A stretch of 64,000 bases of DNA from NCBI RefSeq assembly GCF_020535405.1, contig NZ_CP085036.1, forward strand, positions 2,666,001-2,730,000. Reading direction: 5' to 3'. Positions 1-64,000 of this stretch are shown here, one piece after another. Source of the DNA: Antiquaquibacter oligotrophicus. GTDB taxonomy: Bacteria > Actinomycetota > Actinomycetes > Actinomycetales > Microbacteriaceae. The notes beneath the pieces are model-generated. The model saw nothing but the letters and a program-made list of their open reading frames with translations. It made no database searches and was not told the DNA's origin. Numbering within the stretch: position 1 is the stretch's first letter; each line of letters starts with the position of its first letter. The position numbers were made by a program, and so were the translations under genes.

Positions 1-108
1 GACTATCGCGAACTGAGCGAGCACATCGACTCTCTCGTCCACGAAGCACAACGGCTCGGTCTCACGCCGGGAGCACTCTCCGACCTCATCAGAAAGGCCT
101 GGACATGA
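1..108 (+). CDS. C-terminal end of a regulator, probably GntR family (partial)
   Basis: Only the last 35 codons are in the window. The frame is open from base 1 and ends in TGA at 106-108. The tail reads as an amphipathic helix of the kind that closes short YtrA-like GntR regulators (LxxEAxRLGLTPGxLxxLI). It overlaps the next gene by four bases (ATGA), so the two are translationally coupled. YtrA-type GntR regulators are often paired with DUF1648 membrane proteins, which supports the call. The DNA-binding domain is not visible, so the family assignment is an inference. Confidence 0.55.
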   Translation, partial: DYRELSEHIDSLVHEAQRLGLTPGALSDLIRKAWT

Positions 109-1103
109 CCACCGCCCAGTACCTCCGCACGCTCCTCGTCGGAGTGGCACTACCCGCGCTCGTCGGAGTGATCTCCGGCGCGCTTATCGTGACCCAGCTG
201 CCGCATCTTCCCGACCGGGTCGCTGTGCACTGGGGCGTCGATGGGCAGCCAGACGGTTTCGGCACACCCTGGATTCTTGTTGTTCTCCCCGCACTCGCGA
301 TCCTCTACTCCGGCTTCGCCCTCGTCGTCACGCGCAGTGCCCGGGCACAGGGCATCACCTGGGCGCAACGCAGCATTCTCGCCATCGGCGTGTTCCTTGC
401 TGTCGTCCTGGGTGCAGCAGGCGCCGGCTCGGCCTACCTGCAGGTCGGGCTCACGGATGCCGCGGCCGCCCCCACCGTTCTGCCCCTCCTCGCGGTGGCT
501 CTCCTGGCCGGCGCGGTCGCCGCCATCGCCGCATGGTTCGCGCTTCCGCGGCATGTCCGACCCGCTGCGATCACGCCGGAGTCAGCACCGCCGCTCGCTC
601 TCGCGTCCACCGAGCGGGTGCTGTGGCTGCAGCGCATCGAGCCCAGTCGCGGCGTCGTAGCGCTCATCGTCGGGGGTCTGGCCCTCGGGCTAACGGCGGG
701 CGGAATCGTGGTGTGGGCGAGCGGCCCGCTACCCAACCTGTTCGTGTGGCTCGGCATCCTCGTGCTCGTCGGGGTCTCGGTGGCCTCGACCATGTTCTGG
801 ACCGTTCGTGTCGATGCCAACGGTCTCTCGGTGCGATCGGCACTCGGCGCGCCGCACTTCCGTTACCCTCTCGACGAGCTTGTCTCGGCAGGGGTGACCG
901 ATGTTGTGCCCGGCAGGGATTTCGCAGGCTGGGGCATCCGGACCGTCCCGGGTAAACGCACGGGAATCGTGGTTCGGGCTGGCGAGGCGATTGAGGTTCA
1001 GCGCACGGGTGGGCGGGTGCTCGTGATCACCGTCGACGACGCTCGACAGGGTGCGTCGCTCTTGAGCGCCCTCATCGCCCGATCGAACGAGCGAATCCAG
1101 TAG
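105..1103 (+). CDS. DUF1648 domain membrane protein
   Basis: A 332-residue integral membrane protein. Residues about 10-30 form the first transmembrane helix. They are followed by the DUF1648 signature (LPDRVAVHWGVDGQPDGFG), in which a short extracytoplasmic loop reads 'P..V.vHw...G.pdg'. Further hydrophobic segments lie near residues 55-75, 92-112, 122-145 and two between about 183 and 232, then a soluble C-terminal domain of about 90 residues. It is coupled to the upstream regulator by an ATGA overlap. DUF1648 proteins have no firmly established biochemical role; some are linked to cell-envelope stress or toxin immunity. No enzyme motif is visible. Its TAG stop is embedded in the -10 box of the ileS leader. 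Confidence 0.8.
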   Translation: MTTAQYLRTLLVGVALPALVGVISGALIVTQLPHLPDRVAVHWGVDGQPDGFGTPWILVVLPALAILYSGFALVVTRSARAQGITWAQRSILAIGVFLAVVLGAAGAGSAYLQVGLTDAAAAPTVLPLLAVALLAGAVAAIAAWFALPRHVRPAAITPESAPPLALASTERVLWLQRIEPSRGVVALIVGGLALGLTAGGIVVWASGPLPNLFVWLGILVLVGVSVASTMFWTVRVDANGLSVRSALGAPHFRYPLDELVSAGVTDVVPGRDFAGWGIRTVPGKRTGIVVRAGEAIEVQRTGGRVLVITVDDARQGASLLSALIARSNERIQ

Positions 1104-1106
1104 AAT
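1101..1106 (+). promoter_or_regulatory. -10 box for the ileS T-box leader
   Basis: TAGAAT lies about 8 nt before the start of the T-box leader and shares its first three bases with the stop codon of the DUF1648 gene. I see no convincing -35 hexamer 17 nt upstream. The position agrees with transcription starting near 1113, just before Stem I. Confidence 0.5.
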
Positions 1107-1112
1107 CTCAGG

Positions 1113-1294
1113 ACAGACATCGATCCGGCCATCACCGGGGAGTCTTCGGAAGAACGCCGCTCCGCGGTCAGTAGAACCGAACGGGTAGGCCCGTAATAGC
1201 CGTCAGAGCGGTCGCGAGAAGGTGTCGCGGCAAACGGGGTGGTACCGCGGCCGTGAGGTCGTCCTCGTGTGACAGACAGCGCACAGGAGAGACC
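1113..1294 (+). promoter_or_regulatory. Translational T-box riboswitch (tRNA-Ile sensing) of ileS
   Basis: The T-box hallmark GGGTGGTACCGCGG is at 1237-1250. A very short Stem I is at 1125-1138 (CCGG, loop with ATC at 1131-1133, CCGG); ATC is an isoleucine specifier. Two mutually exclusive helices are visible. The antisequestrator pairs ACGGGG (1234-1239) with CCTCGT (1263-1268). The sequestrator pairs CTC+GTGTG (1264-1271) with CGCAC+GAG (1280-1284, 1287-1289), which buries the Shine-Dalgarno AGGAG (1285-1289). There is no terminator T-run, so control is at translation. This is the architecture known for actinobacterial ileS leaders: uncharged tRNA-Ile frees the ribosome binding site. Confidence 0.93.
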
Positions 1295-4200
1295 ATGGGT
1301 TACCCCCTCAACAGTTCGGACGACGGAGTCGTCCCTTCGCCGCGGTTCCCGGAGATCGAGCGGCGGATCCTCGAGTTCTGGAAGAACGACGGTACGTTCC
1401 AGGCATCCATCGACCAGCGCGATGGCGCTCCCGAGTGGGTGTTCTACGACGGACCGCCCTTCGCCAATGGCCTTCCCCACTACGGGCACCTCCTGACCGG
1501 CTACGCGAAAGACCTCTTCCCGCGTTACCAGACGATGCGCGGCAAGCAGGTTCATCGGCGATTCGGTTGGGACACCCACGGCCTTCCCGCCGAGCTCGAA
1601 GCCATGAAGCAGCTCGGCATCAATGAGAAAGCTCAAATCGAGGAGATGGGTGTCGCCGCGTTCAACGCAGCGGCACGCGAATCGGTGCTTCGGTACACGA
1701 AGGAGTGGGAGGCCTACGTCACGCGTCAGGCCCGATGGGTCGACTTCGAGAACGACTACAAGACACTCGATCTGTCGTTCATGGAGAGTGTCATCTGGGC
1801 GTTCAAGCGGCTGTACGACAAGGGCCTGGCGTACGAGGGCTTCCGAGTCCTGCCGTATTGCTGGCATGACGAGACCCCGCTCTCCAACCACGAACTGCGT
1901 ATGGACGACGACGTCTACAAGATGCGCCAGGACCAGGCGGTCACGGTCACGTTCCCGCTCGATGGGCCGAAGGCCGAATCGCTCGGTCTCACCGGTGTCA
2001 ACGCGCTCGCGTGGACAACCACCCCATGGACGCTGCCCACCAACCTCGCGTTGGCCGTTGGACCCGACATCGAGTACGCGCTCGTGCGCAGCGGCCCCAC
2101 GGTCGACGGTGCTGCGGAGTACCTGCTCGCCGCCGATACGGTCGGTGCGTACGCGAAGGAACTGGGCTATGAATCGGCGGCAGACGCCGTCGCGGCGATC
2201 GAGCGGCGAATTCTCGGTCGCGAGCTCGAGGGCGTGCGCTACGCGCGCCTGTGGGACTACTTCGCCGACACCGAGGTGTGGGGCACGGAGAACGCGTGGC
2301 AGATCCTCGTCGCGGATTACGTCGCAACGGGCGAGGGTACGGGAATCGTGCACCAGGCACCCGCATACGGTGAGGACGACCAGATCGTGTGTGCCGACGC
2401 TGGCATCCCCGTCATCCTCTCGGTCGACGACGGCGGCAGATTCCTGCCCCTTGTGACGGATGTCGCTGGCCTCCAGGTGTTCGAGGCGAACAAGCCGCTC
2501 ACCCAGAAGCTCCGGGCGGAGGGTCGCCTGTTCCGGGTAGCGAGCTACGAGCACTCCTACCCGCACTGCTGGCGTTGCCGCAATCCGCTCATCTATAAGG
2601 CGGTATCGAGTTGGTTCGTGCGGGTGCCCGAGTTCCGCGACCGGATGGGCGAGCTCAACCAGACGATCAACTGGGTGCCCGACAACGTCAAGGACGGGCA
2701 GTTCGGTAAGTGGGTCGGCAATGCTCGCGACTGGTCGATCAGTAGGAACCGTTACTGGGGAAGCCCCATCCCGGTGTGGAAGAGCGACAACCCCGAATAT
2801 CCGCGTGTCGACGCCTACGGGTCACTCGAGGAGCTCGAGCGGGACTTCGGCCGCCTGCCCCGCAACGCCGACGGTGAGCCGGACCTCCACCGCCCCTTCA
2901 TCGACGAGTTGACGCGACCGAACCCCGACGACCCGACGGGTCAGTCGACCATGCGCCGCATCCCGGACGTTCTCGATGTGTGGTTCGATTCGGGGTCCAT
3001 GCCGTTCGCCCAGGTGCACTACCCGTTCGAGAACCAGGACTGGTTCGACAGCCACAGCCCGGCGGACTTCATCGTTGAGTACATCGGCCAGACACGCGGA
3101 TGGTTCTACGTCATGCACGCGCTGTCGACCGCGCTCTTCGATCGGCCAGCCTTCACCAACGTGATCAGCCACGGCATCGTGCTCGGTTCGGACGGGCAGA
3201 AGATGTCGAAATCGCTGCGCAACTACCCGGACGTTTCCGAGGTGTTCGATCGCGATGGTGCCGACGCGATGCGGTGGTTCCTCATGTCGAGTTCGGTCAT
3301 TCGCGGAGGCAATCTCGTCGTCACGGAGGAGGGCATCCGCGAGGGAGTCCGTCAGGTGCTGCTTCCGCTGTGGAGCACGTACTACTTCTTCACGCTGTAC
3401 GCGAATGCGTCCGGTCACACGGCGACGTGGCGTACGGATTCGGAGAACCTGCTCGATCGCTACATCCTGTCCAAAACGCGGGACCTCATCGAGGCCGTGA
3501 CGGCCGATCTCGACGCTCTGGATAGTCCCCTTGCCGCGGAAAAGCTGCGCGATTTCGCCGATGTCCTCACCAACTGGTACGTGCGTCGCAGCCGTGAGCG
3601 CTTCTGGGAGGGCGCGGGTTCCGAGGCCTTCGACACGCTCTTCACCGTGCTCGAAACGGTGACTCGGGTAGCCGCACCCCTCATTCCGCTTGTCGCCGAG
3701 GAGATCTGGCAGGGACTCACGGGCGGCCGGAGTGTGCACCTCACCGACTGGCCCGATGCCGAGCTCTTCCCGGCGCGCCCGGACCTTGTCGAGCAGATGG
3801 ATGCCGTGCGCGAGATCGCGTCGGCAGGGCTGTCGCTGCGCAAAACGAGGGGGCTCCGCGTGCGGCTTCCGCTGAGCGGTCTCACGGTGGTGTCGGCCTC
3901 CGGACACCTGCCGGATGCCGAGGTCATTCTGCGGGACGAACTCAACCTCAAGTCGGTGCGATTCGAGCCGCTCCGCGAGGACTCGCTCGAGTCCTTCGGG
4001 ATCACACGCAAGCTCAGCGTCAACGCTCGAGCTCTCGGCCCGCGCATCGGAAAAGAGGTGCAGCGAGTCATCCGGGCTGCCAAGGCAGGTGACTGGACGC
4101 TCGACGGTGACACCCTCATTGTCGGCAGTATCGAGCTCGTCGAGGGGGAGTTCGAACTCACACTTGACGCGGCCGATGCCTCGAGTGCTATCGCCTTCCT

Positions 4201-4573
4201 CGGCGACGGCGGGTTCGTGATCCTCGACACCGAAACCACGCCGGAGTTGGAGGCGGAGGGTCTCGCGCGCGACATCATCCGCGCCATCCAGGACACCCGG
4301 AAGGCGGCGGGCCTCGACGTGAGCGATCGCATCGCGCTCTCCGTTTTCGGGACTGAGGGCACCGACATCGCCGCGCTCACGACCCACGCCGAGACGATCG
4401 CTCGGGAGACACTCGCGGTGACACGAACGTTCGAGCTCTCGACCAGTCCCGAAACGGCCGCGGCCATCGAGGGTGATGCCGGTGCTCGCCGCACGGTCGT
4501 GGGTTCCGGTCAGTACGCGAATGCTGGTGTACTGGTCATCGACGTTGCGAAGTCTGGAGCAGTGAATGTCTGA
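1295..4573 (+). CDS. ileS: Isoleucyl-tRNA synthetase, eukaryote-like type 2
   Basis: Charges tRNA-Ile with isoleucine in the cytoplasm. The protein is 1092 residues. The class I HIGH-type motif is HYGH at residues 62-65, inside [14 protein letters not shown] is at 636-640, followed by LRNYP. The CP1 editing domain lies between them and the anticodon-binding domain fills the C-terminal third. The PHYGH form and the overall length mark the IleRS2 type, a class known for reduced mupirocin sensitivity. I chose ATG 1295 because it is spaced 5 nt from AGGAG (1285-1289), the site controlled by the T-box; an earlier in-frame start at 1253 would lie inside the riboswitch. It overlaps folC by 8 bases, beginning a four-gene operon. 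Confidence 0.97.
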
Positions 4574-5936
4574 CGAGTACGCGTTCGACGACTCCGAGTT
4601 CGCCGAGAACGCGGAACGGGCGTACGAGGAGCTCCTCGAGCGCATCGGTGAGGGGTCGCCCCAGCCGAGGCTGGAGCCGACACGACGTGTGGTCGAACTG
4701 CTGGGGGATCCGCAGCGCAGTTACCCGATCATCCACATCACCGGAACCAACGGCAAGACCTCCGTCGCGCGTCTCATCGAGAGCATTCTGCGCGCCTACG
4801 GCCTGCGCACAGGACTCGCGACGAGTCCGCACCTCCGTCGCCCCAATGAGCGCATCATGATCGACGGAGAGCCCATCTCCAATCGAGCCTTTGCCGAGAA
4901 CTGGGCGGATGTCCGGCCCTACATCGACCTCGTTGATGCGGAGTTGCGCGAGTCCGGCGAGGAGCCGCTCACCTATTTCGAGTGCCTCACGGTACTGACG
5001 TTCGCCTCTTTCGCCGACGCACCTGTCGATGTCGCGGTCGTCGAGGTCGGCATGGGTGGCGAGTGGGACTCGACCAATGTTGGCGATGGCCAGGTTGCCG
5101 TTTTCACTCCCATCGCCCTCGACCACACCCAACGTCTCGGCGCCACGGTTCAGCAGATTGCGCGCACCAAGTCGGGCATCATCAAGCCCGTCGCAGCCGT
5201 CGTATCAGCGGCTCAGAGCCCCGAGGCGCTGGGCGAGCTCGAGCGTGCAACCGACCTCACGGAGTCGACGCTGCGTGTTGAGGGCGACGCCTTCGCGTTG
5301 GAGAGTTCGACCGTCGCCGTGGGCGGTCAGGTCATCAGTGTGAAGGGGCTCGCGGGGGAGTACCGCGACCTGTTCCTGCCGCTCTACGGCACACACCAGG
5401 GACACAATGCGGCACTCGCGATCGCGGCCGTCGAATCATTCCTCGGCAGAGGCAGTCAAGCGCTCGTCGGTGACGTGCTCGAGGAGGGGCTCGCGACGGT
5501 CGCCTCCCCTGGGCGTCTCCAGCTTGTCGGCACGGACCCGACGGTGCTCGTTGACGCCGCGCACAATCCGCACGGAGCCCAGGCTCTCGCCGACGCCCTG
5601 CGCACCTACTTCACCTTCGACGAGATCGTTGTCGTGCTGGGGGTTCTCTCCGACAAGGACGCGACAGGCATCGTCGAGGCTCTCGCACCCGTCGCGTCGT
5701 CCTTCATCGCCACCCAGTCCGAGTCCGATCGTGCGATTCCGGCAGCGGACCTCGCCGACCTCATCTCTCGCGTGGCTCCGGATTCGGCCCTCCAAGCGTT
5801 CGAAAGCCTCGAGTTCGCGGTTCAGGATGCCCGTGTCTGGGCAGCTCAGGCTCCGCGTCGTGCGGTCCTGGTCACCGGGTCGATCACCCTCATCGGTGAG
5901 GTTCTGGGGCTCTCCGAGGTGGAGGGGTGGAAGTGA
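4566..5936 (+). CDS. folC: Dihydrofolate synthase / folylpolyglutamate synthase
   Basis: Adds glutamate to dihydropteroate and to folates with ATP (Mur ligase superfamily, cytoplasmic). 456 residues, normal for FolC. The P-loop is GTNGKTS at residues 60-66 inside [12 protein letters not shown]. It is followed by [11 protein letters not shown] (folate loop) and by the Mur-type metal-binding segment [12 protein letters not shown]. The C-terminal domain carries DAAHNPHGA, the usual FolC glutamate-binding motif. It starts inside the ileS stop region and overlaps the next gene at GTGA, so the operon is tightly coupled. The ileS/valS-folC-DUF4233-ndk order is common in Actinomycetota. Confidence 0.96.
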
Positions 5937-6319
5937 CCGACGGCGCACCCCGCGCGCCGCGACGAGTTCGAAGCGCCACCGAGTCGCTCCTCGCGATCGC
6001 ATTGGGCCTCGAGGCGTGTCTCGTCTTTTTTGTCACGCTTACCGTCTACGGGCTGAGAGTTCTCGACCCGGTCGCGGCGTTTGTCGGCGGAGGAGCGTTG
6101 CTTGTGCTGCTGGTGCTGACCACGCGCCTCGTGCGCTACCCCTGGGGCGTCGGCCTGGGGTGGTTGCTGCAGGTGGTGCTCATCGCCACGGGCATCCTCG
6201 TGCCGATTATGTACGTCATCGGCGCCGGGTTCGCCGCCATCTGGGTTTTCTGTTTCATCAAGGGCCGTTCGCTCGACCGGGCGAAGGCCGCCGTCACCTC
6301 ACAAGGGAGTACTTCATGA
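5933..6319 (+). CDS. DUF4233 membrane protein
   Basis: A 128-residue protein with a basic N-terminus (RAPRRVRS) and four predicted transmembrane helices at about residues 19-42, 46-63, 72-92 and 92-112, ending in a short cytoplasmic tail. It matches the DUF4233 family, which sits between folC and ndk in actinobacteria and has no known function. I chose GTG 5933 because it follows GGAGGGG (5920-5927) at good spacing and overlaps the folC stop (GTGA); an alternative GTG at 5927 lies within that ribosome binding site. It overlaps ndk by four bases. Confidence 0.85.
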   Translation: MTDGAPRAPRRVRSATESLLAIALGLEACLVFFVTLTVYGLRVLDPVAAFVGGGALLVLLVLTTRLVRYPWGVGLGWLLQVVLIATGILVPIMYVIGAGFAAIWVFCFIKGRSLDRAKAAVTSQGSTS

Positions 6320-6732
6320 CCGTCGAAGAGACACTCGTCCTCATCAAGCCAGACGGGGTTGCCCGCAACCTCACGGGCGAGATCCTCCGCCGCATCGAGG
6401 CGAAGGGTTACCAGCTCGTCGACATCCGGATGCTCGAAGCCGACCTCGACCTCCTTGCCGCCCACTACGAGGAGCACCAGGGCAAGCCCTTCTACGAGCC
6501 GCTCGTCGAGTTCATGCAGTCCGGTCCGGTGGTCGCCCTGCGTGTTGCTGGCAACCGAGTGATCGAGGGCTTCCGCTCGCTCGCGGGCACCACGGACCCC
6601 ACAACGGCGGCGCCGGGAACCATCCGAGGCGATCTCGGTCGCGACTGGGGACTGAAGGTGCAGCAGAACCTCGTCCACGGCAGTGATTCCCCGGAGAGTG
6701 CGGCGCGCGAACTGGCGCTCTGGTTTTCCTGA
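6316..6732 (+). CDS. ndk: Nucleoside diphosphate kinase
   Basis: Transfers the gamma-phosphate from ATP to nucleoside diphosphates through a phosphohistidine. 138 residues, the usual Ndk length. The catalytic His is H121 in the NxxHGSDSxxSA signature. K11 (LIKPDG) and the R102-to-R109 segment contribute to nucleotide binding. The start ATG overlaps the DUF4233 stop and follows AAGGGAG. It is the last gene of the ileS operon; a strong inverted repeat follows 8 nt after the stop. Confidence 0.97.
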   Translation: MTVEETLVLIKPDGVARNLTGEILRRIEAKGYQLVDIRMLEADLDLLAAHYEEHQGKPFYEPLVEFMQSGPVVALRVAGNRVIEGFRSLAGTTDPTTAAPGTIRGDLGRDWGLKVQQNLVHGSDSPESAARELALWFS

Positions 6733-6740
6733 CGAGCGGA

Positions 6741-6771
6741 TGCTCGGCTGATCGCGATGATCAGCCGAGCA
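6741..6771. terminator. Hairpin between convergent ndk and VKOR genes
   Basis: A perfect 13-bp inverted repeat, TGCTCGGCTGATC (6741-6753) and its complement (6759-6771), with a GCGAT loop. It covers the last codons and stop of the minus-strand VKOR gene, so it probably ends transcripts from both sides. Neither side has a T-run, as is common in actinobacterial terminators. Confidence 0.65.
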
Positions 6772-7369
6772 TGATCGCGATCTCGGTGAGGAAGTCGAGG
6801 CGCAACTGCGCGACGATCGCCACAACGAGGTAGCTGCCGATCACGAGTGCGGGAATCCACGAGTAGAGGGCGCGTCCGACTCGTTCGAGTCCGGCGCCGA
6901 AAACTCCCACGGCCGCGTTGCGCAGCGTGAGGGTCCAGAACATGATGATCGTCACGGCCCACACGAGCATGCACCACGGGCACAGGGTGCCGAGCGAGAA
7001 GATGCTCTGGCTCATGAGCCAAATGCAGAAACCAAGCGCACCGGCGACACCGACGTTGAACGCGATCCAGAACCAGCGATCGTAGGTCGCCCCGGCGAGC
7101 AAACCGACACCCACCGCGATGGGGGCGACGAACCCGCCGAGTCCGAGGACGGGGTTGGGAAAGCCGAGGAGGGCACCCTGCCATGAGGCGAGGTTCGCTC
7201 CGCACTGCACGAGCACACTCAAATTGCAGTCGAGATCGGCCTGCGGGTTTTCGAGAACCGCGAACTTGTCGAGTGTGAGTGCGAAGGATGCGTACCATCC
7301 GAGCAGGCCCGTCACGATCAGAATGATCGCGGTGGAGAGTCGTTTTTGCTGGGGTGCGGCATCCGTCAT
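6761..7369 (-). CDS. Vitamin K epoxide reductase (VKOR) family protein
   Basis: A 202-residue membrane protein of the bacterial VKOR family, which reoxidises DsbA-like partners and passes electrons to menaquinone during disulfide-bond formation outside the membrane. Four conserved cysteines are visible: C48 and C56 in the first loop, and the CPWC pair C130/C133 near the quinone site. Five hydrophobic helices are evident, with a C-terminal segment at about 178-196. No thioredoxin domain is fused, so a separate DsbA-like partner is expected elsewhere. The start is probably leaderless: GATAAT (7376-7381 on the minus strand) lies 6 nt before ATG, and there is no Shine-Dalgarno. Confidence 0.9.
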   Translation of the reverse strand: MTDAAPQQKRLSTAIILIVTGLLGWYASFALTLDKFAVLENPQADLDCNLSVLVQCGANLASWQGALLGFPNPVLGLGGFVAPIAVGVGLLAGATYDRWFWIAFNVGVAGALGFCIWLMSQSIFSLGTLCPWCMLVWAVTIIMFWTLTLRNAAVGVFGAGLERVGRALYSWIPALVIGSYLVVAIVAQLRLDFLTEIAIMLG

Positions 7370-7375
7370 GTTCGG

Positions 7376-7381
7376 ATTATC
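7376..7381 (-). promoter_or_regulatory. -10 box for a leaderless VKOR transcript
   Basis: GATAAT on the minus strand, separated by 6 nt from the ATG of the VKOR gene. This places the transcription start on or beside the A of the start codon. Confidence 0.55.
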
Positions 7382-7436
7382 TCAGGCCGCGGGGGACGCG
7401 CGCTGGGGCGAACGTCCTGTTCGCAGTAAAGCGTGC

Positions 7437-7729
7437 GATAATTTGGGAACGTCAGACGGACCGCGTTCGTCACGACGCCGAATAGCTTTACCGGGCATCA
7501 GCCACAGGGCGAGACCGGGCCGGGAATGCAGCACGTGTAGTGCAGCGCGAGGCGGATAGCCAGTTCCGCGTAATGGTGACACCAGTGCGGTGACAGCGCA
7601 CGAGACGTACCGCGAGCCAGGAGCCCGGTGCACGAGAAGAATTGGTAGCGGTATCGCCCCACGGCGTGCCAGCGCACGAGAGTACCCCCGGGAACGCGGT
7701 TTCCGAGAGGGCCAAGGAGTACACCAGCG
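7437..7729 (+). promoter_or_regulatory. Promoter and long untranslated leader of RNase E/G
   Basis: This 360-nt intergenic stretch (7370-7729) holds no plausible gene. A -10 candidate GATAAT is at 7437-7442, with only a weak -35. It leaves a leader of about 280 nt before the ATG at 7730, which follows CAAGGAG. The octamer GCACGAGA occurs three times (7598-7605, 7630-7637, 7674-7681); the first and third copies share the longer AGCGCACGAGA. Long rne leaders in other bacteria mediate autoregulation by RNase E cleavage. A similar role here is inference. Confidence 0.5.
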
Positions 7730-10309
7730 ATGGTGAATGACAACGATTCAACTGAAAACCGTCCAGCAACTGCACCCAAGAGGAGACTCGGACTTTTCGG
7801 ACGCCGCGCAGCCGAGGCATCCAAAAACGACGCGACTTCCGCCGAGCAGGACATCGAAACCACCACGGCACCCGAGCCCGACCCTGTGCCCGAATCTGCG
7901 GTCGAGGACGCTTCGGTCGATGAGGCTCCCGTCGAGGAGACACCGGCGGCCCCTCGCCGTCGTACCCGTGCCAAGAGTGCGGCAGACCACGTGTCGGCGA
8001 GTCCGGGTGTGATCGAAGAGCAGGTCGCGGTGGCCGAGGGTGATACCGCCGACACCTCCTCCTCGGATGCGCCGGCGGAGGAGCCCGTGCGCTCGACGAC
8101 GGCGCTCCTCTTCCAGGCCCCCGATCTTCCTACCCGCCCCGAGCCCGCCGAGGGCGAGGAGGGCGGCACCGTGCGTCGACGTTCACGTCGCCGCAGCGGT
8201 GAGAGCGAGCGTGCGGGGGATGACGCTCCGGGCACTGTCGTGCGGGTGCGCCAGCCGCGCCCCGCTCCGGAGCCGATCACCGAACCACAGCGTGTCAAGG
8301 GGTCCACGAGGCTCGAAGCGAAGAAGCAGCGCCGCCGCGACGGACGTGACGCCGGTCGTCGCCGGCCCGTCGTCACGGAAAGCGAGTTCCTCGCTCGCCG
8401 CGAGAGCGTCGACCGCCAGATGATCGTGCGTTCCAAGCACGGACGTATCCAGATCGCCGTGCTCGAGGACTCCGTGCTCGTCGAGCACTACGTGGCCAAG
8501 GCCCAGGAGGCGAGCCTCATCGGCAACGTCTACCTCGGGCGTGTTCAGAACGTGCTCCCGAGCATGGAGGCGGCGTTCGTCGACATCGGTCGCGGGCGCA
8601 ACGCCGTTCTCTACTCCGGCGAGGTCGATTGGGACGCCGCAGCAGCAGAGGGTGACGGCAAGAACCAGGCCCGCCGAATCGAACTGGCGCTCAAGCCCGG
8701 TGACCGTGTCCTCGTGCAGGTCACCAAGGATCCCGTCGGTCACAAGGGTGCACGACTGACGAGCCAGGTGAGCCTCCCCGGTCGCTACCTCGTTTATGTA
8801 CCCAACGGCTCGATGTCCGGTATCAGCCGCAAGCTCCCCGACACCGAGCGTTCACGTCTCAAGAAGATCCTCAAAGAGGTTCTTCCCGACAACGTCGGTG
8901 TCATCGTGCGGACCGCGGCGGAAGGCGCAACCGAGGAGCAGCTGACTCTCGACGTAAACCGCCTCACCACCCAGTGGGCCGAGATCAGCCGACTCGTGGA
9001 GACCCAGCAGGCTCCCGCGCTGCTTCACTCCGAGCCCGATCTGCTCATCAAGATCATCCGTGATGTCTTCAACGAGGACTTCCAGAAGCTCATCATCGAG
9101 GGCGAGGATGCTCGGCAGACGATCGAGAGCTACCTCCGCTCGGTTGCTCCCGACCTCCTCGACCGCCTGTCGGCGTACGACGGAACCGACGACTCGTTCG
9201 ACCGGTTCCGTGTAACCGAGCAGATCGAGAAGGCTCTGGACCGCAAGGTGTGGCTCCCGTCGGGAGGCTCGCTCGTGATCGACCGCACCGAGGCGATGAC
9301 GGTGGTCGACGTCAACACGGGCAAGTTCGTGGGTTCCGGTGGAAACCTCGAGGAGACCGTCACCAAAAACAACCTCGAGGCGGCCGAGGAGATCGTCCGT
9401 CAGCTTCGTCTGCGTGACATCGGCGGCATCATCGTCGTGGACTTCATCGACATGGTTCTCGAATCGAATCGCGACCTCGTGCTCCGCCGACTCGTGGAGT
9501 GCCTCAGCCGCGACCGCACAAAGCACCAGGTCGCCGAGGTCACGTCGCTCGGTCTTGTCCAGATGACCCGCAAGAAGCTGGGTCTCGGGCTACTCGAGAC
9601 GTTCAGCGAGCAGTGCGATGTGTGCGCTGGCCGCGGCATCATCGTCCACCACGATCCGGTGACGAAGCACCGTCAGCAGACGCAATCGCCGCAGCCCGAA
9701 CAGGGTGGCGGACGGCGTCGCGGACGCGGCGGCAACGGCGGGGCATCCGTCCCCACCGTGAAGAACGGTGTCGGCGGAGTGGGAACCCACGCCATCACCG
9801 AAGACGTCCGTAACGCCCTCGCGCGCGTGGCATCCGTGACCGTGCACCACGACGAGAACGGCGCACCGGCGCCTGACCAGATCGACGGTCAGCTCACCAC
9901 GACGCAGGCAGAGACGAGTGTCGAGGGCGGTGACACCGGCAACGCTCCGGCGACGGATGCCCCGACCGACGCTCCCAAAACGAAGCGCCGTACACCCCGC
10001 AAGTCGAAGGCCTCCGCCGCGAAGTCCTCCGAGAAGAACGCCGGTACCGACGCTGCCCCTGCAGGGTCCTCGGGTGAGGCGGATGGGCAGTCCGACATCG
10101 TCGAGACGGTCGCCATCCTCGACATCCCCGTGGCCAAGCGCGCTCGTGCCCCTCGCACGACACCGGCTCCCGAGGCGCAGCAGTTGCTTGAGACGGTGTT
10201 GGACTCACTGCCACCCGCGTCGTCGCAGCCGTCGTCATCTCGCCCGCGCGTGTCTCGCCGTGCGGGGAGTGCCGGACAGGTTGTGAGTGCGCCCCCAGCC
10301 GAGGACTGA
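7730..10309 (+). CDS. rne: Ribonuclease E/G family endoribonuclease
   Basis: Single-strand-specific endonuclease for rRNA maturation and mRNA turnover. 859 residues. Residues 1 to about 220 are a low-complexity, acidic then basic tail typical of actinobacterial RNase E. The S1-like RNA-binding region begins near residue 234 (SKHGRIQIAVLEDSVLVEHY) and includes VDIGRGRNAVLY. The catalytic DNase I-like region has DVNTGKFVGSG and DFIDM (about residue 571). The zinc-link-like cysteines are CDVCAGRG (about 629-636). The region after 650 is again disordered (Pro/Ala/Ser/Lys-rich) and is a likely scaffold for degradosome partners. It stands alone after a long leader. Confidence 0.94.
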   Translation: MVNDNDSTENRPATAPKRRLGLFGRRAAEASKNDATSAEQDIETTTAPEPDPVPESAVEDASVDEAPVEETPAAPRRRTRAKSAADHVSASPGVIEEQVAVAEGDTADTSSSDAPAEEPVRSTTALLFQAPDLPTRPEPAEGEEGGTVRRRSRRRSGESERAGDDAPGTVVRVRQPRPAPEPITEPQRVKGSTRLEAKKQRRRDGRDAGRRRPVVTESEFLARRESVDRQMIVRSKHGRIQIAVLEDSVLVEHYVAKAQEASLIGNVYLGRVQNVLPSMEAAFVDIGRGRNAVLYSGEVDWDAAAAEGDGKNQARRIELALKPGDRVLVQVTKDPVGHKGARLTSQVSLPGRYLVYVPNGSMSGISRKLPDTERSRLKKILKEVLPDNVGVIVRTAAEGATEEQLTLDVNRLTTQWAEISRLVETQQAPALLHSEPDLLIKIIRDVFNEDFQKLIIEGEDARQTIESYLRSVAPDLLDRLSAYDGTDDSFDRFRVTEQIEKALDRKVWLPSGGSLVIDRTEAMTVVDVNTGKFVGSGGNLEETVTKNNLEAAEEIVRQLRLRDIGGIIVVDFIDMVLESNRDLVLRRLVECLSRDRTKHQVAEVTSLGLVQMTRKKLGLGLLETFSEQCDVCAGRGIIVHHDPVTKHRQQTQSPQPEQGGGRRRGRGGNGGASVPTVKNGVGGVGTHAITEDVRNALARVASVTVHHDENGAPAPDQIDGQLTTTQAETSVEGGDTGNAPATDAPTDAPKTKRRTPRKSKASAAKSSEKNAGTDAAPAGSSGEADGQSDIVETVAILDIPVAKRARAPRTTPAPEAQQLLETVLDSLPPASSQPSSSRPRVSRRAGSAGQVVSAPPAED

Positions 10310-10333
10310 CGCCTCGGGTTAGGATCGTCGGCG

Positions 10334-11437
10334 ATGAGGTCGCCGTCGGACACCACCGTGCACGAGCACGACGGTTCTGGCGACCCCTCGTCGCACGCCC
10401 AGCACGGTCACGATCACACCCATGATCACGGGCACGACCACGGCCCGGTTCGGCTGAGGATCAGTCGTCGCCGCCTCGTGTGGCTGATCGTCGGCGTCGT
10501 CGGCGTCGCGACCCTCCTCATCGTTCGCGCGGTGACGGGCGATGGTGCCTCGCTTCCCGGTCAGGCTCAGGATCTGCTCACGCTCGCGATCAGCGTGATC
10601 GTCGAATCCCTGCCGTTTGTGATCCTCGGCATCCTCTTGTCGATCGTGGTCCAGGCGTGGTTGCCGAACGACCTCCTCCAGCGATATCTCCCGAGAAATC
10701 CCGTGTTGCGGCGGTTCTGCATCTCCCTGTTCGGTATCGCGCTGCCGGTGTGCGAATGCGGCAACGTGCCACTGGCGCGAGGGCTTGTGGTTCAGGGCTT
10801 CACGGTGTCGGAATCGATGACGTTCCTGCTTGCGGCACCCATCATCAACCCCGTCACGATCATCACGACCCATGCGGCATTCGGTTTCGATGACGGCATC
10901 CTCGTCGCCCGCATCCTGGGTGGGCTCGCGATCGCCAACATCGTCGGCTGGGTGTTCAGCCTCCACCGCAAACCCCACGAGTTGCTCACCCCGAGCTTCG
11001 CCGCACAGTGCGAGCGCGGGGTCGAGGAGCACGGCTCCCGGATGTCGCGCAGCATCGACATCTTTGTGCGTGAGACGAGTGTCATCATGCCAGCGCTCTT
11101 CATTGGCGCTCTCGTGGCCGGGGCTATCCAGGTGGCGGTTCCGCGCGAGGTGCTCGTGGAGCTCGGCAGCAACCCGCTGTGGTCGGTCCTCGCAATGATG
11201 CTGCTCGCTTTTGTCATCGCTGTGTGTTCGAGCGTCGACGCCTTCTTCATCCTTCCGTTCGCGTCGACGTTCCTACCGGGGTCGATTGTCACCTTCCTTG
11301 TGTTCGGTCCGATCATCGATATCAAGATGTTGGCCATCATGCGTACGACGTTCACGACGCGCACCCTCGTGCAGTTGACGGTGCTCGTTGGCCTCATGTC
11401 CGCCTTGATCGGATTGGTCGTCAATGTCCTGGCATAA
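10334..11437 (+). CDS. ArsP/YcgR-like permease with His-rich N-terminus
   Basis: A 367-residue predicted permease of the PF03773 (ArsP_1/DUF318) family with about eight or nine transmembrane helices. Residues 9-37 are exceptionally rich in histidine (repeats of HDH and HGHDHG), suggesting metal binding before the first helix. The conserved CECGN-type motif is present (VCECGNVPLARGL). The gene overlaps the next by 14 bases. In Bacillus, YcgR-YcgQ form such a pair, and TIGR03943 proteins accompany this permease family widely. Substrate is unknown; divalent metal is a guess from the His tract. TAGGAT lies 8 nt before ATG with no Shine-Dalgarno, so the transcript is probably leaderless. Confidence 0.8.
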   Translation: MRSPSDTTVHEHDGSGDPSSHAQHGHDHTHDHGHDHGPVRLRISRRRLVWLIVGVVGVATLLIVRAVTGDGASLPGQAQDLLTLAISVIVESLPFVILGILLSIVVQAWLPNDLLQRYLPRNPVLRRFCISLFGIALPVCECGNVPLARGLVVQGFTVSESMTFLLAAPIINPVTIITTHAAFGFDDGILVARILGGLAIANIVGWVFSLHRKPHELLTPSFAAQCERGVEEHGSRMSRSIDIFVRETSVIMPALFIGALVAGAIQVAVPREVLVELGSNPLWSVLAMMLLAFVIAVCSSVDAFFILPFASTFLPGSIVTFLVFGPIIDIKMLAIMRTTFTTRTLVQLTVLVGLMSALIGLVVNVLA

Positions 11438-12173
11438 CGTTCAGCGCTGGCGCGGGGTGGTGCTCGTGGGACTCGCCGTCATCGCGACGCTCATCCTCGC
11501 TTTCAGTAATCAACTCGTGCTGTACATCCATCCGCGATACGTGATCTTCACGGTGGTCATGATCGTTATCGCCCTCGTTTTTGTTGTGGCGAGCCTTCTC
11601 CTCGCGGACAGGGGCGATCCGGAAGAGCCAGCAACAAGATTCTCGAAGGGATTCGCCGTCGCGGGTCTCGCCATCGCCTCCCTCGTGGCGGTGAGTATGA
11701 TCGTGCTTCCGCCGGCCACCCTCTCGAGCGTGACCGCCGACCAGCGCGACATCAACAGCACCGCGCTCGGGGCGAGCGAGACCACACTGGAGGATGCGGC
11801 ATCCGCGTCCGCTGCCACGTTCTCGAGCTTCACCGTGCTCGACTGGGCCTCCCTCCTGCGTCAGACCAGCGATGTGCAGTTCTATGCCGACAAACCCGTT
11901 GACGTCGTCGGCTTCATCACCGCCGACACGGATGACCCGGAGAACGTGTTCTACGTCTCGCGCTTTTTTGTCACGTGTTGCGCCGTTGACGCCCAACCCA
12001 CGGGCATCCCGGTCTACCAGCCCGGTTGGTCTTCGACGCTGTCTGCGGATGACTGGGTGCAGGTGACAGGAACCTTCGAGGCCAATCCGAGCCAGGGCAG
12101 CACCCAACCTCTTGCCCTCATTCCCGACCAGGTGACCCCGACCGAGCAGCCCAGTGAGCCCTACCTCTTCTGA
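11424..12173 (+). CDS. TIGR03943 family partner of the permease
   Basis: A 249-residue membrane protein with N-terminal helices at about residues 10-28, 32-58 and 75-98, then an extracytoplasmic domain. The C-terminal domain contains VVGFITADTDDPENVFYVSR, RFFVTCCAVDAQP and WVQVTGTFE. These are the conserved TIGR03943 features, including the CC pair. It overlaps the permease gene by 14 bases, so the two are coupled and probably form one membrane complex. The family (YcgQ-like) is described only as a putative permease subunit. The paired cysteines after the 'RFFVTC' segment could bind metal or be redox active; that is inference. Confidence 0.8.
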   Translation: MSWHNVQRWRGVVLVGLAVIATLILAFSNQLVLYIHPRYVIFTVVMIVIALVFVVASLLLADRGDPEEPATRFSKGFAVAGLAIASLVAVSMIVLPPATLSSVTADQRDINSTALGASETTLEDAASASAATFSSFTVLDWASLLRQTSDVQFYADKPVDVVGFITADTDDPENVFYVSRFFVTCCAVDAQPTGIPVYQPGWSSTLSADDWVQVTGTFEANPSQGSTQPLALIPDQVTPTEQPSEPYLF

Positions 12174-13539
12174 TCCCGAAACTCGTTCCCCGTTCCGCCG
12201 CGTTTTTCTCGCGGTTGTCGGTGCCCTCGTGCTGCTCTGCGGTGTCTTTCTTGCGATCGCCTACTTGCAGGGGCCGAAACTTTCCGATGCGCAGATCGAT
12301 CTCGTCTCCGCGATCGCGCAACCCGATCAACAATTGCGTTTGTTCCTGAACCAGCAGATCGACGATATCGACCCAGATCAGATCACCGTCACTCCCGCCA
12401 CGGCGGTCTCGGTGTCCACCTCGGGCGACCTCGTGGCCGTCCAGTTCGATACGCCGCTTCGTTATGACACCGAGTACACGGTTCGTATCGACGGTGTACG
12501 CAGTGCTGCTCTCCCTCAGTCGTCGACCGTCGAGCATCGCTTCACAACGGGCGCCCCGTCCCCGCTCTACCTCGACCGCGGAACACCGAACGACGCCATC
12601 GTGCGTGTCGGCCTGAAGGGCAGCGAACGCGAGGTGATCTTCGAGACCCCCGGCATCGGCGCGTTCGCCGCGACGGGCCAGGTGCTCGTTGTCTCCACCG
12701 TTGACGCTGAGGGCATCAGCCGGTTGATGCTCGTGAGCCTCGCCGACGGTGCCGTCGAGGAGTTGCGACTGCCGGAAGAGGGCACCGTGACCGATCTCGC
12801 GGTCTCCGACGCAGGCCCGATCATCGCCTTCACGTTCACCCCGAGTGCCCCGGTGGATGGTGAGGTGTTCGGCGGGCGTCGAGTCCTCGCCATGAACCTG
12901 GAACAAGGCAGAACGTTGTTCACCGTCGGTGAGCTGGGCGGAGAGGTCTTTCCCATCAGCTCGTGGCGTTTCGTTCCCGGCGCGCGTTCGATGGTTGTGC
13001 AGGGCACCGAGGACACGACGTTCCTTCTCGACGCGGCGCCGGAGGCCGTGCCGGTGCCGATCGGCAGATTCACCGACATCCTGGGCATTTCGCGCGACGG
13101 CTCGACCATGTCGGCTTCAGACGCGCTCGGCGGAGTCCTCGTCTCACTGGAGGACGGCGAGACAGAACGATTCGAACCGTCTCTCATCGAAGGGTCGAGT
13201 CCGTTCCTCGGGGAGGTCGAGGTGCTGCCGGACGGCGACGTCATCGAGAAGGCGGCGCTCCAGACGACCGAGGGGCGCTTCCTCGTGGTCATGGCCGTCG
13301 ATGATGGCGAGACGGGCCGTGTGCTGTACCAGACCCCCGCTCAAGCCGGCAGCATCGAAAACTTCCGGGTATCGCCGAACGGACAGTTCGTCGCGGTCGA
13401 GGTTGTACCCGTGATCGCGGATGCGGTGTCCGATGGTTATCTCGTCGATCAGCGCTCCACTACGATCACCACCGTCATCGTCGAGATCGAGACGGGCCTG
13501 ATCGTGCGCAGCGTCGAAGGATTCGGTCTGCTCTGGTAG
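12154..13539 (+). CDS. Membrane-anchored extracytoplasmic beta-propeller-like protein
   Basis: A 461-residue protein not assigned to a named family. One transmembrane segment at about residues 17-38 anchors it, with the remainder outside. Residues 70-130 look like a bacterial Ig-like domain (ITVTPATAVSVSTSGDLVAVQF, RYDTEYTVRIDGV). The remainder has repeated short beta-strand units with 'DG' turns (LVSLADGAVEEL, ISRDGSTMSAS, VSPNGQFVAVEV), as in TolB/YncE-type propellers. GTG 12154 overlaps the previous gene by 20 bases, so it belongs to the same transcript as the permease pair. A role as surface sensor or scaffold is possible but unsupported. Confidence 0.65.
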   Translation: MSPTSSDPETRSPFRRVFLAVVGALVLLCGVFLAIAYLQGPKLSDAQIDLVSAIAQPDQQLRLFLNQQIDDIDPDQITVTPATAVSVSTSGDLVAVQFDTPLRYDTEYTVRIDGVRSAALPQSSTVEHRFTTGAPSPLYLDRGTPNDAIVRVGLKGSEREVIFETPGIGAFAATGQVLVVSTVDAEGISRLMLVSLADGAVEELRLPEEGTVTDLAVSDAGPIIAFTFTPSAPVDGEVFGGRRVLAMNLEQGRTLFTVGELGGEVFPISSWRFVPGARSMVVQGTEDTTFLLDAAPEAVPVPIGRFTDILGISRDGSTMSASDALGGVLVSLEDGETERFEPSLIEGSSPFLGEVEVLPDGDVIEKAALQTTEGRFLVVMAVDDGETGRVLYQTPAQAGSIENFRVSPNGQFVAVEVVPVIADAVSDGYLVDQRSTTITTVIVEIETGLIVRSVEGFGLLW

Positions 13540-13577
13540 CGGAGGCGCTCAGCGGCTGGCTGGTCGCCGCCGGATTG

Positions 13578-13844
13578 TCAGTGCCGATCGCGCTGGGGTA
13601 CCCGCAGTCCGCTAGCCTCCAGGCGGCGCACGAACTCGCGCACACCCACGGGTTGTGCACCCAGCACGACGAGATCGTGCCAGCGCGCCGCCGGCACGTC
13701 ATAGTGGTCGCGGTCGAAACCGCGCCGGGGAATACCGGCGGCCGCCGCAAAATCGTGGAGCTCCTCGAGCGACTCGTCGCTGACGATATGAGCCCATAGG
13801 GTGTTGTGCGCGGGCCAGATGGGCTGGTCGATCAGCACGGTCAT
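13578..13844 (-). CDS. DUF4031 protein
   Basis: An 88-residue soluble protein beginning MTVLIDQPxWPAHxTxWAHxVSD, the signature of the DUF4031 family found across actinobacteria. Function is unknown. It contains several conserved His and Asp residues (H13, H19, H30, D44, H47) but no assigned catalytic motif. TAGAAT (13851-13856, minus strand) lies 6 nt before ATG, so the message is probably leaderless. It ends 38 nt from the 3' end of the convergent propeller-like gene. Confidence 0.8.
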   Translation of the reverse strand: MTVLIDQPIWPAHNTLWAHIVSDESLEELHDFAAAAGIPRRGFDRDHYDVPAARWHDLVVLGAQPVGVREFVRRLEASGLRVPQRDRH

Positions 13845-13872
13845 GGGCCGATTCTACGAAGGGGTGAATCCG

Positions 13873-14454
13873 ATGTCAGTTGCAGAGGGGGTCGATTCCG
13901 TCGCCGAGCGAGCACGCCGACGGCGCCCGGCAGTGGTCGCAGCGGCAGGCGTCGGGGGCTGGATCGTGGCATCCGCGGTTCTGAATACGGTGTTCGCCTT
14001 CGTCAGCGGTCTCGCGTCCAGCGGTCTCTACGACCTGCAGTACTTGCCCTGGATCAACGTTGTCGGCGAGGTGTTCCTCGTTGCGCTGCCCGTCGCGGCC
14101 GTCTTTTTCCTGAGTGTGTGGTGGCTGAGCCCGGTCACGGGAACACAGTCCCTACGCGTCGTCATTACCCGATCGGCGCTGGCGATGGGGCTGGGAGTGC
14201 TCGCCCAGTCCGTCATCGGTCTCGTCGTGGGAGGGATGGCGCGCATACTTGCCGAGCGGTCGCTGTTCGGCGCGACCTTTCCCCTCGCGTCCATCGGCGA
14301 CGTGAGCGTCTGGTCGGTGCAGTCAGCGCTGTCGACGTTCATCGGCCTGCTGCCCCTTGGTGTTCTCGCGGGGGTTTTGCTCTGGATCTGGCTCCGATCG
14401 CGCGGGGGAGAGGTGCCCGCGGCGCACTCCGACGCGCCCGGCGGCGTCGTTTGA
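13873..14454 (+). CDS. Four-helix membrane protein, unknown
   Basis: A 193-residue integral membrane protein with a basic N-terminal segment (ERARRRRPA), then hydrophobic helices near residues 25-48, 62-86, 98-124 and 153-175. The C-terminus is short and polar. No family is recognised. I chose ATG 13873 because AAGGGG (13859-13864) lies at standard distance; an upstream in-frame start at 13801 would overlap the divergent DUF4031 gene. It stands alone before the rplU promoter. Confidence 0.65.
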   Translation: MSVAEGVDSVAERARRRRPAVVAAAGVGGWIVASAVLNTVFAFVSGLASSGLYDLQYLPWINVVGEVFLVALPVAAVFFLSVWWLSPVTGTQSLRVVITRSALAMGLGVLAQSVIGLVVGGMARILAERSLFGATFPLASIGDVSVWSVQSALSTFIGLLPLGVLAGVLLWIWLRSRGGEVPAAHSDAPGGVV

Positions 14455-14550
14455 CCGGATGCCTCAGCGTCGGGTATCGTTGACCCTTGGTGTCTGCAGG
14501 GCTAAGTCCGCAGTTCGAGCACCAACAGCTTCCAAAAGTTAGGGACCGAA
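14451..14550 (+). promoter_or_regulatory. Promoter and leader of rplU-rpmA
   Basis: TTGACC (14451-14456) and TATCGT (14475-14480) are separated by 18 nt and form a recognisable sigma-70-type promoter that partly overlaps the preceding stop codon. The leader is about 64 nt. A ribosomal-protein leader function is possible, but I can name no known structured motif here. Confidence 0.55.
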
Positions 14551-14859
14551 GTGGTTTACGCAGTTGTGCGCGCCGGAGGGCGGCAGGAGAAGGTCGAGGT
14601 CGGCTCGATCGTTGTTCTCGACCGTTTGGCGGCCGAGCAGGGCGGTACGGTTGAGCTCGCTCCCGTGCTGTTCGTTGACGGCGACAAGATCACGCACGAC
14701 GCCAAGTCGCTTGCGAAGATCAAGGTCAAGGCTGAGGTGCTCGGCAACGAGCGTGGCCCGAAGATCGTCATCCAGAAGTTCAAGAACAAGACCGGGTACA
14801 AGAAGCGCCAGGGCCACCGCCAGGAGCTCACCCGCCTCAAGATCACCAGCATCGCGTAG
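14551..14859 (+). CDS. rplU: 50S ribosomal protein L21
   Basis: Large-subunit protein binding 23S rRNA. 102 residues, normal length. It begins [18 protein letters not shown] and has the C-terminal [14 protein letters not shown] tract characteristic of L21. The GTG start follows GTTAGGGAC at short distance. It is followed 14 nt later by rpmA and by obg after a terminator, the standard actinobacterial order. Confidence 0.97.
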
Positions 14860-14873
14860 GGAGCTGAGCACAC

Positions 14874-15125
14874 ATGGCACACAAAAAGGGAGCAAGCTCC
14901 ACCCGTAACGGCCGCGACTCGAACGCCCAGCGCCTCGGCGTCAAGCGCTTCGGCGGCCAGGTCGTCTCGGCCGGCGAGATCCTCGTCCGCCAGCGCGGCA
15001 CCCACTTCCACCCCGGCGTGAACGTCGGCCGTGGTGGGGACGACACGCTGTTCGCTCTCGCCGCTGGTTCGGTCGAGTTCGGCGCGAAGGGCGGCCGCAA
15101 GGTCGTCAACATCGTCACCAACTAG
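14874..15125 (+). CDS. rpmA: 50S ribosomal protein L27
   Basis: Large-subunit protein whose N-terminal tail approaches the peptidyl transferase centre. 83 residues. It starts [20 protein letters not shown] with no cleavable extension of the Firmicutes type, and contains [18 protein letters not shown], diagnostic for L27. GGGAGCTGA precedes the ATG. It is co-transcribed with rplU. Confidence 0.97.
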
Positions 15126-15140
15126 TTTTCCGTTGTTGGG

Positions 15141-15166
15141 CGAGAGCGAGCTTCGGCTCGCTCTCG
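15141..15166 (+). terminator. Terminator after rpmA
   Basis: An 11-bp stem, CGAGAGCGAGC (15141-15151) and its complement (15156-15166), closed by a TTCG tetraloop and followed by TCGTTT. It separates the ribosomal protein pair from obg, allowing lower expression of the downstream operon. Confidence 0.85.
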
Positions 15167-15214
15167 TCGTTTAAGTCGTCGCATCCGCGGCGCACCGAGC
15201 CTCAAGGAGTCACC

Positions 15215-16768
15215 ATGGCGACCTTCGTCGATCAGGTGACGTTGCACCTTCGCGCCGGTCACGGCGGAAACGGATGTGTGTCCGTCCGCCGCGAGAAGTT
15301 CAAGCCGCTCGCTGGACCCGACGGTGGCAACGGTGGTGATGGGGGAGACATCATCCTGGTCGCGGACCCCCAGGTCACGACGCTCCTCGGCTTCCATCGG
15401 GCACCGCACCGAAAGTCGGAGCACGGTCAGCCCGGGATGGGTGACAACCGTGCCGGTACCTCCGGCCACGACCTCATTCTCGAGGTTCCCGTGGGCACTG
15501 TCGTAAAGTCTCCCGACGGCGAGCAGCTCGCCGACCTGGACTCCCCTGGAATGCGAATGGTCGTCGCGCCGGGTGGCCAGGGTGGACTGGGAAACGCAGC
15601 CCTCGCCACCACCAAGCGCAAGGCGCCGGGATTCGCACTGCTCGGCACACCCGGCTTCGAGGGAGACGTTCTCCTCGAACTCAAGACGGTTGCCGACATC
15701 GCCCTCGTAGGATTCCCGTCCGCGGGAAAGTCCAGTCTCATCGCGGCGATGAGCGCCGCACGGCCCAAGATCGCCGACTACCCGTTCACGACCCTGCACC
15801 CCAACCTCGGTGTCGTCGAATCGGGTGACACTCGCTACACGATTGCTGACGTACCGGGGCTCATCGAGGGCGCAAGCGAGGGCAAGGGTCTCGGCCTCGA
15901 GTTCCTCCGTCACGTCGAACGCTGCTCGGCGCTCTTGCACGTTCTCGACTGTGCGACCCTCGAGCCCGGTCGTGACCCCGTGAGTGACCTCGATGTGATT
16001 CTCGGCGAACTGGCCGCGTATCCGGTGCCCGAAGGGCAACGACCGCTTCTCGACCGTCCCCAGCTCATCGCCCTCAACAAGGTCGACGTGCCCGAGGCGC
16101 GCGACCTCGCCGACATGGTGCGCCCCGACCTCGAAGCTCGCGGGTATACAGTCTTCGAGGTTTCGGCGGCGACGCACTCCGGACTGCGTGAGCTTTCCTA
16201 CGCCCTCGCGGGGATCGTCGAGTCCGAGCGGCAGGCGCGCGCACTCGCCGAAACGGTCAAGCCCCGTATCGTCATGCGTCCGAAACCCGTCGACGAGAAG
16301 GACTTCACCATCCGCGTCGAGGGTGGAACGTACGGCAACACCTTCCGGATTCTCGGCGCCAAGCCCGAACGCTGGGTCGCCCAAACCGACTTCGCCAATG
16401 AGGAGGCCGTCGGCTACCTCGCCGACCGTCTCGCCAAACTCGGCACCGACGAGGCGCTTTTCGCCGTGGGGGCGGTGCCCGGGTCGACCGTGATGATCGG
16501 CGAAGGTGATTCGATCGTCTTCGATTGGGAGCCAACCCTCACCTCCGCGGCGGAGCTCATCACGAGCCCGCGCGGTACCGACTCGCGGTTCGACGACAGC
16601 ACACGCCAGACCAACAAGGAACGCCGCCAGAGCTACCAGGAGCGAATGGATGCCAAGGCGGCGGCTCGCGCGGAGCTACAGGCAGAACGCGAAGCCGGAA
16701 TCTGGACCGACGACGAAGGATTTGCCGTCTCGAAGGAGGACGCGTTCGACGAGGAGGACGGAAAGTGA
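15215..16768 (+). CDS. obg: Obg family GTPase
   Basis: Large-subunit-assembly and stress-response GTPase. 517 residues. The glycine-rich Obg fold is at residues 1 to about 158 ([17 protein letters not shown]). The G domain starts near 160 with G1 [10 protein letters not shown]3 DVPGLI and G4 NKVD. The C-terminal OCT domain is about 345-425 ([14 protein letters not shown]). A charged tail follows ([19 protein letters not shown]). The ATG follows CAAGGAG. It overlaps proB by four bases (GTGA), so stress GTPase and proline synthesis are coupled, as is common in this phylum. Confidence 0.97.
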
Positions 16769-17571
16769 CCGAGGTTCGTGGGCACGCCGACATCGCGACC
16801 GCCCGTCGCATCGTGGTGAAGGTGGGCTCATCCTCCGTCAGCGGCCCCAACGTCGGGCAGATCGAGCCGCTCGTGGATGCCCTCGCCAGCGCCCACGCAC
16901 GCGGGGCCGAAGTGATCCTGGTGTCATCCGGTGCCATCGCTACGGGCATCCCGTATCTCCAGCTCGACGCAAGGCCCACCGATCTCGCGACGCAGCAGGC
17001 GGCTGCGGCCGTTGGTCAGAACGTGCTGATCTTCCGTTACCAGGAGAGCCTCGATCGGTACCGCATCGTCGCCGGCCAGATCCTCCTCACCGCGGGTGAC
17101 ATGGAGAACCCGACGCACCGCAGTAACGCACAGCGCGCCATGGAGCGACTGCTCGGCCTACGCATCCTGCCCATCGTCAACGAGAACGACACCGTTGCCA
17201 CGCAGGAGATCCGCTTCGGCGACAATGACCGGCTGGCAGCCATGGTCTCCGTGCTCGTGAGCGCCGACGTGCTAGTGCTTCTCAGCGACATCGACGCACT
17301 GTACTCGCGGCCTCCGGGGGAGCCCGGCGCCGTCCGTATCGACACCGTGCCCTTCGACGATGAACTGTCGGGCGTGACCTTCGGTGATATCGGGGCGGCC
17401 GGGGTCGGCACCGGGGGAGCGAGCACCAAAGTTGCGGCCGCGAAGCTCGCTGCTGCCGCAGGCATCCCCACACTTCTCACGTCAACGCAGAGTGTTGCGG
17501 ATGCTCTCGCCGGCCGCTCACTCGGAACGTGGTTCGAGGCGGCTCCGGTCGTAGACTCGACGCATGACTGA
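16765..17571 (+). CDS. proB: Glutamate 5-kinase (short form without PUA domain)
   Basis: First step of proline synthesis: ATP-dependent phosphorylation of glutamate. 268 residues, composed of the amino-acid-kinase domain only ([10 protein letters not shown] at 18-27, VSSGAIATG near 53, [29 protein letters not shown]). The C-terminal PUA domain present in the E. coli enzyme is absent; such short forms occur in actinobacteria, so I do not regard it as truncated. The start is GTG 16765 within the obg stop (GTGA). It overlaps proA by eight bases. Confidence 0.95.
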
Positions 17572-18829
17572 GTCCGCAGTTCTCACTTCGCTCACCGACA
17601 AGCTCTCCGCATCGCGCGAGGCTGCCCGAGTTCTCGCCACCGCGACGACGGCGCAGAAGAACGACGCGCTTCGTGCGATCGCCGCCGCGATCGGACAGAA
17701 CGAGTCACGTATCCTTCCCGCCAACGAGCTTGACCTCGCGAACGGACGCGAGAACGGTCTGAGCTCTGGCCTTCAGGATCGGCTCCGTCTCGACCCCGGT
17801 CGACTCGCTGCCCTCAGCAGTGCGGTGCTCGAGATCGTCGCCCTTCCCGATCCGATCGGGGACGTTGTGCGCGGATCGCGTCTCGAGAACGGGTTGCAGC
17901 TGACGCAGGTGCGTGTTCCTTTCGGTGTCGTCGGTGCCATCTACGAGGCTCGCCCGAACGTCACCATCGACATCGCGGCACTCGCGCTCAAAAGCGGAAA
18001 CGCGGTCGTGCTCCGAGGCGGATCGGCAGCCGAGAATACGAACCGAGTGCTCGTTGAGGTCATCCAGTCGGCACTCGTCGAGGTTGGACTGCCGCTCGAG
18101 GCCGTGCAGACCATCGACGAGTTCGGTCGCGAAGGTGCAACGCAACTCATGCAGGCCCGCGGGTACGTCGACGTGCTCATCCCTCGCGGAAGCGCACAAC
18201 TCATCGACACCGTCGTTCGTGAGTCCAAAGTTCCTGTGATCGAGACCGGTGCGGGAGTTGTCCACGTGTTCCTGGATGACTCGGCCGACCTGACGACGGC
18301 CGTGGAGATCGTTCACAACGCCAAGGTGCAGCGGCCGAGCGTATGCAACGCGCTCGAGACCTTGCTCGTGAGCGCGGGATCGGCGGAGCGACTGCTCCCT
18401 CCCGTCATTGAGCGACTTCGCGACGCTGGCGTGACCATCCACGGTGATGCCCGCACCGCCGCCATCGTGGGTGACGTCGTGCCTGCGACAGACGAGGACT
18501 GGTCAACGGAGTACATGTCCCTCGACCTCGCCGTCAAGGTGGTCGACGACCTCGACGACGCTCTCGCGCACATCAACGAGTACTCGACCCACCACACCGA
18601 GTCGATCATCACCAACGATGTCGCCCGCGCTGAGCGTTTTCTCGCCGAGGTCGACTCGGCGGTCGTCATGGTCAACGCCTCGACGCGCTTCACCGATGGT
18701 GGGGAGTTCGGATTCGGTGCCGAGGTCGGTATCTCCACGCAGAAGCTTCACGCTCGCGGGCCCATGGGTCTCCCGGAATTGACGAGCACCAAGTGGATCG
18801 TGCGCGGCAGTGGTCAGGTGCGCGGCTAG
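17564..18829 (+). CDS. proA: Gamma-glutamyl phosphate reductase (glutamate-5-semialdehyde dehydrogenase)
   Basis: Second step of proline synthesis: NADPH reduction of glutamyl phosphate. 421 residues, full length. The aldehyde-dehydrogenase-like catalytic Cys is C261 in QRPSVCNALETLL. Other conserved blocks are GVVGAIYEARPNVTIDIAAL and STRFTDGGEFGFGAEVGIST. The start ATG overlaps the proB end (ATGACTGA), indicating translational coupling. The -10 element of the next gene overlaps its stop codon. Confidence 0.97.
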   Translation: MTESAVLTSLTDKLSASREAARVLATATTAQKNDALRAIAAAIGQNESRILPANELDLANGRENGLSSGLQDRLRLDPGRLAALSSAVLEIVALPDPIGDVVRGSRLENGLQLTQVRVPFGVVGAIYEARPNVTIDIAALALKSGNAVVLRGGSAAENTNRVLVEVIQSALVEVGLPLEAVQTIDEFGREGATQLMQARGYVDVLIPRGSAQLIDTVVRESKVPVIETGAGVVHVFLDDSADLTTAVEIVHNAKVQRPSVCNALETLLVSAGSAERLLPPVIERLRDAGVTIHGDARTAAIVGDVVPATDEDWSTEYMSLDLAVKVVDDLDDALAHINEYSTHHTESIITNDVARAERFLAEVDSAVVMVNASTRFTDGGEFGFGAEVGISTQKLHARGPMGLPELTSTKWIVRGSGQVRG

Positions 18830-18839
18830 AATGACAGCC

Positions 18840-19040
18840 ATGAACTTTCTGGTCACCGTGCTCACCGAGACCGAGGCGCACGAGCTCGCCCCGCTCATCA
18901 TGCCGCCGCTCGCGTTCGCGGGTATCGCGGTCGCCGTTTTTGCGCTCCTCGGCTTCGTGACCTTCAGCTACCGTGACGTGGCCAACCGTCATGCCGGGCG
19001 CACGTCGCGCACCGACGACGCGCACGACGCGGGTCACTAG
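18840..19040 (+). CDS. Small membrane protein upstream of nadD
   Basis: A 66-residue protein with a short N-terminal amphipathic stretch (FLVTVLTETEAHELAPLIMP), a single transmembrane helix (about residues 24-43) and a polar, charged tail. No family function is known. TAGAAT at 18827-18832 lies 7 nt before ATG 18840, and there is no Shine-Dalgarno, so I chose this ATG and predict a leaderless transcript; ATG 18831 is an alternative. It is followed 15 nt later by nadD, so this promoter may drive nadD as well. Confidence 0.7.
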   Translation: MNFLVTVLTETEAHELAPLIMPPLAFAGIAVAVFALLGFVTFSYRDVANRHAGRTSRTDDAHDAGH

Positions 19041-19055
19041 GCGCCAACCCGGCAC

Positions 19056-19658
19056 ATGCCAGCACACGCGCAACGACGCGCACGCATTGGCGTGATGGGT
19101 GGAACCTTCGACCCGATCCACAATGGCCACCTCGTCGCCGCAAGCGAGGTGCAACAGCAGTTCGACCTCGACGAGGTCATCTTCGTTCCCACCGGTCGAC
19201 CGTGGATGAAACCCGAGGTCACGGCGAGCGAGCACCGCTACCTCATGACGGTCATCGCGACTGCAGCGAACCCACGGTTCACTGTCAGCCGTGTAGATAT
19301 CGAACGCGGTGGCCCCACCTACACGGTCGACACGCTGCGTGACATCCGTCGCGAACGACCCGATGCAGATCTGTTCTTCATTACGGGAGCGGATGCGGTG
19401 GCTCAGATCCTCGACTGGAAGGACGTCGACGAGGTCTGGTCGCTCGCCCATTTCATAGCAGTTTCCCGGCCAGGGCACGCCCTGACCATTAGCGGATTAC
19501 CAGAGCAAGGCGTAAGCTCGTTGGAAGTGCCGGCGTTGGCGATATCCTCAACGGATTGTCGAAGCAGGGTCAGTCGGGGCTTCCCGGTCTGGTATTTGGT
19601 ACCTGATGGTGTCGTCCAATACATCGCCAAGCACCACTTGTATCGGAGCATCGAATGA
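19056..19658 (+). CDS. nadD: Nicotinate-nucleotide adenylyltransferase
   Basis: Adenylates nicotinate mononucleotide in NAD synthesis. 200 residues. The nucleotidyltransferase signature [11 protein letters not shown] spans residues 15-25. Further NadD blocks are [24 protein letters not shown] and the C-terminal ISSTDCRSR, where the usual form is ISSTxIR. It overlaps the next gene by four bases (ATGA). The nadD-(Pro-rich protein)-rsfS arrangement is typical of Microbacteriaceae. Confidence 0.95.
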
Positions 19659-21244
19659 CCTCATCGCAGGATCCTCAGTTTCCCTCGAGGCGCGCAGCGC
19701 GCCTGAACGAGCGCGCCAACACCACCGAGGCGGAGGCGCCCGTCGTCGAGAACCCACAGTGGAATGCTCAGGACGGCGGCCAGTTCGTCTCGCCCGGCGC
19801 CACTCCACCGACGGCTGCCGCTCCGGAGGCCTCAACTCCGCCCGCAGTGCCCACGAGCCTGAACCCCGGCCGCCGCGCCGCCCCGTCTGCACCCGACGCC
19901 GAGCCTCTCCGTCGGCCACGTGCTACCGCCGCTCCCGATGACTTCCCGGCCACACAGGTAATGCAGAAGGTCGATCAGCCTCAGTATCGCTACGGCGACC
20001 ACCGGCCTGAGACCACCTCGGCGACACCCACCCCGCCTGCACCTGCTGCGCCGCAGTGGACCGAACCCTACGACGTCAGCGTGTCCGCCGCCCCTGCCGC
20101 ACCTCAGGCCACTGAGCCTCCTGCCGCCGCTGCGCCACCTGCCGCACCCGAGGCACCGCAGTCCGCAGTTGTTCCGGAGCGCACCATGACTCGTCGGGAG
20201 CTGCGGGCGCTGCAGCAGCAGGAGACCGAGCCCCCGGCACTGCAGGAGCCTCCGACGGCCGCACTTCCGCTGTTCTCGGCTCCGCCGCGGACCCCGGAAG
20301 AGCTCGCTGCCGCAACCACGGCGTTCCCCGGTCAGCCGGAGCCTGCGGTCGACGCTGAACCTGCACGAGAGCAGCAACCGTCGGCAGCGCCCGCCGTGCC
20401 GCCGACACCTGCTCCGGATGCATCGCTTCCCACGGCATGGCCGTTTGCGGCATCCACCGCTCAGCCCGCAGCACCGGTCGAACCTGCGCAGCCGGTGGAA
20501 CCCGCTCCGTCGGCGTCTGAGACCAGTGCTCCGAGCGCGACTCCTGCCCAGGAAGTCTTCCCCACACAGGCCCCCGAGCCGCTGGCCAACACCGGTTTGA
20601 CGAACGCGCTCGCTGAGTTCGACCTCCTGACCTCGGGAGAGCCCGTCGCCGAAACCCCGGTCGAGTCCGCTGACGATCTGTCGATCTTCGACATCCCGCT
20701 CACACCGGCGACCCCCGGTCAGTTCACGCCGGAGCCTCCCGCCCAGCAGGCCTCGCCGGAGACTCCGCCAGCGTGGACACCCCCGAAGGGCCATTGGTCG
20801 ACGCAGCTCGACGAGGAGGATGGCGAAGTCCACGAGACCACCATCAACCGCACCGTCGGATCGGGTTCCGTCGCCACGAGTGCTCTCGTGTTGCCGGCCA
20901 TCCCCGAGAGCACGATCAGTGGGCCGCTTCCCGGCTCGGGAGAGATCATCCTCACCGGGTCGATCACCCTGCCTCAAACCCTCGGTTCGTCCAGCGCGTC
21001 GAGCAAGCTCGAGCACTCGGGGATCGATCAGCTCTTCGAAACACACGACGCCGAGGTGGTCTCCACCGAGTCGGCACCCGTGAGTGCTGTCAATGCCATT
21101 AGTACCCGTTCGGGTTCCGGCTTGGGCAACGCCCCCAAGCAGCAGAGCACGCGCGCGCTTACCGCGCTCATCATCGCCGCCGCGGTCATGGGTGTTGTGG
21201 TGGTCGGCCTGCTCGTGACCGCCCTCGCCCTCAACGTCTTCTAA
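19655..21244 (+). CDS. Pro/Ala-rich tail-anchored membrane protein, unknown
   Basis: A 529-residue protein, of which residues 1-490 are mostly disordered and dominated by Pro, Ala, Glu and Thr. A single hydrophobic helix at about 503-526 is followed by almost no residues, so it is C-terminally tail-anchored with the long chain in the cytoplasm. Two short basic motifs of the same kind recur, SRRAARLNE near residue 10 and [12 protein letters not shown] near residue 176. A Ser/Thr/Gly-rich segment precedes the anchor. It is co-transcribed between nadD and rsfS. Function is unknown; a spacer or scaffold for a membrane partner is possible. Confidence 0.7.
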
Positions 21245-21268
21245 CCAGCACCAGACCCAAAGGACCAT

Positions 21269-21646
21269 GTGACTGCATCCGAAAACGCCCACCGATTGCT
21301 CACCGTCGCTGCTGTGGCAGCGGACGCGAAACAGGGCGAGGATCTCGTAGCACTCGACGTTTCAGGGCCTCTGCCGCTTACCGACGTTTTTTTGCTCGTC
21401 TCAGGTAAGAACGAACGCAACGTCCAGGCCATCGCGAGCGAGGTGGAAGAGAAACTCATTGCCGTCGGTGCCAAGCCGCTGCGTCGGGAGGGCCGTGCCG
21501 AGGGCCGCTGGATTCTCCTCGACTTCGGCGACCTGGTGGTGCACGTCTTCCACGAGGAAGACCGCATGTACTACTCGCTCGAGCGTCTGTGGAAGGACTG
21601 CCCCGCGATTCCCCTCAACCTGCCGGTGGCCCCGGCCGTCGACTGA
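21269..21646 (+). CDS. rsfS: Ribosomal silencing factor RsfS
   Basis: Binds L14 and blocks subunit joining under nutrient limitation. 125 residues. Contains the DUF143/RsfS core: DVSGPLPLTDVFLLVSGKNERNVQAI, then WILLDFGDLVVHVFHEEDRMYYSLERLW. The GTG start follows AAAGGACC. It lies 24 nt after the Pro-rich gene. Confidence 0.95.
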   Translation: MTASENAHRLLTVAAVAADAKQGEDLVALDVSGPLPLTDVFLLVSGKNERNVQAIASEVEEKLIAVGAKPLRREGRAEGRWILLDFGDLVVHVFHEEDRMYYSLERLWKDCPAIPLNLPVAPAVD

Positions 21647-21693
21647 CCGGTGTTGCCGCGCTGACGTGGGTCCGCGCGTAGTACGGTTCGGTT

Positions 21694-22428
21694 GTGGCAT
21701 CCGGTGATCTTCGGCCCCGACCGGGCAAAGCTGTTCAGCAGTTCTCGTTCGTCGATGCACTCGTCGCGGGTCTTTACGAGGGTGCGTTCGCGGCGTCGGA
21801 TGTTGCTGAGGCTGGCACCCTCGGTGTCGGCTGTGGCGACGCGCTCGATGGTGAACTCGTGCTCATGGACGGGCGAATGGTGTTGTGCCGAGCCGACGGG
21901 GTGGTGCACTCGGTTGGCGACGACGAACGCTTGCCCTTTGCGGAGGTTGTCGCCTTCGAGCCGACGTTCAGCGTCGACGTCTCCGACGTGGGGGAGCGTG
22001 CCTTCGAGCGCCTCGTCGAAAGGCTCGTGCCGAGCAACAATCTGTTTTATGCACTCCGAGTGGATGCGGCGTTCTCGACGATGACCGTGCGCGAGGCGGT
22101 TCGCCAGGAGGCACCGTTCCGCGGCCTTGCCGAAGCGGTCAAGGACCAGCGCGAGACCACGGCCCGCGACACCGTGGGCACGATGGTCGGGTTCAAGGGC
22201 CCGGACGTGTTCCAGGGTTTGAGTGTCGCCGACTTTCACCTCCACTATCTCGACAGCGCCGGCCGGTTCGGCGGCCACGTGCTCGACTTCGAGCTCGTCT
22301 CGGGCACGGTCGAGATGGAGGCATACTCGACGTTCACGCTGCACCTGCCCGAGGTTGAGTCCTACCTGGCTGCCGAACTCGACGACATGTCCGCCGACGC
22401 GGAAATCCGCTCGGCGGAGGGCTCCTGA
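21694..22428 (+). CDS. budA: Alpha-acetolactate decarboxylase
   Basis: Converts 2-acetolactate to acetoin and CO2. 244 residues. Family features in order: FVDALVAGLYEGAF (substrate lid), GTLGVGCGDALDGELVLMDG, FYALRVDAAF, then the metal site FHLHYLDSAGRFGGHVLDFE, where H182, H184 and H195 match the three zinc histidines. E200 follows. Expression is probably leaderless: TACGGT (21682-21687) lies 6 nt before GTG 21694. No acetolactate synthase or butanediol dehydrogenase is adjacent, so the enzyme probably draws on acetolactate from branched-chain amino acid synthesis. The alternative symbol is alsD. Confidence 0.9.
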   Translation: MASGDLRPRPGKAVQQFSFVDALVAGLYEGAFAASDVAEAGTLGVGCGDALDGELVLMDGRMVLCRADGVVHSVGDDERLPFAEVVAFEPTFSVDVSDVGERAFERLVERLVPSNNLFYALRVDAAFSTMTVREAVRQEAPFRGLAEAVKDQRETTARDTVGTMVGFKGPDVFQGLSVADFHLHYLDSAGRFGGHVLDFELVSGTVEMEAYSTFTLHLPEVESYLAAELDDMSADAEIRSAEGS

Positions 22429-22449
22429 GGGATCTGGCACACTTCTCCA

Positions 22450-22893
22450 ATGCCCGAAGCGCAAAACCCGTACGCGAACCCCGTCAGCACCGCAGTTCCG
22501 CTGAGTCCGGCCGAAGAGAAGCAGTGGGCGGTCCTCACGCACGTGCTGGGGATCTTTTTCGGCGTGATCTCGGCGGCGGCTTTTTACTTCATCTATCGCG
22601 ACCGTGGTCCGTTCGTGAAACATCACACCGCGACGGAGTGGAACTTTCAGCTCACGCTGGCCGTAATTCACGGCGTGAGTTTTCTCCTGGCGTTCCCGTT
22701 GATTATCGGGGCGACTCTTCCCGGGACCAGCTCTGACACGTTTTTCGTGGCTTGGGCCATCTACATGGTTGTGTACCTCCTGAATTTTGTGCTCCGTATC
22801 GTCGCTCTCGTCCTCGGCATTCGGGCTGCAGTTGCCGCGAATCGCGGCAGTTTCTACACGTACCCGTCGTTCCGCTTCGTGAAGGTGGCGTAG
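22450..22893 (+). CDS. DUF4870 membrane protein
   Basis: A 147-residue protein with three or four hydrophobic helices (about 29-49, 67-90, 97-128). It contains the DUF4870 pattern: EEKQWAVLTHVLGIFFGVISAA, then a charged turn (YRDRGPFVKHHTATEWNFQL), then paired helices. The family function is unknown. CACACT lies 6 nt before ATG, a weak leaderless -10; there is no good Shine-Dalgarno. Confidence 0.85.
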   Translation: MPEAQNPYANPVSTAVPLSPAEEKQWAVLTHVLGIFFGVISAAAFYFIYRDRGPFVKHHTATEWNFQLTLAVIHGVSFLLAFPLIIGATLPGTSSDTFFVAWAIYMVVYLLNFVLRIVALVLGIRAAVAANRGSFYTYPSFRFVKVA

Positions 22894-22934
22894 CGACGAT
22901 CCGTCGGCGGTCAAGGGGATGCTCTGGCATCCGG

Positions 22935-22940
22935 TATAGT
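22935..22940 (+). promoter_or_regulatory. -10 box for tRNA-Ala
   Basis: TATAGT, 19 nt upstream of the tRNA 5' end. The -35 region is not obvious. Confidence 0.5.
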
Positions 22941-22958
22941 GAATGAGCACGTTTTCAC

Positions 22959-23031
22959 GGGCCCGTGGCGCAGTTGGTAGCGCACCTGCATGGCATGCAG
23001 GGGGTCAGGGGTTCGAATCCCCTCGGGTCCA
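22959..23031 (+). tRNA. tRNA-Ala (anticodon GGC)
   Basis: A complete cloverleaf of 73 nt. The acceptor is GGGCCCG (22959-22965) pairing with CGGGTCC (23024-23030) with one G-U, and a discriminator A at 23031. The D arm is GCGC/GCGC. The anticodon stem is CCTGC/GCAGG with loop ATGGCAT, so the anticodon is GGC at 22992-22994. The T arm is AGGGG/CCCCT with loop TTCGAAT. CCA is not encoded. Confidence 0.96.
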
Positions 23032-23061
23032 CAATGTGATGAGTCGCGACATGTGTCACTC

Positions 23062-23088
23062 AAGAGCTCGGCCGTCGGCCGGGCTCTT
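23062..23088 (+). terminator. Terminator after tRNA-Ala
   Basis: A 12-bp stem AAGAGCTCGGCC (23062-23073) with its partner at 23077-23088 (one G-T pair) and a GTC loop, followed by a T-rich TGTTGTTGGTT. The remaining 23096-23221 contains nothing I can support as a gene. Confidence 0.8.
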
Positions 23089-23221
23089 GTTGTTGGTTCC
23101 GCCGGTAGCTGCGGTCTGCGTTGAGCTCGGTGTGCCGCATGGCGGAGAAATCTCGGACTAACCGGCGAGTCGCGCGGCGAGGCTTGCGGACGGGCCGAAA
23201 TCTCCGCCGCGCGGCACCGAC

Positions 23222-23254
23222 GTGGGGCCCGGCCGCATTGCGACCGAGCCCCAC
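23222..23254 (-). terminator. Terminator-like hairpin after the amidase gene
   Basis: An imperfect 16-bp inverted repeat (14 paired positions) beginning GTGGGGC and ending GCCCCAC, 17 nt downstream of the minus-strand amidase stop. No T-run follows. Confidence 0.55.
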
Positions 23255-23271
23255 AGATGCAGCTGCGTGCG

Positions 23272-25854
23272 TTACGACCGCTGGCGTCTCCGCGCCGTGG
23301 CACCGACCGCGAGCAGCAGCCCGGCGCCGAGCAGGGCGAGGCTCACGATCGCGATCGGCTGCGACTCGGATCCCGTGTGCGCAAGAGCGGGCTGCTCCGC
23401 AGCGGGCGGGATGACCTCTCCGTCGTCACCGATGACGGTCAGCGGGGGAGCGAACTGCGAGGTGAGCTGGCCCTGCACTCGCTGCTCGAGCGCGTAGCCC
23501 GCACCGAGCACAGCAGCGTCATCCCACGCGCGACCGACGATCTGCAGTGCCATCGGGTAGCCGTGTCCGTTGGCGCCCATCGGCACGACGACAGTCGGCA
23601 CACCGTAGTTCGACGTCGGCACACCCGTTGCGCGATCCGAGGAGTGCTGGTTGCTGTTGCCGTCGTTGTTGTAGATGTCGGAGAGGAACCCGGCGTAGAC
23701 AACGAAGTCGACGTCCGCAGCATCCATCCACTGGGCGATGCGATCCTTCGACTGCTGGCGTGCGTCGATTCGAGCCTGGATCTGCTGATCGGTCGGCGGC
23801 GGAACGACAGCACCACCGGTGTTGTCGGTTCCCCGGTTGTACGGCAGGACACGTTCGTCGGCCTTCAGTGTGCTGCTGTTCGGGAAGGGGAAGCTCTGCT
23901 GCTGGGAGATGTACAGCGCCCAACCGTTGACGCTCGGAGCGCTTCCGGCCGAGGGCGGGTTGCCCATCTCCACGAGGGTTGCCCCGGCCGACTCCAACTC
24001 CGACAGGCTCGCGAGCATGGCGCTTCCGGTGTCGTCGTCAGCGAAACCCGACACAAACGAGCTCGGGATGAAACCGACACGCTTGCCTTCGAGCGCGTCC
24101 ACCTCGAGGAACTCGGTCCAGTCTTCCGGTCGGTGCGCGTCGGCCTGAGCGGTGAGAAGCTCGCCGGGGTCCGTGCCGGTGGTGGCGTTGAGGATGAACG
24201 CTAAGTCGGTCACAGTTCGGGCGATCGGGCCTGCGTAGTCCTGACCGTAGGTGAGGGGCATCACCCCGCGGGTGCTGGCCATGCCGTCGGTCCCACGGAA
24301 CATCGTCATGCTCGACCCCGTCGCCGGCGCGTACAGCGAGACGCCGGTCTGGGTGCCCATGGTGCCGGCGGCGAGGCTCGCCGCGAGGGCGACCGCCGAT
24401 CCACCACTCGACCCGAACGAGGTCTTCGAAGGTGCAAGTGCATTCCAGGTCTGGCCGTAGCCGCTCTCCGAGCGGCTTCCGGAGTTGGCCCACTCCGAGA
24501 GGTTCGTTTTGCCGAGGATGACGGCTCCCGCCTCGCGCAGCTTCGCGACCTGGTACGAGTCCTCCGCTGGGGTCCAGCCCTCCAGTGCCGCCGATCCACC
24601 GGTCGTGGGCATGTCGTAGGTGTCGTAGATGTCCTTGATACCCATGGGGATGCCGAGCAACTCGCCCGTTTCACCTGCGGCGCGCTTCGCGTCGGCGGCA
24701 CGCGCCTGGTCGAGGGCGTCCGGTGCAACCGTGATGAACGTGTTGAACCCGAACGGTCCACCGTCGTACGCGGCGATGCGGTCGAGGTAGGCCTGCGTGA
24801 TTTCCTCGGATGTCACGACGCCGAGCTCCATGTCGGCCTGCAGCTGTGCGATCGATTTGCCGACCACGTCGTACTTGATCGTTGTGGTCGTCGGCTGCGG
24901 GGCGGGAAGCGGCGGGAGTTCGACGGCGGGGGCATCCGCGCAGCCATCTTCTGGCAGGTCCCAGTTGGCGATGGTGCAGACTTCGGCGGCGCCCAGACCC
25001 GTGAGGTCCGGGGCGGACGCGATCGCCGCGAGATCGGCGCTAGCGTCTGCGACCGCTCCGGCACCGGTGCTGCCCGCGTGCACGTAGCGCAGCAACGACT
25101 GCGTTTCTCCCGGTGCGAGGGAGATCGAGTTGATGAAACCGTAGAAGTTCGCCTCGTGGCCGACCGTGACGAGGGGAGTCTCGAAGGGGTTGCGCTCCTG
25201 GTTTCCGGTGCGCACGATCGCGCCGTCGAAGGGGGCCGGGGTGCCGAGCACCGTGCCGATGGGCCGAGTGTTCGTCCCCGGTTGCGCTACGACAACCCAG
25301 GAGTCTTCTCCGCCGATAGCGGTATCGCCGTTCGTGGTGGCGGCCACGGTTCCCTGTTGCGCTCCTGATCCGTAGCCGAGCGCACCGCCGAAGGAGACCT
25401 CGACAGTGACGGGGGAGGTGGACGTGTTGGTGAAGGTGTCGAAGAAACGTGCCGCTTCGGATGCGGCACCGAGGTCGATTCGGCGGGTCACGGCGACCTC
25501 CCCCATGGGCACGGAGTTGGTGCTTGAGAACGTGCCGACGCCGTCGAAGGTCAGACCAAATCCGCGCATCATCTGGCCGTTCATGAGCGGTGGGCTTGTG
25601 CTGTCGACAACCTTGACGAAGATGTTGCCGTACCCGTCGACACGGCTGTCGTTGATGGCGCGGATGCTGCCGGTGTCGAGACCCGGCCTCGCGCTGTCGT
25701 GGATCTGCCACGCGGCGTTGGAGGTGGGGACGGTCGTCACGGCCGTGGCCGGTGTGGCGACAAACGAGGCGAGAAGAGCGAGTGACGTCGCTCCTGCCGC
25801 TAGGGCACCGATGTGCCGTCGTCTGAATCTGGAGCGGTGCGAGAGTTCGGTCAT
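23272..25854 (-). CDS. Secreted, sortase-anchored amidase (amidase signature family)
   Basis: An 860-residue surface enzyme that should hydrolyse amide bonds outside the cell. A basic N-terminus (RSRFRRRH) and hydrophobic stretch form a signal peptide ending near ATPATA. Residues about 40-310 are a beta-rich domain I cannot name. The amidase domain follows, with the Ser-cisSer-Lys triad elements: K407 in GIKD, the cis-Ser in FGSSGGSA, and the nucleophile expected in GTQTGVSLY. The C-terminus is a cell-wall sorting signal: LAHTG at 824-828, a hydrophobic helix, and RRRQRS. LAxTG is the class E sortase form. I chose ATG 25854 because GAGGAGA lies upstream and the signal peptide begins here. Substrate unknown. 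Confidence 0.88.
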   Translation of the reverse strand: MTELSHRSRFRRRHIGALAAGATSLALLASFVATPATAVTTVPTSNAAWQIHDSARPGLDTGSIRAINDSRVDGYGNIFVKVVDSTSPPLMNGQMMRGFGLTFDGVGTFSSTNSVPMGEVAVTRRIDLGAASEAARFFDTFTNTSTSPVTVEVSFGGALGYGSGAQQGTVAATTNGDTAIGGEDSWVVVAQPGTNTRPIGTVLGTPAPFDGAIVRTGNQERNPFETPLVTVGHEANFYGFINSISLAPGETQSLLRYVHAGSTGAGAVADASADLAAIASAPDLTGLGAAEVCTIANWDLPEDGCADAPAVELPPLPAPQPTTTTIKYDVVGKSIAQLQADMELGVVTSEEITQAYLDRIAAYDGGPFGFNTFITVAPDALDQARAADAKRAAGETGELLGIPMGIKDIYDTYDMPTTGGSAALEGWTPAEDSYQVAKLREAGAVILGKTNLSEWANSGSRSESGYGQTWNALAPSKTSFGSSGGSAVALAASLAAGTMGTQTGVSLYAPATGSSMTMFRGTDGMASTRGVMPLTYGQDYAGPIARTVTDLAFILNATTGTDPGELLTAQADAHRPEDWTEFLEVDALEGKRVGFIPSSFVSGFADDDTGSAMLASLSELESAGATLVEMGNPPSAGSAPSVNGWALYISQQQSFPFPNSSTLKADERVLPYNRGTDNTGGAVVPPPTDQQIQARIDARQQSKDRIAQWMDAADVDFVVYAGFLSDIYNNDGNSNQHSSDRATGVPTSNYGVPTVVVPMGANGHGYPMALQIVGRAWDDAAVLGAGYALEQRVQGQLTSQFAPPLTVIGDDGEVIPPAAEQPALAHTGSESQPIAIVSLALLGAGLLLAVGATARRRQRS

Positions 25855-26196
25855 GTAACGCTTCTCCTCGAATGGCACTGGCGACTTGCGTTCGGGTCCT
25901 CGGTCGTTCGCGCGACGGATGATTTCAGATCGAAAGTACCGACGCGGTGTTTCCCCCCATTGCTCCGAGGTTTCGCTCAGGTAACACCGACGAGGGTTTT
26001 GTTGCCTTTGAGGATTATTCGGCGCGCGACGCAGTCGAGGATGGCGCGGCACTTGCGTCGACGCGTGAACAAATCCCCGCTTGCGACTTGTTTCTGCGCA
26101 TGTGAGCGGTAACAATTGGCTGTGTGCCTCCCCTTCAGGGGTAGAACTTTCCGCGTTCGCCAGGCACGTTCCCCATACAAAGGAGTACGGAGAAGA
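25855..26196. other. Divergent intergenic region between amidase and GH43 genes
   Basis: 342 bp without a gene. On the minus strand a possible -10 AATAAT (26014-26019) would give the amidase a leader of about 150 nt. On the plus strand it holds the GH43 promoter and operator described separately. No other feature is evident. Confidence 0.5.
26088..26117 (+). promoter_or_regulatory. GH43 promoter with LacI-type operator
   Basis: TTGTTT (26088-26093) and AACAAT (26111-26116) are spaced 17 nt. TGTGAGCGGTAACA at 26101-26114 fits the LacI-family consensus TGNNANCGNTNNCA at all eight fixed positions and overlaps the -10 box. It also resembles the E. coli lac operator minus one base. A related site is in the binding-protein promoter. 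Repression by the LacI regulator at 36279 is inferred. Confidence 0.6.
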
Positions 26197-29100
26197 ATGT
26201 TGTTCAATGCACCCAATCGACGAACCCGTCGCCAAACGACGGCGTTAGTCATGTCCATGACGTTGGGGGTGGGGGTACTTGCTGCGGTAGCGCCAGCAGC
26301 CTCCGCAGCCGATGTCACCGATGGCCTGCTCCATCATTTCCAGCTGGATGAGACATCCGGCACGGTGATCGCAAACACGGGTAGCGCCGGTTCTGCGTTC
26401 AACGCCACGCTCATGAACGCCGGCAAGGCCGAGCTCACCGGCGAGGGCATCCGTTTCAACCCCGACGATTACGCCAACGCCCTCGAGGGCGGCTACGTCG
26501 ATCTCCCCGACAACCTCACCTCAGGGCTCAACAACTTCACCGTCGATTACGACATCTGGATCGACCCCGCCAACGTTGGCGACCACCAGATCTGGAGCCT
26601 CGGCTACAAGACGGGTTCGTGTGACGTCGCCGGCGGCACCGCGATCTTTGCCTCGAACACGCAGCGCATCCGCACGGCGGCGGGCAACACCAACGTTCAG
26701 CAGAACCGTGTGCGTCTGGCCGAGGGTGTCTGGAAGCAGGTCACCTACACGCAGACGCTCAACCAGAACGGCACGAGCTGGACGGGCACGATGTACATCG
26801 ACGGCGTCCAGCACGCTCAGGCGACCAACATCACGGTTCCGCCGTCGGTGGGCGGCGCGAACGGCTCGAACTGCAACTACCTCGCCCGCTCGCAGAACCC
26901 GGCCAACTACTCGTTCCGCGGAACCCTCTCCGACTTCCGCATCTACAACCGTGCGGTCACTCCGTCCGAGGTGACGACTCTCGCCTCCGACGCGAACGCG
27001 GCAGGGGTGACGGCGGATGCCGCGGCCATCGACCTCGGACTCACGAGCGCAATCGTCGACGACATTGTGCTCCCGCGCCTCGGCACCGAGGCCGGATCGG
27101 CGATCACGTGGTCGTCGTCCGACCCGTCAGTTGTCGAGGTTGTGGTGCCACCGGCCGTCAACAGCGCGCGCAAGGTGGCGACGCTCGGTGTCATCACGCG
27201 ACCCGCTCAGGGTCAGCCGGATGCCACGGCTGTCCTCACTGCGACCCTCACGAAAGGCTCCGACGCCCAGACGGTGCGCCAGATCCCCATCACGGTGAAG
27301 GCCGAGTTCGACGAGCAGGCTTCGGTCGATCGCGACACACTCGACCTCGAGCTGTACAAAACCGACGACATCCGCGGGTTCATCGATCTGCCGGACACCG
27401 GCGAGTTCGGTTCGACGATCACATGGGAGTCGTCCAGTCCACTCGTGACGCCCACCGGCGAGGTGACTCGCCCCGCGTACGGTCAGCCGAACGTCGAAGC
27501 GACTCTCACGGCGACGATCGCCAAGGGCGCGGCATCCGAGACGAAGGAGTTCGACGTCACGATCGTCTCGCTCCCGCGCGAGGAGGAGAACGAGCGTTAC
27601 TTCCTCGGTTACTTCAAGGGGGAGAACCTGCCGGACGGCGAGCAGATCATGTTCGCGACATCCAACGGCAACACGGCTCTCGATTGGACCGGTCTGACCG
27701 GGGGAACCCCGTCGCTCGTCTCGCAGCTCGGCGACCAGGGTCTGCGCGACCCGCACATCGTTCGTTCGCCCGACGGTGACACGTTCTACATGATCGCCAC
27801 CGACCTCAATTGGTACGACCAGGGCGGCTACGCGATCAATGACACTCAGTACATCGAGGTGTTCGAGTCCCACGATCTCGTCAACTGGACGCCGCAGCGT
27901 CACGTCAAGGTCGCCCCGGATAATGCGGGCAACGCATTCGCGCCCGAGTCGCTGTGGGTGGAGGAGACCGGCGAGTACGCGGTGTTCTGGGCACAGTCGC
28001 TCTGGAACGACCCGATCAACCGCACCGGTCAGGGCAATGCGCAGATGTGGTACAACACGACGCGTGATTTCCAGACCTTCTCGGAGCCGAAGGTGTGGCA
28101 GGACCCCGCTCCGAACTCGCGTATCGACACGACCGCCATCAAGGTGGGCGAGTACTACTACCGGGTGACCAAAAACGAGACGAACAACTCGAACTCGGAT
28201 CTGTTCTCGGAGAAGCACACCGACTTCCTCGACAGCAACATCAACAACTGGCAGCTCCTCGCTCCGTCGCTCGGCAAGACGACGTGGGTCGCGAACCAGG
28301 GTTATGAGGGTCCGGTCATCTTTGAGGCCAACCCCGGCGACACCGCGTGCCCCGGTCAGTTCTACCTGTGGGGCGACCGTTACACCAACGGTGGCGGCTA
28401 CCAGGCCGCGTGCCACGAGAACATCGAAGCGCCGACATGGGAGGCGAAGGCCATCACGATGACCAACGCCGGCGTACAGCGCCCACGTCACGGAACGGTG
28501 ATCCCGATCACCCTGCGCGAGTGGAACGACATTCGCGGTATTCCGAACGAGGACGTCGCAACGTCCGTCGAGGTCGCGGTCGACGCTCAGGTGCTCGAGG
28601 GTGGCGTGGCCGACGTGTCGGCCACGGTGACCGCAGCCGACACCTTCCAAACCGGTGGTGAGGTGCGCTTCACCGTCGGTTCGTGGAGCGAGTCGGCCTT
28701 CATCGAGAACGGTGTGGCCACGGTGTCGCTGCCGAGTGATCTCGCAGTGGGCAACTACGACGTGACCGCCGAGTTCCTCGGGTTCGAGATCCTCGAGGCA
28801 TCCGACGACTCGGCGTCCTTCAGTGTCGTGCCGGCTCCGGATGCCACGGTCGATCGCATCGCGGGAGCCAACCGCTACGAGGTTGCCGTGAACATCTCGC
28901 AGGAGGCGTACCCCGGCACGGCTCCGGTTGTGTACATCGCCAACGGTGAGAACTACCCGGACGCGCTGTCGGCTGGTCCTGCTGCCGCGTACGAGGGTGG
29001 ACCGCTGCTGCTGATCCGTCCCGACGTCATCCCTCAGGTGGTCCAGGACGAGATCCAGCGACTCGACCCGTCCAAGATCGTGGTGGTCGGTGGAACGCTC

Positions 29101-29745
29101 TCGGTCACGGAAGGGTCGTTCAACGTCCTCTCCGGGCTCACCGATGAGATGGTGCGCATCGCTGGCGCCAACCGCTTCGAGGTGTCGCGCAATGTTGCCG
29201 AGTACGCCTTCGGCGGCGCCGAGGTGCCTCTGGCCTACGTCGCGACGGGGGAGAAGTTCCCCGACGCGCTGTCAGCCGGTGGGGCGGCGGGTTCGCAGGA
29301 TGCCCCGGTGCTTCTGGTTCGCGGGTCCGCTCAGGACCTCGACGCAGACACGCTGGCGCTCCTCGATGACCTCGGCACGACTGAGACTCGTGTCCTGGGT
29401 GGCGAGGCGTCGGTGACTCCTGGTGTCTTCGACGATCTCGACGCGGTTACGACGGCGACGAGGCTCGGTGGAGCCGACCGCTACGAGGCGGCGCGCACGA
29501 TCAACGCTGACGCGTTCGATTCGGCGGAACGCGCATTCATCGCTACGGGGCTGAACTTCCCGGATGCCCTCGCGGGTTCCGCGTGGGCTGCCGCGACGAG
29601 CTCGCCGCTCTACGTTGTTCCGGGAACGTGCGTTACCGCGGGCGTTCTCGCGGATCTGGAGGGCCTCGGGGTCAGCCAGATCACACTCCTCGGAGGGGAG
29701 GCGTCGCTGTCGCCGGCGGTGCTGAACCTCACACCGTGCGTCTAG
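26197..29745 (+). CDS. Secreted GH43-like glycosidase with LamG, Ig-like and three CWB2 domains
   Basis: A 1182-residue extracellular enzyme. Signal peptide 1-37 (cleavage after PAASA). Residues about 42-255 are a LamG/concanavalin-like domain. Two bacterial Ig-like segments (260-460) contain ITWSSSDPSVVEV and ITWESSSPLVTPTGEV. The GH43-type five-bladed propeller is about 465-790; candidate catalytic residues are D518 (RDPHI), E584 (APES), D644 (SRIDTT) and the EGP motif. An Ig-like linker follows, then three cell-wall-binding type 2 repeats (RIAGANRYEVA, RIAGANRFEVS, RLGGADRYEAA). GH43 enzymes typically cleave arabinofuranosyl or xylosyl links. ATG 26197 was chosen for GGAG and AGAAG upstream and for the signal peptide. 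The neighbouring furanose transporter suggests its product is imported. Confidence 0.85.
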   Translation: MLFNAPNRRTRRQTTALVMSMTLGVGVLAAVAPAASAADVTDGLLHHFQLDETSGTVIANTGSAGSAFNATLMNAGKAELTGEGIRFNPDDYANALEGGYVDLPDNLTSGLNNFTVDYDIWIDPANVGDHQIWSLGYKTGSCDVAGGTAIFASNTQRIRTAAGNTNVQQNRVRLAEGVWKQVTYTQTLNQNGTSWTGTMYIDGVQHAQATNITVPPSVGGANGSNCNYLARSQNPANYSFRGTLSDFRIYNRAVTPSEVTTLASDANAAGVTADAAAIDLGLTSAIVDDIVLPRLGTEAGSAITWSSSDPSVVEVVVPPAVNSARKVATLGVITRPAQGQPDATAVLTATLTKGSDAQTVRQIPITVKAEFDEQASVDRDTLDLELYKTDDIRGFIDLPDTGEFGSTITWESSSPLVTPTGEVTRPAYGQPNVEATLTATIAKGAASETKEFDVTIVSLPREEENERYFLGYFKGENLPDGEQIMFATSNGNTALDWTGLTGGTPSLVSQLGDQGLRDPHIVRSPDGDTFYMIATDLNWYDQGGYAINDTQYIEVFESHDLVNWTPQRHVKVAPDNAGNAFAPESLWVEETGEYAVFWAQSLWNDPINRTGQGNAQMWYNTTRDFQTFSEPKVWQDPAPNSRIDTTAIKVGEYYYRVTKNETNNSNSDLFSEKHTDFLDSNINNWQLLAPSLGKTTWVANQGYEGPVIFEANPGDTACPGQFYLWGDRYTNGGGYQAACHENIEAPTWEAKAITMTNAGVQRPRHGTVIPITLREWNDIRGIPNEDVATSVEVAVDAQVLEGGVADVSATVTAADTFQTGGEVRFTVGSWSESAFIENGVATVSLPSDLAVGNYDVTAEFLGFEILEASDDSASFSVVPAPDATVDRIAGANRYEVAVNISQEAYPGTAPVVYIANGENYPDALSAGPAAAYEGGPLLLIRPDVIPQVVQDEIQRLDPSKIVVVGGTLSVTEGSFNVLSGLTDEMVRIAGANRFEVSRNVAEYAFGGAEVPLAYVATGEKFPDALSAGGAAGSQDAPVLLVRGSAQDLDADTLALLDDLGTTETRVLGGEASVTPGVFDDLDAVTTATRLGGADRYEAARTINADAFDSAERAFIATGLNFPDALAGSAWAAATSSPLYVVPGTCVTAGVLADLEGLGVSQITLLGGEASLSPAVLNLTPCV

Positions 29746-29759
29746 CTCGGTAATACTGT

Positions 29760-29795
29760 GGCCGCCGCGTAGCGTTCGTACGCTGCGCGGCGGCC
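29760..29795 (+). terminator. Terminator after the GH43 gene
   Basis: A 15-bp stem (29760-29774 with 29781-29795, one G-T pair) beginning GGCCGCCGCG, with loop TTCGTA, 15 nt after the stop codon. No T-run. Confidence 0.75.
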
Positions 29796-29890
29796 CATGT
29801 TCGCGTTCACATGGGGCCGCGGCATCCCGCAATACTCGCGCGGTGCAGTGGCGGCGTGCGCCGATACTTCGGCGTTTATGCGCCGTTGCG

Positions 29891-29946
29891 TTATCAAACC
29901 GTTATCATTTGCTATGGTGTGAGAGCCGAATGTGAAGGCTAACATT
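29891..29946 (+). promoter_or_regulatory. Promoter and two LacI-type operators of the sugar transporter operon
   Basis: TTATCA (29891-29896) and an extended -10, TGCTATGGT (TATGGT at 29913-29918), are spaced 16 nt. TCAAACCGTTATCA (29894-29907) lies in the spacer and fits TGNNANCGNTNNCA at seven of eight positions. TGTGAAGGCTAACA (29931-29944) lies just after the expected start and also fits at seven of eight; it shares TGTGA--G-TAACA with the GH43 operator. CGTTATCA is repeated at 11-nt spacing (29889-29896, 29900-29907). Confidence 0.6.
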
Positions 29947-30036
29947 TGAGCCAATGCCGACGAAGTCATTTCGATCAGGCAGGTCCTCACACCAAGAACC
30001 CGACCTCGGTCGGGCCCGAACAAGGAGGTTTTGGGT

Positions 30037-31011
30037 ATGAAGAAGAAGGTCCTCGGTGGTCTTGCCATCGCGGGTGCATTTGCACTCGCACTGACGGGTT
30101 GTGCCCCTAGCGGCGGCTCCGGCGCCGGTGGCGGTGACGAACTGATCACCGTCGGTTTCGCACAGACCGGTTCTGAGAGCGGTTGGCGTGCAGCCAACAC
30201 GGAGTCGATGCAGGAGGCGTTCTCGGAGGAGAACGGCTTCGAGCTCATCTTCAACGCCGCAGACAACAAGCAGGAAGCGCAGATCGCAGCAGTCCGCAGC
30301 TTCATCAACCAGGGCGTCGACGCGATCGTGATCGCGCCCATCACGGTCGACGGCTGGGACGACGTGCTCAAGGAAGCTCAGGATGCCGGCATTCCGGTCA
30401 TCCTCGAAGACCGCACGGTCTCGGCGAGCGAAGACCTCTACGCGAGCTGGGTCGGTCTCGACTTCGAGCAGGAAGGCCGCACCGCTGGTGAGTGGGCCGT
30501 TGAGGAAGCCGGCGACGCCGGTGCCAACCTCGTGATTCTCGAAGGCACGACCGGTTCGTCGGCCGCGCTTGACCGCGCTACCGGTTTCGGCGAGGCGATC
30601 GACGGCTCGTCCATCAACGTCCTCGACTCGCAGACGGGTGACTTCACCCGCGACGGCGGCAAGAAGGTCATGGAGGGCTTCCTCCAGAAGTACGGCTCCG
30701 AGATCAACATGCTGTTCGCGCACAACGACGACATGGGCCTCGGTGCTCTCGACGCGATCAAGGCCGCTGGCCTCGTTCCCGGCCAGGACATCAAGATCGT
30801 CACGATCGATGCGGTCAAGGACGGCATGCAGGCGCTCGCTGACGGCGAGTTCAACTTCATCGTCGAGTGCAACCCGATCCTCGGCCCGAAGGTCGCGGAG
30901 CTCGTCAAGAAGGTTCTCGACGGCGAGGAAGTTCCGAAGTCGGAGATCGTTCCTGACGGTGCGTTCACCCAGGAGGACGCCATCGAGCTCCTCCCCACCC
31001 GCCCCTACTAG
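30037..31011 (+). CDS. Sugar ABC transporter substrate-binding lipoprotein (YtfQ-like)
   Basis: A 324-residue periplasmic-binding-protein type 1 family member, lipid-anchored at C22 (lipobox LTGC). It closely resembles YtfQ, the galactofuranose-binding protein: VGFAQTGSESGWRAANTESMQE, IINQGVDAIVIAPI-type segment, VWVGLDFEQEGRTAGEW-like segment, and FAHNDDMGLGALDAIKAAG. Other members of the group bind arabinose or fructose in furanose form, so a furanose is likely but the exact sugar is not certain. ATG 30037 follows AAGGAGG at 8 nt. A strong hairpin separates it from the ATPase gene, consistent with higher expression of the binding protein. Confidence 0.92.
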   Translation: MKKKVLGGLAIAGAFALALTGCAPSGGSGAGGGDELITVGFAQTGSESGWRAANTESMQEAFSEENGFELIFNAADNKQEAQIAAVRSFINQGVDAIVIAPITVDGWDDVLKEAQDAGIPVILEDRTVSASEDLYASWVGLDFEQEGRTAGEWAVEEAGDAGANLVILEGTTGSSAALDRATGFGEAIDGSSINVLDSQTGDFTRDGGKKVMEGFLQKYGSEINMLFAHNDDMGLGALDAIKAAGLVPGQDIKIVTIDAVKDGMQALADGEFNFIVECNPILGPKVAELVKKVLDGEEVPKSEIVPDGAFTQEDAIELLPTRPY

Positions 31012-31033
31012 GCGGTAGTCGAAAGACGAACCC

Positions 31034-31076
31034 GGATGCACCGGGGCCCACTTGAAGGGTCGGCCCCGGTGCATCC
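31034..31076 (+). terminator. Intra-operon hairpin after the binding-protein gene
   Basis: A perfect 15-bp inverted repeat, GGATGCACCGGGGCC (31034-31048) and its complement (31062-31076), with a 13-nt loop. There is no T-run and the next genes continue the same transporter. It probably stabilises the 3' end of the binding-protein mRNA or partly attenuates read-through. Confidence 0.7.
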
Positions 31077-31125
31077 ACCACCTGACTGCCACGCCACCGT
31101 CGTTCACACCTGAGGAAGATTGCGC

Positions 31126-32673
31126 ATGCCCGCGGAACCAACCGCCCCCGCTCCCGTCGTGGAGATGAGGGGAATCACCATCGAGTTCCCCGGCGTCAAG
31201 GCCCTCGACAATGTCGATTTCGTCTTGCGACCGGGCGAGGTTCACACCCTCATGGGGGAGAACGGGGCTGGCAAGTCCACCCTCATCAAGGCGCTCACCG
31301 GCGTGTACACCATCAACGGCGGCACGATCACCGTCGCCGGCCAGGTTCGCGACTTCAAGGGATCGGCAGACGCACAAGCGGCGGGCATTTCGACGGTGTA
31401 CCAAGAGGTCAACCTGTGCACCAACCTGACCGTGGGTGAGAACGTCATGCTCGGCCACGAGGTGCGACGGTTCGGCGCCATCGACTGGAAAGCCACCCAC
31501 CGGGAGGCTGCACGTCACCTCGAGAGCCTCGGCCTGACCATCGATACACGTTCGATGCTCTCGAGCCATTCGATCGCCGTCCAGCAGTTGGTCGCTATCA
31601 GCCGCTCCATGGTCACCGACTCCATCGTGCTCGTGCTCGACGAGCCGACCTCGAGCCTCGACCGCAGCGAAGTCGAGCAACTTTTCGCCGTCATCCGTCG
31701 TCTTCGCGACAACGGCGTCGCCATTCTTTTTGTCTCGCACTTCCTCGACCAGGTGTACGAGATCTCCGACCGATTGACCGTTCTGCGCAACGGGACGCTC
31801 GTGGGTGAGTTCCTTGCGGCCGACCTGCCTCGTGGTGAACTCATCTCCCACATGATCGGTCGTGTGCTCGATGAGCTCGACGCCCTGTCGCGAGCTGCTG
31901 ACCGACCCATCGACCGGAGCTCAGCGCCCGTGTACCGCGCCACCGACCTGGGGCGGAAGGGTGTGCTGGAGCCGGCCGACATCGACGTCTTCGACGGCGA
32001 GGTGGTCGGCATCGCCGGGCTCCTCGGCTCGGGTCGCACCGAACTCGTTCGTCTCATGTACGGTGCCGATCGCCCCGAAAGCGGAAACGTCGAGGTGCGT
32101 GGACGGGCCGCCAAGATCACCAACCCGCGCAATGCCATTGACCGCCGCATCGCTTTCTCGTCGGAGAACCGGCGCTCGGAGGGCATCATCGGCGATCTCA
32201 CCGTCGCCGAGAACATCGTGCTCGGCATTCAGGCCAAGCGTGGTTGGCTCCGCAAGATCCGCGGTGCCGAGCAGGCAGCAGTCGTCGACGAGTACATTGC
32301 CGCTCTCGACGTGAGGCCTCCGAATCCTCACCGATTGGTCCGTGACCTCTCGGGCGGCAACCAGCAGAAGGTGCTCCTCGCGCGGTGGCTCGCCACCGCT
32401 CCGCAGCTCATCATCCTGGACGAACCGACCCGCGGAATCGACATCGGAGCCAAAGCCGACATTCAGCGCAAGGTCAACGAACTGGCCGCCCAGGGGCTTT
32501 CCGTTGTTTTCATCTCCTCCGAGCTGGAGGAGGTGGTGCGCATCGCCCAACGCGTCGTCGTGATGCGTGATCGTCATAAGATCGGCGAGTTGAGTTCGCA
32601 CGACCTCGAGGTCGACGACCTCATCGACTTCATCGCCGAAGAACACCACGAGAGTCCGGAGAACGTGGCATGA
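31126..32673 (+). CDS. Sugar ABC transporter ATP-binding protein (YtfR-like)
   Basis: A 515-residue tandem-ATPase subunit of a CUT2 sugar importer. The N-terminal domain has Walker A GENGAGKST (44-52), Q-loop VYQEVNLC and Walker B VLVLDEPTSSLD. The C-terminal domain has a degenerate Walker A (LLGSGRTELV), LSGGNQQK and LIILDEPTRGID. ATG 31126 follows GAGGAAG at 7 nt. It overlaps the first permease gene by four bases (ATGA). Closest functional analogues are YtfR, FruK and AraV of furanose transporters. Confidence 0.93.
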   Translation: MPAEPTAPAPVVEMRGITIEFPGVKALDNVDFVLRPGEVHTLMGENGAGKSTLIKALTGVYTINGGTITVAGQVRDFKGSADAQAAGISTVYQEVNLCTNLTVGENVMLGHEVRRFGAIDWKATHREAARHLESLGLTIDTRSMLSSHSIAVQQLVAISRSMVTDSIVLVLDEPTSSLDRSEVEQLFAVIRRLRDNGVAILFVSHFLDQVYEISDRLTVLRNGTLVGEFLAADLPRGELISHMIGRVLDELDALSRAADRPIDRSSAPVYRATDLGRKGVLEPADIDVFDGEVVGIAGLLGSGRTELVRLMYGADRPESGNVEVRGRAAKITNPRNAIDRRIAFSSENRRSEGIIGDLTVAENIVLGIQAKRGWLRKIRGAEQAAVVDEYIAALDVRPPNPHRLVRDLSGGNQQKVLLARWLATAPQLIILDEPTRGIDIGAKADIQRKVNELAAQGLSVVFISSELEEVVRIAQRVVVMRDRHKIGELSSHDLEVDDLIDFIAEEHHESPENVA

Positions 32674-33710
32674 GAACCGTCATTAAACATCGGCTGTTCT
32701 GGCCGATCGTCGCACTCCTGACGCTCATCGTGGTCAACACGATCGCTCGGCCGTCCTTCGTGAGTGTCACGATCCAGGGTGGTCAGCTCTACGGCCCGCT
32801 CATCGACATCCTTCGCAACAGTGCGCCGCTCATGCTCGTGGCGCTCGGTATGACGATCGTTATCGCCACGCGTGGCATCGACCTTTCCGTTGGCGCGATC
32901 ATGGCCGTATCAGGAGCGGTCGCGCTCACGATCATCCAAGGCTCACCAGACCCGAACGGTCTCGGGACTGTGCTCGTCGCAATCGTCGCTGGCGTTCTCG
33001 TCGCCCTCGTGCTCGGCGCCTGGAACGGATTCCTCGTCGCGGTAGTCGGTATCCAACCGATCATCGCGACCCTCGTGCTCATGCTCGCGGGGCGCGGTGT
33101 CGCCCTCCTCATCACGGGCGGGTTCATCACCACGATCACGAGCGAGCCCTACCGATTTATGGCGCAGGGCTACGTGATCGGATTGCCGTTCGCGTTCTAC
33201 GTGTCGATCGCGGCCGTCATTGTGGTGGCACTGGCCGAACGCCGCACGGCCCTCGGGGTGCTCACCGAGGCGGTGGGTATCAACCCCGAAGCCAGTCGTC
33301 TCGCCGGCGTCCGCTCTCGCGGCATCATCTGGGGCGCGTATGCGGCAAGCGGACTGCTCGCGGGACTCGCGGGCATCCTGTACAGCTCCAACATCATGGC
33401 GGCGGATGCCAATGCCGCAGGTCTCTACATCGAGCTTGACGCAATCCTCGCCGTGGTGCTCGGTGGAACCTCCCTCATGGGTGGCAAGTTCAGCCTCGCG
33501 GGAACGGTTGTCGGTGTCTTCACCATCCAGACCCTCAAGTCGACGATCACCTTCCTCGGGGTTCCGCCCGCGGTCAGCCCGCTGTTCCTTGCGATCGTTG
33601 TCGTCATCGTTGTGCTCGTGCAGTCGCCCCGTCTCCGCGGAGCGGTACAGCGCGGATGGCGTTCGTTGCGTCCCCGACCGACCGAGAACTCCACGGAGGT
33701 GGCCCGATGA
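32670..33710 (+). CDS. Sugar ABC transporter permease (YtfT-like)
   Basis: A 346-residue CUT2 permease with about ten transmembrane helices. The characteristic GMTIVIATRGIDLSVGAIMAVSG segment lies near residue 60, and the EAA-like loop (GINPEASRLAGVRSR) and GGTSLMGGKFSLAGTVVG are near the C-terminal half. It overlaps genes on both sides by four bases. Paired with the next gene it forms a heterodimeric channel, as in YtfT/YjfF. Confidence 0.92.
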   Translation: MRTVIKHRLFWPIVALLTLIVVNTIARPSFVSVTIQGGQLYGPLIDILRNSAPLMLVALGMTIVIATRGIDLSVGAIMAVSGAVALTIIQGSPDPNGLGTVLVAIVAGVLVALVLGAWNGFLVAVVGIQPIIATLVLMLAGRGVALLITGGFITTITSEPYRFMAQGYVIGLPFAFYVSIAAVIVVALAERRTALGVLTEAVGINPEASRLAGVRSRGIIWGAYAASGLLAGLAGILYSSNIMAADANAAGLYIELDAILAVVLGGTSLMGGKFSLAGTVVGVFTIQTLKSTITFLGVPPAVSPLFLAIVVVIVVLVQSPRLRGAVQRGWRSLRPRPTENSTEVAR

Positions 33711-34726
33711 GCATCCAGACTCCCGTCCAGTCCAAGCCGACGGCTGTTGCGGTCGCGCAGCGCTTCCTCAGCAGGCACGTTTCATGGATCCCGGTTTTTG
33801 CGGCGATCGTCATCCTCGTGGCGATGTTCCTGGGCGCCCAGGCGTACTTCGGTAACTTCCTCACACCACGTGTGATCTCGTCGCTCCTTCTCGACAACGC
33901 CTACCTGCTGATCCTCGCCGTGGGCATGACGTTCGTGATTCTCACCGGCGGTATCGACCTGTCGGTCGGTGCTGTCATGGCGTTCACGGGGATGCTCGGT
34001 GCGAGCCTGTTGCGCGACGGGCTGCCCGTCGGCATTGTCATCCCTGTCATGCTGCTGCTCGGCGCCGGCATGGGTCTCGCCGTCGGAATTCTCATCCAAT
34101 ACTTCGATGTCCAGCCGTTCATCGCGTCGTTAGCGGCGATGTTCGCGGCTCGCGGTCTTGCGTTCATGGTGAGTCTGTCGTCGATTCGTGTCGAGGAGCC
34201 CGCGATCCTGTGGCTGCAAAGCACACGAATCCAAGCGGAGCCGGGGAGCTGGTTCATCACCCCGACCGGCATCATCGCGTTGCTCGTGGTGCTCGTTGGT
34301 GCGCTGCTCCTCGCCTACACACGTTTCGGTCGCACCATCTACGCGATCGGCGGTAACGAGCAGTCGGCTCGCCTGATGGGACTCCCTGTCGTGCGCACCA
34401 AGCTTCTCGCCTACGTGATCAGCGGCGTGTGTGCCGGTCTCGCCGGTGTCGTCTTCACGGCGTATACGGGTGCGTCCTACCCGCTCAACGGAATCGGCAC
34501 CGAACTCGACACGATCGCCGCCGTTGTCATCGGTGGAACCCTCCTGACCGGCGGTAGCGGCTATGTGCTCGGCTCGATGATCGGCGTCCTCGTCTACGGA
34601 ACCATCAAGACGGGGATCTCGTTCCTCGGCGCGGATCAGTCGTGGACTCGAATCACGATCGGGGCCCTGCTGCTGCTCTTTGTTGTCGTTCAGCGTGTGA
34701 TCGTCAGCCGTTCCAGTCGCCGGTAG
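33707..34726 (+). CDS. Sugar ABC transporter permease (YjfF-like)
   Basis: A 339-residue second permease of the same CUT2 system: VGMTFVILTGGIDLSVGAVMAFTGM, the cytoplasmic loop AIGGNEQSARLMGLPVVRTK, and GGTLLTGGSGYVLGSMIG. The ATG at 33707 overlaps the previous stop (ATGA). The order binding protein-ATPase-YtfT-YjfF is the full furanose-transporter set. A hairpin follows directly at the stop. Confidence 0.92.
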   Translation: MSIQTPVQSKPTAVAVAQRFLSRHVSWIPVFAAIVILVAMFLGAQAYFGNFLTPRVISSLLLDNAYLLILAVGMTFVILTGGIDLSVGAVMAFTGMLGASLLRDGLPVGIVIPVMLLLGAGMGLAVGILIQYFDVQPFIASLAAMFAARGLAFMVSLSSIRVEEPAILWLQSTRIQAEPGSWFITPTGIIALLVVLVGALLLAYTRFGRTIYAIGGNEQSARLMGLPVVRTKLLAYVISGVCAGLAGVVFTAYTGASYPLNGIGTELDTIAAVVIGGTLLTGGSGYVLGSMIGVLVYGTIKTGISFLGADQSWTRITIGALLLLFVVVQRVIVSRSSRR

Positions 34727-34749
34727 CGTGCGCGTCGGTTCGCGCACGC
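34726..34749 (+). terminator. Hairpin after the second permease gene
   Basis: GCGTGCGCG (34726-34734) pairs perfectly with 34741-34749 across a TCGGTT loop, followed by CGTTTCGG. It overlaps the last base of the stop codon and separates the transporter operon from the second ATPase gene. Confidence 0.65.
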
Positions 34750-34774
34750 CGTTTCGGGGGGCATGATAGTCACC

Positions 34775-36292
34775 ATGACCCAGAGCCGCCCCATCGTGGA
34801 GGTGGCGGGAGCGACGGTTCGCTTCCGTGCCGAGACAGCGCTCGATGGCGTCGATTTTCGGATGTTCCCCGGTGAGGTCCACTCGCTCATGGGTGAGAAT
34901 GGCGCGGGAAAATCCACGCTCATCAAGGGCATCACGGGGGCGTTGCATTTCGACGAGGGTCAGATCTCGCTCGAGGGGGAGCGGGTCGACTTCCCGACCC
35001 CCGCAGAGGCGCAGAGTGCGGGCATCGGCACCGTCTATCAGGAGATCGATCTCCTTCCCAATTTGAGTGTTGCCGAAAACGTCATGCTCGGCAGGGAACC
35101 GCGCACCCGGTGGGGGACTATCGACTGGAAGGCAATGCGCCGGTCAACGGGCGAGGTGCTTGCGGGCCTCGGCCTCGATATTGATCCGGCATCCGCCCTG
35201 TCCACGCACTCATTGGCGATTCAGCAACTCGTGGCTATCGCCCGGGCGATCTCGACGGACGTCAAGGTGCTCATCCTCGACGAGCCAACATCCAGTCTCG
35301 ATCTCGACGAGGTCGCAGAACTCTTCCGTGTCATCCGAGAACTCAAAGAGCGGGGTGTTGCGATTCTCTTCATCTCGCACTTCCTCGATCAGGTGTACGA
35401 GATCTGCGATCGAATCACCGTGCTGCGCAACGGCAAACTCGTCGGTGAGTACCTCACAACCGAGCTCCTCCGGATCGACCTCGTCCAGAAGATGTTGGGC
35501 CGCGCGTCCGACGACGTGGTCGTGCGTCGGCATACGGAGGCGCCAGCGACACAGGTCTCGGCCATGCTGGAGGCCCGAGGTATGAGCTCGGGCAATCGAC
35601 TCTCGGACGTGGACGTCGTTCTCGCCGAGGGAGAGGTTCTCGGTCTCGCTGGTCTCCTCGGTTCGGGACGCTCGGAGCTCGCCAGGGCGATCACGGGAAT
35701 CGACAGACCGGATGCCGGCACCATCTCGCTCGACGGAGTGGTGATCTCACCCCGCAATCCCCGACGCGCCATCGGTTTCGGACTCACCTACGCTTCCGAG
35801 GATCGCAAAGCCGAGGGCATCATCAGCCAACTGACCGTGCGCGAGAACATCACGTTGGCTCTCCAAGCCCAGCGTGGCATCTTCCGGCGAATGCGAGCAT
35901 CGCGGCAGCGTGAACTGGCGGCGAGCTGGATCGAGGCGCTCGGCATCCGCCCGGCATCGACCGAGCAACTCGCCGGCAACCTTTCGGGCGGCAACCAACA
36001 GAAGGTTCTTCTGGCGAGATTGCTCGCGCTGGCTCCTCGGATTTTGGCGCTCGACGAGCCGACTCGAGGCATCGACATCGGAGCGAAGGTGGAGGTGCAA
36101 CGATTGGTCTCGGAGTTGGCTGAGAATGGAATGTCGGTCATCTTCATTTCGGCCGAACTCGAGGAGGTTTTGAGGGTGTCCTCGCGCATCACGCTACTCA
36201 GAGGGGGTCGGGCTCTTGCCACCGTTCCCAGCGAGGACCTGTCCGTCGAGTCGCTCATGGCGATGATTGCCGCACCAGATGACGACGAGTGA
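34775..36292 (+). CDS. Second YtfR-like sugar ABC ATPase
   Basis: A 505-residue tandem ATPase closely similar to the one at 31126, differing from it throughout. Walker A is GENGAGKST, Walker B VLILDEPTSSLD, and the C-terminal half has LSGGNQQKVLLARLL and LALDEPTRGID. No permease or binding protein accompanies it. A hairpin precedes it. CATGAT lies 7 nt before ATG 34775 with no Shine-Dalgarno, suggesting its own leaderless transcript; ATG 34763 is an alternative start. It overlaps the LacI gene by 14 bases. It may energise the same two permeases under other conditions or serve a distant permease pair. Confidence 0.88.
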   Translation: MTQSRPIVEVAGATVRFRAETALDGVDFRMFPGEVHSLMGENGAGKSTLIKGITGALHFDEGQISLEGERVDFPTPAEAQSAGIGTVYQEIDLLPNLSVAENVMLGREPRTRWGTIDWKAMRRSTGEVLAGLGLDIDPASALSTHSLAIQQLVAIARAISTDVKVLILDEPTSSLDLDEVAELFRVIRELKERGVAILFISHFLDQVYEICDRITVLRNGKLVGEYLTTELLRIDLVQKMLGRASDDVVVRRHTEAPATQVSAMLEARGMSSGNRLSDVDVVLAEGEVLGLAGLLGSGRSELARAITGIDRPDAGTISLDGVVISPRNPRRAIGFGLTYASEDRKAEGIISQLTVRENITLALQAQRGIFRRMRASRQRELAASWIEALGIRPASTEQLAGNLSGGNQQKVLLARLLALAPRILALDEPTRGIDIGAKVEVQRLVSELAENGMSVIFISAELEEVLRVSSRITLLRGGRALATVPSEDLSVESLMAMIAAPDDDE

Positions 36293-37322
36293 GAGCAAGC
36301 GGCCCGGTTCCGACGAGAAGTCGACCAGGGCCGCGAACATTTTTGATGTCGCGCGACTGGCGGGGGTCTCCCATCAGACGGTGTCGCGTGTTCTCAACAA
36401 CATTCCGAGTGTGCGCCCCGCAACGCGCGAGCGGGTTGAGCAGGCGATCGCACAGTTGCGGTACAGCCCGTCGCCAGCTGCTCGCGCACTCGTCACCAAA
36501 CGCACCCGCACGATCGGTCTCATCACCCCGGGTACCTATGAGTACGGGCCGACCTCGACCGCCGTGAATTTCAACGTCGCCGCTCGAGCGGCCCGCTTCA
36601 GCGTCGACACGGTGAGTTCTCTCGATTCCGACCCGTCGGGCGTTCGCGCGATCATCGAGTCGCTCTTGCGTCAGAGGGTGGATGCCATCGTCCTCGTCGT
36701 CGCGGACATCGCCGTTCTCGATGTCGTCCTGGAGTTGGACCTCGGTATTCCCATCGTCATTGTGGCCGCCTCGTCCCGACACAGCCCGTCGATCATTTCC
36801 ATCGACCAGTACCGTGGTGCGCGCGCGGCCGTGCGACACCTCGTCGAGCTCGGTCACGATCGTGTATTCCACGTCGGTGGCCCGGAGCAGGCACCCGACT
36901 CGATCGAACGAGTGCGGGGGTGGCGCGACGAGATGTCCGCGAGCCGCCTCGTTGTTCCCGAGGTCATCCATGGGGATTGGTCAGCCCAGAGCGGCTTCGA
37001 GATCGGACGGCGGATGTCCGACATCAGCGCCGGTAGCGCCGTGTTCGTCGCGAACGACTACATGGCGCTCGGCGTCATCTCGGCGTTGGCGGAGCGCGGC
37101 CTGCGGGTGCCGGAGGATGTCAGCGTTGTCGGTTTTGATGACGTTCCGGAGGCGGCGTTTTTTATGCCGCCGCTGACCACCGTGAGACAGGATTTTGCGT
37201 CGCTCGGGGCGCTCATCATGCAGAAGGTCCTCATCGCCATCGAGGAGCCAGACACGATCGCCGAGAGCACACCGCTCCCTACGAGGCTCATCGTTCGGGA
37301 GTCGACGCGTCCGACGGGCTGA
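36279..37322 (+). CDS. LacI family transcriptional regulator
   Basis: A 347-residue repressor. The N-terminal helix-turn-helix is at about residues 20-42 (NIFDVARLAGVSHQTVSRVLNN), followed by the hinge (YSPSPAARAL) and a periplasmic-binding-like effector domain ending SVVGFDDVPEAAFFMPPLTTVRQD. The 'GFDD' and 'PPLTTV' elements are standard LacI features. It starts inside the second ATPase gene (ATG 36279; TTG 36267 is less likely). It is the obvious candidate for the TGTGA--G-TAACA sites at 26101 and 29931. Confidence 0.92.
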   Translation: MTTSESKRPGSDEKSTRAANIFDVARLAGVSHQTVSRVLNNIPSVRPATRERVEQAIAQLRYSPSPAARALVTKRTRTIGLITPGTYEYGPTSTAVNFNVAARAARFSVDTVSSLDSDPSGVRAIIESLLRQRVDAIVLVVADIAVLDVVLELDLGIPIVIVAASSRHSPSIISIDQYRGARAAVRHLVELGHDRVFHVGGPEQAPDSIERVRGWRDEMSASRLVVPEVIHGDWSAQSGFEIGRRMSDISAGSAVFVANDYMALGVISALAERGLRVPEDVSVVGFDDVPEAAFFMPPLTTVRQDFASLGALIMQKVLIAIEEPDTIAESTPLPTRLIVRESTRPTG

Positions 37323-37328
37323 CCGACA

Positions 37329-37997
37329 CTACAAGCCGTGGGTGATGTCTCCGGTGAGTCCTGAGACCACGAGGTCGGCATAGGCGCGGGTCGGCTCGAT
37401 GAGCCGTGCATTGGCGCCATCGACGTCGCGAGCCCACGCGATCGCTGCGTCGAGCGAACGTCCCGAGCGGATGTGGCGTTCCACGAGTCGTCGCTCTCGT
37501 TCTCGCTCGTCGGTGGAGCAGAACCACGCCTCATCCATCGCCTCGCGACCGCGGAGCCACGGATGCTCGGGCACAAGGAGGTAGTTGCCTTCAACCACCA
37601 CGATCTCGGCCTCGGGCGGGATCATGATCTCGCCGGCGACCGGCTCGTCCACGGTCCGCTCGAAGCTCGGAGCGAAGATCGGGTTGCCTGTCTCGTGCCG
37701 CACCCGCTCGAGGAGCGCCACAAATCCCCAACCGTCGAACGTATCGATTGCTCCCTTACGGTCGCGCCGACCCAAACGATCGAGCGTTGCGTTAGCGAGA
37801 TGGAATCCGTCCATCGGGAGGTGTGCCGCGCTCGCGCCGAGGAGGCTTGTCAGCGCGCTGGCCAGGGTCGTTTTGCCGGATCCCGGGCTTCCGGCGATGC
37901 CGACCGTGACGCGGCGCCCAGCGGCTTCGTGGAGGGAGCGAAGTCGATCCACGAGCGCCTGGAGCTCTCGCTCGGGATAGACGGCAGGGTCTGACAC
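37329..37997 (-). CDS. P-loop nucleoside/sugar kinase (uridine kinase-like)
   Basis: A 222-residue kinase of the uridine kinase/pantothenate kinase fold. The P-loop is GSPGSGKTT (36-44), with the lid-like HLPMDGFHLAN and IVVVEGNYLL. Relatives such as FrcK sit with sugar ABC transporters, so this one may phosphorylate the imported sugar, although it is on the opposite strand. Nucleoside salvage is the alternative. It is convergent with the LacI gene with a 6-nt gap. GATGAT lies 6 nt before GTG 37997, implying a leaderless message. Confidence 0.82.
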   Translation of the reverse strand: MSDPAVYPERELQALVDRLRSLHEAAGRRVTVGIAGSPGSGKTTLASALTSLLGASAAHLPMDGFHLANATLDRLGRRDRKGAIDTFDGWGFVALLERVRHETGNPIFAPSFERTVDEPVAGEIMIPPEAEIVVVEGNYLLVPEHPWLRGREAMDEAWFCSTDERERERRLVERHIRSGRSLDAAIAWARDVDGANARLIEPTRAYADLVVSGLTGDITHGL

Positions 37998-38062
37998 ACA
38001 GCGATCATCCCATCAACGGGTGATGCCACCGAGACGGTCGCCTACTCGGATACAGTTGGGCG

Positions 38063-38848
38063 GTGACCGACCTGAGTTTGCGATTGCCCAACACGCGTCT
38101 CAAGGCGGTGTTTCATTTGGGAGCGAAGCGAGCCGCCGCGCTCCCGCTTCCCGCACGTTTTGCCGAGCCTCAGCTGTTCGCCGACTGGGAGCCAGAAGAT
38201 GGCATCAGCTCCCTTTTCGTTGACTTTCCCGACGGCGGACTTCACGCCGAGCTGCGCGCCGGGGTGTTGGATTCACACTTCCACACCGCTGCGGGCGAGG
38301 AGACCGACACGAGCCCATGGCCGGAAGCCGATTCGGCTCTCCTGGTGACATGGGGCGCCGTGCTCTTGCGAGACTTCCAGGAGTTGATCCCGGACCTGTT
38401 GGACGACATCAGTGAAGCGGCTGCGTGGCACGAGGCCGGCTTCGACCTCTACGTGTGCGAAGTCGACGAGCCGGTCCAGTTGGACCTCATCGAGGTGGAA
38501 GTTCAGGGCGAGCTGATGACCTTGCCGTGGCTGGGTGCCGGCGTGGTCTCGAACGATCACATCGACGGTGATGGCCACCGAATTGCGCTCTACTGGGGCC
38601 ACGAGGGCACGGAGCCCGACCGCGCCATTGCCGAAGCGTGGCTCGACTCTGGCACCGAGGAACCGGTGACGCGAGCTCTCCCTGGCGTGGATTGGACCGA
38701 GATCGGGTTGCCCGAGGCGGAGGTGCTCGAGTGGCTCTCCGGTATCTACCTCAACCATCACGTCATTCCTGCCGCGGAGGGCACGCTTCTCGACGCGGTC
38801 CTGCGGCGAATGGGTGGTCTTCCCGACCTGCCGATAGGCGACGCCTAG
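38063..38848 (+). CDS. Hypothetical protein
   Basis: A 261-residue acidic soluble protein without a recognised domain. It is rich in Glu, Asp and Trp (FADWEPEDGISSLFVDFPDGG, IEVEVQGELMTLPWLGAG) and has no signal peptide or membrane segment. TACAGT (38051-38056) lies 6 nt before GTG 38063, predicting a leaderless transcript. It overlaps the 3' end of the convergent antiporter gene by four bases. Confidence 0.7.
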   Translation: MTDLSLRLPNTRLKAVFHLGAKRAAALPLPARFAEPQLFADWEPEDGISSLFVDFPDGGLHAELRAGVLDSHFHTAAGEETDTSPWPEADSALLVTWGAVLLRDFQELIPDLLDDISEAAAWHEAGFDLYVCEVDEPVQLDLIEVEVQGELMTLPWLGAGVVSNDHIDGDGHRIALYWGHEGTEPDRAIAEAWLDSGTEEPVTRALPGVDWTEIGLPEAEVLEWLSGIYLNHHVIPAAEGTLLDAVLRRMGGLPDLPIGDA

Positions 38849-40047
38849 GTTATAGCGGCGGCCTGTTTCGCTTCGGCGACGAGTCTGCGGCGCCGTACCT
38901 CCGCTTTGAAGAGCGCAGTGTCGGGAATCCTTGCCAAGAGTGGCCCAGCGATGATCGTGATGAGCACGTAGGCGGTAGCGAGGGGTGCGATGGTGGGCTC
39001 GACTCCTGCCGCGACGGCGAGCCCCGCGATAACGAGGGAGAACTCGCCGCGGGGGGCGAGTGAGAGCCCTGTTCTCCAACGACCGGGCACGCCGATGCCC
39101 GCTCGGCGTGCGGAGAGATATCCGCTCGCAAGCTTGGTGCCCATTGTGAGTACTGCGAGCAACAGCGCGGGAACGAGTACAGGCACGATGGATGCTGGGC
39201 TTGTCGTGAGCCCGAAGAAGACGAAAAACACGGTCGCGAAAAGATCGCGCAGGGGCGCGAGCACAATAGTGGCGTTGTGTGCGACCTGTCCGGAGATCGC
39301 GATTCCGACGAGGAAGGCGCCGACGGCGGCGGAGACGCTCACCTGCTCGGCTAGTCCCGCCACGAGCATGGTGAGTCCGAGAACGCCGAGCAGGAGAGGC
39401 TCCGGATTGGCGGCGGGGAAGAGCCGTGAGAGCTGCTTACCGAAACGCAGGGCAATAAACAGGATGACGGCGACAACCCCCACGGCGATGGCCACGGTGA
39501 TCGATCCCTGAAGCAGGCCCGTTCCGATGAGCAGAGCGGAGAGTATGGGGAGGTAGAACGCCATCGCGAGGTCTTCGATGACGAGGGTGGACAGGATGAC
39601 CGGTGTCTCACGGTTACCGAGTCTCCCGAGATCGCGCAGCACCTTGGCGATGACACCCGACGACGACACCCACGTGATCCCGGCCAACGCGACCGCGGCG
39701 AGCCAGTCCCACCCGAGGAGAAACGCGAAGAGCGCTCCCGGGATTGCGTTCAGCAGACCGTCGTAGATTCCCGCAACACGAGACTGTTTGAGACTCGAGA
39801 CCAGTTCTCGCGGAGAGTACTCCAGCCCCAGCATGGCGAGCAGCAGGATGACGCCGATTTGCGCTCCGACCTCGAAGAACTCCTCGCTCGCGCGCAACGG
39901 AATGATCCCGCCGTGTCCGACGGCAAGCCCGGCCAAGAGATAGAGGGGAATCGGCGAGATGCCGAAGCGCAGCGCGATCCGACCGACGATGCTGAGGATG
40001 AGGAGGAGTGCTCCGACCTCGATGAGCAGGACAGTCGTCTCGTGCAT
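38845..40047 (-). CDS. CPA2 family cation/proton antiporter (KhtU/KefB-like)
   Basis: A 400-residue antiporter with 11-13 transmembrane helices. Family features are LAGLAVGHGGIIPL, LLLAMLGLEYSPREL, GITWVSSSGVIAKVL and TLVIEDLAMAFYLP (the ED of the CPA2 ion site). The C-terminus is short and lacks a fused RCK domain; that domain is supplied by the gene 8 nt upstream. The pair resembles KhtTU, which exports K+ or NH4+ in exchange for protons. GTG/ATG start at 40047; no strong Shine-Dalgarno, so translation may be coupled to the upstream gene. Confidence 0.88.
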   Translation of the reverse strand: MHETTVLLIEVGALLLILSIVGRIALRFGISPIPLYLLAGLAVGHGGIIPLRASEEFFEVGAQIGVILLLAMLGLEYSPRELVSSLKQSRVAGIYDGLLNAIPGALFAFLLGWDWLAAVALAGITWVSSSGVIAKVLRDLGRLGNRETPVILSTLVIEDLAMAFYLPILSALLIGTGLLQGSITVAIAVGVVAVILFIALRFGKQLSRLFPAANPEPLLLGVLGLTMLVAGLAEQVSVSAAVGAFLVGIAISGQVAHNATIVLAPLRDLFATVFFVFFGLTTSPASIVPVLVPALLLAVLTMGTKLASGYLSARRAGIGVPGRWRTGLSLAPRGEFSLVIAGLAVAAGVEPTIAPLATAYVLITIIAGPLLARIPDTALFKAEVRRRRLVAEAKQAAAIT

Positions 40048-40055
40048 CGCGCCCG

Positions 40056-40550
40056 CTAACTCGGGCCGCGGTCGATGAGCTTGGCGAGACGGTCGAGACC
40101 CTTGCGGGTACCCACGGCGACGATCACGTCGCCGTGTTCGAAGACGGCGTCGGGGCCGGGGGAGGCGATGACCTGGCTTCCGCGAAGGATCGCGACGATC
40201 GACGAGCTCGTGAGGGTTCGCGCCTTCGTATCACCCATGGGCCTGCCCACGAATCCCGAACCCGTCGGGAGCGTGATCTCGTCCGTGTACAGGCCGACCG
40301 CGTGATCGCTGAGCGTGCTGAGGCGCGAGAGTTGGATGGACGACCCCAGGATCTCGGCAAGAGCAGCGGCCTCATCATCCGTGAGGGGGATCGAGTCGGT
40401 GCTCGCGTCGGGGTCATCGGCGTCGAAGAACGCGAGATCTCTCTCGCCCGTGCGGTGGGAGACGACGGCTACTCGCCGGCCGCTGGCCGTGATGACGTCG
40501 TTGCGCATCCCGATTCCGGGAAGGTCGACGCGTTCAATCCGTACGCTCAC
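40056..40550 (-). CDS. TrkA-C (RCK_C) regulatory subunit of the antiporter
   Basis: A 164-residue soluble protein. The C-terminal RCK_C ligand-binding domain spans about 80-160 (GSGFVGRPMGDTKARTLTSSSIVAILRG, FEHGDVIVAVGTRKGLDRLAKL). The N-terminal part resembles the extra domain of KhtT, which gates KhtU in response to cyclic dinucleotide or pH. TAGCGT (40557-40562, minus strand) lies 6 nt before GTG 40550, predicting a leaderless operon transcript. It precedes the antiporter with an 8-nt gap. Confidence 0.85.
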   Translation of the reverse strand: MSVRIERVDLPGIGMRNDVITASGRRVAVVSHRTGERDLAFFDADDPDASTDSIPLTDDEAAALAEILGSSIQLSRLSTLSDHAVGLYTDEITLPTGSGFVGRPMGDTKARTLTSSSIVAILRGSQVIASPGPDAVFEHGDVIVAVGTRKGLDRLAKLIDRGPS

Positions 40551-40614
40551 GGCACCACGCTAGCAGCGAGAGTGTTTCCAGAATGTTCCAAGGGCTCATC
40601 GGCATCATGGAGGC

Positions 40615-40875
40615 ATGAAATGCCCGAACGACAACACGACCCTGACCATGAGCGAGCGCAGTGGGGTCGAGATCGACTACTGCCCCGAGTGCCGCGGAGT
40701 GTGGCTGGATCGCGGCGAGCTCGACAAGATCATCGACAGGGCCGGAGCGAGCGCCCCAGCCACACGCGCGCCCTACCCTCAGACGGCGCCCGGATATCCG
40801 AACTCCGGCTACCCGCAGCAACAGCAGCCCTACCGCAAGAAGAAGGACAACTGGCTCAGCGAGTTGTTCGACTAA
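40615..40875 (+). CDS. Zinc-ribbon (zf-TFIIB) protein
   Basis: An 86-residue protein. The zf-TFIIB fold is at residues 1-45: CPNDNTTL and CPECRGVWLDRGELDKII, with Cys pairs C3 and C23/C26. The second half is Pro/Gln/Tyr-rich (YPNSGYPQQQQPYRKKKDNWLSELFD), ending in a conserved tail. Function unknown; small proteins of this family are widespread. CATCAT lies 6 nt before ATG and GGAGG sits directly beside the start, so the transcript may be leaderless. Confidence 0.85.
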   Translation: MKCPNDNTTLTMSERSGVEIDYCPECRGVWLDRGELDKIIDRAGASAPATRAPYPQTAPGYPNSGYPQQQQPYRKKKDNWLSELFD

Positions 40876-40901
40876 TCCGGGCCTGTCGCTAGTCTGGCGA
40901 C

Positions 40902-41378
40902 ATGGATATCTCCGACTGGAGCGAACTCTTCGTCGCGGCGGCCGGAGCGTCTGCGGCCCTTGCGGGACTCATCATCGTCGCCATGTCGGTCAACGTCGAC
41001 GTGATCGTGGCGAGTCCGTCTATGCCGAGCCGAGCGGGGGCGACGATTTCGGTCCTGGTCCTCGCAACTCTCATCTCGATTGTCGCTCTCATCCCGGGCC
41101 TTTCTGTGTCGGCCACAGGGTGGGTCATCCTCGTCATCGCGTTGGCGGGTACCGTCCTTCCCCTCGAGTCGGCCGTGCGGCTCGTTCGAGACAAGGTGTC
41201 GTCTCCTCTTGCGAAGAGCGCCGTTCTCGTGATTCCCACGCTTGCGATGGTGGTCGGCGGTGTTGTTCTCGTGACCGGGGATGCAGCGGGCCTCTACTGG
41301 GTGGTGGCCGGTATCGTCCTCGGCTTTGTTGGCACGGTCCTCAACGCGTGGGTTGTGCTTATCGAACTGCGGCGCTGA
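40902..41378 (+). CDS. Four-helix membrane protein, unknown
   Basis: A 158-residue integral membrane protein with helices at about residues 8-33, 45-70, 72-90, 107-125 and 129-152. It begins with the acidic MDISDWSELFVAAAGASAALAGLIIVAMS, a pattern seen in small actinobacterial membrane proteins of unknown function. TAGTCT (40890-40895) lies 6 nt before ATG, so the message is leaderless. Confidence 0.75.
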   Translation: MDISDWSELFVAAAGASAALAGLIIVAMSVNVDVIVASPSMPSRAGATISVLVLATLISIVALIPGLSVSATGWVILVIALAGTVLPLESAVRLVRDKVSSPLAKSAVLVIPTLAMVVGGVVLVTGDAAGLYWVVAGIVLGFVGTVLNAWVVLIELRR

Positions 41379-41384
41379 GCGAAT

Positions 41385-42179
41385 TTAGGCTGCGACGCCG
41401 TACTTCTTCATCGAGGTTTCCACGATGGTGAGGCCGTCGAGGCCCGGCATCCGGGAAATGTGCTCATCGAGCTTGCGGATCTCTCGCAGACCCTCCTCAC
41501 CGGCGAAGAGATGCCCCATGACGTGGGTGACGTCGTCCGGTTCCATGATGCTCGAGCCGACCGGTCCCCACGCGTTCTTGAGCGCGAAGCGCGCGATGAC
41601 CTGCGCCTTTTTGCTTTTGGCGAGTCGCTCACGGGCCTGCGTCGCATAAAACGCGACGTGTCGTGCTTCCTGCTTGGCGATGCGGCGAAGGAGCTCGGCG
41701 AGCACGGGGTGCTGCTGCAGTTCGGCGAGGCGGTTGTAGGCCGCAACCGCAGACCACTCGTTGGCAGCGCCCCAGATCATGTGAACCGCGATGAAGTCTT
41801 TGCCGACGATGTTTCCAAGCAACGACTGCTTGATCGGATCGAGGCGATCCTTCCAACCGAGCTTCAGTCGTGTCGCCTTGAGTTGGTCGAAGTCCACGGT
41901 GACGCCGTGCTTGGCGAGCACCGCGGCGAGAGCTTCGCCATGCCAGAATTCCTCGCGATTCCACATCGTCATGAACGCGGAGACATCCGCCTCCTTGTGC
42001 GACGGGGTGACGAGGAGATCGCGGAGGTAGCAGACGGTGTGGTACTCGACGTCGCACATGTACCGCAATGTTGCGAGGGTCTCGGGCGGCAGCGGATTGG
42101 TCTCGAACTCGTCGAAGTCGAGATCCTTCCAGGCGACGCTGACCGAGGTCTCGGTGTACTTGTCGATATCGAATGCCAT
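41385..42179 (-). CDS. Acyl-ACP desaturase-like diiron protein
   Basis: A 264-residue ferritin-like protein. The six ligands expected of acyl-ACP desaturases are all present: E45, E77 and H80 in REEFWHGEAL, E141 in NEWSAVAAYNRL, and E171 and H174 in EARHVAFYATQA. The REEFWHG segment resembles EENRHG of plant desaturases. Such enzymes use O2 at a diiron centre to desaturate or hydroxylate acyl chains. It is the last gene of the minus-strand operon, 16 nt after the acyl-CoA reductase. In this setting it could oxidise an alkyl or acyl chain of the ether lipid. I chose ATG 42179; an upstream extension would overlap the reductase gene. Confidence 0.85.
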   Translation of the reverse strand: MAFDIDKYTETSVSVAWKDLDFDEFETNPLPPETLATLRYMCDVEYHTVCYLRDLLVTPSHKEADVSAFMTMWNREEFWHGEALAAVLAKHGVTVDFDQLKATRLKLGWKDRLDPIKQSLLGNIVGKDFIAVHMIWGAANEWSAVAAYNRLAELQQHPVLAELLRRIAKQEARHVAFYATQARERLAKSKKAQVIARFALKNAWGPVGSSIMEPDDVTHVMGHLFAGEEGLREIRKLDEHISRMPGLDGLTIVETSMKKYGVAA

Positions 42180-42195
42180 GGCTGCACGCGGTCGG

Positions 42196-44490
42196 TTAAG
42201 ACGCCCGACCCGCTCCTTCCGCGATCGTGGCTTGCTCGGGTAGTTCGGTGCGGGGGGCGGCCGGGATTGGTCCAGCCCCGCGCCTCCAGTCAAGCACGCT
42301 CCAGTGCTTCTCTCGCGCATGACGATAGAGCCGGATGTCCGGATTGACCGCGCTCGGATGCCCGAGCAACTGCAGCCACACGAGGTCTGCGTGGCTGTCG
42401 CCGTACCCGTAGGACTGGCTCAAGTCGATGTTGTTCTGTGCCGCGTAGTGACGAAGCCACGCAGCCCTGGCCTCGTCGACGAGCGGCGGGTCAGCGAGGA
42501 ACCCGGTCAGTTTTCCGTCGCGCTCGTGCATCCGGCCCGCTACGACCTCGTCAAAGTAGGGAACGAATGGCTCGACCATGAGGTCGATGGTCCCCGTCAC
42601 GAGAATTGTGCGGTGGCCGGCATCCCGATGCTCCTGCACTCTCTGAAGCGCCTCGGGAAGCGAGTGTCGAAGCATCGCTCGCCCGAATCGCCCGTCGACT
42701 TCACGGCGTATCTCGGCAACTTTGAAGCCCTGGTAGCGGCGCATGAAGGTGCGGATGAACTCACCGCGGTCGCGGCGTTCGGCCTTCCAGTACTTCCTGA
42801 GCGAGAAGGCGAAGTTCGCGAGATCGTGTGCGAAGCGCTTGCGTGGCACGGTGTTGGACCAGAGCTGGAGGTACTGCTCGACGAGGTTCGAGTCCAGCAC
42901 CGTGCCCTCGAGGTCGAAGATGGCAACCACGTCGTCTCGGACCGGAAGGGCCCTTACCGCTTTCTCACGCGCCGCGGGTCGTTTACCGAAGGCGCGTGTG
43001 AGAGTCGTCACGGCGGGGAAGTGAATGGTCTGAAAGTAGGTGGGCCAATCGAGCTCGGTGACGTCGAAACCTTCGGACTTCTGCGTCTCCTCGGGAAGCG
43101 AGTGCAATAGGGCTCGGGTGTTCGTGTCGTCGAAGATGATCTCGGTCTGCACGTACGCGCGGTAGAGCTCGGTGAATGCGCGGAGCTGGCTGAGGCCGTG
43201 TTGCCCCTTCGTCACGGTGTCGAGCCAGCGTCGGGTGCGAGGTGTGGATGGCAGTCGTTCGATGACACGTTCGGCGCGTTCGGCCTGACGCTCTCGCCTG
43301 ACGAGGGCACGCTCGACCTTGTGTCCACCGGGGAAGCGCCAGCGTGGCACCGCGATGTCGCCCTTCTCGTCGGGCAGCGGGTTGGTGGTGAAGTAGGTGT
43401 GCACGTTCTCGTACATCTGGTGGAACGGGAGCGGGTTCGATTTGCCCGAGACAACCTGGAAGTACTTGGGTTCCTTCGGGACTGCGGGTCGGGCGGCGAC
43501 CGCGAGGGTCGCGTTGACGACAAAGTCGACCGGGATGATGTCGAGCACCGAGTCGGGGAGACCGGGGAAGTCGGGCAGTTGACCGCGGCCGTAGGCGATG
43601 ATGAGCGGGTCGGCGACCTTGAAACCGTCTATCCAACCGGGGTACGGGTGACGGAGGGCGCTCTCGATGATCGAGGGCCTGACGATCGACAGGCGGTGGC
43701 CGGCATCCGACCACAATTCCTCGGCCGCACGCTCGGCGAAGGCCTTCGTGAGTGTGTAGACGTCGGTCCATCCAAGGCTCTCCGCCCTGGTGCGCCCGAA
43801 GTCGACTAGCCGTTCTCGCACCCAGTCGGCGCGAGCGGCCTCCGCGAACTGAGCGACGGCCTGCGGTCCGGTCTTGCCGTGACGTGCCTTGGCGACGGCA
43901 AGGTGTCGGCGCAGTGCCTCCGGCTTACGCGATTCGAGTTCCACGCGTTCACGGGCCGAGCGCGCGGCGTCGTATTCGGCGCGCCAGTCGACCTCGTGAG
44001 TCAGCGATGCCTCGGGCACGATGCCCTTGCGGATCCCGCCGACGTAGGCCGTCGAGATGTGTACGACATGCGGGTCGCTGCCGCTCGCGAGGAGGGCTCC
44101 GTACACGCCGTGTGCTCCGCCGACATTGGTGTCGAATGCCTCGTCGATCGGCGGATCGAATGACACGGTGGACGCGCTGTGAATGACGACGTCGAGGTCT
44201 GAGGGAAGTGCGCCGACGTTGCTGAGGCTTCCGTCGACCACTCTCACCCGATCCGCGAACTGGCGACGAGCTTCTTCCTCGCCGACCTCATCCATCCAGC
44301 GTCGGAATACGGGCTTGCGGAGGAGGTTCTCCAGGCGAGCCTGCGCGGTCTGGCTGCCCTTCCCGCGCACGAGAACGGAGATTCGTGTGCCCGGATGCGA
44401 CGACAGAAGTCGTTCGAGGATGGCTTGCCCCACGAAGCCAGTGCCGCCCGTGAGGAACACGTGCTCGTTGGTGAGAATGGGTGAGGTCAC
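42196..44490 (-). CDS. Fatty acyl-CoA reductase fused to a HAD-IB phosphatase
   Basis: A 764-residue fusion. The N-terminal half is a 'male sterility' NAD-binding_4 reductase that converts acyl-CoA to fatty aldehyde or alcohol: TGGTGFVG (14-21), HSASTVSFDPPIDEAF, and the SDR pair Y245/K249 in YTLTK. The C-terminal half (about 515-740) is a HAD phosphatase: FDLEGT with nucleophile D526, ILVTGT, and YGYGDSHAD with D698 and D702. The usual second Asp of motif I is E528. The GTG start at 44490 overlaps the upstream stop (GTGA). In the cluster it would supply the fatty alcohol for alkyl-DHAP synthase, while the HAD part could dephosphorylate a lipid intermediate. Confidence 0.88.
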   Translation of the reverse strand: MTSPILTNEHVFLTGGTGFVGQAILERLLSSHPGTRISVLVRGKGSQTAQARLENLLRKPVFRRWMDEVGEEEARRQFADRVRVVDGSLSNVGALPSDLDVVIHSASTVSFDPPIDEAFDTNVGGAHGVYGALLASGSDPHVVHISTAYVGGIRKGIVPEASLTHEVDWRAEYDAARSARERVELESRKPEALRRHLAVAKARHGKTGPQAVAQFAEAARADWVRERLVDFGRTRAESLGWTDVYTLTKAFAERAAEELWSDAGHRLSIVRPSIIESALRHPYPGWIDGFKVADPLIIAYGRGQLPDFPGLPDSVLDIIPVDFVVNATLAVAARPAVPKEPKYFQVVSGKSNPLPFHQMYENVHTYFTTNPLPDEKGDIAVPRWRFPGGHKVERALVRRERQAERAERVIERLPSTPRTRRWLDTVTKGQHGLSQLRAFTELYRAYVQTEIIFDDTNTRALLHSLPEETQKSEGFDVTELDWPTYFQTIHFPAVTTLTRAFGKRPAAREKAVRALPVRDDVVAIFDLEGTVLDSNLVEQYLQLWSNTVPRKRFAHDLANFAFSLRKYWKAERRDRGEFIRTFMRRYQGFKVAEIRREVDGRFGRAMLRHSLPEALQRVQEHRDAGHRTILVTGTIDLMVEPFVPYFDEVVAGRMHERDGKLTGFLADPPLVDEARAAWLRHYAAQNNIDLSQSYGYGDSHADLVWLQLLGHPSAVNPDIRLYRHAREKHWSVLDWRRGAGPIPAAPRTELPEQATIAEGAGRAS

Positions 44491-45296
44491 CGTCGGGTGG
44501 CCTTTCGGATCAGGCCGAGTCCGGATTGACCGGGCAGCGAATCGATGCGGGAGTCGAGGTCGTCGACAACCTCGCGGGAGTCGAAGAGGTAGTCGAAGAA
44601 GAAGCGAGTTTCGGCTTCTGGCTCGGCCTTCGCGCCGATTGGCCACGGTGTCTTGGCAAGCCGTCGGCGGGTGAGGGAGCGAGCGCGAGGCGACTCGGTG
44701 AGCCGGAAGCGCGCTTGTGCCTCGAAAAATTCGAGCTGTCGAGCCTTGACCTGCCGAAACTGGTCGGTGACGACGGTCAGTTCCGGTCGGTTCTCGACCG
44801 CGCTCAGCCTTGCGTACGCGGTCTGGGTGAGCCACTCGTCGACGGTGCCGAGGCTCATATGCACGGCGATCATGGGAACGCCGATGATGTTCGCGACAAT
44901 GGACTCGCGGATTGTGCGCTCAACCGGTGTCCGGAAGACGGCGTCCGACGTGGCTCCCTCTGGCTGATGAGCCAGGAGAATCTGCTGCAGGGCGTCGGCG
45001 ATCCAGTACTTCTCGTACGCCCACGTGACGAGGAACGCTGTGATGCGAGCGTCCTTGTGGGTCGCCGTCACGAGCACACTGCGGAGGTGTGTCATCGTCG
45101 CTCGCTCGATCACCTGGAGATAGGCCAGCGCGCGAAGCGTGTCCGAGGAGAGGGGAGCCTCGCGGAACAGGCCCAATTCCAGGTCGCTTCGGAAGCTTCC
45201 GTGGGCTGTGCGGGCGAACTCCCGAACGTCGAAGTCGGGGGCCGGGTAGGCGGCGTCGCGACCGGACTCGATAGAGGTCTCCGGCAGTTCACGCAT
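44487..45296 (-). CDS. Degenerate diiron-like paralogue of the 41385 protein
   Basis: A 269-residue protein that aligns along its length with the 41385-42179 protein (LRSVLVTATHK versus LRDLLVTPSHK; VHMSLGTVDEW versus VHMIWGAANEW; EAQARFRL versus TQARERL). E64 and E154 are kept, but four ligands are replaced: K96 and I99 in EKYWIAD, K184 and Q187 in KARQLEF. It therefore should not bind two irons. The reading frame is intact and is translated first in the operon, with GGAGGA 7 nt before ATG. A pseudoenzyme partner of the active paralogue is the simplest reading. Confidence 0.82.
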   Translation of the reverse strand: MRELPETSIESGRDAAYPAPDFDVREFARTAHGSFRSDLELGLFREAPLSSDTLRALAYLQVIERATMTHLRSVLVTATHKDARITAFLVTWAYEKYWIADALQQILLAHQPEGATSDAVFRTPVERTIRESIVANIIGVPMIAVHMSLGTVDEWLTQTAYARLSAVENRPELTVVTDQFRQVKARQLEFFEAQARFRLTESPRARSLTRRRLAKTPWPIGAKAEPEAETRFFFDYLFDSREVVDDLDSRIDSLPGQSGLGLIRKATRR

Positions 45297-45342
45297 CCGT
45301 CATTCCTCCGGCAGTCTTGGCGAGCATGCGCCAGTCTATCCG

Positions 45343-45371
45343 CCTTACGCTACGGGGGCCGTAGCGTAAGG
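45343..45371. promoter_or_regulatory. Palindromic operator in the divergent ether-lipid promoter region
   Basis: CCTTACGCTACGG (45343-45355) and its exact reverse complement CCGTAGCGTAAGG (45359-45371) surround GGG. The 13-bp arms and 29-bp span suit a TetR-family dimer pair. The right arm overlaps TAAGGT (45367-45372), the -10 of the plus operon, so bound repressor would block it. On the minus strand a -10 candidate TAGACT follows directly. The TetR gene at 48566 is the likely ligand. Confidence 0.75.
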
Positions 45372-45379
45372 TATCCACC

Positions 45380-46207
45380 ATGGCAACGGCTCTCGTGACG
45401 GGCGGAACTTCCGGGATCGGAGCCGAGTTCGCCCGCCAGTTGGCTACGCGAGGATTCGATCTCGTGCTTGTGGCACGGGACAGAGAACGACTGGATGTCG
45501 CACAAGGCGAACTACATGCCGCAGCCGGCATATCCGTGGAGACGGTGCGGGCGGATCTGGCGGATCGCGAGGACCTCGCCCGTGTGGCGGCGATCATCGC
45601 CGACCCGGACCGCGAGATCGACTTCGTTGTGAACAACGCAGGTTTCGGCATCCACACGCCTCTGGCTACCCTCGACACCTCGGTGCACGAGCACGGTGTG
45701 GACGTCATGGTTCGCGCGGTCCTCGTCTTGTCGGCGGCCGCCGCGCGCACGATGTCGGGGCGCGGCCGGGGGACGATCCTCAACGTCTCGAGCCTGCAGA
45801 GCCAGCTCACGACGGGCTCGTACTCGGCGATCAAAGCCTGGGTCACGTCCTTCACCCAGAGTCTTGCGGTGGAACTCAAGGGCTCGGGCGTCCGCGTGAC
45901 GGCGCTCCTGCCCGGGTGGGTTTCGACCGAATGGCATTCCCGCGCTGGAGTGCGAACGAGTTCCATCCCCGACTGGCTGTGGACGACGCCGGAGGCGGTT
46001 GTCACGAGCGCACTGCGCGACGCCGAGCGTGGTCGAATCGTCTCCATACCCACAGTTCGGTACCGAGTGCTCGGGTGGTTTGCGCGCTACCTGCCGCGAC
46101 GCACGGTGCGGTGGATTTCGGGAAAGATCAGCGCACGACGTCGCGAGCCAGCCCAATCGACGCCGAGCTCCGAACATCCTGTGACAGCGGATGGAGATGC
46201 AGTATGA
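45380..46207 (+). CDS. Short-chain dehydrogenase/reductase, acyl/alkyl-DHAP reductase-like
   Basis: A 275-residue classical SDR: GGTSGIG (8-14), NNAGFG, NVSSLQSQ with the catalytic Ser, and Y148/K152 in YSAIK. It belongs to the group containing yeast Ayr1-like acyl-DHAP reductases and mycobacterial keto-reductases; exact substrate is not determinable. It opens the plus operon; TAAGGT at 45367-45372 lies 7 nt before ATG, giving a leaderless message. It overlaps the acyltransferase gene by four bases (ATGA). In an ether-lipid scheme it would reduce alkyl-DHAP to alkyl-glycerol-3-phosphate. Confidence 0.85.
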   Translation: MATALVTGGTSGIGAEFARQLATRGFDLVLVARDRERLDVAQGELHAAAGISVETVRADLADREDLARVAAIIADPDREIDFVVNNAGFGIHTPLATLDTSVHEHGVDVMVRAVLVLSAAAARTMSGRGRGTILNVSSLQSQLTTGSYSAIKAWVTSFTQSLAVELKGSGVRVTALLPGWVSTEWHSRAGVRTSSIPDWLWTTPEAVVTSALRDAERGRIVSIPTVRYRVLGWFARYLPRRTVRWISGKISARRREPAQSTPSSEHPVTADGDAV

Positions 46208-46899
46208 CACGGGACAGATTCACCTCGAGGTCGATGGCGGCGGTGCGGTTTGTCGCTCAACGCGGGCTCCTCAAACCTTTGGTCTGGTCGCTCGTAAGTG
46301 TGGATGTGGTCGGTCGAGACCGCATCGCGGCCCTGGATGCCCCGTTCATCGTTATTGCGAATCACTCGAGTCATCTCGATGCGCCGCTCGTGCTCGGTGC
46401 CCTTCCTCGTCGCCACGCTCGTTACCTCGCGGCCGGGGCTGCCGCCGATTACTTCTTCGACGTCGCCTGGCGTAAGTGGCTCACAACACTGTTTTTTAAT
46501 GCGTTCGCGGTGGAGCGCAATTCCGAGGGCAAACGTTCCGGTGCATCGCGCTCCCTCCTCGAGCGGAAGGTCCCGCTCCTGCTCTTCCCGGAGGGTGGCC
46601 GATCGCGTCACGGCGAGATGGGTCGCTTCAAGCCCGGCGCCGCCGCGCTGTCCATCGCCAGTGGTGCACCGTGTGTGCCCGTCGCCCTCGTCGGGGCGAG
46701 TGCCGCCATGCCCCGTGGCGTGAACTGGCCAAAGCGGGGCCGGATGCCCGTCTCCGTCGTCATCGGAGAGCCCATGATCGCCCGCGAGGGCGAGAGCACA
46801 GAAGACTTCTCGCGACGCCTCGCAGCCGAGGTTCGCGACTTGCACGAATCAGTGCTGCCGATGCCCGTTCGGCAGCACGCCAAGGAAGGACGTACATGA
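46204..46899 (+). CDS. PlsC-type 1-acylglycerol-3-phosphate acyltransferase
   Basis: A 231-residue LPLAT-family acyltransferase. The catalytic HX4D is H54-D59 in NHSSHLD, and the phosphate-binding block is FPEGGRSR (128-135). The C-terminal VPVALVG and VSVVIGEPM are typical. It would acylate a glycerol phosphate or DHAP backbone at the membrane. ATG 46204 overlaps the SDR stop; its own stop overlaps the next start (ATGA). Confidence 0.9.
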   Translation: MTRDRFTSRSMAAVRFVAQRGLLKPLVWSLVSVDVVGRDRIAALDAPFIVIANHSSHLDAPLVLGALPRRHARYLAAGAAADYFFDVAWRKWLTTLFFNAFAVERNSEGKRSGASRSLLERKVPLLLFPEGGRSRHGEMGRFKPGAAALSIASGAPCVPVALVGASAAMPRGVNWPKRGRMPVSVVIGEPMIAREGESTEDFSRRLAAEVRDLHESVLPMPVRQHAKEGRT

Positions 46900-48572
46900 C
46901 CGCGGTCAAGCACATGAAGTGGTGGGGCTGGGGGCGCGATGGCGTCGGATTCCATCACGAGGACAAGCCGGGTTTTGCACCCTTCGTGCTGAACGCCGTC
47001 GGTCTGGATCTCGCGACGGCGACACCGGTCGAGGAGCCTGCCTTCGACGAACTGACTGTCCCGGCGAGCACCATCGGGGAGGCGTTGCGCACGTCTCTCG
47101 TGTCGATCGTGGGCGAGGAGTACGCCACGACGGATGACCTCGTTCGGGTCATCCACACCTACGGGAAGAGCTTGCGCGACTTGGTGAGAATCCGCGCCAA
47201 CTCGATCGAGCGCGCGCCCGACATCGTGGTGTATCCGGCTGACGAGAAGGAAGTTCAGGCCGTCGTCGACGCAGCCGTCGCGGCGGATGCCGTCATCATC
47301 CCGTTCGGCGGAGGAAGCAACATCGCCGGGAGCCTCGAGCCACGGGCGGGGGAGTCGCGTGTCGTCATCTCACTCGACCTCGGCCGGCTAGACAGACTGA
47401 TCGAGATCGACGCCGATTCCGGACTTGCACGCATCCAGGCCGGCGCTCAGGGACCGGACCTGGAGGAGCAGCTCAACGCTCGCGGTTGGACGATCGGCCA
47501 CTTCCCCGACAGCTTTACCCACTCGACACTCGGTGGGTGGGTCGCGACGCGGTCCTCTGGAATGCAGTCCGACAAGTACGGCGACATCGCCGACATCACC
47601 CGCGGCCTTCGTGTTGTGCGTCCGGGCGGTGTGCTCGTGCTGCGACCGCTTCCCAGCACGTCGAGCGGACCGAGTATTCGCGAGATGATTCTCGGCAGCG
47701 AGGGTCGTCTCGGCGTGATCACCGAGGTCACCGTTCAGGTGCACCGTAAGCCCGCCAAGCGGGACGTGTACGCGTACTTCTTCCCGACCTTCGAGGCGGG
47801 CATCCGTGCCATGCAGGACATCTCAGAATCGGATGCCGCGCCTTCCATTACCCGTATCTCCGATGCACCAGAGACCGGTTTCTCTCTCGCGACAAGTAAG
47901 GACCGTAAGGGTTTCGACAAGTTCCTTGCGGGTACCGTGCTGCCGGGTCTCATGCGGTCGAAGGGATGGGACCTCGAGAAGATCTGTCTCTCGTTCATCG
48001 GCTACGAGGGCTCGGTCCCTCACGCGAAGCGCCAGAAGAAGCTCGTTGATTCGATCGTGAAGAAGCACGGCGGCATGGGGGTTGGCACCGGCCCCGGCAT
48101 CCTCTACGACCAGAAGAAGTTCGATACGCCGTACCTGCGGGATTTCCTCCTCGATCGGGGAGCGGCCGGCGACGTGTCCGAAACCGCGGCACCGTGGTCG
48201 AAGCTCATCCAGGTGCACGACAACACGATCGCGGCAGCCCAGGCGGCATACAACCAGCTCGGCATCAAGGGCTGGATCATGTCGCACATGTCGCACTCGT
48301 ATCACTCCGGTGCGTGCCTCTACTTCACGTTCGCCTTCGTGTTCGGGGACGACCCGCTGGGCGAGTACGACGTCGTCAAGAAGGCGATCCAGCAGGCCTT
48401 CGTCGACAACGGCGGAACCATCTCCCACCACCACGGTGTCGGTCGGGAGCACTCCCCATGGCTCGAGGAGGACATTTCGCCCGAGGGTGTCGCCGTCATG
48501 GGTGCACTCTTCGGCGGTGCCGACCCCGGTAGCAACCTCAATCCCGGAAAGATCATCGGCGCGGGCTACTGA
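46896..48572 (+). CDS. Alkyldihydroxyacetonephosphate synthase (AGPS) homologue, FAD-dependent
   Basis: A 558-residue flavoprotein that matches AGPS along its whole length. It exchanges the acyl chain of acyl-DHAP for a fatty alcohol to form the ether bond. The AGPS start MKWWGWG is at 7-13. FAD-binding segments are IIPFGGGSNIAGS (GGG at 138-140) and GGWVATRSSGMQSDKYG. R320 (ITRISDAPET), Y469 (YHSGACLYFTFAF) and H511-H513 (SHHHGVG) align with the catalytic Arg, Tyr and triple His of mammalian AGPS. GYEGSVPHAKRQKK is also AGPS-like. CAAGGAAGGA precedes ATG 46896. Alternatives such as GlcD-type hydroxyacid oxidases lack the MKWxGWG and HHH signatures together. Confidence 0.9.
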   Translation: MTAVKHMKWWGWGRDGVGFHHEDKPGFAPFVLNAVGLDLATATPVEEPAFDELTVPASTIGEALRTSLVSIVGEEYATTDDLVRVIHTYGKSLRDLVRIRANSIERAPDIVVYPADEKEVQAVVDAAVAADAVIIPFGGGSNIAGSLEPRAGESRVVISLDLGRLDRLIEIDADSGLARIQAGAQGPDLEEQLNARGWTIGHFPDSFTHSTLGGWVATRSSGMQSDKYGDIADITRGLRVVRPGGVLVLRPLPSTSSGPSIREMILGSEGRLGVITEVTVQVHRKPAKRDVYAYFFPTFEAGIRAMQDISESDAAPSITRISDAPETGFSLATSKDRKGFDKFLAGTVLPGLMRSKGWDLEKICLSFIGYEGSVPHAKRQKKLVDSIVKKHGGMGVGTGPGILYDQKKFDTPYLRDFLLDRGAAGDVSETAAPWSKLIQVHDNTIAAAQAAYNQLGIKGWIMSHMSHSYHSGACLYFTFAFVFGDDPLGEYDVVKKAIQQAFVDNGGTISHHHGVGREHSPWLEEDISPEGVAVMGALFGGADPGSNLNPGKIIGAGY

Positions 48573-49114
48573 CGCGGCGCAAGCCCCGGCCAGAGCAGGT
48601 CGAGCACACGCTCGACCCAGTCGTCGTCGGTCGGTCGTCCACGGATGAGTTCCGAGATGACCGCTCCCATGAGGATCGTGAGGGTCAGCTCCACGTCGAG
48701 GTCGGAGCGCAACTCGCCGCGTTCAACGAGCGTGTGGAGCCCGGCACGTAGTGGCTCGATGCTCGTGCGTGCGATACCGAGGAGCGACGCGCTCTGATCG
48801 GGATCGTTAGCCGACATCATCGCGGCGAGAGTTCCCCGTCCGATCACGTTCTCGATGGCGTCGCGTGAATGGCGCAGGGTCCAGCGCAAAGTCTGTTGTG
48901 CGTCCAGATCGGCTGGCAACGAAATGGGTATCGACGCGCTCGCGACGGCGGCCGAGAGCAGTGCTTCGCGGTTGTCGAAACGTCGGTACAGAGTCGTCTT
49001 CGCGACGCCGGAGGCCACCGCGACAGATTCCATGCTCACGGCGTGTGGGCCGCGAGTGCGCAAGAGGTCCAGAGCGGCACGGTAGATCCGATCGTCTACC
49101 CGACTGAGCCCCAT
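48566..49114 (-). CDS. TetR family regulator, candidate repressor of the ether-lipid divergon
   Basis: A 182-residue regulator. The N-terminal HTH is at about residues 25-45 (MESVAVASGVAKTTLYRRFDNREALL), followed by an all-helical ligand domain. It is convergent with the AGPS gene (7-bp overlap). TACCAT (49121-49126, minus strand) lies 6 nt before ATG, predicting a leaderless transcript. GGTAGCGAAGG beside that -10 resembles one arm of the 45343 palindrome minus one base, which might allow weak autoregulation. A fatty acyl ligand is likely by analogy, not shown. Confidence 0.88.
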   Translation of the reverse strand: MGLSRVDDRIYRAALDLLRTRGPHAVSMESVAVASGVAKTTLYRRFDNREALLSAAVASASIPISLPADLDAQQTLRWTLRHSRDAIENVIGRGTLAAMMSANDPDQSASLLGIARTSIEPLRAGLHTLVERGELRSDLDVELTLTILMGAVISELIRGRPTDDDWVERVLDLLWPGLAPRQ

Positions 49115-49143
49115 CAGGTCATGGTAGCGAAGGGGACGTAGGG

Positions 49144-50085
49144 CTACTTGGCCCTTTTGTACTCGTAGATGCGCCCGCCCAGCACGGAGTAGAGCTCGCC
49201 AACACCCATGAGCAGCGTGCGGGACGAGGTCGCGCTGATCGGGCGGCGATGCCGCAGATCGCTAGCGACGAAGCGCACACCCCGGCGCACCTCCCCGAAG
49301 CCGTAGCGGACCACGGCACGACGGCCCTCGCGTTCGGCCATCACACGGCCGGCGACAACACCGTTGCGTGTCATCCGCCGAGCGACCCACCGGCGCGTCA
49401 AGCGGGTCGCGGGTGTCGGCTCGTCCACGATCGCCTCGGCGACGAAGCGGATGAGCAGCCCACGTTCCGTCAGCTTCTGGAAAAAATCGGTGTCACTGCC
49501 GCCCGTTGCCGAGAAGGCGGGGTTGAACCGGGGAGAGCCGGCGGCGATCCACGCTGTGCGACGCACACACGTGTTGTTTGTCGCCGCGCTCGGGCACACG
49601 GTGCCCGTTGGCGGGATGCCCCGCTGGAGGTAGCCACCTTCGCGCAACCACCGGGGGGCGTCATCCGGAATCTCGGTGTACACGGCGCCCAGGGTGATGT
49701 CGGACCCGGACGACTGCAGGTAATCCAGATGCTGCTGCAACCAATCGGTGTGGGCGATTTCGTCGTCGTCGACGAAGATGATCACGTCGTAGCGCTCGTC
49801 GAACTCGTCGAGACCTCGGTTGCGGGCCTGCGCAATGCCGGGCTCCGGTTCGATCACGTAGCGAGTGACGACAGGAGATGCCTCGGCGATGGAGCGTGCC
49901 GACCCCGCGGCGTCGTTGTCGACGACGACAACATCAGCTCCGAGTGCGGCTGCTTGCGGGTCGAGAGACGAGAGAAGTGCCTCGAGTTCTGCAGCGCGAT
50001 TGTAGGTGGCGATGGCGATGAGGGCGCGAAGAGGATGCTTCGAGGTCTCACGCGGCACCTCTCCATCGTATGGGGACGCCATCAT
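49144..50085 (-). CDS. Family 2 glycosyltransferase
   Basis: A 313-residue GT-A glycosyltransferase: ATYNRAAELEALLSSL (nucleotide-binding start), VVVVDNDAAGS, RNRGLDEF and the metal-binding FVDDDEIAHTDW. A later GGSDTDFFQKL corresponds to the acceptor or base region. There is no transmembrane segment. ATG 50085 overlaps the upstream stop (ATGA). Substrate is unknown; it may decorate a cell-wall glycan. Confidence 0.88.
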   Translation of the reverse strand: MMASPYDGEVPRETSKHPLRALIAIATYNRAAELEALLSSLDPQAAALGADVVVVDNDAAGSARSIAEASPVVTRYVIEPEPGIAQARNRGLDEFDERYDVIIFVDDDEIAHTDWLQQHLDYLQSSGSDITLGAVYTEIPDDAPRWLREGGYLQRGIPPTGTVCPSAATNNTCVRRTAWIAAGSPRFNPAFSATGGSDTDFFQKLTERGLLIRFVAEAIVDEPTPATRLTRRWVARRMTRNGVVAGRVMAEREGRRAVVRYGFGEVRRGVRFVASDLRHRRPISATSSRTLLMGVGELYSVLGGRIYEYKRAK

Positions 50086-50297
50086 GCGGTGTGTCGCGGC
50101 GGCGGAGGCGGCGGGACTTCCTTCATCGCGATGATGTCCGCGATGGCGATGGTTTCGAGGCCGCGCTTGGTCGCGATCACGCAGTGTGTCGAGTCGGAGA
50201 CGTGCACCCATCCGAGCGCGTCCGAAGCGCGACCGTCGTCGAGTCGATGGCGGACGACCACCCGTGTGCCCGCGGAGTACGGGAAAGCCTCGCTCAC
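50082..50297 (-). CDS. Stand-alone SH3-like protein (Rv0428c N-terminal type)
   Basis: A 71-residue protein with the beta-barrel pattern RVVVRHRLDDGRASDALGWV, CVIATKRGLETIAIADIIAMKEVP and a poly-Pro tail. It resembles the SH3-like domain that precedes the GNAT acetyltransferase in Rv0428c-type proteins, but no acetyltransferase is attached. GTG 50297 overlaps the upstream SDR stop (GTGA), and its stop overlaps the GT2 start, so it is coupled to both. Confidence 0.7.
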   Translation of the reverse strand: MSEAFPYSAGTRVVVRHRLDDGRASDALGWVHVSDSTHCVIATKRGLETIAIADIIAMKEVPPPPPPRHTA

Positions 50298-51763
50298 CAC
50301 TGACCCGGTCGGTAATCCTTGAGGAAGACACCGAAGAGGTCCTCGCCGGCCTCACCGCGCACGACGGGATCGTAGACGCGAGCCGCGCCGTCGACGAGGT
50401 CGAGCGGAGCATGGAATCCCTCTTCGGCGAGCCGGATCTTCGTGGGATGCGGTCGCTCGTCGGTGATCCATCCCGTGTCGACGCTCGTCATGAGGATGCC
50501 GTCGGTCTCGAACATCTCTCGTGCGCTCGTGCGCGTGAGCATGTTGACCGCGGCCTTGGCCATGTTGGTGTGCGGATGCCCCGGACCCTTGTAACCGCGA
50601 TTGAACACACCCTCCATCGCGCTCACGTTCACCACGTACTTGCGGCGAGCGGACGATGCCGCCATCGCGGGGCGCAACCGGGAGATGAGGATGAAGGGGG
50701 CGGTGGAGTTCGCCAGCTGCACCTCCAGGAGCTCGAGAGGGTCGACCTGGTCGACCCTCTGTGTCCAGGAGTTGATGTCGTCGACGTCGGGGATCAACCC
50801 ACCCGCGTCGATGGCGGTGCCGGCAGCGAGACGCTCGAGTGAACTCGAGCCTGCCGCCATGGCCTGTTCCGTCAGCTCCTCAGCTCGAGCGGCGGCCGCG
50901 GCGAGGATCGGATGCGACGTCACCGACTGCTGGAGCGCGAGCGGATGCGCGTCGTTGGTGTGGCCGAACGTCTCGATCTCGGGCAACGGACCGTCGGGCA
51001 ACGGCGCGAGCTCTGCGTCGACGAGCGGTTGATACGCGCCGGGGGAGCGGCGTACGGTCTGGGTCGCGTTGTTGATGATGATGTCAAGCGGCCCGTGGGC
51101 GGCCACCGAGTCGGCGAGGCCGATGACCTGGGCGGGGTCGCGCAGGTCGATGCCGACGATACGCAGGCGGTCAATCCACTCCGCGGAATCGGGAAGGGAC
51201 GTGAAGCGGCGCACGGCGTCACGCGGGAATCGTGTCGTGATCGTCGTGTGGGCGCCATCGCGCAGCAGCCGCAGCGCGATGTACATGCCGATCTTGGCCC
51301 GGCCGCCCGTGAGTAGTGCACGCCTACCGGTGAGGTCGGTGCGGGCATCCCGCTTGGCGTGATTGAGCATCGCGCAGTCGGGGCACAGCTGGTGGTAGAA
51401 GGCGTCGACGAGCGTGTACGGCTGTTTGCAGATGTAGCAGGCGCGTGCCTTGATGAGGCTCCCGGCCGTCGGCGCGGTGGTTCGGGTGGAGATCGGAATG
51501 CCGCGTGTTTCATCGTCGATACGGTCCGGTGCGCCGGTCGCTGTGGCCGCCACGACCGCGCGGTCGGCTTCGGCGATCTGTGCGCGCAGCTCGAGCCGTC
51601 GTGCCTTCTTGACGGCTTTGAACATTCGCGCGGTCGCGCGGCGAACGGTGATGAAGTCGGGATGCTCTTCTTCGAGTTCCGCCATGGACTCGAGTACTCG
51701 CAGTGTCGTCGCAAGGTCGTCTGGGGCGATCACCGGGGCGGGCTCAGGGGTCTCGGAGGGCAC
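50294..51763 (-). CDS. SDR oxidoreductase with N-terminal zinc ribbon and altered active site
   Basis: A 489-residue protein. A charged coiled-coil-like region (about 20-75) is followed by a zinc ribbon (C109, C112, C127, C130) and a Rossmann domain from 148 (TGGRAKIG at 152-159, IINNATQTVRR, NVSAME). The expected catalytic YxxxK reads TNMAK, so the Tyr is replaced by Thr. A conserved C-terminal block (VDTGWITDERPHP, YRPGQW) completes the fold. I chose GTG 51763, because TAGAAT at 51769-51774 (minus strand) lies 5 nt upstream; GTG 51793 is the alternative. It heads a three-gene operon with the SH3-like and GT2 genes. Confidence 0.82.
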   Translation of the reverse strand: MPSETPEPAPVIAPDDLATTLRVLESMAELEEEHPDFITVRRATARMFKAVKKARRLELRAQIAEADRAVVAATATGAPDRIDDETRGIPISTRTTAPTAGSLIKARACYICKQPYTLVDAFYHQLCPDCAMLNHAKRDARTDLTGRRALLTGGRAKIGMYIALRLLRDGAHTTITTRFPRDAVRRFTSLPDSAEWIDRLRIVGIDLRDPAQVIGLADSVAAHGPLDIIINNATQTVRRSPGAYQPLVDAELAPLPDGPLPEIETFGHTNDAHPLALQQSVTSHPILAAAAARAEELTEQAMAAGSSSLERLAAGTAIDAGGLIPDVDDINSWTQRVDQVDPLELLEVQLANSTAPFILISRLRPAMAASSARRKYVVNVSAMEGVFNRGYKGPGHPHTNMAKAAVNMLTRTSAREMFETDGILMTSVDTGWITDERPHPTKIRLAEEGFHAPLDLVDGAARVYDPVVRGEAGEDLFGVFLKDYRPGQW

Positions 51764-51780
51764 ACGAGATTCTACGTCGC

Positions 51781-51804
51781 GGCGCGAGGCCACCCGACGG
51801 CTAC
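51781..51804 (+). repeat. 24-bp direct repeat, copy 1
   Basis: Starts GGCGCGAGGC and ends CGACGGCTAC; identical over 24 bp to 52298-52321. It lies just upstream of the zinc-ribbon SDR start. Confidence 0.85.
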
Positions 51805-51895
51805 ACGCGACGGTATCGTCCGGCGGGCGACTGGCTGACCAACGGTCTGTGGAGAGAGCACGACGCGTGCGTCATTCAGATTCTAGATTCGAGGG

Positions 51896-52246
51896 GTGAC
51901 CGAATCGCGCATCACATCTCGCAGCTTGGGATTAGGTGGAATCATTCTTGGGAGCTTGGGGTGGATCGTTCTGATCATTCGCACGGTGTTGCTAGTCAGT
52001 GCCGTCGGCTTCCACCCGTCGATGTTCCCCTTGACCGTCCCGCTAGCAGTCGCGGGCGGAACATTCTGGGTCGCCGTGCCGGGAATCGGGGGGATTGTGC
52101 TGGGTGTCCTCTCGCGTCGACGTGAGACTCCACCCTGGGGAAAAATTGCGATCGCCATCAGCGTTGCACTCTGTGGTCTTGTCCTCGGTGGACTCATCCT
52201 CGGCGTGGTGGCGTTCCTGGTACTCGCCTCCTATACGCCCTACTAG
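51896..52246 (+). CDS. Small membrane protein, DUF4190-like
   Basis: A 116-residue protein with three or four hydrophobic helices (about 12-36, 45-70, 82-110). The alternation of small residues (GLGGIILGSLGW, GIGGIVLGVLSRRRE) resembles DUF4190-type proteins. TAGATT (51884-51889) lies 6 nt before GTG 51896, so the message is leaderless. It is flanked by two copies of a 24-bp repeat. Confidence 0.7.
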   Translation: MTESRITSRSLGLGGIILGSLGWIVLIIRTVLLVSAVGFHPSMFPLTVPLAVAGGTFWVAVPGIGGIVLGVLSRRRETPPWGKIAIAISVALCGLVLGGLILGVVAFLVLASYTPY

Positions 52247-52297
52247 CGAGGAACGGCCTCTCGGTCAGCGACGGGCCTTGCGGAAGGACGGAATCGT

Positions 52298-52321
52298 GGC
52301 GCGAGGCCACCCGACGGCTAC
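52298..52321 (+). repeat. 24-bp direct repeat, copy 2
   Basis: Identical to 51781-51804. Its last three bases (TAC) begin the -10 box TACGGT (52319-52324) of the helicase gene. Confidence 0.85.
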
Positions 52322-52330
52322 GGTTGAGTG

Positions 52331-54838
52331 GTGCCCCGCCTCCTCGATCTCGCCCCTGACCCGTGGGATCCGGATGCGGCGTGGGAGGCGTTTGTCGACT
52401 GGGCTCGCGAGTCGCGCGGTCTCGACCTCTACCCCGCTCAGGAGGAGGCGCTCGTCGACCTGGTCTCCGGCAACAACGTTGTGCTCAGCACTCCGACGGG
52501 AACCGGTAAGTCGATGGTTGCGATCGCGGCCCACTTTGTCGCGCTCGCTCAGGGCCAGCGCACGTACTACACGGCACCCATCAAGGCTCTCGTGAGCGAG
52601 AAGTTCTTCGCGCTGGTCGAGATCTTCGGCCCCGAGAACGTTGGTATGGTCACGGGCGACAGCTCGGTGAACGCGGATGCGCCCATCATCTGCTGCACGG
52701 CGGAGATCCTCGCGAACCTGGCCCTGCGTCATGGCGATGCGGCTCCCGTGCAGCAGGTCGTCATGGACGAGTTCCACTACTACGGCGACCCCGAGCGCGG
52801 GTGGGCGTGGCAGGTGCCGCTCCTTACGCTCCCGCAAGCGCAGTTTTTGCTCATGTCGGCGACGCTCGGTGACATGAGTGAGATCGCGGATGATCTCTCC
52901 GCTCGCACCGGCCGCGAGACGAGTCTCATCACCGGCGTCGACCGACCGGTTCCCCTGCACTTCGATTACGCGATCGCAACGGCGCACGAAACGGTCGAGG
53001 AGTTGTTGCGGGACCACCTGTCACCGATCTATATCGTGCATTTCTCTCAGGCCGCGGCGCTCGAACGCGCGCAGGCGATGACGAGCATCAAGGTCATCAG
53101 CCGTGAGCAGCGCGACGAGATCGCGGCGGCCATCGGCGATTTCCGATTCACGACGGTGTTCGGCCAGACGTTGAGTCGTCTGGTGCGCAGCGGTATCGGT
53201 GTACACCACGCGGGAATGCTGCCCAAGTACCGTCGGCTTGTCGAGCAACTCGCGCAGCACGGTCACCTCCGGGTGATCTGCGGCACCGACACCCTCGGGG
53301 TCGGCATCAACGTGCCCATCCGCACGGTTCTTTTGACCGCGCTCACCAAGTTCGACGGAACCAAGATGCGCCAATTGAGTGCGAGGGAGTTCCACCAGAT
53401 CGCCGGTCGCGCCGGTCGCGCCGGCTATGACACCGCGGGCACCGTTGTGGCCCTCGCCCCCGAGCACGAGGCCGAGAACGCGAAGTCGGTGGCCAAAGCC
53501 GGCGACGATCCGAAAAAAATGCGCAAGATCGTGCGGAAGAAACCTCCGGAGGGCTTCGTCTCGTGGAGCGCGAACAGTTTCGAGCGCATGATCGCCGCGC
53601 CGCCGGAGACGCTCACGTCGCACATGGTCGTGAGTCATTCGATGATCCTCAACGTGATTGCGCGCGGCGGCAACGCCTTCGAGGATATGCGCGACCTCAT
53701 CTTCTCGAGCCATGAGTCGCGAGCATCCCAGTACGCACTCGCTCGACGCGCCCTCGCGATCTATCGCACCCTGCGAACCGCTGGTGTGGTCGTCCAGGGG
53801 GAGGAAGGCCGCATTTCGCTCACGGTGGACCTTCAAGCGAATTTTGCGCTCAACCAGCCCCTGTCGCCGTTCGCCTTGGCGGTGTTCGAGTTGCTGGATC
53901 CCGAGTCGCCGGGCTACGCGCTCGACATGATTTCCGTCTTGGAGGCGACACTCGACGATCCGCGCCCCATCCTCTCCCAGCAGCAGTTCCTCGCGCGCGG
54001 CGAGGCCGTTGCGGCGATGAAGGCCGAGGGCATCGAGTACGACGAACGAATGGAGCTCCTCGAATCGGTCACGTGGCCGAAGCCCCTCGAAGAGCTGCTC
54101 GATGCGGCGTTCGAGACCTATTCGGCGAGCCAGCCGTGGATCGGCGACTTCGCGCTCAGCCCCAAGTCCGTCGTTCGGGACATGTACGAGCGCGCCATGA
54201 CCTTCGCGGACTACGTCGGCTACTACGGTCTCGCTCGAAGCGAAGGACTTGTGCTGCGCTATCTGTCCGACGCGTATCGAGCAACCCGGCAGACGATCCC
54301 GGATGACGCGAAAACCGAGCAGCTGCGCGACCTCATCGAATGGCTCGGTGAGCTCGTGCGCCAGGTCGATTCGAGTCTGGTTGACGAGTGGGAGGCGATG
54401 ATCGCTGGCGTCGATACCGCGGCGGGAGACGCACCCATCGTCCCGCCAGCTCCTCCGTCCATCCTGAGCAATCCGCGGGCGTTCCGTGTCCTCGTGCGCA
54501 ACGAGTTGTTCCGGCGCGTTCAGCTAGCTGCACGCGAGGACTGGGACACCCTCGGCGAACTCGACGCCGCTGCAGGCTTCGACGCAGAGGCCTGGGCGAG
54601 CGCCTTGGACGACTACTTCGACGAATACGACACGATCGGAACGGGTCCGGATGCCCGTGGCCCCGGGCTTCTCGTCATCACCGAGAAGCCCGACCACTGG
54701 GAGGTTCGCCAGATCCTCGACGACCCCGAGGGCAATCACGACTGGGGAATCACTGCGCGCGTCGATCTCGCCGAGTCGGCGGAGCTGGGAGTGGCCGCAG
54801 TTCGAATCGTCGCCGTCGGGCGGGCCGGCTCGTTCTAG
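52331..54838 (+). CDS. Ski2-like DEAD/DEAH helicase with DUF3516 domain
   Basis: An 835-residue superfamily 2 helicase. Walker A TPTGTGKS is at 54-61, Walker B DEFHYY near 145, motif III MSATLGD, and motif VI HQIAGRAGRAGYD. The C-terminal DUF3516 region (about 400-835) replaces the winged-helix and arch parts of Mtr4/Ski2 proteins. The actinobacterial family probably acts on RNA, but no substrate is established. TACGGT (52319-52324) lies 6 nt before GTG 52331, predicting leaderless transcription; GTG 52328 is an alternative start. Confidence 0.9.
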   Translation: MPRLLDLAPDPWDPDAAWEAFVDWARESRGLDLYPAQEEALVDLVSGNNVVLSTPTGTGKSMVAIAAHFVALAQGQRTYYTAPIKALVSEKFFALVEIFGPENVGMVTGDSSVNADAPIICCTAEILANLALRHGDAAPVQQVVMDEFHYYGDPERGWAWQVPLLTLPQAQFLLMSATLGDMSEIADDLSARTGRETSLITGVDRPVPLHFDYAIATAHETVEELLRDHLSPIYIVHFSQAAALERAQAMTSIKVISREQRDEIAAAIGDFRFTTVFGQTLSRLVRSGIGVHHAGMLPKYRRLVEQLAQHGHLRVICGTDTLGVGINVPIRTVLLTALTKFDGTKMRQLSAREFHQIAGRAGRAGYDTAGTVVALAPEHEAENAKSVAKAGDDPKKMRKIVRKKPPEGFVSWSANSFERMIAAPPETLTSHMVVSHSMILNVIARGGNAFEDMRDLIFSSHESRASQYALARRALAIYRTLRTAGVVVQGEEGRISLTVDLQANFALNQPLSPFALAVFELLDPESPGYALDMISVLEATLDDPRPILSQQQFLARGEAVAAMKAEGIEYDERMELLESVTWPKPLEELLDAAFETYSASQPWIGDFALSPKSVVRDMYERAMTFADYVGYYGLARSEGLVLRYLSDAYRATRQTIPDDAKTEQLRDLIEWLGELVRQVDSSLVDEWEAMIAGVDTAAGDAPIVPPAPPSILSNPRAFRVLVRNELFRRVQLAAREDWDTLGELDAAAGFDAEAWASALDDYFDEYDTIGTGPDARGPGLLVITEKPDHWEVRQILDDPEGNHDWGITARVDLAESAELGVAAVRIVAVGRAGSF

Positions 54839-54895
54839 ACTCGGACAGGTTCGGGCGACTTCGCTCGACGTCACCAGACACGAAGAGGAGCCACC

Positions 54896-55072
54896 ATGCC
54901 TGAACTCGCCTCCACCGGTGCGGACCTTGCGAGCCTTCTCCCGTGGATCATCGGCGCCGCCGTCATCGTTGTCGCGGGAGGAGTCCTGCTCATCCTGCGT
55001 GGGCGTCGTAAGCCAACAGCTCCCGCCCCCGAGGCCCCCACCTCGGAGTCGACGCCCGGCGACCAACTCTGA
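54896..55072 (+). CDS. 58-residue protein consisting mainly of an LAxTG sorting signal
   Basis: A very short gene: MPELASTGADLASL, a hydrophobic helix (about residues 13-34), RGRRK, then a Pro/Ala/Glu/Ser tail. LASTG followed by a helix and basic cluster is the layout of a class E sortase signal, but no export signal or mature domain precedes it and a polar tail follows. GAGGAG lies 5 nt before ATG. It ends one base before the convergent alditol oxidase gene. It may simply be a small membrane protein; the resemblance is worth noting. Confidence 0.6.
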   Translation: MPELASTGADLASLLPWIIGAAVIVVAGGVLLILRGRRKPTAPAPEAPTSESTPGDQL

Positions 55073-56305
55073 CTAGAGCACGTTCCGCTCGATGAAGTCG
55101 TTGCGGAACTTCGCCCCGGGGTCCATACGTTCCATGAGCGCAACGAAGTCGGGGAGCCGCGGGTAGCGCGTCCTGTCGACCTCGTGAAAGAGCTTGCCCC
55201 AGTGCGGCCTCGCCTCGAAAGGAGCGAGAGCCTCCTCGACGACCGGGAGCAGGGGCAGCACCGCATCGGGCTCGTACTTCCAGGTGAAATGGATGGCGAG
55301 GGCATCCGTGTCGTAGGCACCACTCAGCCATAACGAGTCCGCGGCAATGCTCCGCAACTCGCTGATATGCAGGTGCGGTGTGATTCGGTCGCTCAGTGCC
55401 CGAATTGCCGAGACCGCGGCGACCGCGTGACGTCGCGGCACGATGTACTCGCTCTGGAGTTCATTGCCGTTGGACGGAGTGTGATCGAGGCGGAAGTGCG
55501 GCAACCGGTCGAGCCACGGCCCAGGCACGCCACCCTGCTGGGTCGTGTAGTCGGTTGGCATGTCGTGGATCGGATGCCGAGCGCCGAGTGCGGGAGTCGC
55601 GCCGTAGAGCGACTGAGGTGGACGACGCTCGCCGAGCACGGACTTGAGCCAGACGCGACCGACATCCTCTCCGGCCCACTGGGTGAAGACGCTCACGCTG
55701 TAGGCCCGGCCCATGATCGCGTCGAATTCGCTCAGGAGAGTGCTCCACGTCAGGCCTTCATAGACGTCTTGACGCACCTCGAAGGTCGGTTCGATGTCGA
55801 GCGTGATGCGGTGAACGATCCCGAGGGCACCGAGGGAAACAACTGCCCCGTCGAAGTCTGGGTCGGCCGGCGTGATCGTCCTCAGCGCGCCTGAGGCAGT
55901 AATGATCTCGAGCCCCGCCACCGCGCGACTGAGTGTGCCATTGCCGTCGCCGGACCCGTGTGTTCCCGTGGCGATCGCGCCAGCGACGGTGATGTGCGGC
56001 AGCGAAGCGAGGTTGCGCAGCGCCCAACCGGACGCGGCGAGAACCGGCGCGAGCTCGCCATATCGCACACCCGCCGAGAAGGACACCGTCTCGCTCTCAA
56101 CGTCGATCCGGATCGCGGCAGGCAGCGACTCCAGTGACACGAGCTCCGCGGAGTCGGCCAGGTCGTGGAAGCTGTGCCGACTCCCGAGGGCGCGGATCCG
56201 GGGAGCCGCGGCCACAACCTCCTGCAGTTGCGCAAGGTTCGACGGGGTGTGGAGGGTGCTGGCGCGGTACTCGTAGTGGCGTGCCCAGTTCGTGCCGACG
56301 GTCAT
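55073..56305 (-). CDS. FAD-dependent alditol oxidase
   Basis: A 410-residue VAO-family flavoprotein that closely resembles Streptomyces alditol oxidase (AldO): NWARHYEYRA, GSRHSFHDLAD with H44 as the expected covalent FAD site, SLPHITVAGAIATGTHGSGDGNG, VPGPWLDRLPHFR, ELQSEYIVPR and the C-terminal RPHWGKLFH. Such enzymes oxidise xylitol, sorbitol or related polyols to aldoses with H2O2 formation. TAGCCT (56312-56317, minus strand) lies 6 nt before ATG, so it is probably leaderless. Stands alone; substrate remains open. Confidence 0.9.
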   Translation of the reverse strand: MTVGTNWARHYEYRASTLHTPSNLAQLQEVVAAAPRIRALGSRHSFHDLADSAELVSLESLPAAIRIDVESETVSFSAGVRYGELAPVLAASGWALRNLASLPHITVAGAIATGTHGSGDGNGTLSRAVAGLEIITASGALRTITPADPDFDGAVVSLGALGIVHRITLDIEPTFEVRQDVYEGLTWSTLLSEFDAIMGRAYSVSVFTQWAGEDVGRVWLKSVLGERRPPQSLYGATPALGARHPIHDMPTDYTTQQGGVPGPWLDRLPHFRLDHTPSNGNELQSEYIVPRRHAVAAVSAIRALSDRITPHLHISELRSIAADSLWLSGAYDTDALAIHFTWKYEPDAVLPLLPVVEEALAPFEARPHWGKLFHEVDRTRYPRLPDFVALMERMDPGAKFRNDFIERNVL

Positions 56306-56314
56306 CTCTTCAGG

Positions 56315-57133
56315 CTAGTGTCCTGAGCTGGCGAGTTGAGCGACGACGATGACCGCGGCGACGAGGATGAGCCGGAACACGGCAACACTCGGTGGGCGAA
56401 ACCACACCAGGACAGCACTCGTCGCAGCGATGAGCACGATCGCGGTGAAGGCCACGACGGCGAGCACCCCGGGTGTGCCGTGCCCGAAGGCGACCGCGGC
56501 GGATGCCCCAACGAGACTGACGGCGATGAGTGCCCCGGTTGCGCGGACTCCGATGCGGTGGGGAAGACCGCGCACGCCCGTGCGTCGATCGTCGTCGAGG
56601 TCGGGCAACACGTTCGCGCCGTGAGCGGCAACACCCAGGAGGCCGCCAGCAACGAGCACCCACGGCGACACGATGAAAGGCGAGGGAGAGGCCAAACCGA
56701 CAAAGAGTGGGAGCGCAGCAAATCCCACGAGGTAGGCCAGGAACGACAACGGTGTGCGCTTGAGTCCGGCGTTGTACAACCACCCGGCGGCGAGAAACAC
56801 GGCATGGGCCGCAGCCGCAGGGAACCCGAGAGGCAGACTCAACAGAACGGATGTCGCCGCCGAGGCGATCGCGATCACGGCAGCCGTGCGGCGAGGTAGC
56901 TCGCCCGTAGCGACAGGCTTGTCCGCGCGCTGCGTTGCGCGGTCCCGATCCGCGTCGATCCAATCGTTGGACAGGCCAATCGAGAGCTGATTGGTGAGAA
57001 TGACCGCACCGACCAGAATGATGCGCAGGGTGTCCAACCCGAACGCGATAGCGAGCACCACGGCCACGATCGTGACGGTGACGGTGGGCAGCGGATGCGC
57101 GGAACGCACGATGGCGGGCATCCTCGGCGTCAT
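56315..57133 (-). CDS. UbiA family prenyltransferase
   Basis: A 272-residue membrane enzyme with eight or nine helices. The two Asp-rich, Mg-pyrophosphate-binding motifs are NDWIDADRD (56-64) and DLDDDRRTG near residue 190. UbiA proteins attach prenyl chains to aromatic acceptors; the short form resembles the EboC-like group. TACGAT (57140-57145, minus strand) lies 6 nt before ATG 57133, supporting this start and a leaderless message; a longer upstream frame exists but would run into the divergent MFS gene. Acceptor is unknown. Confidence 0.88.
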   Translation of the reverse strand: MTPRMPAIVRSAHPLPTVTVTIVAVVLAIAFGLDTLRIILVGAVILTNQLSIGLSNDWIDADRDRATQRADKPVATGELPRRTAAVIAIASAATSVLLSLPLGFPAAAAHAVFLAAGWLYNAGLKRTPLSFLAYLVGFAALPLFVGLASPSPFIVSPWVLVAGGLLGVAAHGANVLPDLDDDRRTGVRGLPHRIGVRATGALIAVSLVGASAAVAFGHGTPGVLAVVAFTAIVLIAATSAVLVWFRPPSVAVFRLILVAAVIVVAQLASSGH

Positions 57134-57184
57134 CCGCCCATCGTAAGAGGGAATGGCGTCGTTGCCGTGGTGTTGACTTACCGC

Positions 57185-58552
57185 ATGACCCGTGAACAAC
57201 GACTCGTTCTCGCGATCGCCGTGCTCGCATCCTTCGTGGCGTTCCTCGACGGGTCGGTGATCAATGTCGCCCTCCCCGCGATGAGCGAGGAACTCGGCGG
57301 AGGGCTCAGCATCCAACAGTGGATCGTTGACGCCTACCTCATCACCTTGGGCTCTCTCATCCTGCTCGCCGGTTCCCTCTCGGATGTCTTCGGCCGCATC
57401 GTCGTCCTCCGTGCTGGTCTCATCGGTTTCGCGCTCACCTCCGTCGCCATCGCTCTCGCCCCGACGGGTGAACTCGTTGTTGTGCTTCGCGGACTGCAGG
57501 GAATCGCGGGCGCGCTTCTCGTGCCCAGTTCGCTCGCGCTCATTCTCTCCGCGTTCCGGGGGCCCGCTCAGGCAAAGGCCATCGGCTCGTGGACGGCATG
57601 GACGAGTGCGGCCTTCCTCGCTGGACCCTTCCTCGGCGGGGTCTTTGTCGAGTTCCTCAACTGGCGGCTGGTTTTCGCCATCAATGTGCTGCCGATCGCG
57701 GTGACACTGTGGCTCTTGGCTGTTCTGAAACATCGGGACGAGCGCAAACCCGGAGTGACGGTGGACATTCCCGGAGCCATACTCGGCATCGTGGGGCTCG
57801 GTGGCCCCGTCTTCGCCCTCATCGAGCAGCAGAACTTCGGTTGGGGCAGCCCGGTCATATTTCTGCCGATGATTGTGGGGCTTCTGAGTTTCGCGGCGTT
57901 CCTCTGGTGGCAGTCGCGCGCGAAGGCGCCCATGCTTCCCCTGGGCCTGTTCCGTATCCGCAACTTCTCGGTCGGCAACGTGTCAACGGCTTTCGTCTAC
58001 GCCGCGCTCTCGGTGAGCGGCTTCATCATCGTCATCTTCCTCCAGCAGGTCGCGGGATTCAGTCCCACCGCCGCCGCAATCGCCTTCATTCCGGTATCGA
58101 TCGCCAATGTCGCCCTGTCGCGCTTCTTCGGAGGCTTGAGTGCCAGGTTCGGTCCCCGAATCTTCATGACCGTCGGCCCCATCCTCGCGGGCATCGGACA
58201 CCTGCTCTTCCTCTCGATGGGGGAGAGCGTGAACTACCTGACCGACGTCCTGCCGGGTGTGCTCGTGTTCTCGCTTGGCATTTCGATGACCGTCGCGCCC
58301 CTCACGTCGGCGATTCTCGCCGACATCCCGTCAGAACAGGCGGGTATCGGTTCGGCGGTCAACAATGCGGTTGCTCGTGTCGCCGGGCTCATCGGTATCG
58401 CGATGCTCGGCATCATCGTTGTCGGAACACTCGACGTTCCGGGCTTCCACCGCGTACTCATCGTGATCTCCGCCCTCATGTTCGCTGGCGGAATCGTTAG
58501 CTTCCTCGGCATTCGGAACCCTGCGCGAGACACGGCGCAGCAGCCCGAGTAG
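57185..58552 (+). CDS. MFS drug exporter, DHA2 (14-helix) family
   Basis: A 455-residue transporter with about 12-14 helices. It carries the DHA2 signature DGSVINVALPAM in helix 1, GSLSDVFGRIVVLRAG (motif A) and LRGLQGIAGALLVPSSLAL (motif C area). The loop at 185-195 is charged (KHRDERKPG). ATG 57185 fits the first helix; there is no clear Shine-Dalgarno. It is divergent from UbiA with a 51-nt gap. It could export a prenylated or other toxic compound; this is inference. Confidence 0.88.
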   Translation: MTREQRLVLAIAVLASFVAFLDGSVINVALPAMSEELGGGLSIQQWIVDAYLITLGSLILLAGSLSDVFGRIVVLRAGLIGFALTSVAIALAPTGELVVVLRGLQGIAGALLVPSSLALILSAFRGPAQAKAIGSWTAWTSAAFLAGPFLGGVFVEFLNWRLVFAINVLPIAVTLWLLAVLKHRDERKPGVTVDIPGAILGIVGLGGPVFALIEQQNFGWGSPVIFLPMIVGLLSFAAFLWWQSRAKAPMLPLGLFRIRNFSVGNVSTAFVYAALSVSGFIIVIFLQQVAGFSPTAAAIAFIPVSIANVALSRFFGGLSARFGPRIFMTVGPILAGIGHLLFLSMGESVNYLTDVLPGVLVFSLGISMTVAPLTSAILADIPSEQAGIGSAVNNAVARVAGLIGIAMLGIIVVGTLDVPGFHRVLIVISALMFAGGIVSFLGIRNPARDTAQQPE

Positions 58553-58555
58553 ACG

Positions 58556-59587
58556 TCAGTCGCGAACGAGACCTGCGGCAGCGAGCTTCTCGTAGAGGCC
58601 AGCCCCGTCTGGTGCGGAGATCCAGGGGACTCCCGATACGGCGTCAGCGGCATCCGTATTGCGACCACCGGCGAGCACTGCCTCACCGGGCGACAGATTG
58701 CGAATGGCCACCGCAGCGACATTTTCGGGATGCGCCGTTGCAAACTCACGGTAGAGCTCCGGGTCGTGCTGTCCGTCGTCGCCGATGAGAAGCCATTTCG
58801 TGGTGGGGAACTCCCGCGCGATGCGCTCCAGGCTCGTGCGCTTGTGCTCCTGACCCGAACGGAAGATGCGGTCGTGCGTTGGACCCCAGTCGGTGAGCAG
58901 GAGTGGTCCGCGCGGGTAGAGGTTGCGGCTCATGAAGCGGCTGAGGGTTGGCGCAACGTTCCACGCCCCCGTGGAGAGGTAGATGATCGGCGCACCCGGG
59001 TTGGCGCTGGACAGGCGGTCGTAGAGCACGGCCATGCCGGCGACGGGAGTGCGAGCGTGCTCGTCGAGCACAAAAGTGTTCCAGGCCGCGAGGAAGGGGC
59101 GGGGGAGGGCCGTCACCATCACGGTGTCGTCGACGTCGGAAATGATGCCGAAAGCAGCATCCGGGTCCACAACAAAGATCCCGGCGGTCACCGGGTCCGT
59201 GTCTGCGGTACGCAAGATGATCGTGTTCCACCCGGGGGCGAGGTCCGCGTCCACAACTACGTCGACGATGCCCGAACGGTCGGGGTGCACGCGGTGCTCG
59301 ATGCCGCCGATCGTGGCGATTACCTCGTCGTCGACAGGGATGCTGAAGAAACTCCGCCAGCCTCGGACCTTCTCCGCTCGTGTCGGTGCTGCGGCCCCAC
59401 GCGAGAGCACAACTCTGCACAGGAGTCGCGCCCATCCCGGAGCGCCATAACCGGAGTAGGGAATGATCGTGGTGATCAGGCCACGCCGACGCCCGCGCCG
59501 CTCACGCCACGCGTTGATCGCGTCCTCGATGCGGGCTGCCCGGTGCAGAAGCGGCTGGGCCCCGCCGTCCTTCTTGCCGCGAGCCAT
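58556..59587 (-). CDS. App1-like phosphatidate phosphatase domain protein (DUF2183)
   Basis: A 343-residue protein. The N-terminal third is beta-rich; the C-terminal DUF2183 domain is HAD-like, with DVDDT at 151-155, LSTGAWN and LLIGDDGQHDPELY. Yeast App1 with this domain dephosphorylates phosphatidate. Bacterial members are uncharacterised. ATG 59587 was chosen because TAAGAC lies 7 nt upstream, giving a leaderless start; an upstream alternative at 59614 falls within the hairpin of the neighbouring gene. Confidence 0.87.
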   Translation of the reverse strand: MARGKKDGGAQPLLHRAARIEDAINAWRERRGRRRGLITTIIPYSGYGAPGWARLLCRVVLSRGAAAPTRAEKVRGWRSFFSIPVDDEVIATIGGIEHRVHPDRSGIVDVVVDADLAPGWNTIILRTADTDPVTAGIFVVDPDAAFGIISDVDDTVMVTALPRPFLAAWNTFVLDEHARTPVAGMAVLYDRLSSANPGAPIIYLSTGAWNVAPTLSRFMSRNLYPRGPLLLTDWGPTHDRIFRSGQEHKRTSLERIAREFPTTKWLLIGDDGQHDPELYREFATAHPENVAAVAIRNLSPGEAVLAGGRNTDAADAVSGVPWISAPDGAGLYEKLAAAGLVRD

Positions 59588-59612
59588 AACTCCAGTCTTA
59601 CAGAGTGTTGGC

Positions 59613-59635
59613 AACCCGTCTGTCTCAGACGGGTT
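59613..59635 (-). terminator. Hairpin at the 3' end of the SRAP gene
   Basis: AACCCGTCTG (59613-59622) and its exact complement (59626-59635) with a 3-nt loop. It covers the last SRAP codons on the minus strand and lies before the App1-like gene in the same orientation, so it probably separates the two transcripts. Confidence 0.65.
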
Positions 59636-60350
59636 GGATCATCTCCACCGAGTCACCGCGGATGGGTGAGGCTATGCGGTGGAACTGTAGGCTCTCCGCC
59701 ACCGGGGTCGCGGCATCCACCATCGCCTCGACGAAGGCTCTGTCGCCCAATGTCGCAGGGTCCACCCACGTTTCCAGCTGATCACGGGGAATGGTGACGG
59801 GGGTGCGATCGTGAATCCACGCGACGTCGCCGACTGCTTCTCGCGTGAGGATCGTGGTCGTGAGGTGCCACCGCAGCGGATTGTCGGGCGCGAGGGTCGG
59901 ATCGGCCCACCAGGAGTAGAGGCCAGCGAAAAGCAGAAGTCCTTCAGGCGGGTGAATGAAGTAGGGAACCTTCGTCGATCCTTCGGTGTGCGTCTCGTAA
60001 TACCCGATGGCCGGGATGATCGCGCGTTGGCGTTTCACGGGCTCGCGAAACGATGCTTTCTCCGTCACCGTTTCGCTCCGCGCGTTGAAGAGCGGATTCC
60101 GGCTTCGGAGTTCTTTCGAGAAGCTCGGTGTGAGCCACCACTGCGCGAGCTCCGCTCGACGCACGGTCTCACTTGTGGGATCGCGGCGATCGGTGAGTGT
60201 CTCGAGCAAAATGGGCACGGGATCCGTTGGCCGGATGTTGTACGAAGGTTTCCAGTCGGCCCGCCAGTCCTCGGGGGAAAGGCCGGTGGACTCGACGAAC
60301 TCCGTGATGAGTTCGTTCACCGTGTCATCCATGGCGAAACGCCCGCACAT
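59625..60350 (-). CDS. SOS response-associated peptidase (SRAP/YedK family)
   Basis: A 241-residue protein that protects abasic sites in single-stranded DNA by forming a thiazolidine crosslink through Cys2. It begins MCGRFAM, so C2 is present. NARSET, AIGYYETHTEG (E in the usual GFYEW position) and WIHDRTPV (His) give the other catalytic residues. GGGAGGG precedes ATG closely. It is divergent from the TetR gene. Confidence 0.95.
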   Translation of the reverse strand: MCGRFAMDDTVNELITEFVESTGLSPEDWRADWKPSYNIRPTDPVPILLETLTDRRDPTSETVRRAELAQWWLTPSFSKELRSRNPLFNARSETVTEKASFREPVKRQRAIIPAIGYYETHTEGSTKVPYFIHPPEGLLLFAGLYSWWADPTLAPDNPLRWHLTTTILTREAVGDVAWIHDRTPVTIPRDQLETWVDPATLGDRAFVEAMVDAATPVAESLQFHRIASPIRGDSVEMIQPV

Positions 60351-60427
60351 AGGCCCTCCCGAGGGATTCTCGACCGATATTCCGCGAGTCGTGCTCGACT
60401 ACCCCGGTAGACAAAACGGTCGAGCGC

Positions 60428-60433
60428 TATCAT
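60428..60433 (+). promoter_or_regulatory. -10 box for the TetR gene
   Basis: TATCAT, 28 nt upstream of GTG 60461. A short imperfect palindrome CTACCCCGGTAG (60399-60410) lies upstream and could be an operator; the evidence is weak. Confidence 0.4.
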
Positions 60434-60460
60434 AAAGGCCACTTCGAGCAAGGAGCGGAT

Positions 60461-61111
60461 GTGGCCGCAGACATCATGGATCTGAGTGAGACGCGAGTTC
60501 CGCTCCGGAACGAGCCGGTTCAGGCGCGCAGTACGGCGCGGCTGGAGGGGCTCCTCGACGCCGCCGCAAGCATTGTCGATGAGATCGGTTTCGAACGTCT
60601 CACCACGGCGATGGTTGCCGAACGAGCGGGCGCGTCCATCGGCACCGTTTACCGGTACTTCCCCGATCGCATCGCGGTGCTTCAGGCGCTCGGAGCTCGC
60701 AACCTGGAGAGAGTGCTCACGCGCGTGGGCGACGAGGTGTTGCGCCCGGAGCACCCGACGTGGGTCGCGGCTCTCACTGCCGCGATGGACATTCTTGTGG
60801 CCGCGTTCCGCACGGAGCCCGGATTCCGTGGGCTCCGAGTGGGGGATGCCATCGACCTGGGTCCGTCGTCCCACGATCGGACCTTCAAGTCGATCCTCGC
60901 CGATCGGATGCTCGACGGGCTCGTCGAACGATTTGGTATCGAGGACTCCGCGGAACTCCGAGTGCGATTCGAGGCGGTCATCGAAGTGTCGGATGCCTTG
61001 GCCTCTCGTGCCTTCTTCAGCGATCCGGCCGGTGACGAGCGGTTCTTCCAGCTCGGCTATGAAGCTACGACGGTTCTTCTTGCGCCATATCTCGGTGACG
61101 TTGCGATTTAA
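60461..61111 (+). CDS. TetR family regulator
   Basis: A 216-residue regulator with the N-terminal HTH at about 42-65 (LTTAMVAERAGASIGTVYRYFPDRIAVL) and a helical ligand domain. AAGGAG lies 6 nt before GTG 60461. It precedes the compatible-solute ABC operon by 108 nt in the same direction and may regulate it, although osmotic control through TetR would be unusual. The adjacent divergent gene is SRAP. Confidence 0.88.
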   Translation: MAADIMDLSETRVPLRNEPVQARSTARLEGLLDAAASIVDEIGFERLTTAMVAERAGASIGTVYRYFPDRIAVLQALGARNLERVLTRVGDEVLRPEHPTWVAALTAAMDILVAAFRTEPGFRGLRVGDAIDLGPSSHDRTFKSILADRMLDGLVERFGIEDSAELRVRFEAVIEVSDALASRAFFSDPAGDERFFQLGYEATTVLLAPYLGDVAI

Positions 61112-61219
61112 GACGCCCATTCGCTAGCGGCAATCCGGAATGTCCGGGGCCTCGAATACGGTTGAGCCTGAACAACTGGCAGCAACCGTGCGCGGGGCAC
61201 GAGGAATGAGCCGTAGTCG

Positions 61220-62044
61220 ATGATTGAGTTTCGTTCGGTCTCGAAGGTGTTCGCGGACGGAACAGCGGCCGTCGCTGACTTCAGTCTGGTCATCCCCGCG
61301 CGCAAGACAACCGTTCTTGTCGGATCGTCCGGTAGTGGCAAAACGACACTCCTGCGCATGATCAATCGCATGGTGGACCCGAGCTCCGGAGTCATCGAGA
61401 TCGACGGTGAGGATGTCCAGAAGCGCGACGCGGTCAAACTGCGCCGCAGTATCGGCTACGTCATGCAGAACTCTGGGCTGCTGCCGCATCTCAAAGTTAT
61501 CGACAACATCGCAACCGTGCCCCTCCTGAACGGCGTCTCGCGCAAGCAAGCCCGCGCGCGAGCACTCGACTTGCTCGACACCGTCGGTCTGCAGCGAACT
61601 CTCGCCGACCGGTACCCGAGCCAGCTGTCCGGCGGCCAGCAGCAGCGTGTCGGTGTCGCCCGCGGACTCGCTGCTGACCCCAACATCCTCCTCATGGACG
61701 AGCCGTTCGGAGCGGTCGACCCCATTGTTCGTGCGGAGCTGCAGCAGGAGACAATCCGTTTGCAGCGCGACCTCGACAAGACGGTGGTGTTCGTCACGCA
61801 CGACATCGACGAGGCGTTCCTCCTTGGTGACCAGGTCGTCATTCTCGAGCGCGGCGCCAGCATCGCTCAGGTCGGTAGCCCGACGGAGATCATCGAGAAT
61901 CCCGCGAGCGAGTTCGTTGCCGACTTCGTGGGACTGGAGCACGGCAAGCGTGCGCTCAGCATCCGTCAGACGGCACACGGCCCGATCCTCGTGGATGGTG
62001 CTGGTAGGGCCGCTGGCGTGCTGGTCGACGGTGGCGCGCCGTGA
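61220..62044 (+). CDS. Quaternary-amine ABC transporter ATP-binding protein (OpuCA-like)
   Basis: A 274-residue ATPase. Walker A is GSSGSGKTT (35-43), the signature LSGGQQQRVGVARGLAADP, Walker B ILLMDEPFGAVD and H-loop VFVTHDIDEA. It lacks the tandem CBS domains found in some OpuCA proteins. It starts a four-gene operon for glycine betaine/choline/carnitine-type osmolytes; ATG 61220 has only a weak Shine-Dalgarno. It overlaps the next gene by four bases. Confidence 0.93.
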   Translation: MIEFRSVSKVFADGTAAVADFSLVIPARKTTVLVGSSGSGKTTLLRMINRMVDPSSGVIEIDGEDVQKRDAVKLRRSIGYVMQNSGLLPHLKVIDNIATVPLLNGVSRKQARARALDLLDTVGLQRTLADRYPSQLSGGQQQRVGVARGLAADPNILLMDEPFGAVDPIVRAELQQETIRLQRDLDKTVVFVTHDIDEAFLLGDQVVILERGASIAQVGSPTEIIENPASEFVADFVGLEHGKRALSIRQTAHGPILVDGAGRAAGVLVDGGAP

Positions 62045-62712
62045 CCTGGCTGCCCAACAATTTCGGCCTGGTGTGGGAGCTCACGCTCGCCCACCTGTGG
62101 CTGGCGATTCCGCCGATCGTGCTCGGCTTCGTGATCTCGATTCCCCTGGGATGGCTCGCGTACCGCTTCAAGCTCACGCGGGGACTTCTCCTCACCGTCG
62201 CGGGGCTCCTGTACACGATCCCGTCTCTCGCGCTCTTCGTGATCCTTCCGCCGCTGCTCGGGATCAGCTTCCTCAGCTCGCTGAACCTCACCATTGCGTT
62301 GACGCTCTACGCCATCGCCCTTATGGCCAGGTCGATTGCCGATGCTCTCGCCTCGGTTGACCCCGCCGTCCGATCGTCCGCGACGGCGGTCGGTTACGGC
62401 TCGTGGCGAAGATTTTGGGGTGTCGAGTTTCCGCTTGCGGGGCCCGTCATCCTCGCGGGACTCCGCGTGACCGCGGTCAGCACGATCAGCCTCGTCCCCG
62501 TCGGCATACTCATTGGAGTCCAGAGTCTCGGTTATCTCTTCACGAACGGTTATCAGCGCGGCATCGTCGAGGAGATTCTTGTCGGCGTCGTGATGGTGGT
62601 GGCGCTTGCGCTGCTCGTCGACGGCCTGCTCATCCTGATTGGCCGGATGCTCATGCCCTGGGCACCCCGCAGAGCGCGTCGAACCCGGGCGCTGCAGGGG
62701 GTGGGTGCATGA
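62041..62712 (+). CDS. Quaternary-amine ABC transporter permease (OpuCB-like)
   Basis: A 223-residue permease with five or six helices. The EAA loop is present (SVDPAVRSSATAVGYGSWRRFWGVEFPLAGP). GTG 62041 overlaps the ATPase stop, and the gene overlaps the second permease by four bases (ATGA). With that permease it forms the channel. Confidence 0.92.
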   Translation: MTWLPNNFGLVWELTLAHLWLAIPPIVLGFVISIPLGWLAYRFKLTRGLLLTVAGLLYTIPSLALFVILPPLLGISFLSSLNLTIALTLYAIALMARSIADALASVDPAVRSSATAVGYGSWRRFWGVEFPLAGPVILAGLRVTAVSTISLVPVGILIGVQSLGYLFTNGYQRGIVEEILVGVVMVVALALLVDGLLILIGRMLMPWAPRRARRTRALQGVGA

Positions 62713-63455
62713 ACCTCTTCGCCGAGGCCATCGCCTGGATCTTCTCGCCTGACCGCCTTGCCGACAACGTGCCGCTACCGACTCTTATCGTGCAGCACGT
62801 GTACTTCACGTTCCTCTCGGTGCTCATCGCCGCGGTCATCGCCATCCCGCTCGGCTATCTCATCGGCCACACGGGCCGCGGCCGCGAATTCGCGGTCGGT
62901 CTTTCTGGGGCCGCCCGCGCGGTGCCGTCTTTCGGTCTGATTCTCCTGCTTGTCCTCGTGATCGGAGTGACCCAGAAGCCTCTCGCGGCCTCCGTCGCCT
63001 TTGTGCTCCTAGCCATTCCTTCGATCCTTGCCGGCGCGTATTCGGGTCTCGAGCAAATCGACCGCAGGGTCGTGGATGCGGCCCGCGCGATGGGCATGAC
63101 GGAGTGGCAGATTTTGTGGAAGGTGGAGGTTCCTCTCGGTCTTCCCCTGCTCATCGGTGGGTTGCGAGCGGCAACTCTCCAAGTGGTCGCGACCGTGACG
63201 TTGGCCGCCTACATCGGGCTCGGTGGGCTGGGTTTGCCGATCATCTCCGGCCTTGCCTTGCGTCGTTTCGATCAGATGCTCGGAGCCGCACTCGTCATCG
63301 TTGTTCTTGCGCTCGCGCTCGACGGCCTCTTCGCCATTCTGCAGCACGCCGTTGTGCCGCGCGGGGTCGCGAGCGGTCGGTCATCGGATGTCCGTTCCGC
63401 GCCAACCCGGCGCGGTGCGGTGGTGGGAACCCCCATCGAAGAAGGAAAAGGATGA
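62709..63455 (+). CDS. Quaternary-amine ABC transporter permease (OpuCD-like)
   Basis: A 248-residue second permease with the EAA motif (DAARAMGMTEWQILWKVEVPLGLPLLIGG) and about six helices. It begins within the preceding stop (ATGA) and overlaps the binding protein start by four bases, so all four genes are translationally coupled. Confidence 0.92.
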   Translation: MNLFAEAIAWIFSPDRLADNVPLPTLIVQHVYFTFLSVLIAAVIAIPLGYLIGHTGRGREFAVGLSGAARAVPSFGLILLLVLVIGVTQKPLAASVAFVLLAIPSILAGAYSGLEQIDRRVVDAARAMGMTEWQILWKVEVPLGLPLLIGGLRAATLQVVATVTLAAYIGLGGLGLPIISGLALRRFDQMLGAALVIVVLALALDGLFAILQHAVVPRGVASGRSSDVRSAPTRRGAVVGTPIEEGKG

Positions 63456-64000
63456 ACATGTTCACAGCCAGGAACAAAGGCCGGCTCGCCATCGGTGCAG
63501 CCGTGGTCGGGGTGGCATTGGCCCTGTCAGGGTGTGCGTCAGGAGATCCGTTGGACCCGGGTACGGACTCGGGTTCCTCCGACGCAATCGTTGTCGGCTC
63601 TCAGGCGTATTACTCCAACGAGATCATCGCGGAGATCTACGCCCAGGCTCTCGAGGGTGCAGGTTTCACCGTCGAGCGTCAGTTCCAGATCGGTCAGCGC
63701 GACGCCTACCTCCCGTCGCTCGAGTCGGGTGAGATCGATCTCTTCCCCGAGTACAGCGGCAATCTGCTCCAGTTCTATTCGCCCGACACCACTGCGACGA
63801 CCTCCGACGAGGTGTACGCCGAGCTGCAGGATGCCCTCCCTGAGGGACTCACGGTGCTCGATCAGTCGTCGGCGACGGACCAGGACTCCTACAACGTCAC
63901 CGCCGCGTTCGCCGAGGAGAACAACCTCGCCTCGCTCGCCGACCTCGCCAAGGTGAGTGTTCCGCTCACCCTCGGTGGCCCCGCGGAACTCGAGGAGCGG
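63452..64000 (+). CDS. Quaternary-amine ABC substrate-binding lipoprotein (OpuCC-like), 3' end missing
   Basis: The first 183 codons of an OpuAC-family binding protein. The signal peptide ends in the lipobox LSGC with C28. Mature residues include IVVGSQAYYSNEIIAEIYAQALEGAG and GEIDLFPEYSGNLLQFY, the usual OpuC segments. ATG 63452 follows AAGGA closely and overlaps the permease stop; ATG 63458 is an alternative. The gene continues beyond the window. Confidence 0.92.
   Translation, partial: MNMFTARNKGRLAIGAAVVGVALALSGCASGDPLDPGTDSGSSDAIVVGSQAYYSNEIIAEIYAQALEGAGFTVERQFQIGQRDAYLPSLESGEIDLFPEYSGNLLQFYSPDTTATTSDEVYAELQDALPEGLTVLDQSSATDQDSYNVTAAFAEENNLASLADLAKVSVPLTLGGPAELEER

Follow-up and report, generated by a model that had tools for sequence, protein, structure and literature searches.

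The window, a 64,000-nucleotide stretch of the Antiquaquibacter oligotrophicus genome, carries seven open reading frames between positions 41385 and 49114, all of which were confirmed and translated without inner stops. Six of these genes are tightly coupled in two arms that diverge from a single 83-base gap, the shared control region (45297..45379), while the seventh, a TetR-family regulator gene, is convergent with the plus arm. The minus arm is transcribed in the order DES2, FAR-HAD, DES1: DES2 (44487..45296, 269 aa), a DES1 paralogue without diiron ligands and a predicted pseudoenzyme partner, overlaps by 4 bases with FAR-HAD (42196..44490, 764 aa, GTG start), a fusion of fatty acyl-CoA reductase and HAD-IB domain, which is spaced by 16 bases from DES1 (41385..42179, 264 aa), a soluble diiron protein. 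On the plus strand, SDR (45380..46207, 275 aa), a PlsC-type acyltransferase (46204..46899, 231 aa, motifs NHSSHLD and FPEGGRS) and AGPS (46896..48572, 558 aa), a homologue of alkyldihydroxyacetonephosphate synthase, follow one another with 4-base overlaps at both junctions, and the end of AGPS overlaps by 7 bases with that of the minus-strand TetR gene (48566..49114, 182 aa). Frames, overlaps and Pfam families thus bear out the description, in an earlier note on this DNA, of six contiguous coupled genes with a shared control region and a closing TetR gene.

At the sequence level, AGPS, FAR-HAD, SDR and PlsC are securely assigned by homology and carry conserved motifs. AGPS carries the Pfam domains FAD_binding_4 and FAD-oxidase_C and aligned with the solved AGPS structures 2uuu (E 6e-114, residues 78–554 of 558) and 4bby (E 2e-84, residues 25–545 of 558). 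The motifs C-x-Y and HHH, which we take to be those of the AGPS active site, were conserved in 99/99 and 97/97 copies, respectively (some genomes entered twice, as a stretch and as a named locus, in these and the other motif, ligand and operator/TetR counts). AGPS and GlcD-like oxidases belong to one fold family and weak GlcD matches were present, as might be expected of a hydroxyacid-type flavin oxidase that forms no ether bond; however, the GlcD model scored 121.5 against a cut-off of 567.9, the AGPS structures stood >200 bits above the next enzyme, and a separate GlcD-like gene lies in the same genome, so that we regard such an oxidase as extremely improbable. FAR-HAD combines NAD_binding_4 (162 bits) and HAD (115 bits) Pfam domains within a single chain, and its residues 6–494 matched the fatty acyl-CoA reductase 7eoz (E 4.8e-48). 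The earlier note suggested that the HAD part dephosphorylates; D-x-E replaces D-x-D in 107/108 copies, which leaves plain phosphatase action uncertain. PlsC matched the Pfam Acyltransferase family (70 bits) and SDR matched adh_short (136 bits), its family and motifs suggesting an acyl/alkyl-DHAP reductase with a presumed rather than observed substrate.

DES1 has the acyl-ACP-desaturase fold, barely passing the corresponding Pfam model PF03405 (23 bits against a cut-off of 22.7), and each of its six predicted diiron ligands (E45, E77, H80, E141, E171 and H174, numbered from Met) is kept in 140–141 of 141 copies. DES2, its paralogue with 30% identity, matched no Pfam family, and the ligand His, second-helix Glu and fourth-helix Glu were found in 0/119, 1/119 and 0/118 copies, respectively. 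Because DES2 is without diiron ligands across the copies read, DES1 and DES2 look like an enzyme and its pseudoenzyme. Of the two acyl-ACP-desaturase-like proteins proposed earlier, only DES1 thus retains that description, and the alkyl chain, if oxidised here, would be so by one ligand-bearing protein and not by a diiron pair. Plant acyl-ACP desaturases and Mycobacterium tuberculosis DesA2 (1za0) resemble DES1 in fold and in the arrangement of diiron ligands, with 13–20% identity in the ten desaturase rows compared; unlike them, DES1 is paired with DES2, and we do not assume an acyl-ACP role for it. To our knowledge, the known substrates of soluble acyl-ACP desaturases are acyl chains on ACP, not ether lipids. 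FAR together with a ferritin-like diiron oxygenase could also be read as a route to alkanes or waxes, comparable to cyanobacterial AAR/ADO, with AGPS acting on another substrate. Yet oxygenases of the AAR/ADO type ranked lower than plant acyl-ACP desaturases, at the level of R2-type proteins, AGPS keeps its motifs, and its usual neighbours include PlsC and SDR, all of which makes this route very improbable.

Across 299 sampled genomes of the Microbacteriaceae, a family of actinobacteria from soil and water, 84 (about three in ten) contained both DES1 and AGPS. DES1 was found in 84 of the 85 genomes with a strong AGPS, the exception being a genome only 85% complete. These counts leave out, as too weak, six DES1 matches with E above 1e-10 and two AGPS matches at ~40% identity, of which one came from a genome with DES1 and the other from a genome without. 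A genome-neighbourhood check on the six families, as the earlier note had advised, recovered the full set in 34/40 Microbacteriaceae loci, among which several genera contributed two or three each, and in 65/81 further loci, and such joint recurrence argues that the association is not due to chance. In three gene trees, Streptomyces copies adjoined the same relative each time, indicating that the cluster passed between genera as a unit. Given this co-occurrence, the complete loci and the concordant trees, the six-gene unit is real.

The control region is also part of this pattern. It contains the palindrome CCTTACGCTACGGGGGCCGTAGCGTAAGG (45343..45371), a predicted TetR operator with the core CGCTACG-N5-CGTAGCG from 45348, and the regulator carries a TetR_N domain (Pfam). 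The TetR gene and the palindrome co-occurred across loci, with TetR scored as present wherever any part of the locus gave a tblastn hit to the window's TetR at 35% identity or more; the operator lacked TetR in two loci (L149 and L150), short contigs that, judging by spacing, end near AGPS. TetR would bind the palindrome and repress both arms, and a ligand, perhaps an acyl compound, would release it.

The DES pair was in turn found alone, i.e., with full AGPS and FAR-HAD missing in genome searches, in Leifsonia flava, Agromyces terreus, A. allii and three more genomes. On the DES1 tree, nine DES-pair-only rows fell within one 12-row group that is nested among cluster holders and includes three full-cluster rows, suggesting that DES1 can do something without the ether-lipid pathway. 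In one DES-only genome (G107), DES1 lies ~4 kb from a contig end, and AGPS may be off the contig. In Jiangella, DES1 is separate from AGPS and FAR-HAD, and each genome of this genus gave just one DES-type match.

Dimethyl acetals are a signature of plasmalogens and, as far as we know, are not obtained from alkyl ethers. The DES pair was present in 12/12 Subtercola genomes, and S. lobariae has the full cluster. In the available part of PMC5945732, four aerobic Subtercola species show 6.9–17.0% iso-16:0 and 3.2–11.0% anteiso-15:0 dimethyl acetal, with unsaturated acids at most as traces in the same table, and dimethyl acetals are published for S. lobariae; they are likewise reported for Kineococcus, also aerobic actinobacteria (PMC7472656, in part). 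Excerpts of PMC9287328 give clashing Subtercola data, with 18:1 at 52.1% in S. lobariae, at 40.4% plus 30.2% 16:1 in S. frigoramans, and above 10% in four of five strains; an acyl desaturase would explain these values, which contradict the acetal table of PMC5945732. They would suit a cluster making saturated alkyl-ether lipids only, with DES1/DES2 as a co-regulated acyl-chain desaturase for membrane fluidity, as would the fold of DES1, the six genomes with the DES pair alone and the little anteiso-15:1 reported in some members (sources available in part). Conversely, acetal-rich Subtercola in which unsaturated acids do not exceed traces (PMC5945732, in part) and the near absence of strong AGPS without DES1 both speak against a saturated end product, which we consider unlikely.

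In taxonomic tables, some of the values given for “C14:0 2-OH” may in fact be acetal that was misread, and the side-by-side entries of Frigoribacterium adelgis, where 14:0 2-OH and anteiso-15:0 aldehyde/acetal are given separately, indicate that the two names do not always denote one peak. Several reports do not match: 14:0 2-OH is given as none for S. endophyticus in the excerpts of PMC9287328, set against cluster data at the genus level, Lacisediminihabitans profunda has only traces although DES1 is present in 9/13 Lacisediminihabitans genomes, and Salinibacterium metalliresistens is described without acetals in a partial account that does not extend to minor acids. Overall, genotype and acetal-type data coincide in only two species. 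The vinyl-ether product guessed earlier thus gains from the Subtercola acetals (PMC5945732, in part) and the DES pair throughout that genus, and loses from the one group in which the pair occurs without AGPS/FAR.

If plasmalogens are made, the vinyl bond might instead come from another enzyme, either a CarF/PEDS1 homologue or an undescribed one, leaving DES1 a different job. PF10520 (CarF/PEDS1) was found in 0/22 genomes, with its control likewise matched in 0/14, a result that leaves room for such a homologue as well as counting against it; the cluster loci, however, have no other oxygen-using enzyme as a constant member, and we judge this alternative improbable. PF09989, presumably the domain of PlsA in the anaerobic route, was also found in 0/22 genomes, with its control matched in 4/14.

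By homology, the FAR, AGPS, reductase and acyltransferase of the aerobic plasmalogen pathway are all present together, and the aerobic ether-lipid synthesis proposed in the earlier note finds good support in the homology and motifs of AGPS and FAR, in the co-occurrence of the genes and in their joint transfer: the cluster very probably makes ether lipids aerobically. In the reaction order we infer, FAR would reduce a (branched) acyl-CoA or acyl-ACP to a fatty alcohol, the cluster PlsC or a housekeeping acyltransferase would supply acyl-DHAP, and AGPS would swap its acyl chain for the alcohol, yielding alkyl-DHAP. SDR would then reduce this to alkyl-glycerol-3-phosphate, the cluster PlsC (or a housekeeping PlsC) would acylate sn-2, and the HAD part would either hydrolyse or transfer a phosphate in support of lipid head-group use. 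Finally, DES1, held by metal-free DES2, would use O2 and its diiron site to desaturate the alkyl chain at C1'-C2', giving a vinyl ether. We moderately favor an inducible aerobic ether-glycerolipid pathway with plasmalogen as its most likely end product, and lean slightly towards DES1/DES2, a pair unrelated to CarF/PEDS1, as the source of the plasmalogens.

The earlier note knew of no described actinobacterial system with this composition, and none appeared among the open-licence literature matches listed. The chances are about even that the cluster represents a third, independently evolved vinyl-ether route, in which a TetR-controlled divergon of aerobic actinobacteria encodes soluble diiron DES1 and metal-free DES2; such a route would have no relation to either CarF/PEDS1 or PlsA/PlsR and would have spread between genera as a unit. 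The dimethyl acetals of Subtercola and Kineococcus are the phenotype expected of the cluster, in aerobic actinobacteria (PMC5945732 and PMC7472656, each in part); there the observation is chemical, without genes, and the cluster is a candidate genetic basis for those acetals. The clostridial PlsA/PlsR route leads anaerobically to the same final bond as proposed here, but reduces diacyl lipids, and its PF09989 is the domain absent from the 22 genomes searched; a TetR-like regulator adjoins pls in Enterococcus faecalis and other facultative anaerobes (PMC9702350, in part). Myxococcus xanthus, an obligate aerobe with iso-branched chains, has AGPS, FAR-like, acyltransferase and HAD parts in common with the cluster in elbA-E and MXAN_1676-1674 (PMC9131029, in part), but its gene fusions differ, and CarF, encoded outside those operons, makes the vinyl bond. 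The animal aerobic plasmalogen pathway (FAR1, GNPAT, AGPS, DHRS7B, AGPAT and PEDS1/TMEM189) shares FAR, AGPS, an SDR reductase, an acyltransferase and, as expected for both, an oxygen-dependent last step, while the cluster differs in being split into two divergently read operons, with a TetR gene alongside, and in having no recognised GNPAT-type enzyme. Whereas the animal desaturase is a histidine-box membrane protein, the candidate here is soluble, has a diiron site in a ferritin fold and is accompanied by a pseudoenzyme, and could thus provide an easily purified vinyl-ether enzyme whose known aerobic counterpart is membrane-bound.

Seven open frames occupy 41385–49114 of the window, in line with the coupled genes, read from one control region, and the TetR gene that an earlier note had described. 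From a shared gap (45297–45379) in which both arms start, the genes for DES2 (a predicted pseudoenzyme paralogue of DES1), FAR-HAD (a reductase–HAD fusion) and DES1 (a diiron desaturase-fold protein) run leftward, and those for SDR, PlsC and AGPS (an alkyl-DHAP synthase homologue) run rightward. Because neighbors within an arm either overlap by 4 bases or are spaced by 16, translation is probably coupled within each arm. The TetR gene opposes AGPS, sharing 7 bases with the AGPS end. The genome is a single 2.9 Mb contig. By DES1, Salinibacterium soli (93%) is closest among named relatives, and the next records carry the names Microbacterium, Rhodoglobus and Salinibacterium. No ether-lipid connection was found in the scanned flanks, i.e., a LacI regulator, a kinase-like protein, a Na/H exchanger with a TrkA-C protein, a glycosyltransferase, a second SDR and a DUF3516 helicase.

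By structure-sequence matching, Dictyostelium and mammalian AGPS structures score far above every other flavoenzyme for AGPS; FAR-HAD residues 6–494 match a solved fatty acyl-CoA reductase and residues 523–719 match a HAD-IB domain, and Pfam assigns SDR and PlsC clearly to their families. Across the 97–108 copies read, some genomes twice, the YxxxK of FAR and of SDR, the HxxxxD of PlsC, and the C-x-Y and HHH of AGPS were invariant. Plain dephosphorylation by the HAD part, as proposed, is uncertain: the nucleophile Asp of motif I (window 42196–44490, residues 526–528) never varies, yet Glu takes the second motif position in 107 of 108 copies (D-x-E), so that ordinary phosphatase action is not to be assumed. 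The phosphotransferase ThrH likewise has D-x-E, and by this analogy the HAD part may be a phosphotransferase.

Overall, DES1 could be detected at E ≤ 1e-3 in 98 of 299 Microbacteriaceae genomes (strong in 92 of these) and a strong AGPS in 85; 84 genomes held AGPS and DES1, 8 DES1 only, 1 AGPS only and 206 neither. Class-wide, DES1 profile matches at E ≤ 1e-10 occurred in 41 of 394 genomes. Genome neighborhoods bore out the expected co-occurrence of the six families: all six genes stood in divergon order at 34 of 40 loci sampled in positive genera, some of which supplied two or three loci (in 5 of the 34, inserted genes separate DES1 from FAR-HAD), and all six were present at 65 of 81 further loci, i.e., the best 80 of 209 in a named genome collection plus one plasmid, with a differing gene order at locus L154. 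The remaining 16 comprised five Jiangella loci where DES1 stands alone, eight that carry only the DES pair (among them Naasia, where AGPS and FAR-HAD lie elsewhere in the genome), one extra DES1 copy and two contig-end cuts. Judged by this co-occurrence and by the gene trees described below, the cluster is a real functional unit. A typical Microbacteriaceae cluster also appeared in a MAG labelled Acidobacteria (isolate G2_35; L191), probably a mislabelled bin. Two Microbacteriaceae genomes encode a second AGPS-like protein, ~40% identical (G142:C2:320553-322127 and G215:C1:2072672-2074150), which might replace AGPS in whichever of them has DES1 without the usual AGPS.

The shared gap contains a palindrome, CCTTACGCTACGGGGGCCGTAGCGTAAGG, whose core CGCTACG-N-CGTAGCG was found in the gap at 32 of 39 loci with TetR versus 2 of 60 without (some genomes counted twice). 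Of 40 core occurrences in 2.46 Mb of loci, 34 lay in the gap and six ~100 bases before a tetR match. We read the core as a predicted operator to which TetR would bind.

Gene trees with 28 rows each were compared for DES1, AGPS and FAR-HAD; in all three, copies from a Streptomyces plasmid and a Streptomyces MAG were sisters beside Schumannella, inside Microbacteriaceae, with fork support of 88/82, 96/90 and 100/99, respectively; this concordant placement fits a predicted transfer of the six-gene unit as a whole. The complete unit is plasmid-borne in Streptomyces sp. NBC_01450 (L122), where the linear plasmid measures 2.35 Mb and is predicted to be mobilizable.

Lone DES2-DES1 pairs were seen in Leifsonia flava, Leifsonia sp. 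Leaf264, Agromyces species and Glaciibacter flavus (L177, L161, L173, L196, L178, L184). Genome searches found full AGPS and FAR-HAD missing from six DES-pair-only genomes, among them those of L. flava, A. terreus and A. allii. In the DES1 tree, the nine DES-only rows used share a single group of 12 rows (96/86) with three full-cluster rows, and this group branches from within the cluster holders; on gene content, DES1 must therefore have another use or another supplier in DES-pair-only genomes. The two Jiangella genomes searched have AGPS and FAR-HAD close together and distant from DES1; in this group (L102, L182) DES1 adjoins a fumarase-type gene.

DES1 and DES2 were present in 12 of 12 genomes of the genus of Subtercola lobariae. 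S. lobariae itself holds all six genes plus a LarA-like gene, a second PlsC and, 3' of DES1, a diacylglycerol-kinase-like gene (L197:9841-10938), as if its product re-phosphorylated alkylglycerol. A protein whose N-terminal part is a lactate-racemase domain (PF09861; L197:6593-8128) is encoded within the S. lobariae cluster beside PlsC and FAR-HAD, and so is one in a Jiangella family group genome (L105:10900-12966).

Plasmalogens yield dimethyl acetals in acid methanol. The literature values that follow come from excerpts of the papers cited. The S. vilae description tabulates such acetals for four Subtercola species including S. lobariae, three of the columns coming from older papers, with iso-16:0 acetal at 6.9–17.0% and anteiso-15:0 acetal at 3.2–11.0%, chains that match the branched acyl chains (PMC5945732). 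In Kineococcus rubinsiae, where acetals were taken as a plasmalogen sign, GC-MS showed that the MIDI system had named anteiso-15:0 acetal “C14:0 2-OH” (PMC7472656), which we used as a key for rereading fatty-acid tables. The peak reaches 4.2% in Glaciihabitans tibetensis, a cluster holder (L200), and 17.0% in Frigoribacterium faeni, with traces in Lacisediminihabitans profunda and Lysinibacter cavernae (PMC7033078), and 10.4% in S. boreus, 15.6% in S. vilae, 9.9% in S. frigoramans and 3.9% in S. lobariae (PMC9287328). The key may be invalid in some taxa, because for F. adelgis, as earlier for F. faeni, 14:0 2-OH has been reported alongside anteiso-15:0 aldehyde or acetal (PMC12823222). Only for S. 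lobariae and G. tibetensis were genotype and phenotype matched at species level. Locus L179 comes from a MAG labelled “Frigoribacterium” that falls in the genus of Lacisediminihabitans changchengi. Against the vinyl-ether reading, high 18:1 in Subtercola would suit an acyl desaturase: the excerpted table gives summed feature 8 (18:1) as 52.1% in S. lobariae and 40.4% in S. frigoramans (PMC9287328), values that clash with the other Subtercola table (PMC5945732). S. endophyticus, with 76.7% summed feature 8, has no “C14:0 2-OH” peak (PMC9287328). Salinibacterium metalliresistens, described in the excerpted source without acetals, also counts against. Agreia and Frondihabitans are said to have only low acetals and none, respectively (PMC5945732).

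With identities, motifs, coupling, distribution, transfer and operator co-occurrence established at the sequence level, FAR would supply alcohol, AGPS form the ether bond, SDR reduce, PlsC acylate, the HAD part handle a phosphate, and DES1/DES2 introduce the vinyl ether. DES1 might act on a soluble intermediate, e.g., alkyl-glycerol-3-phosphate, presumably easier for a soluble desaturase to reach than a membrane lipid. We consider it very probable that the cluster yields ether lipids and reasonably likely that the end product is a plasmalogen, and lean slightly toward DES1 as the vinyl-ether desaturase. In 22 genomes searched, the PlsA domain (PF09989) was found in none, its control working, and the CarF/PEDS1 family (PF10520) gave no match, its control likewise giving none. 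Among the matches listed from an open-licence literature library, no prior description appeared of the actinobacterial cluster, its switch or a ferritin-fold protein as candidate for the final step. The pathway logic is already described for animals and myxobacteria in the excerpts of PMC9131029 and PMC9702350; if the proposed role of DES1 is true, it would constitute a third chemistry for vinyl-ether formation.
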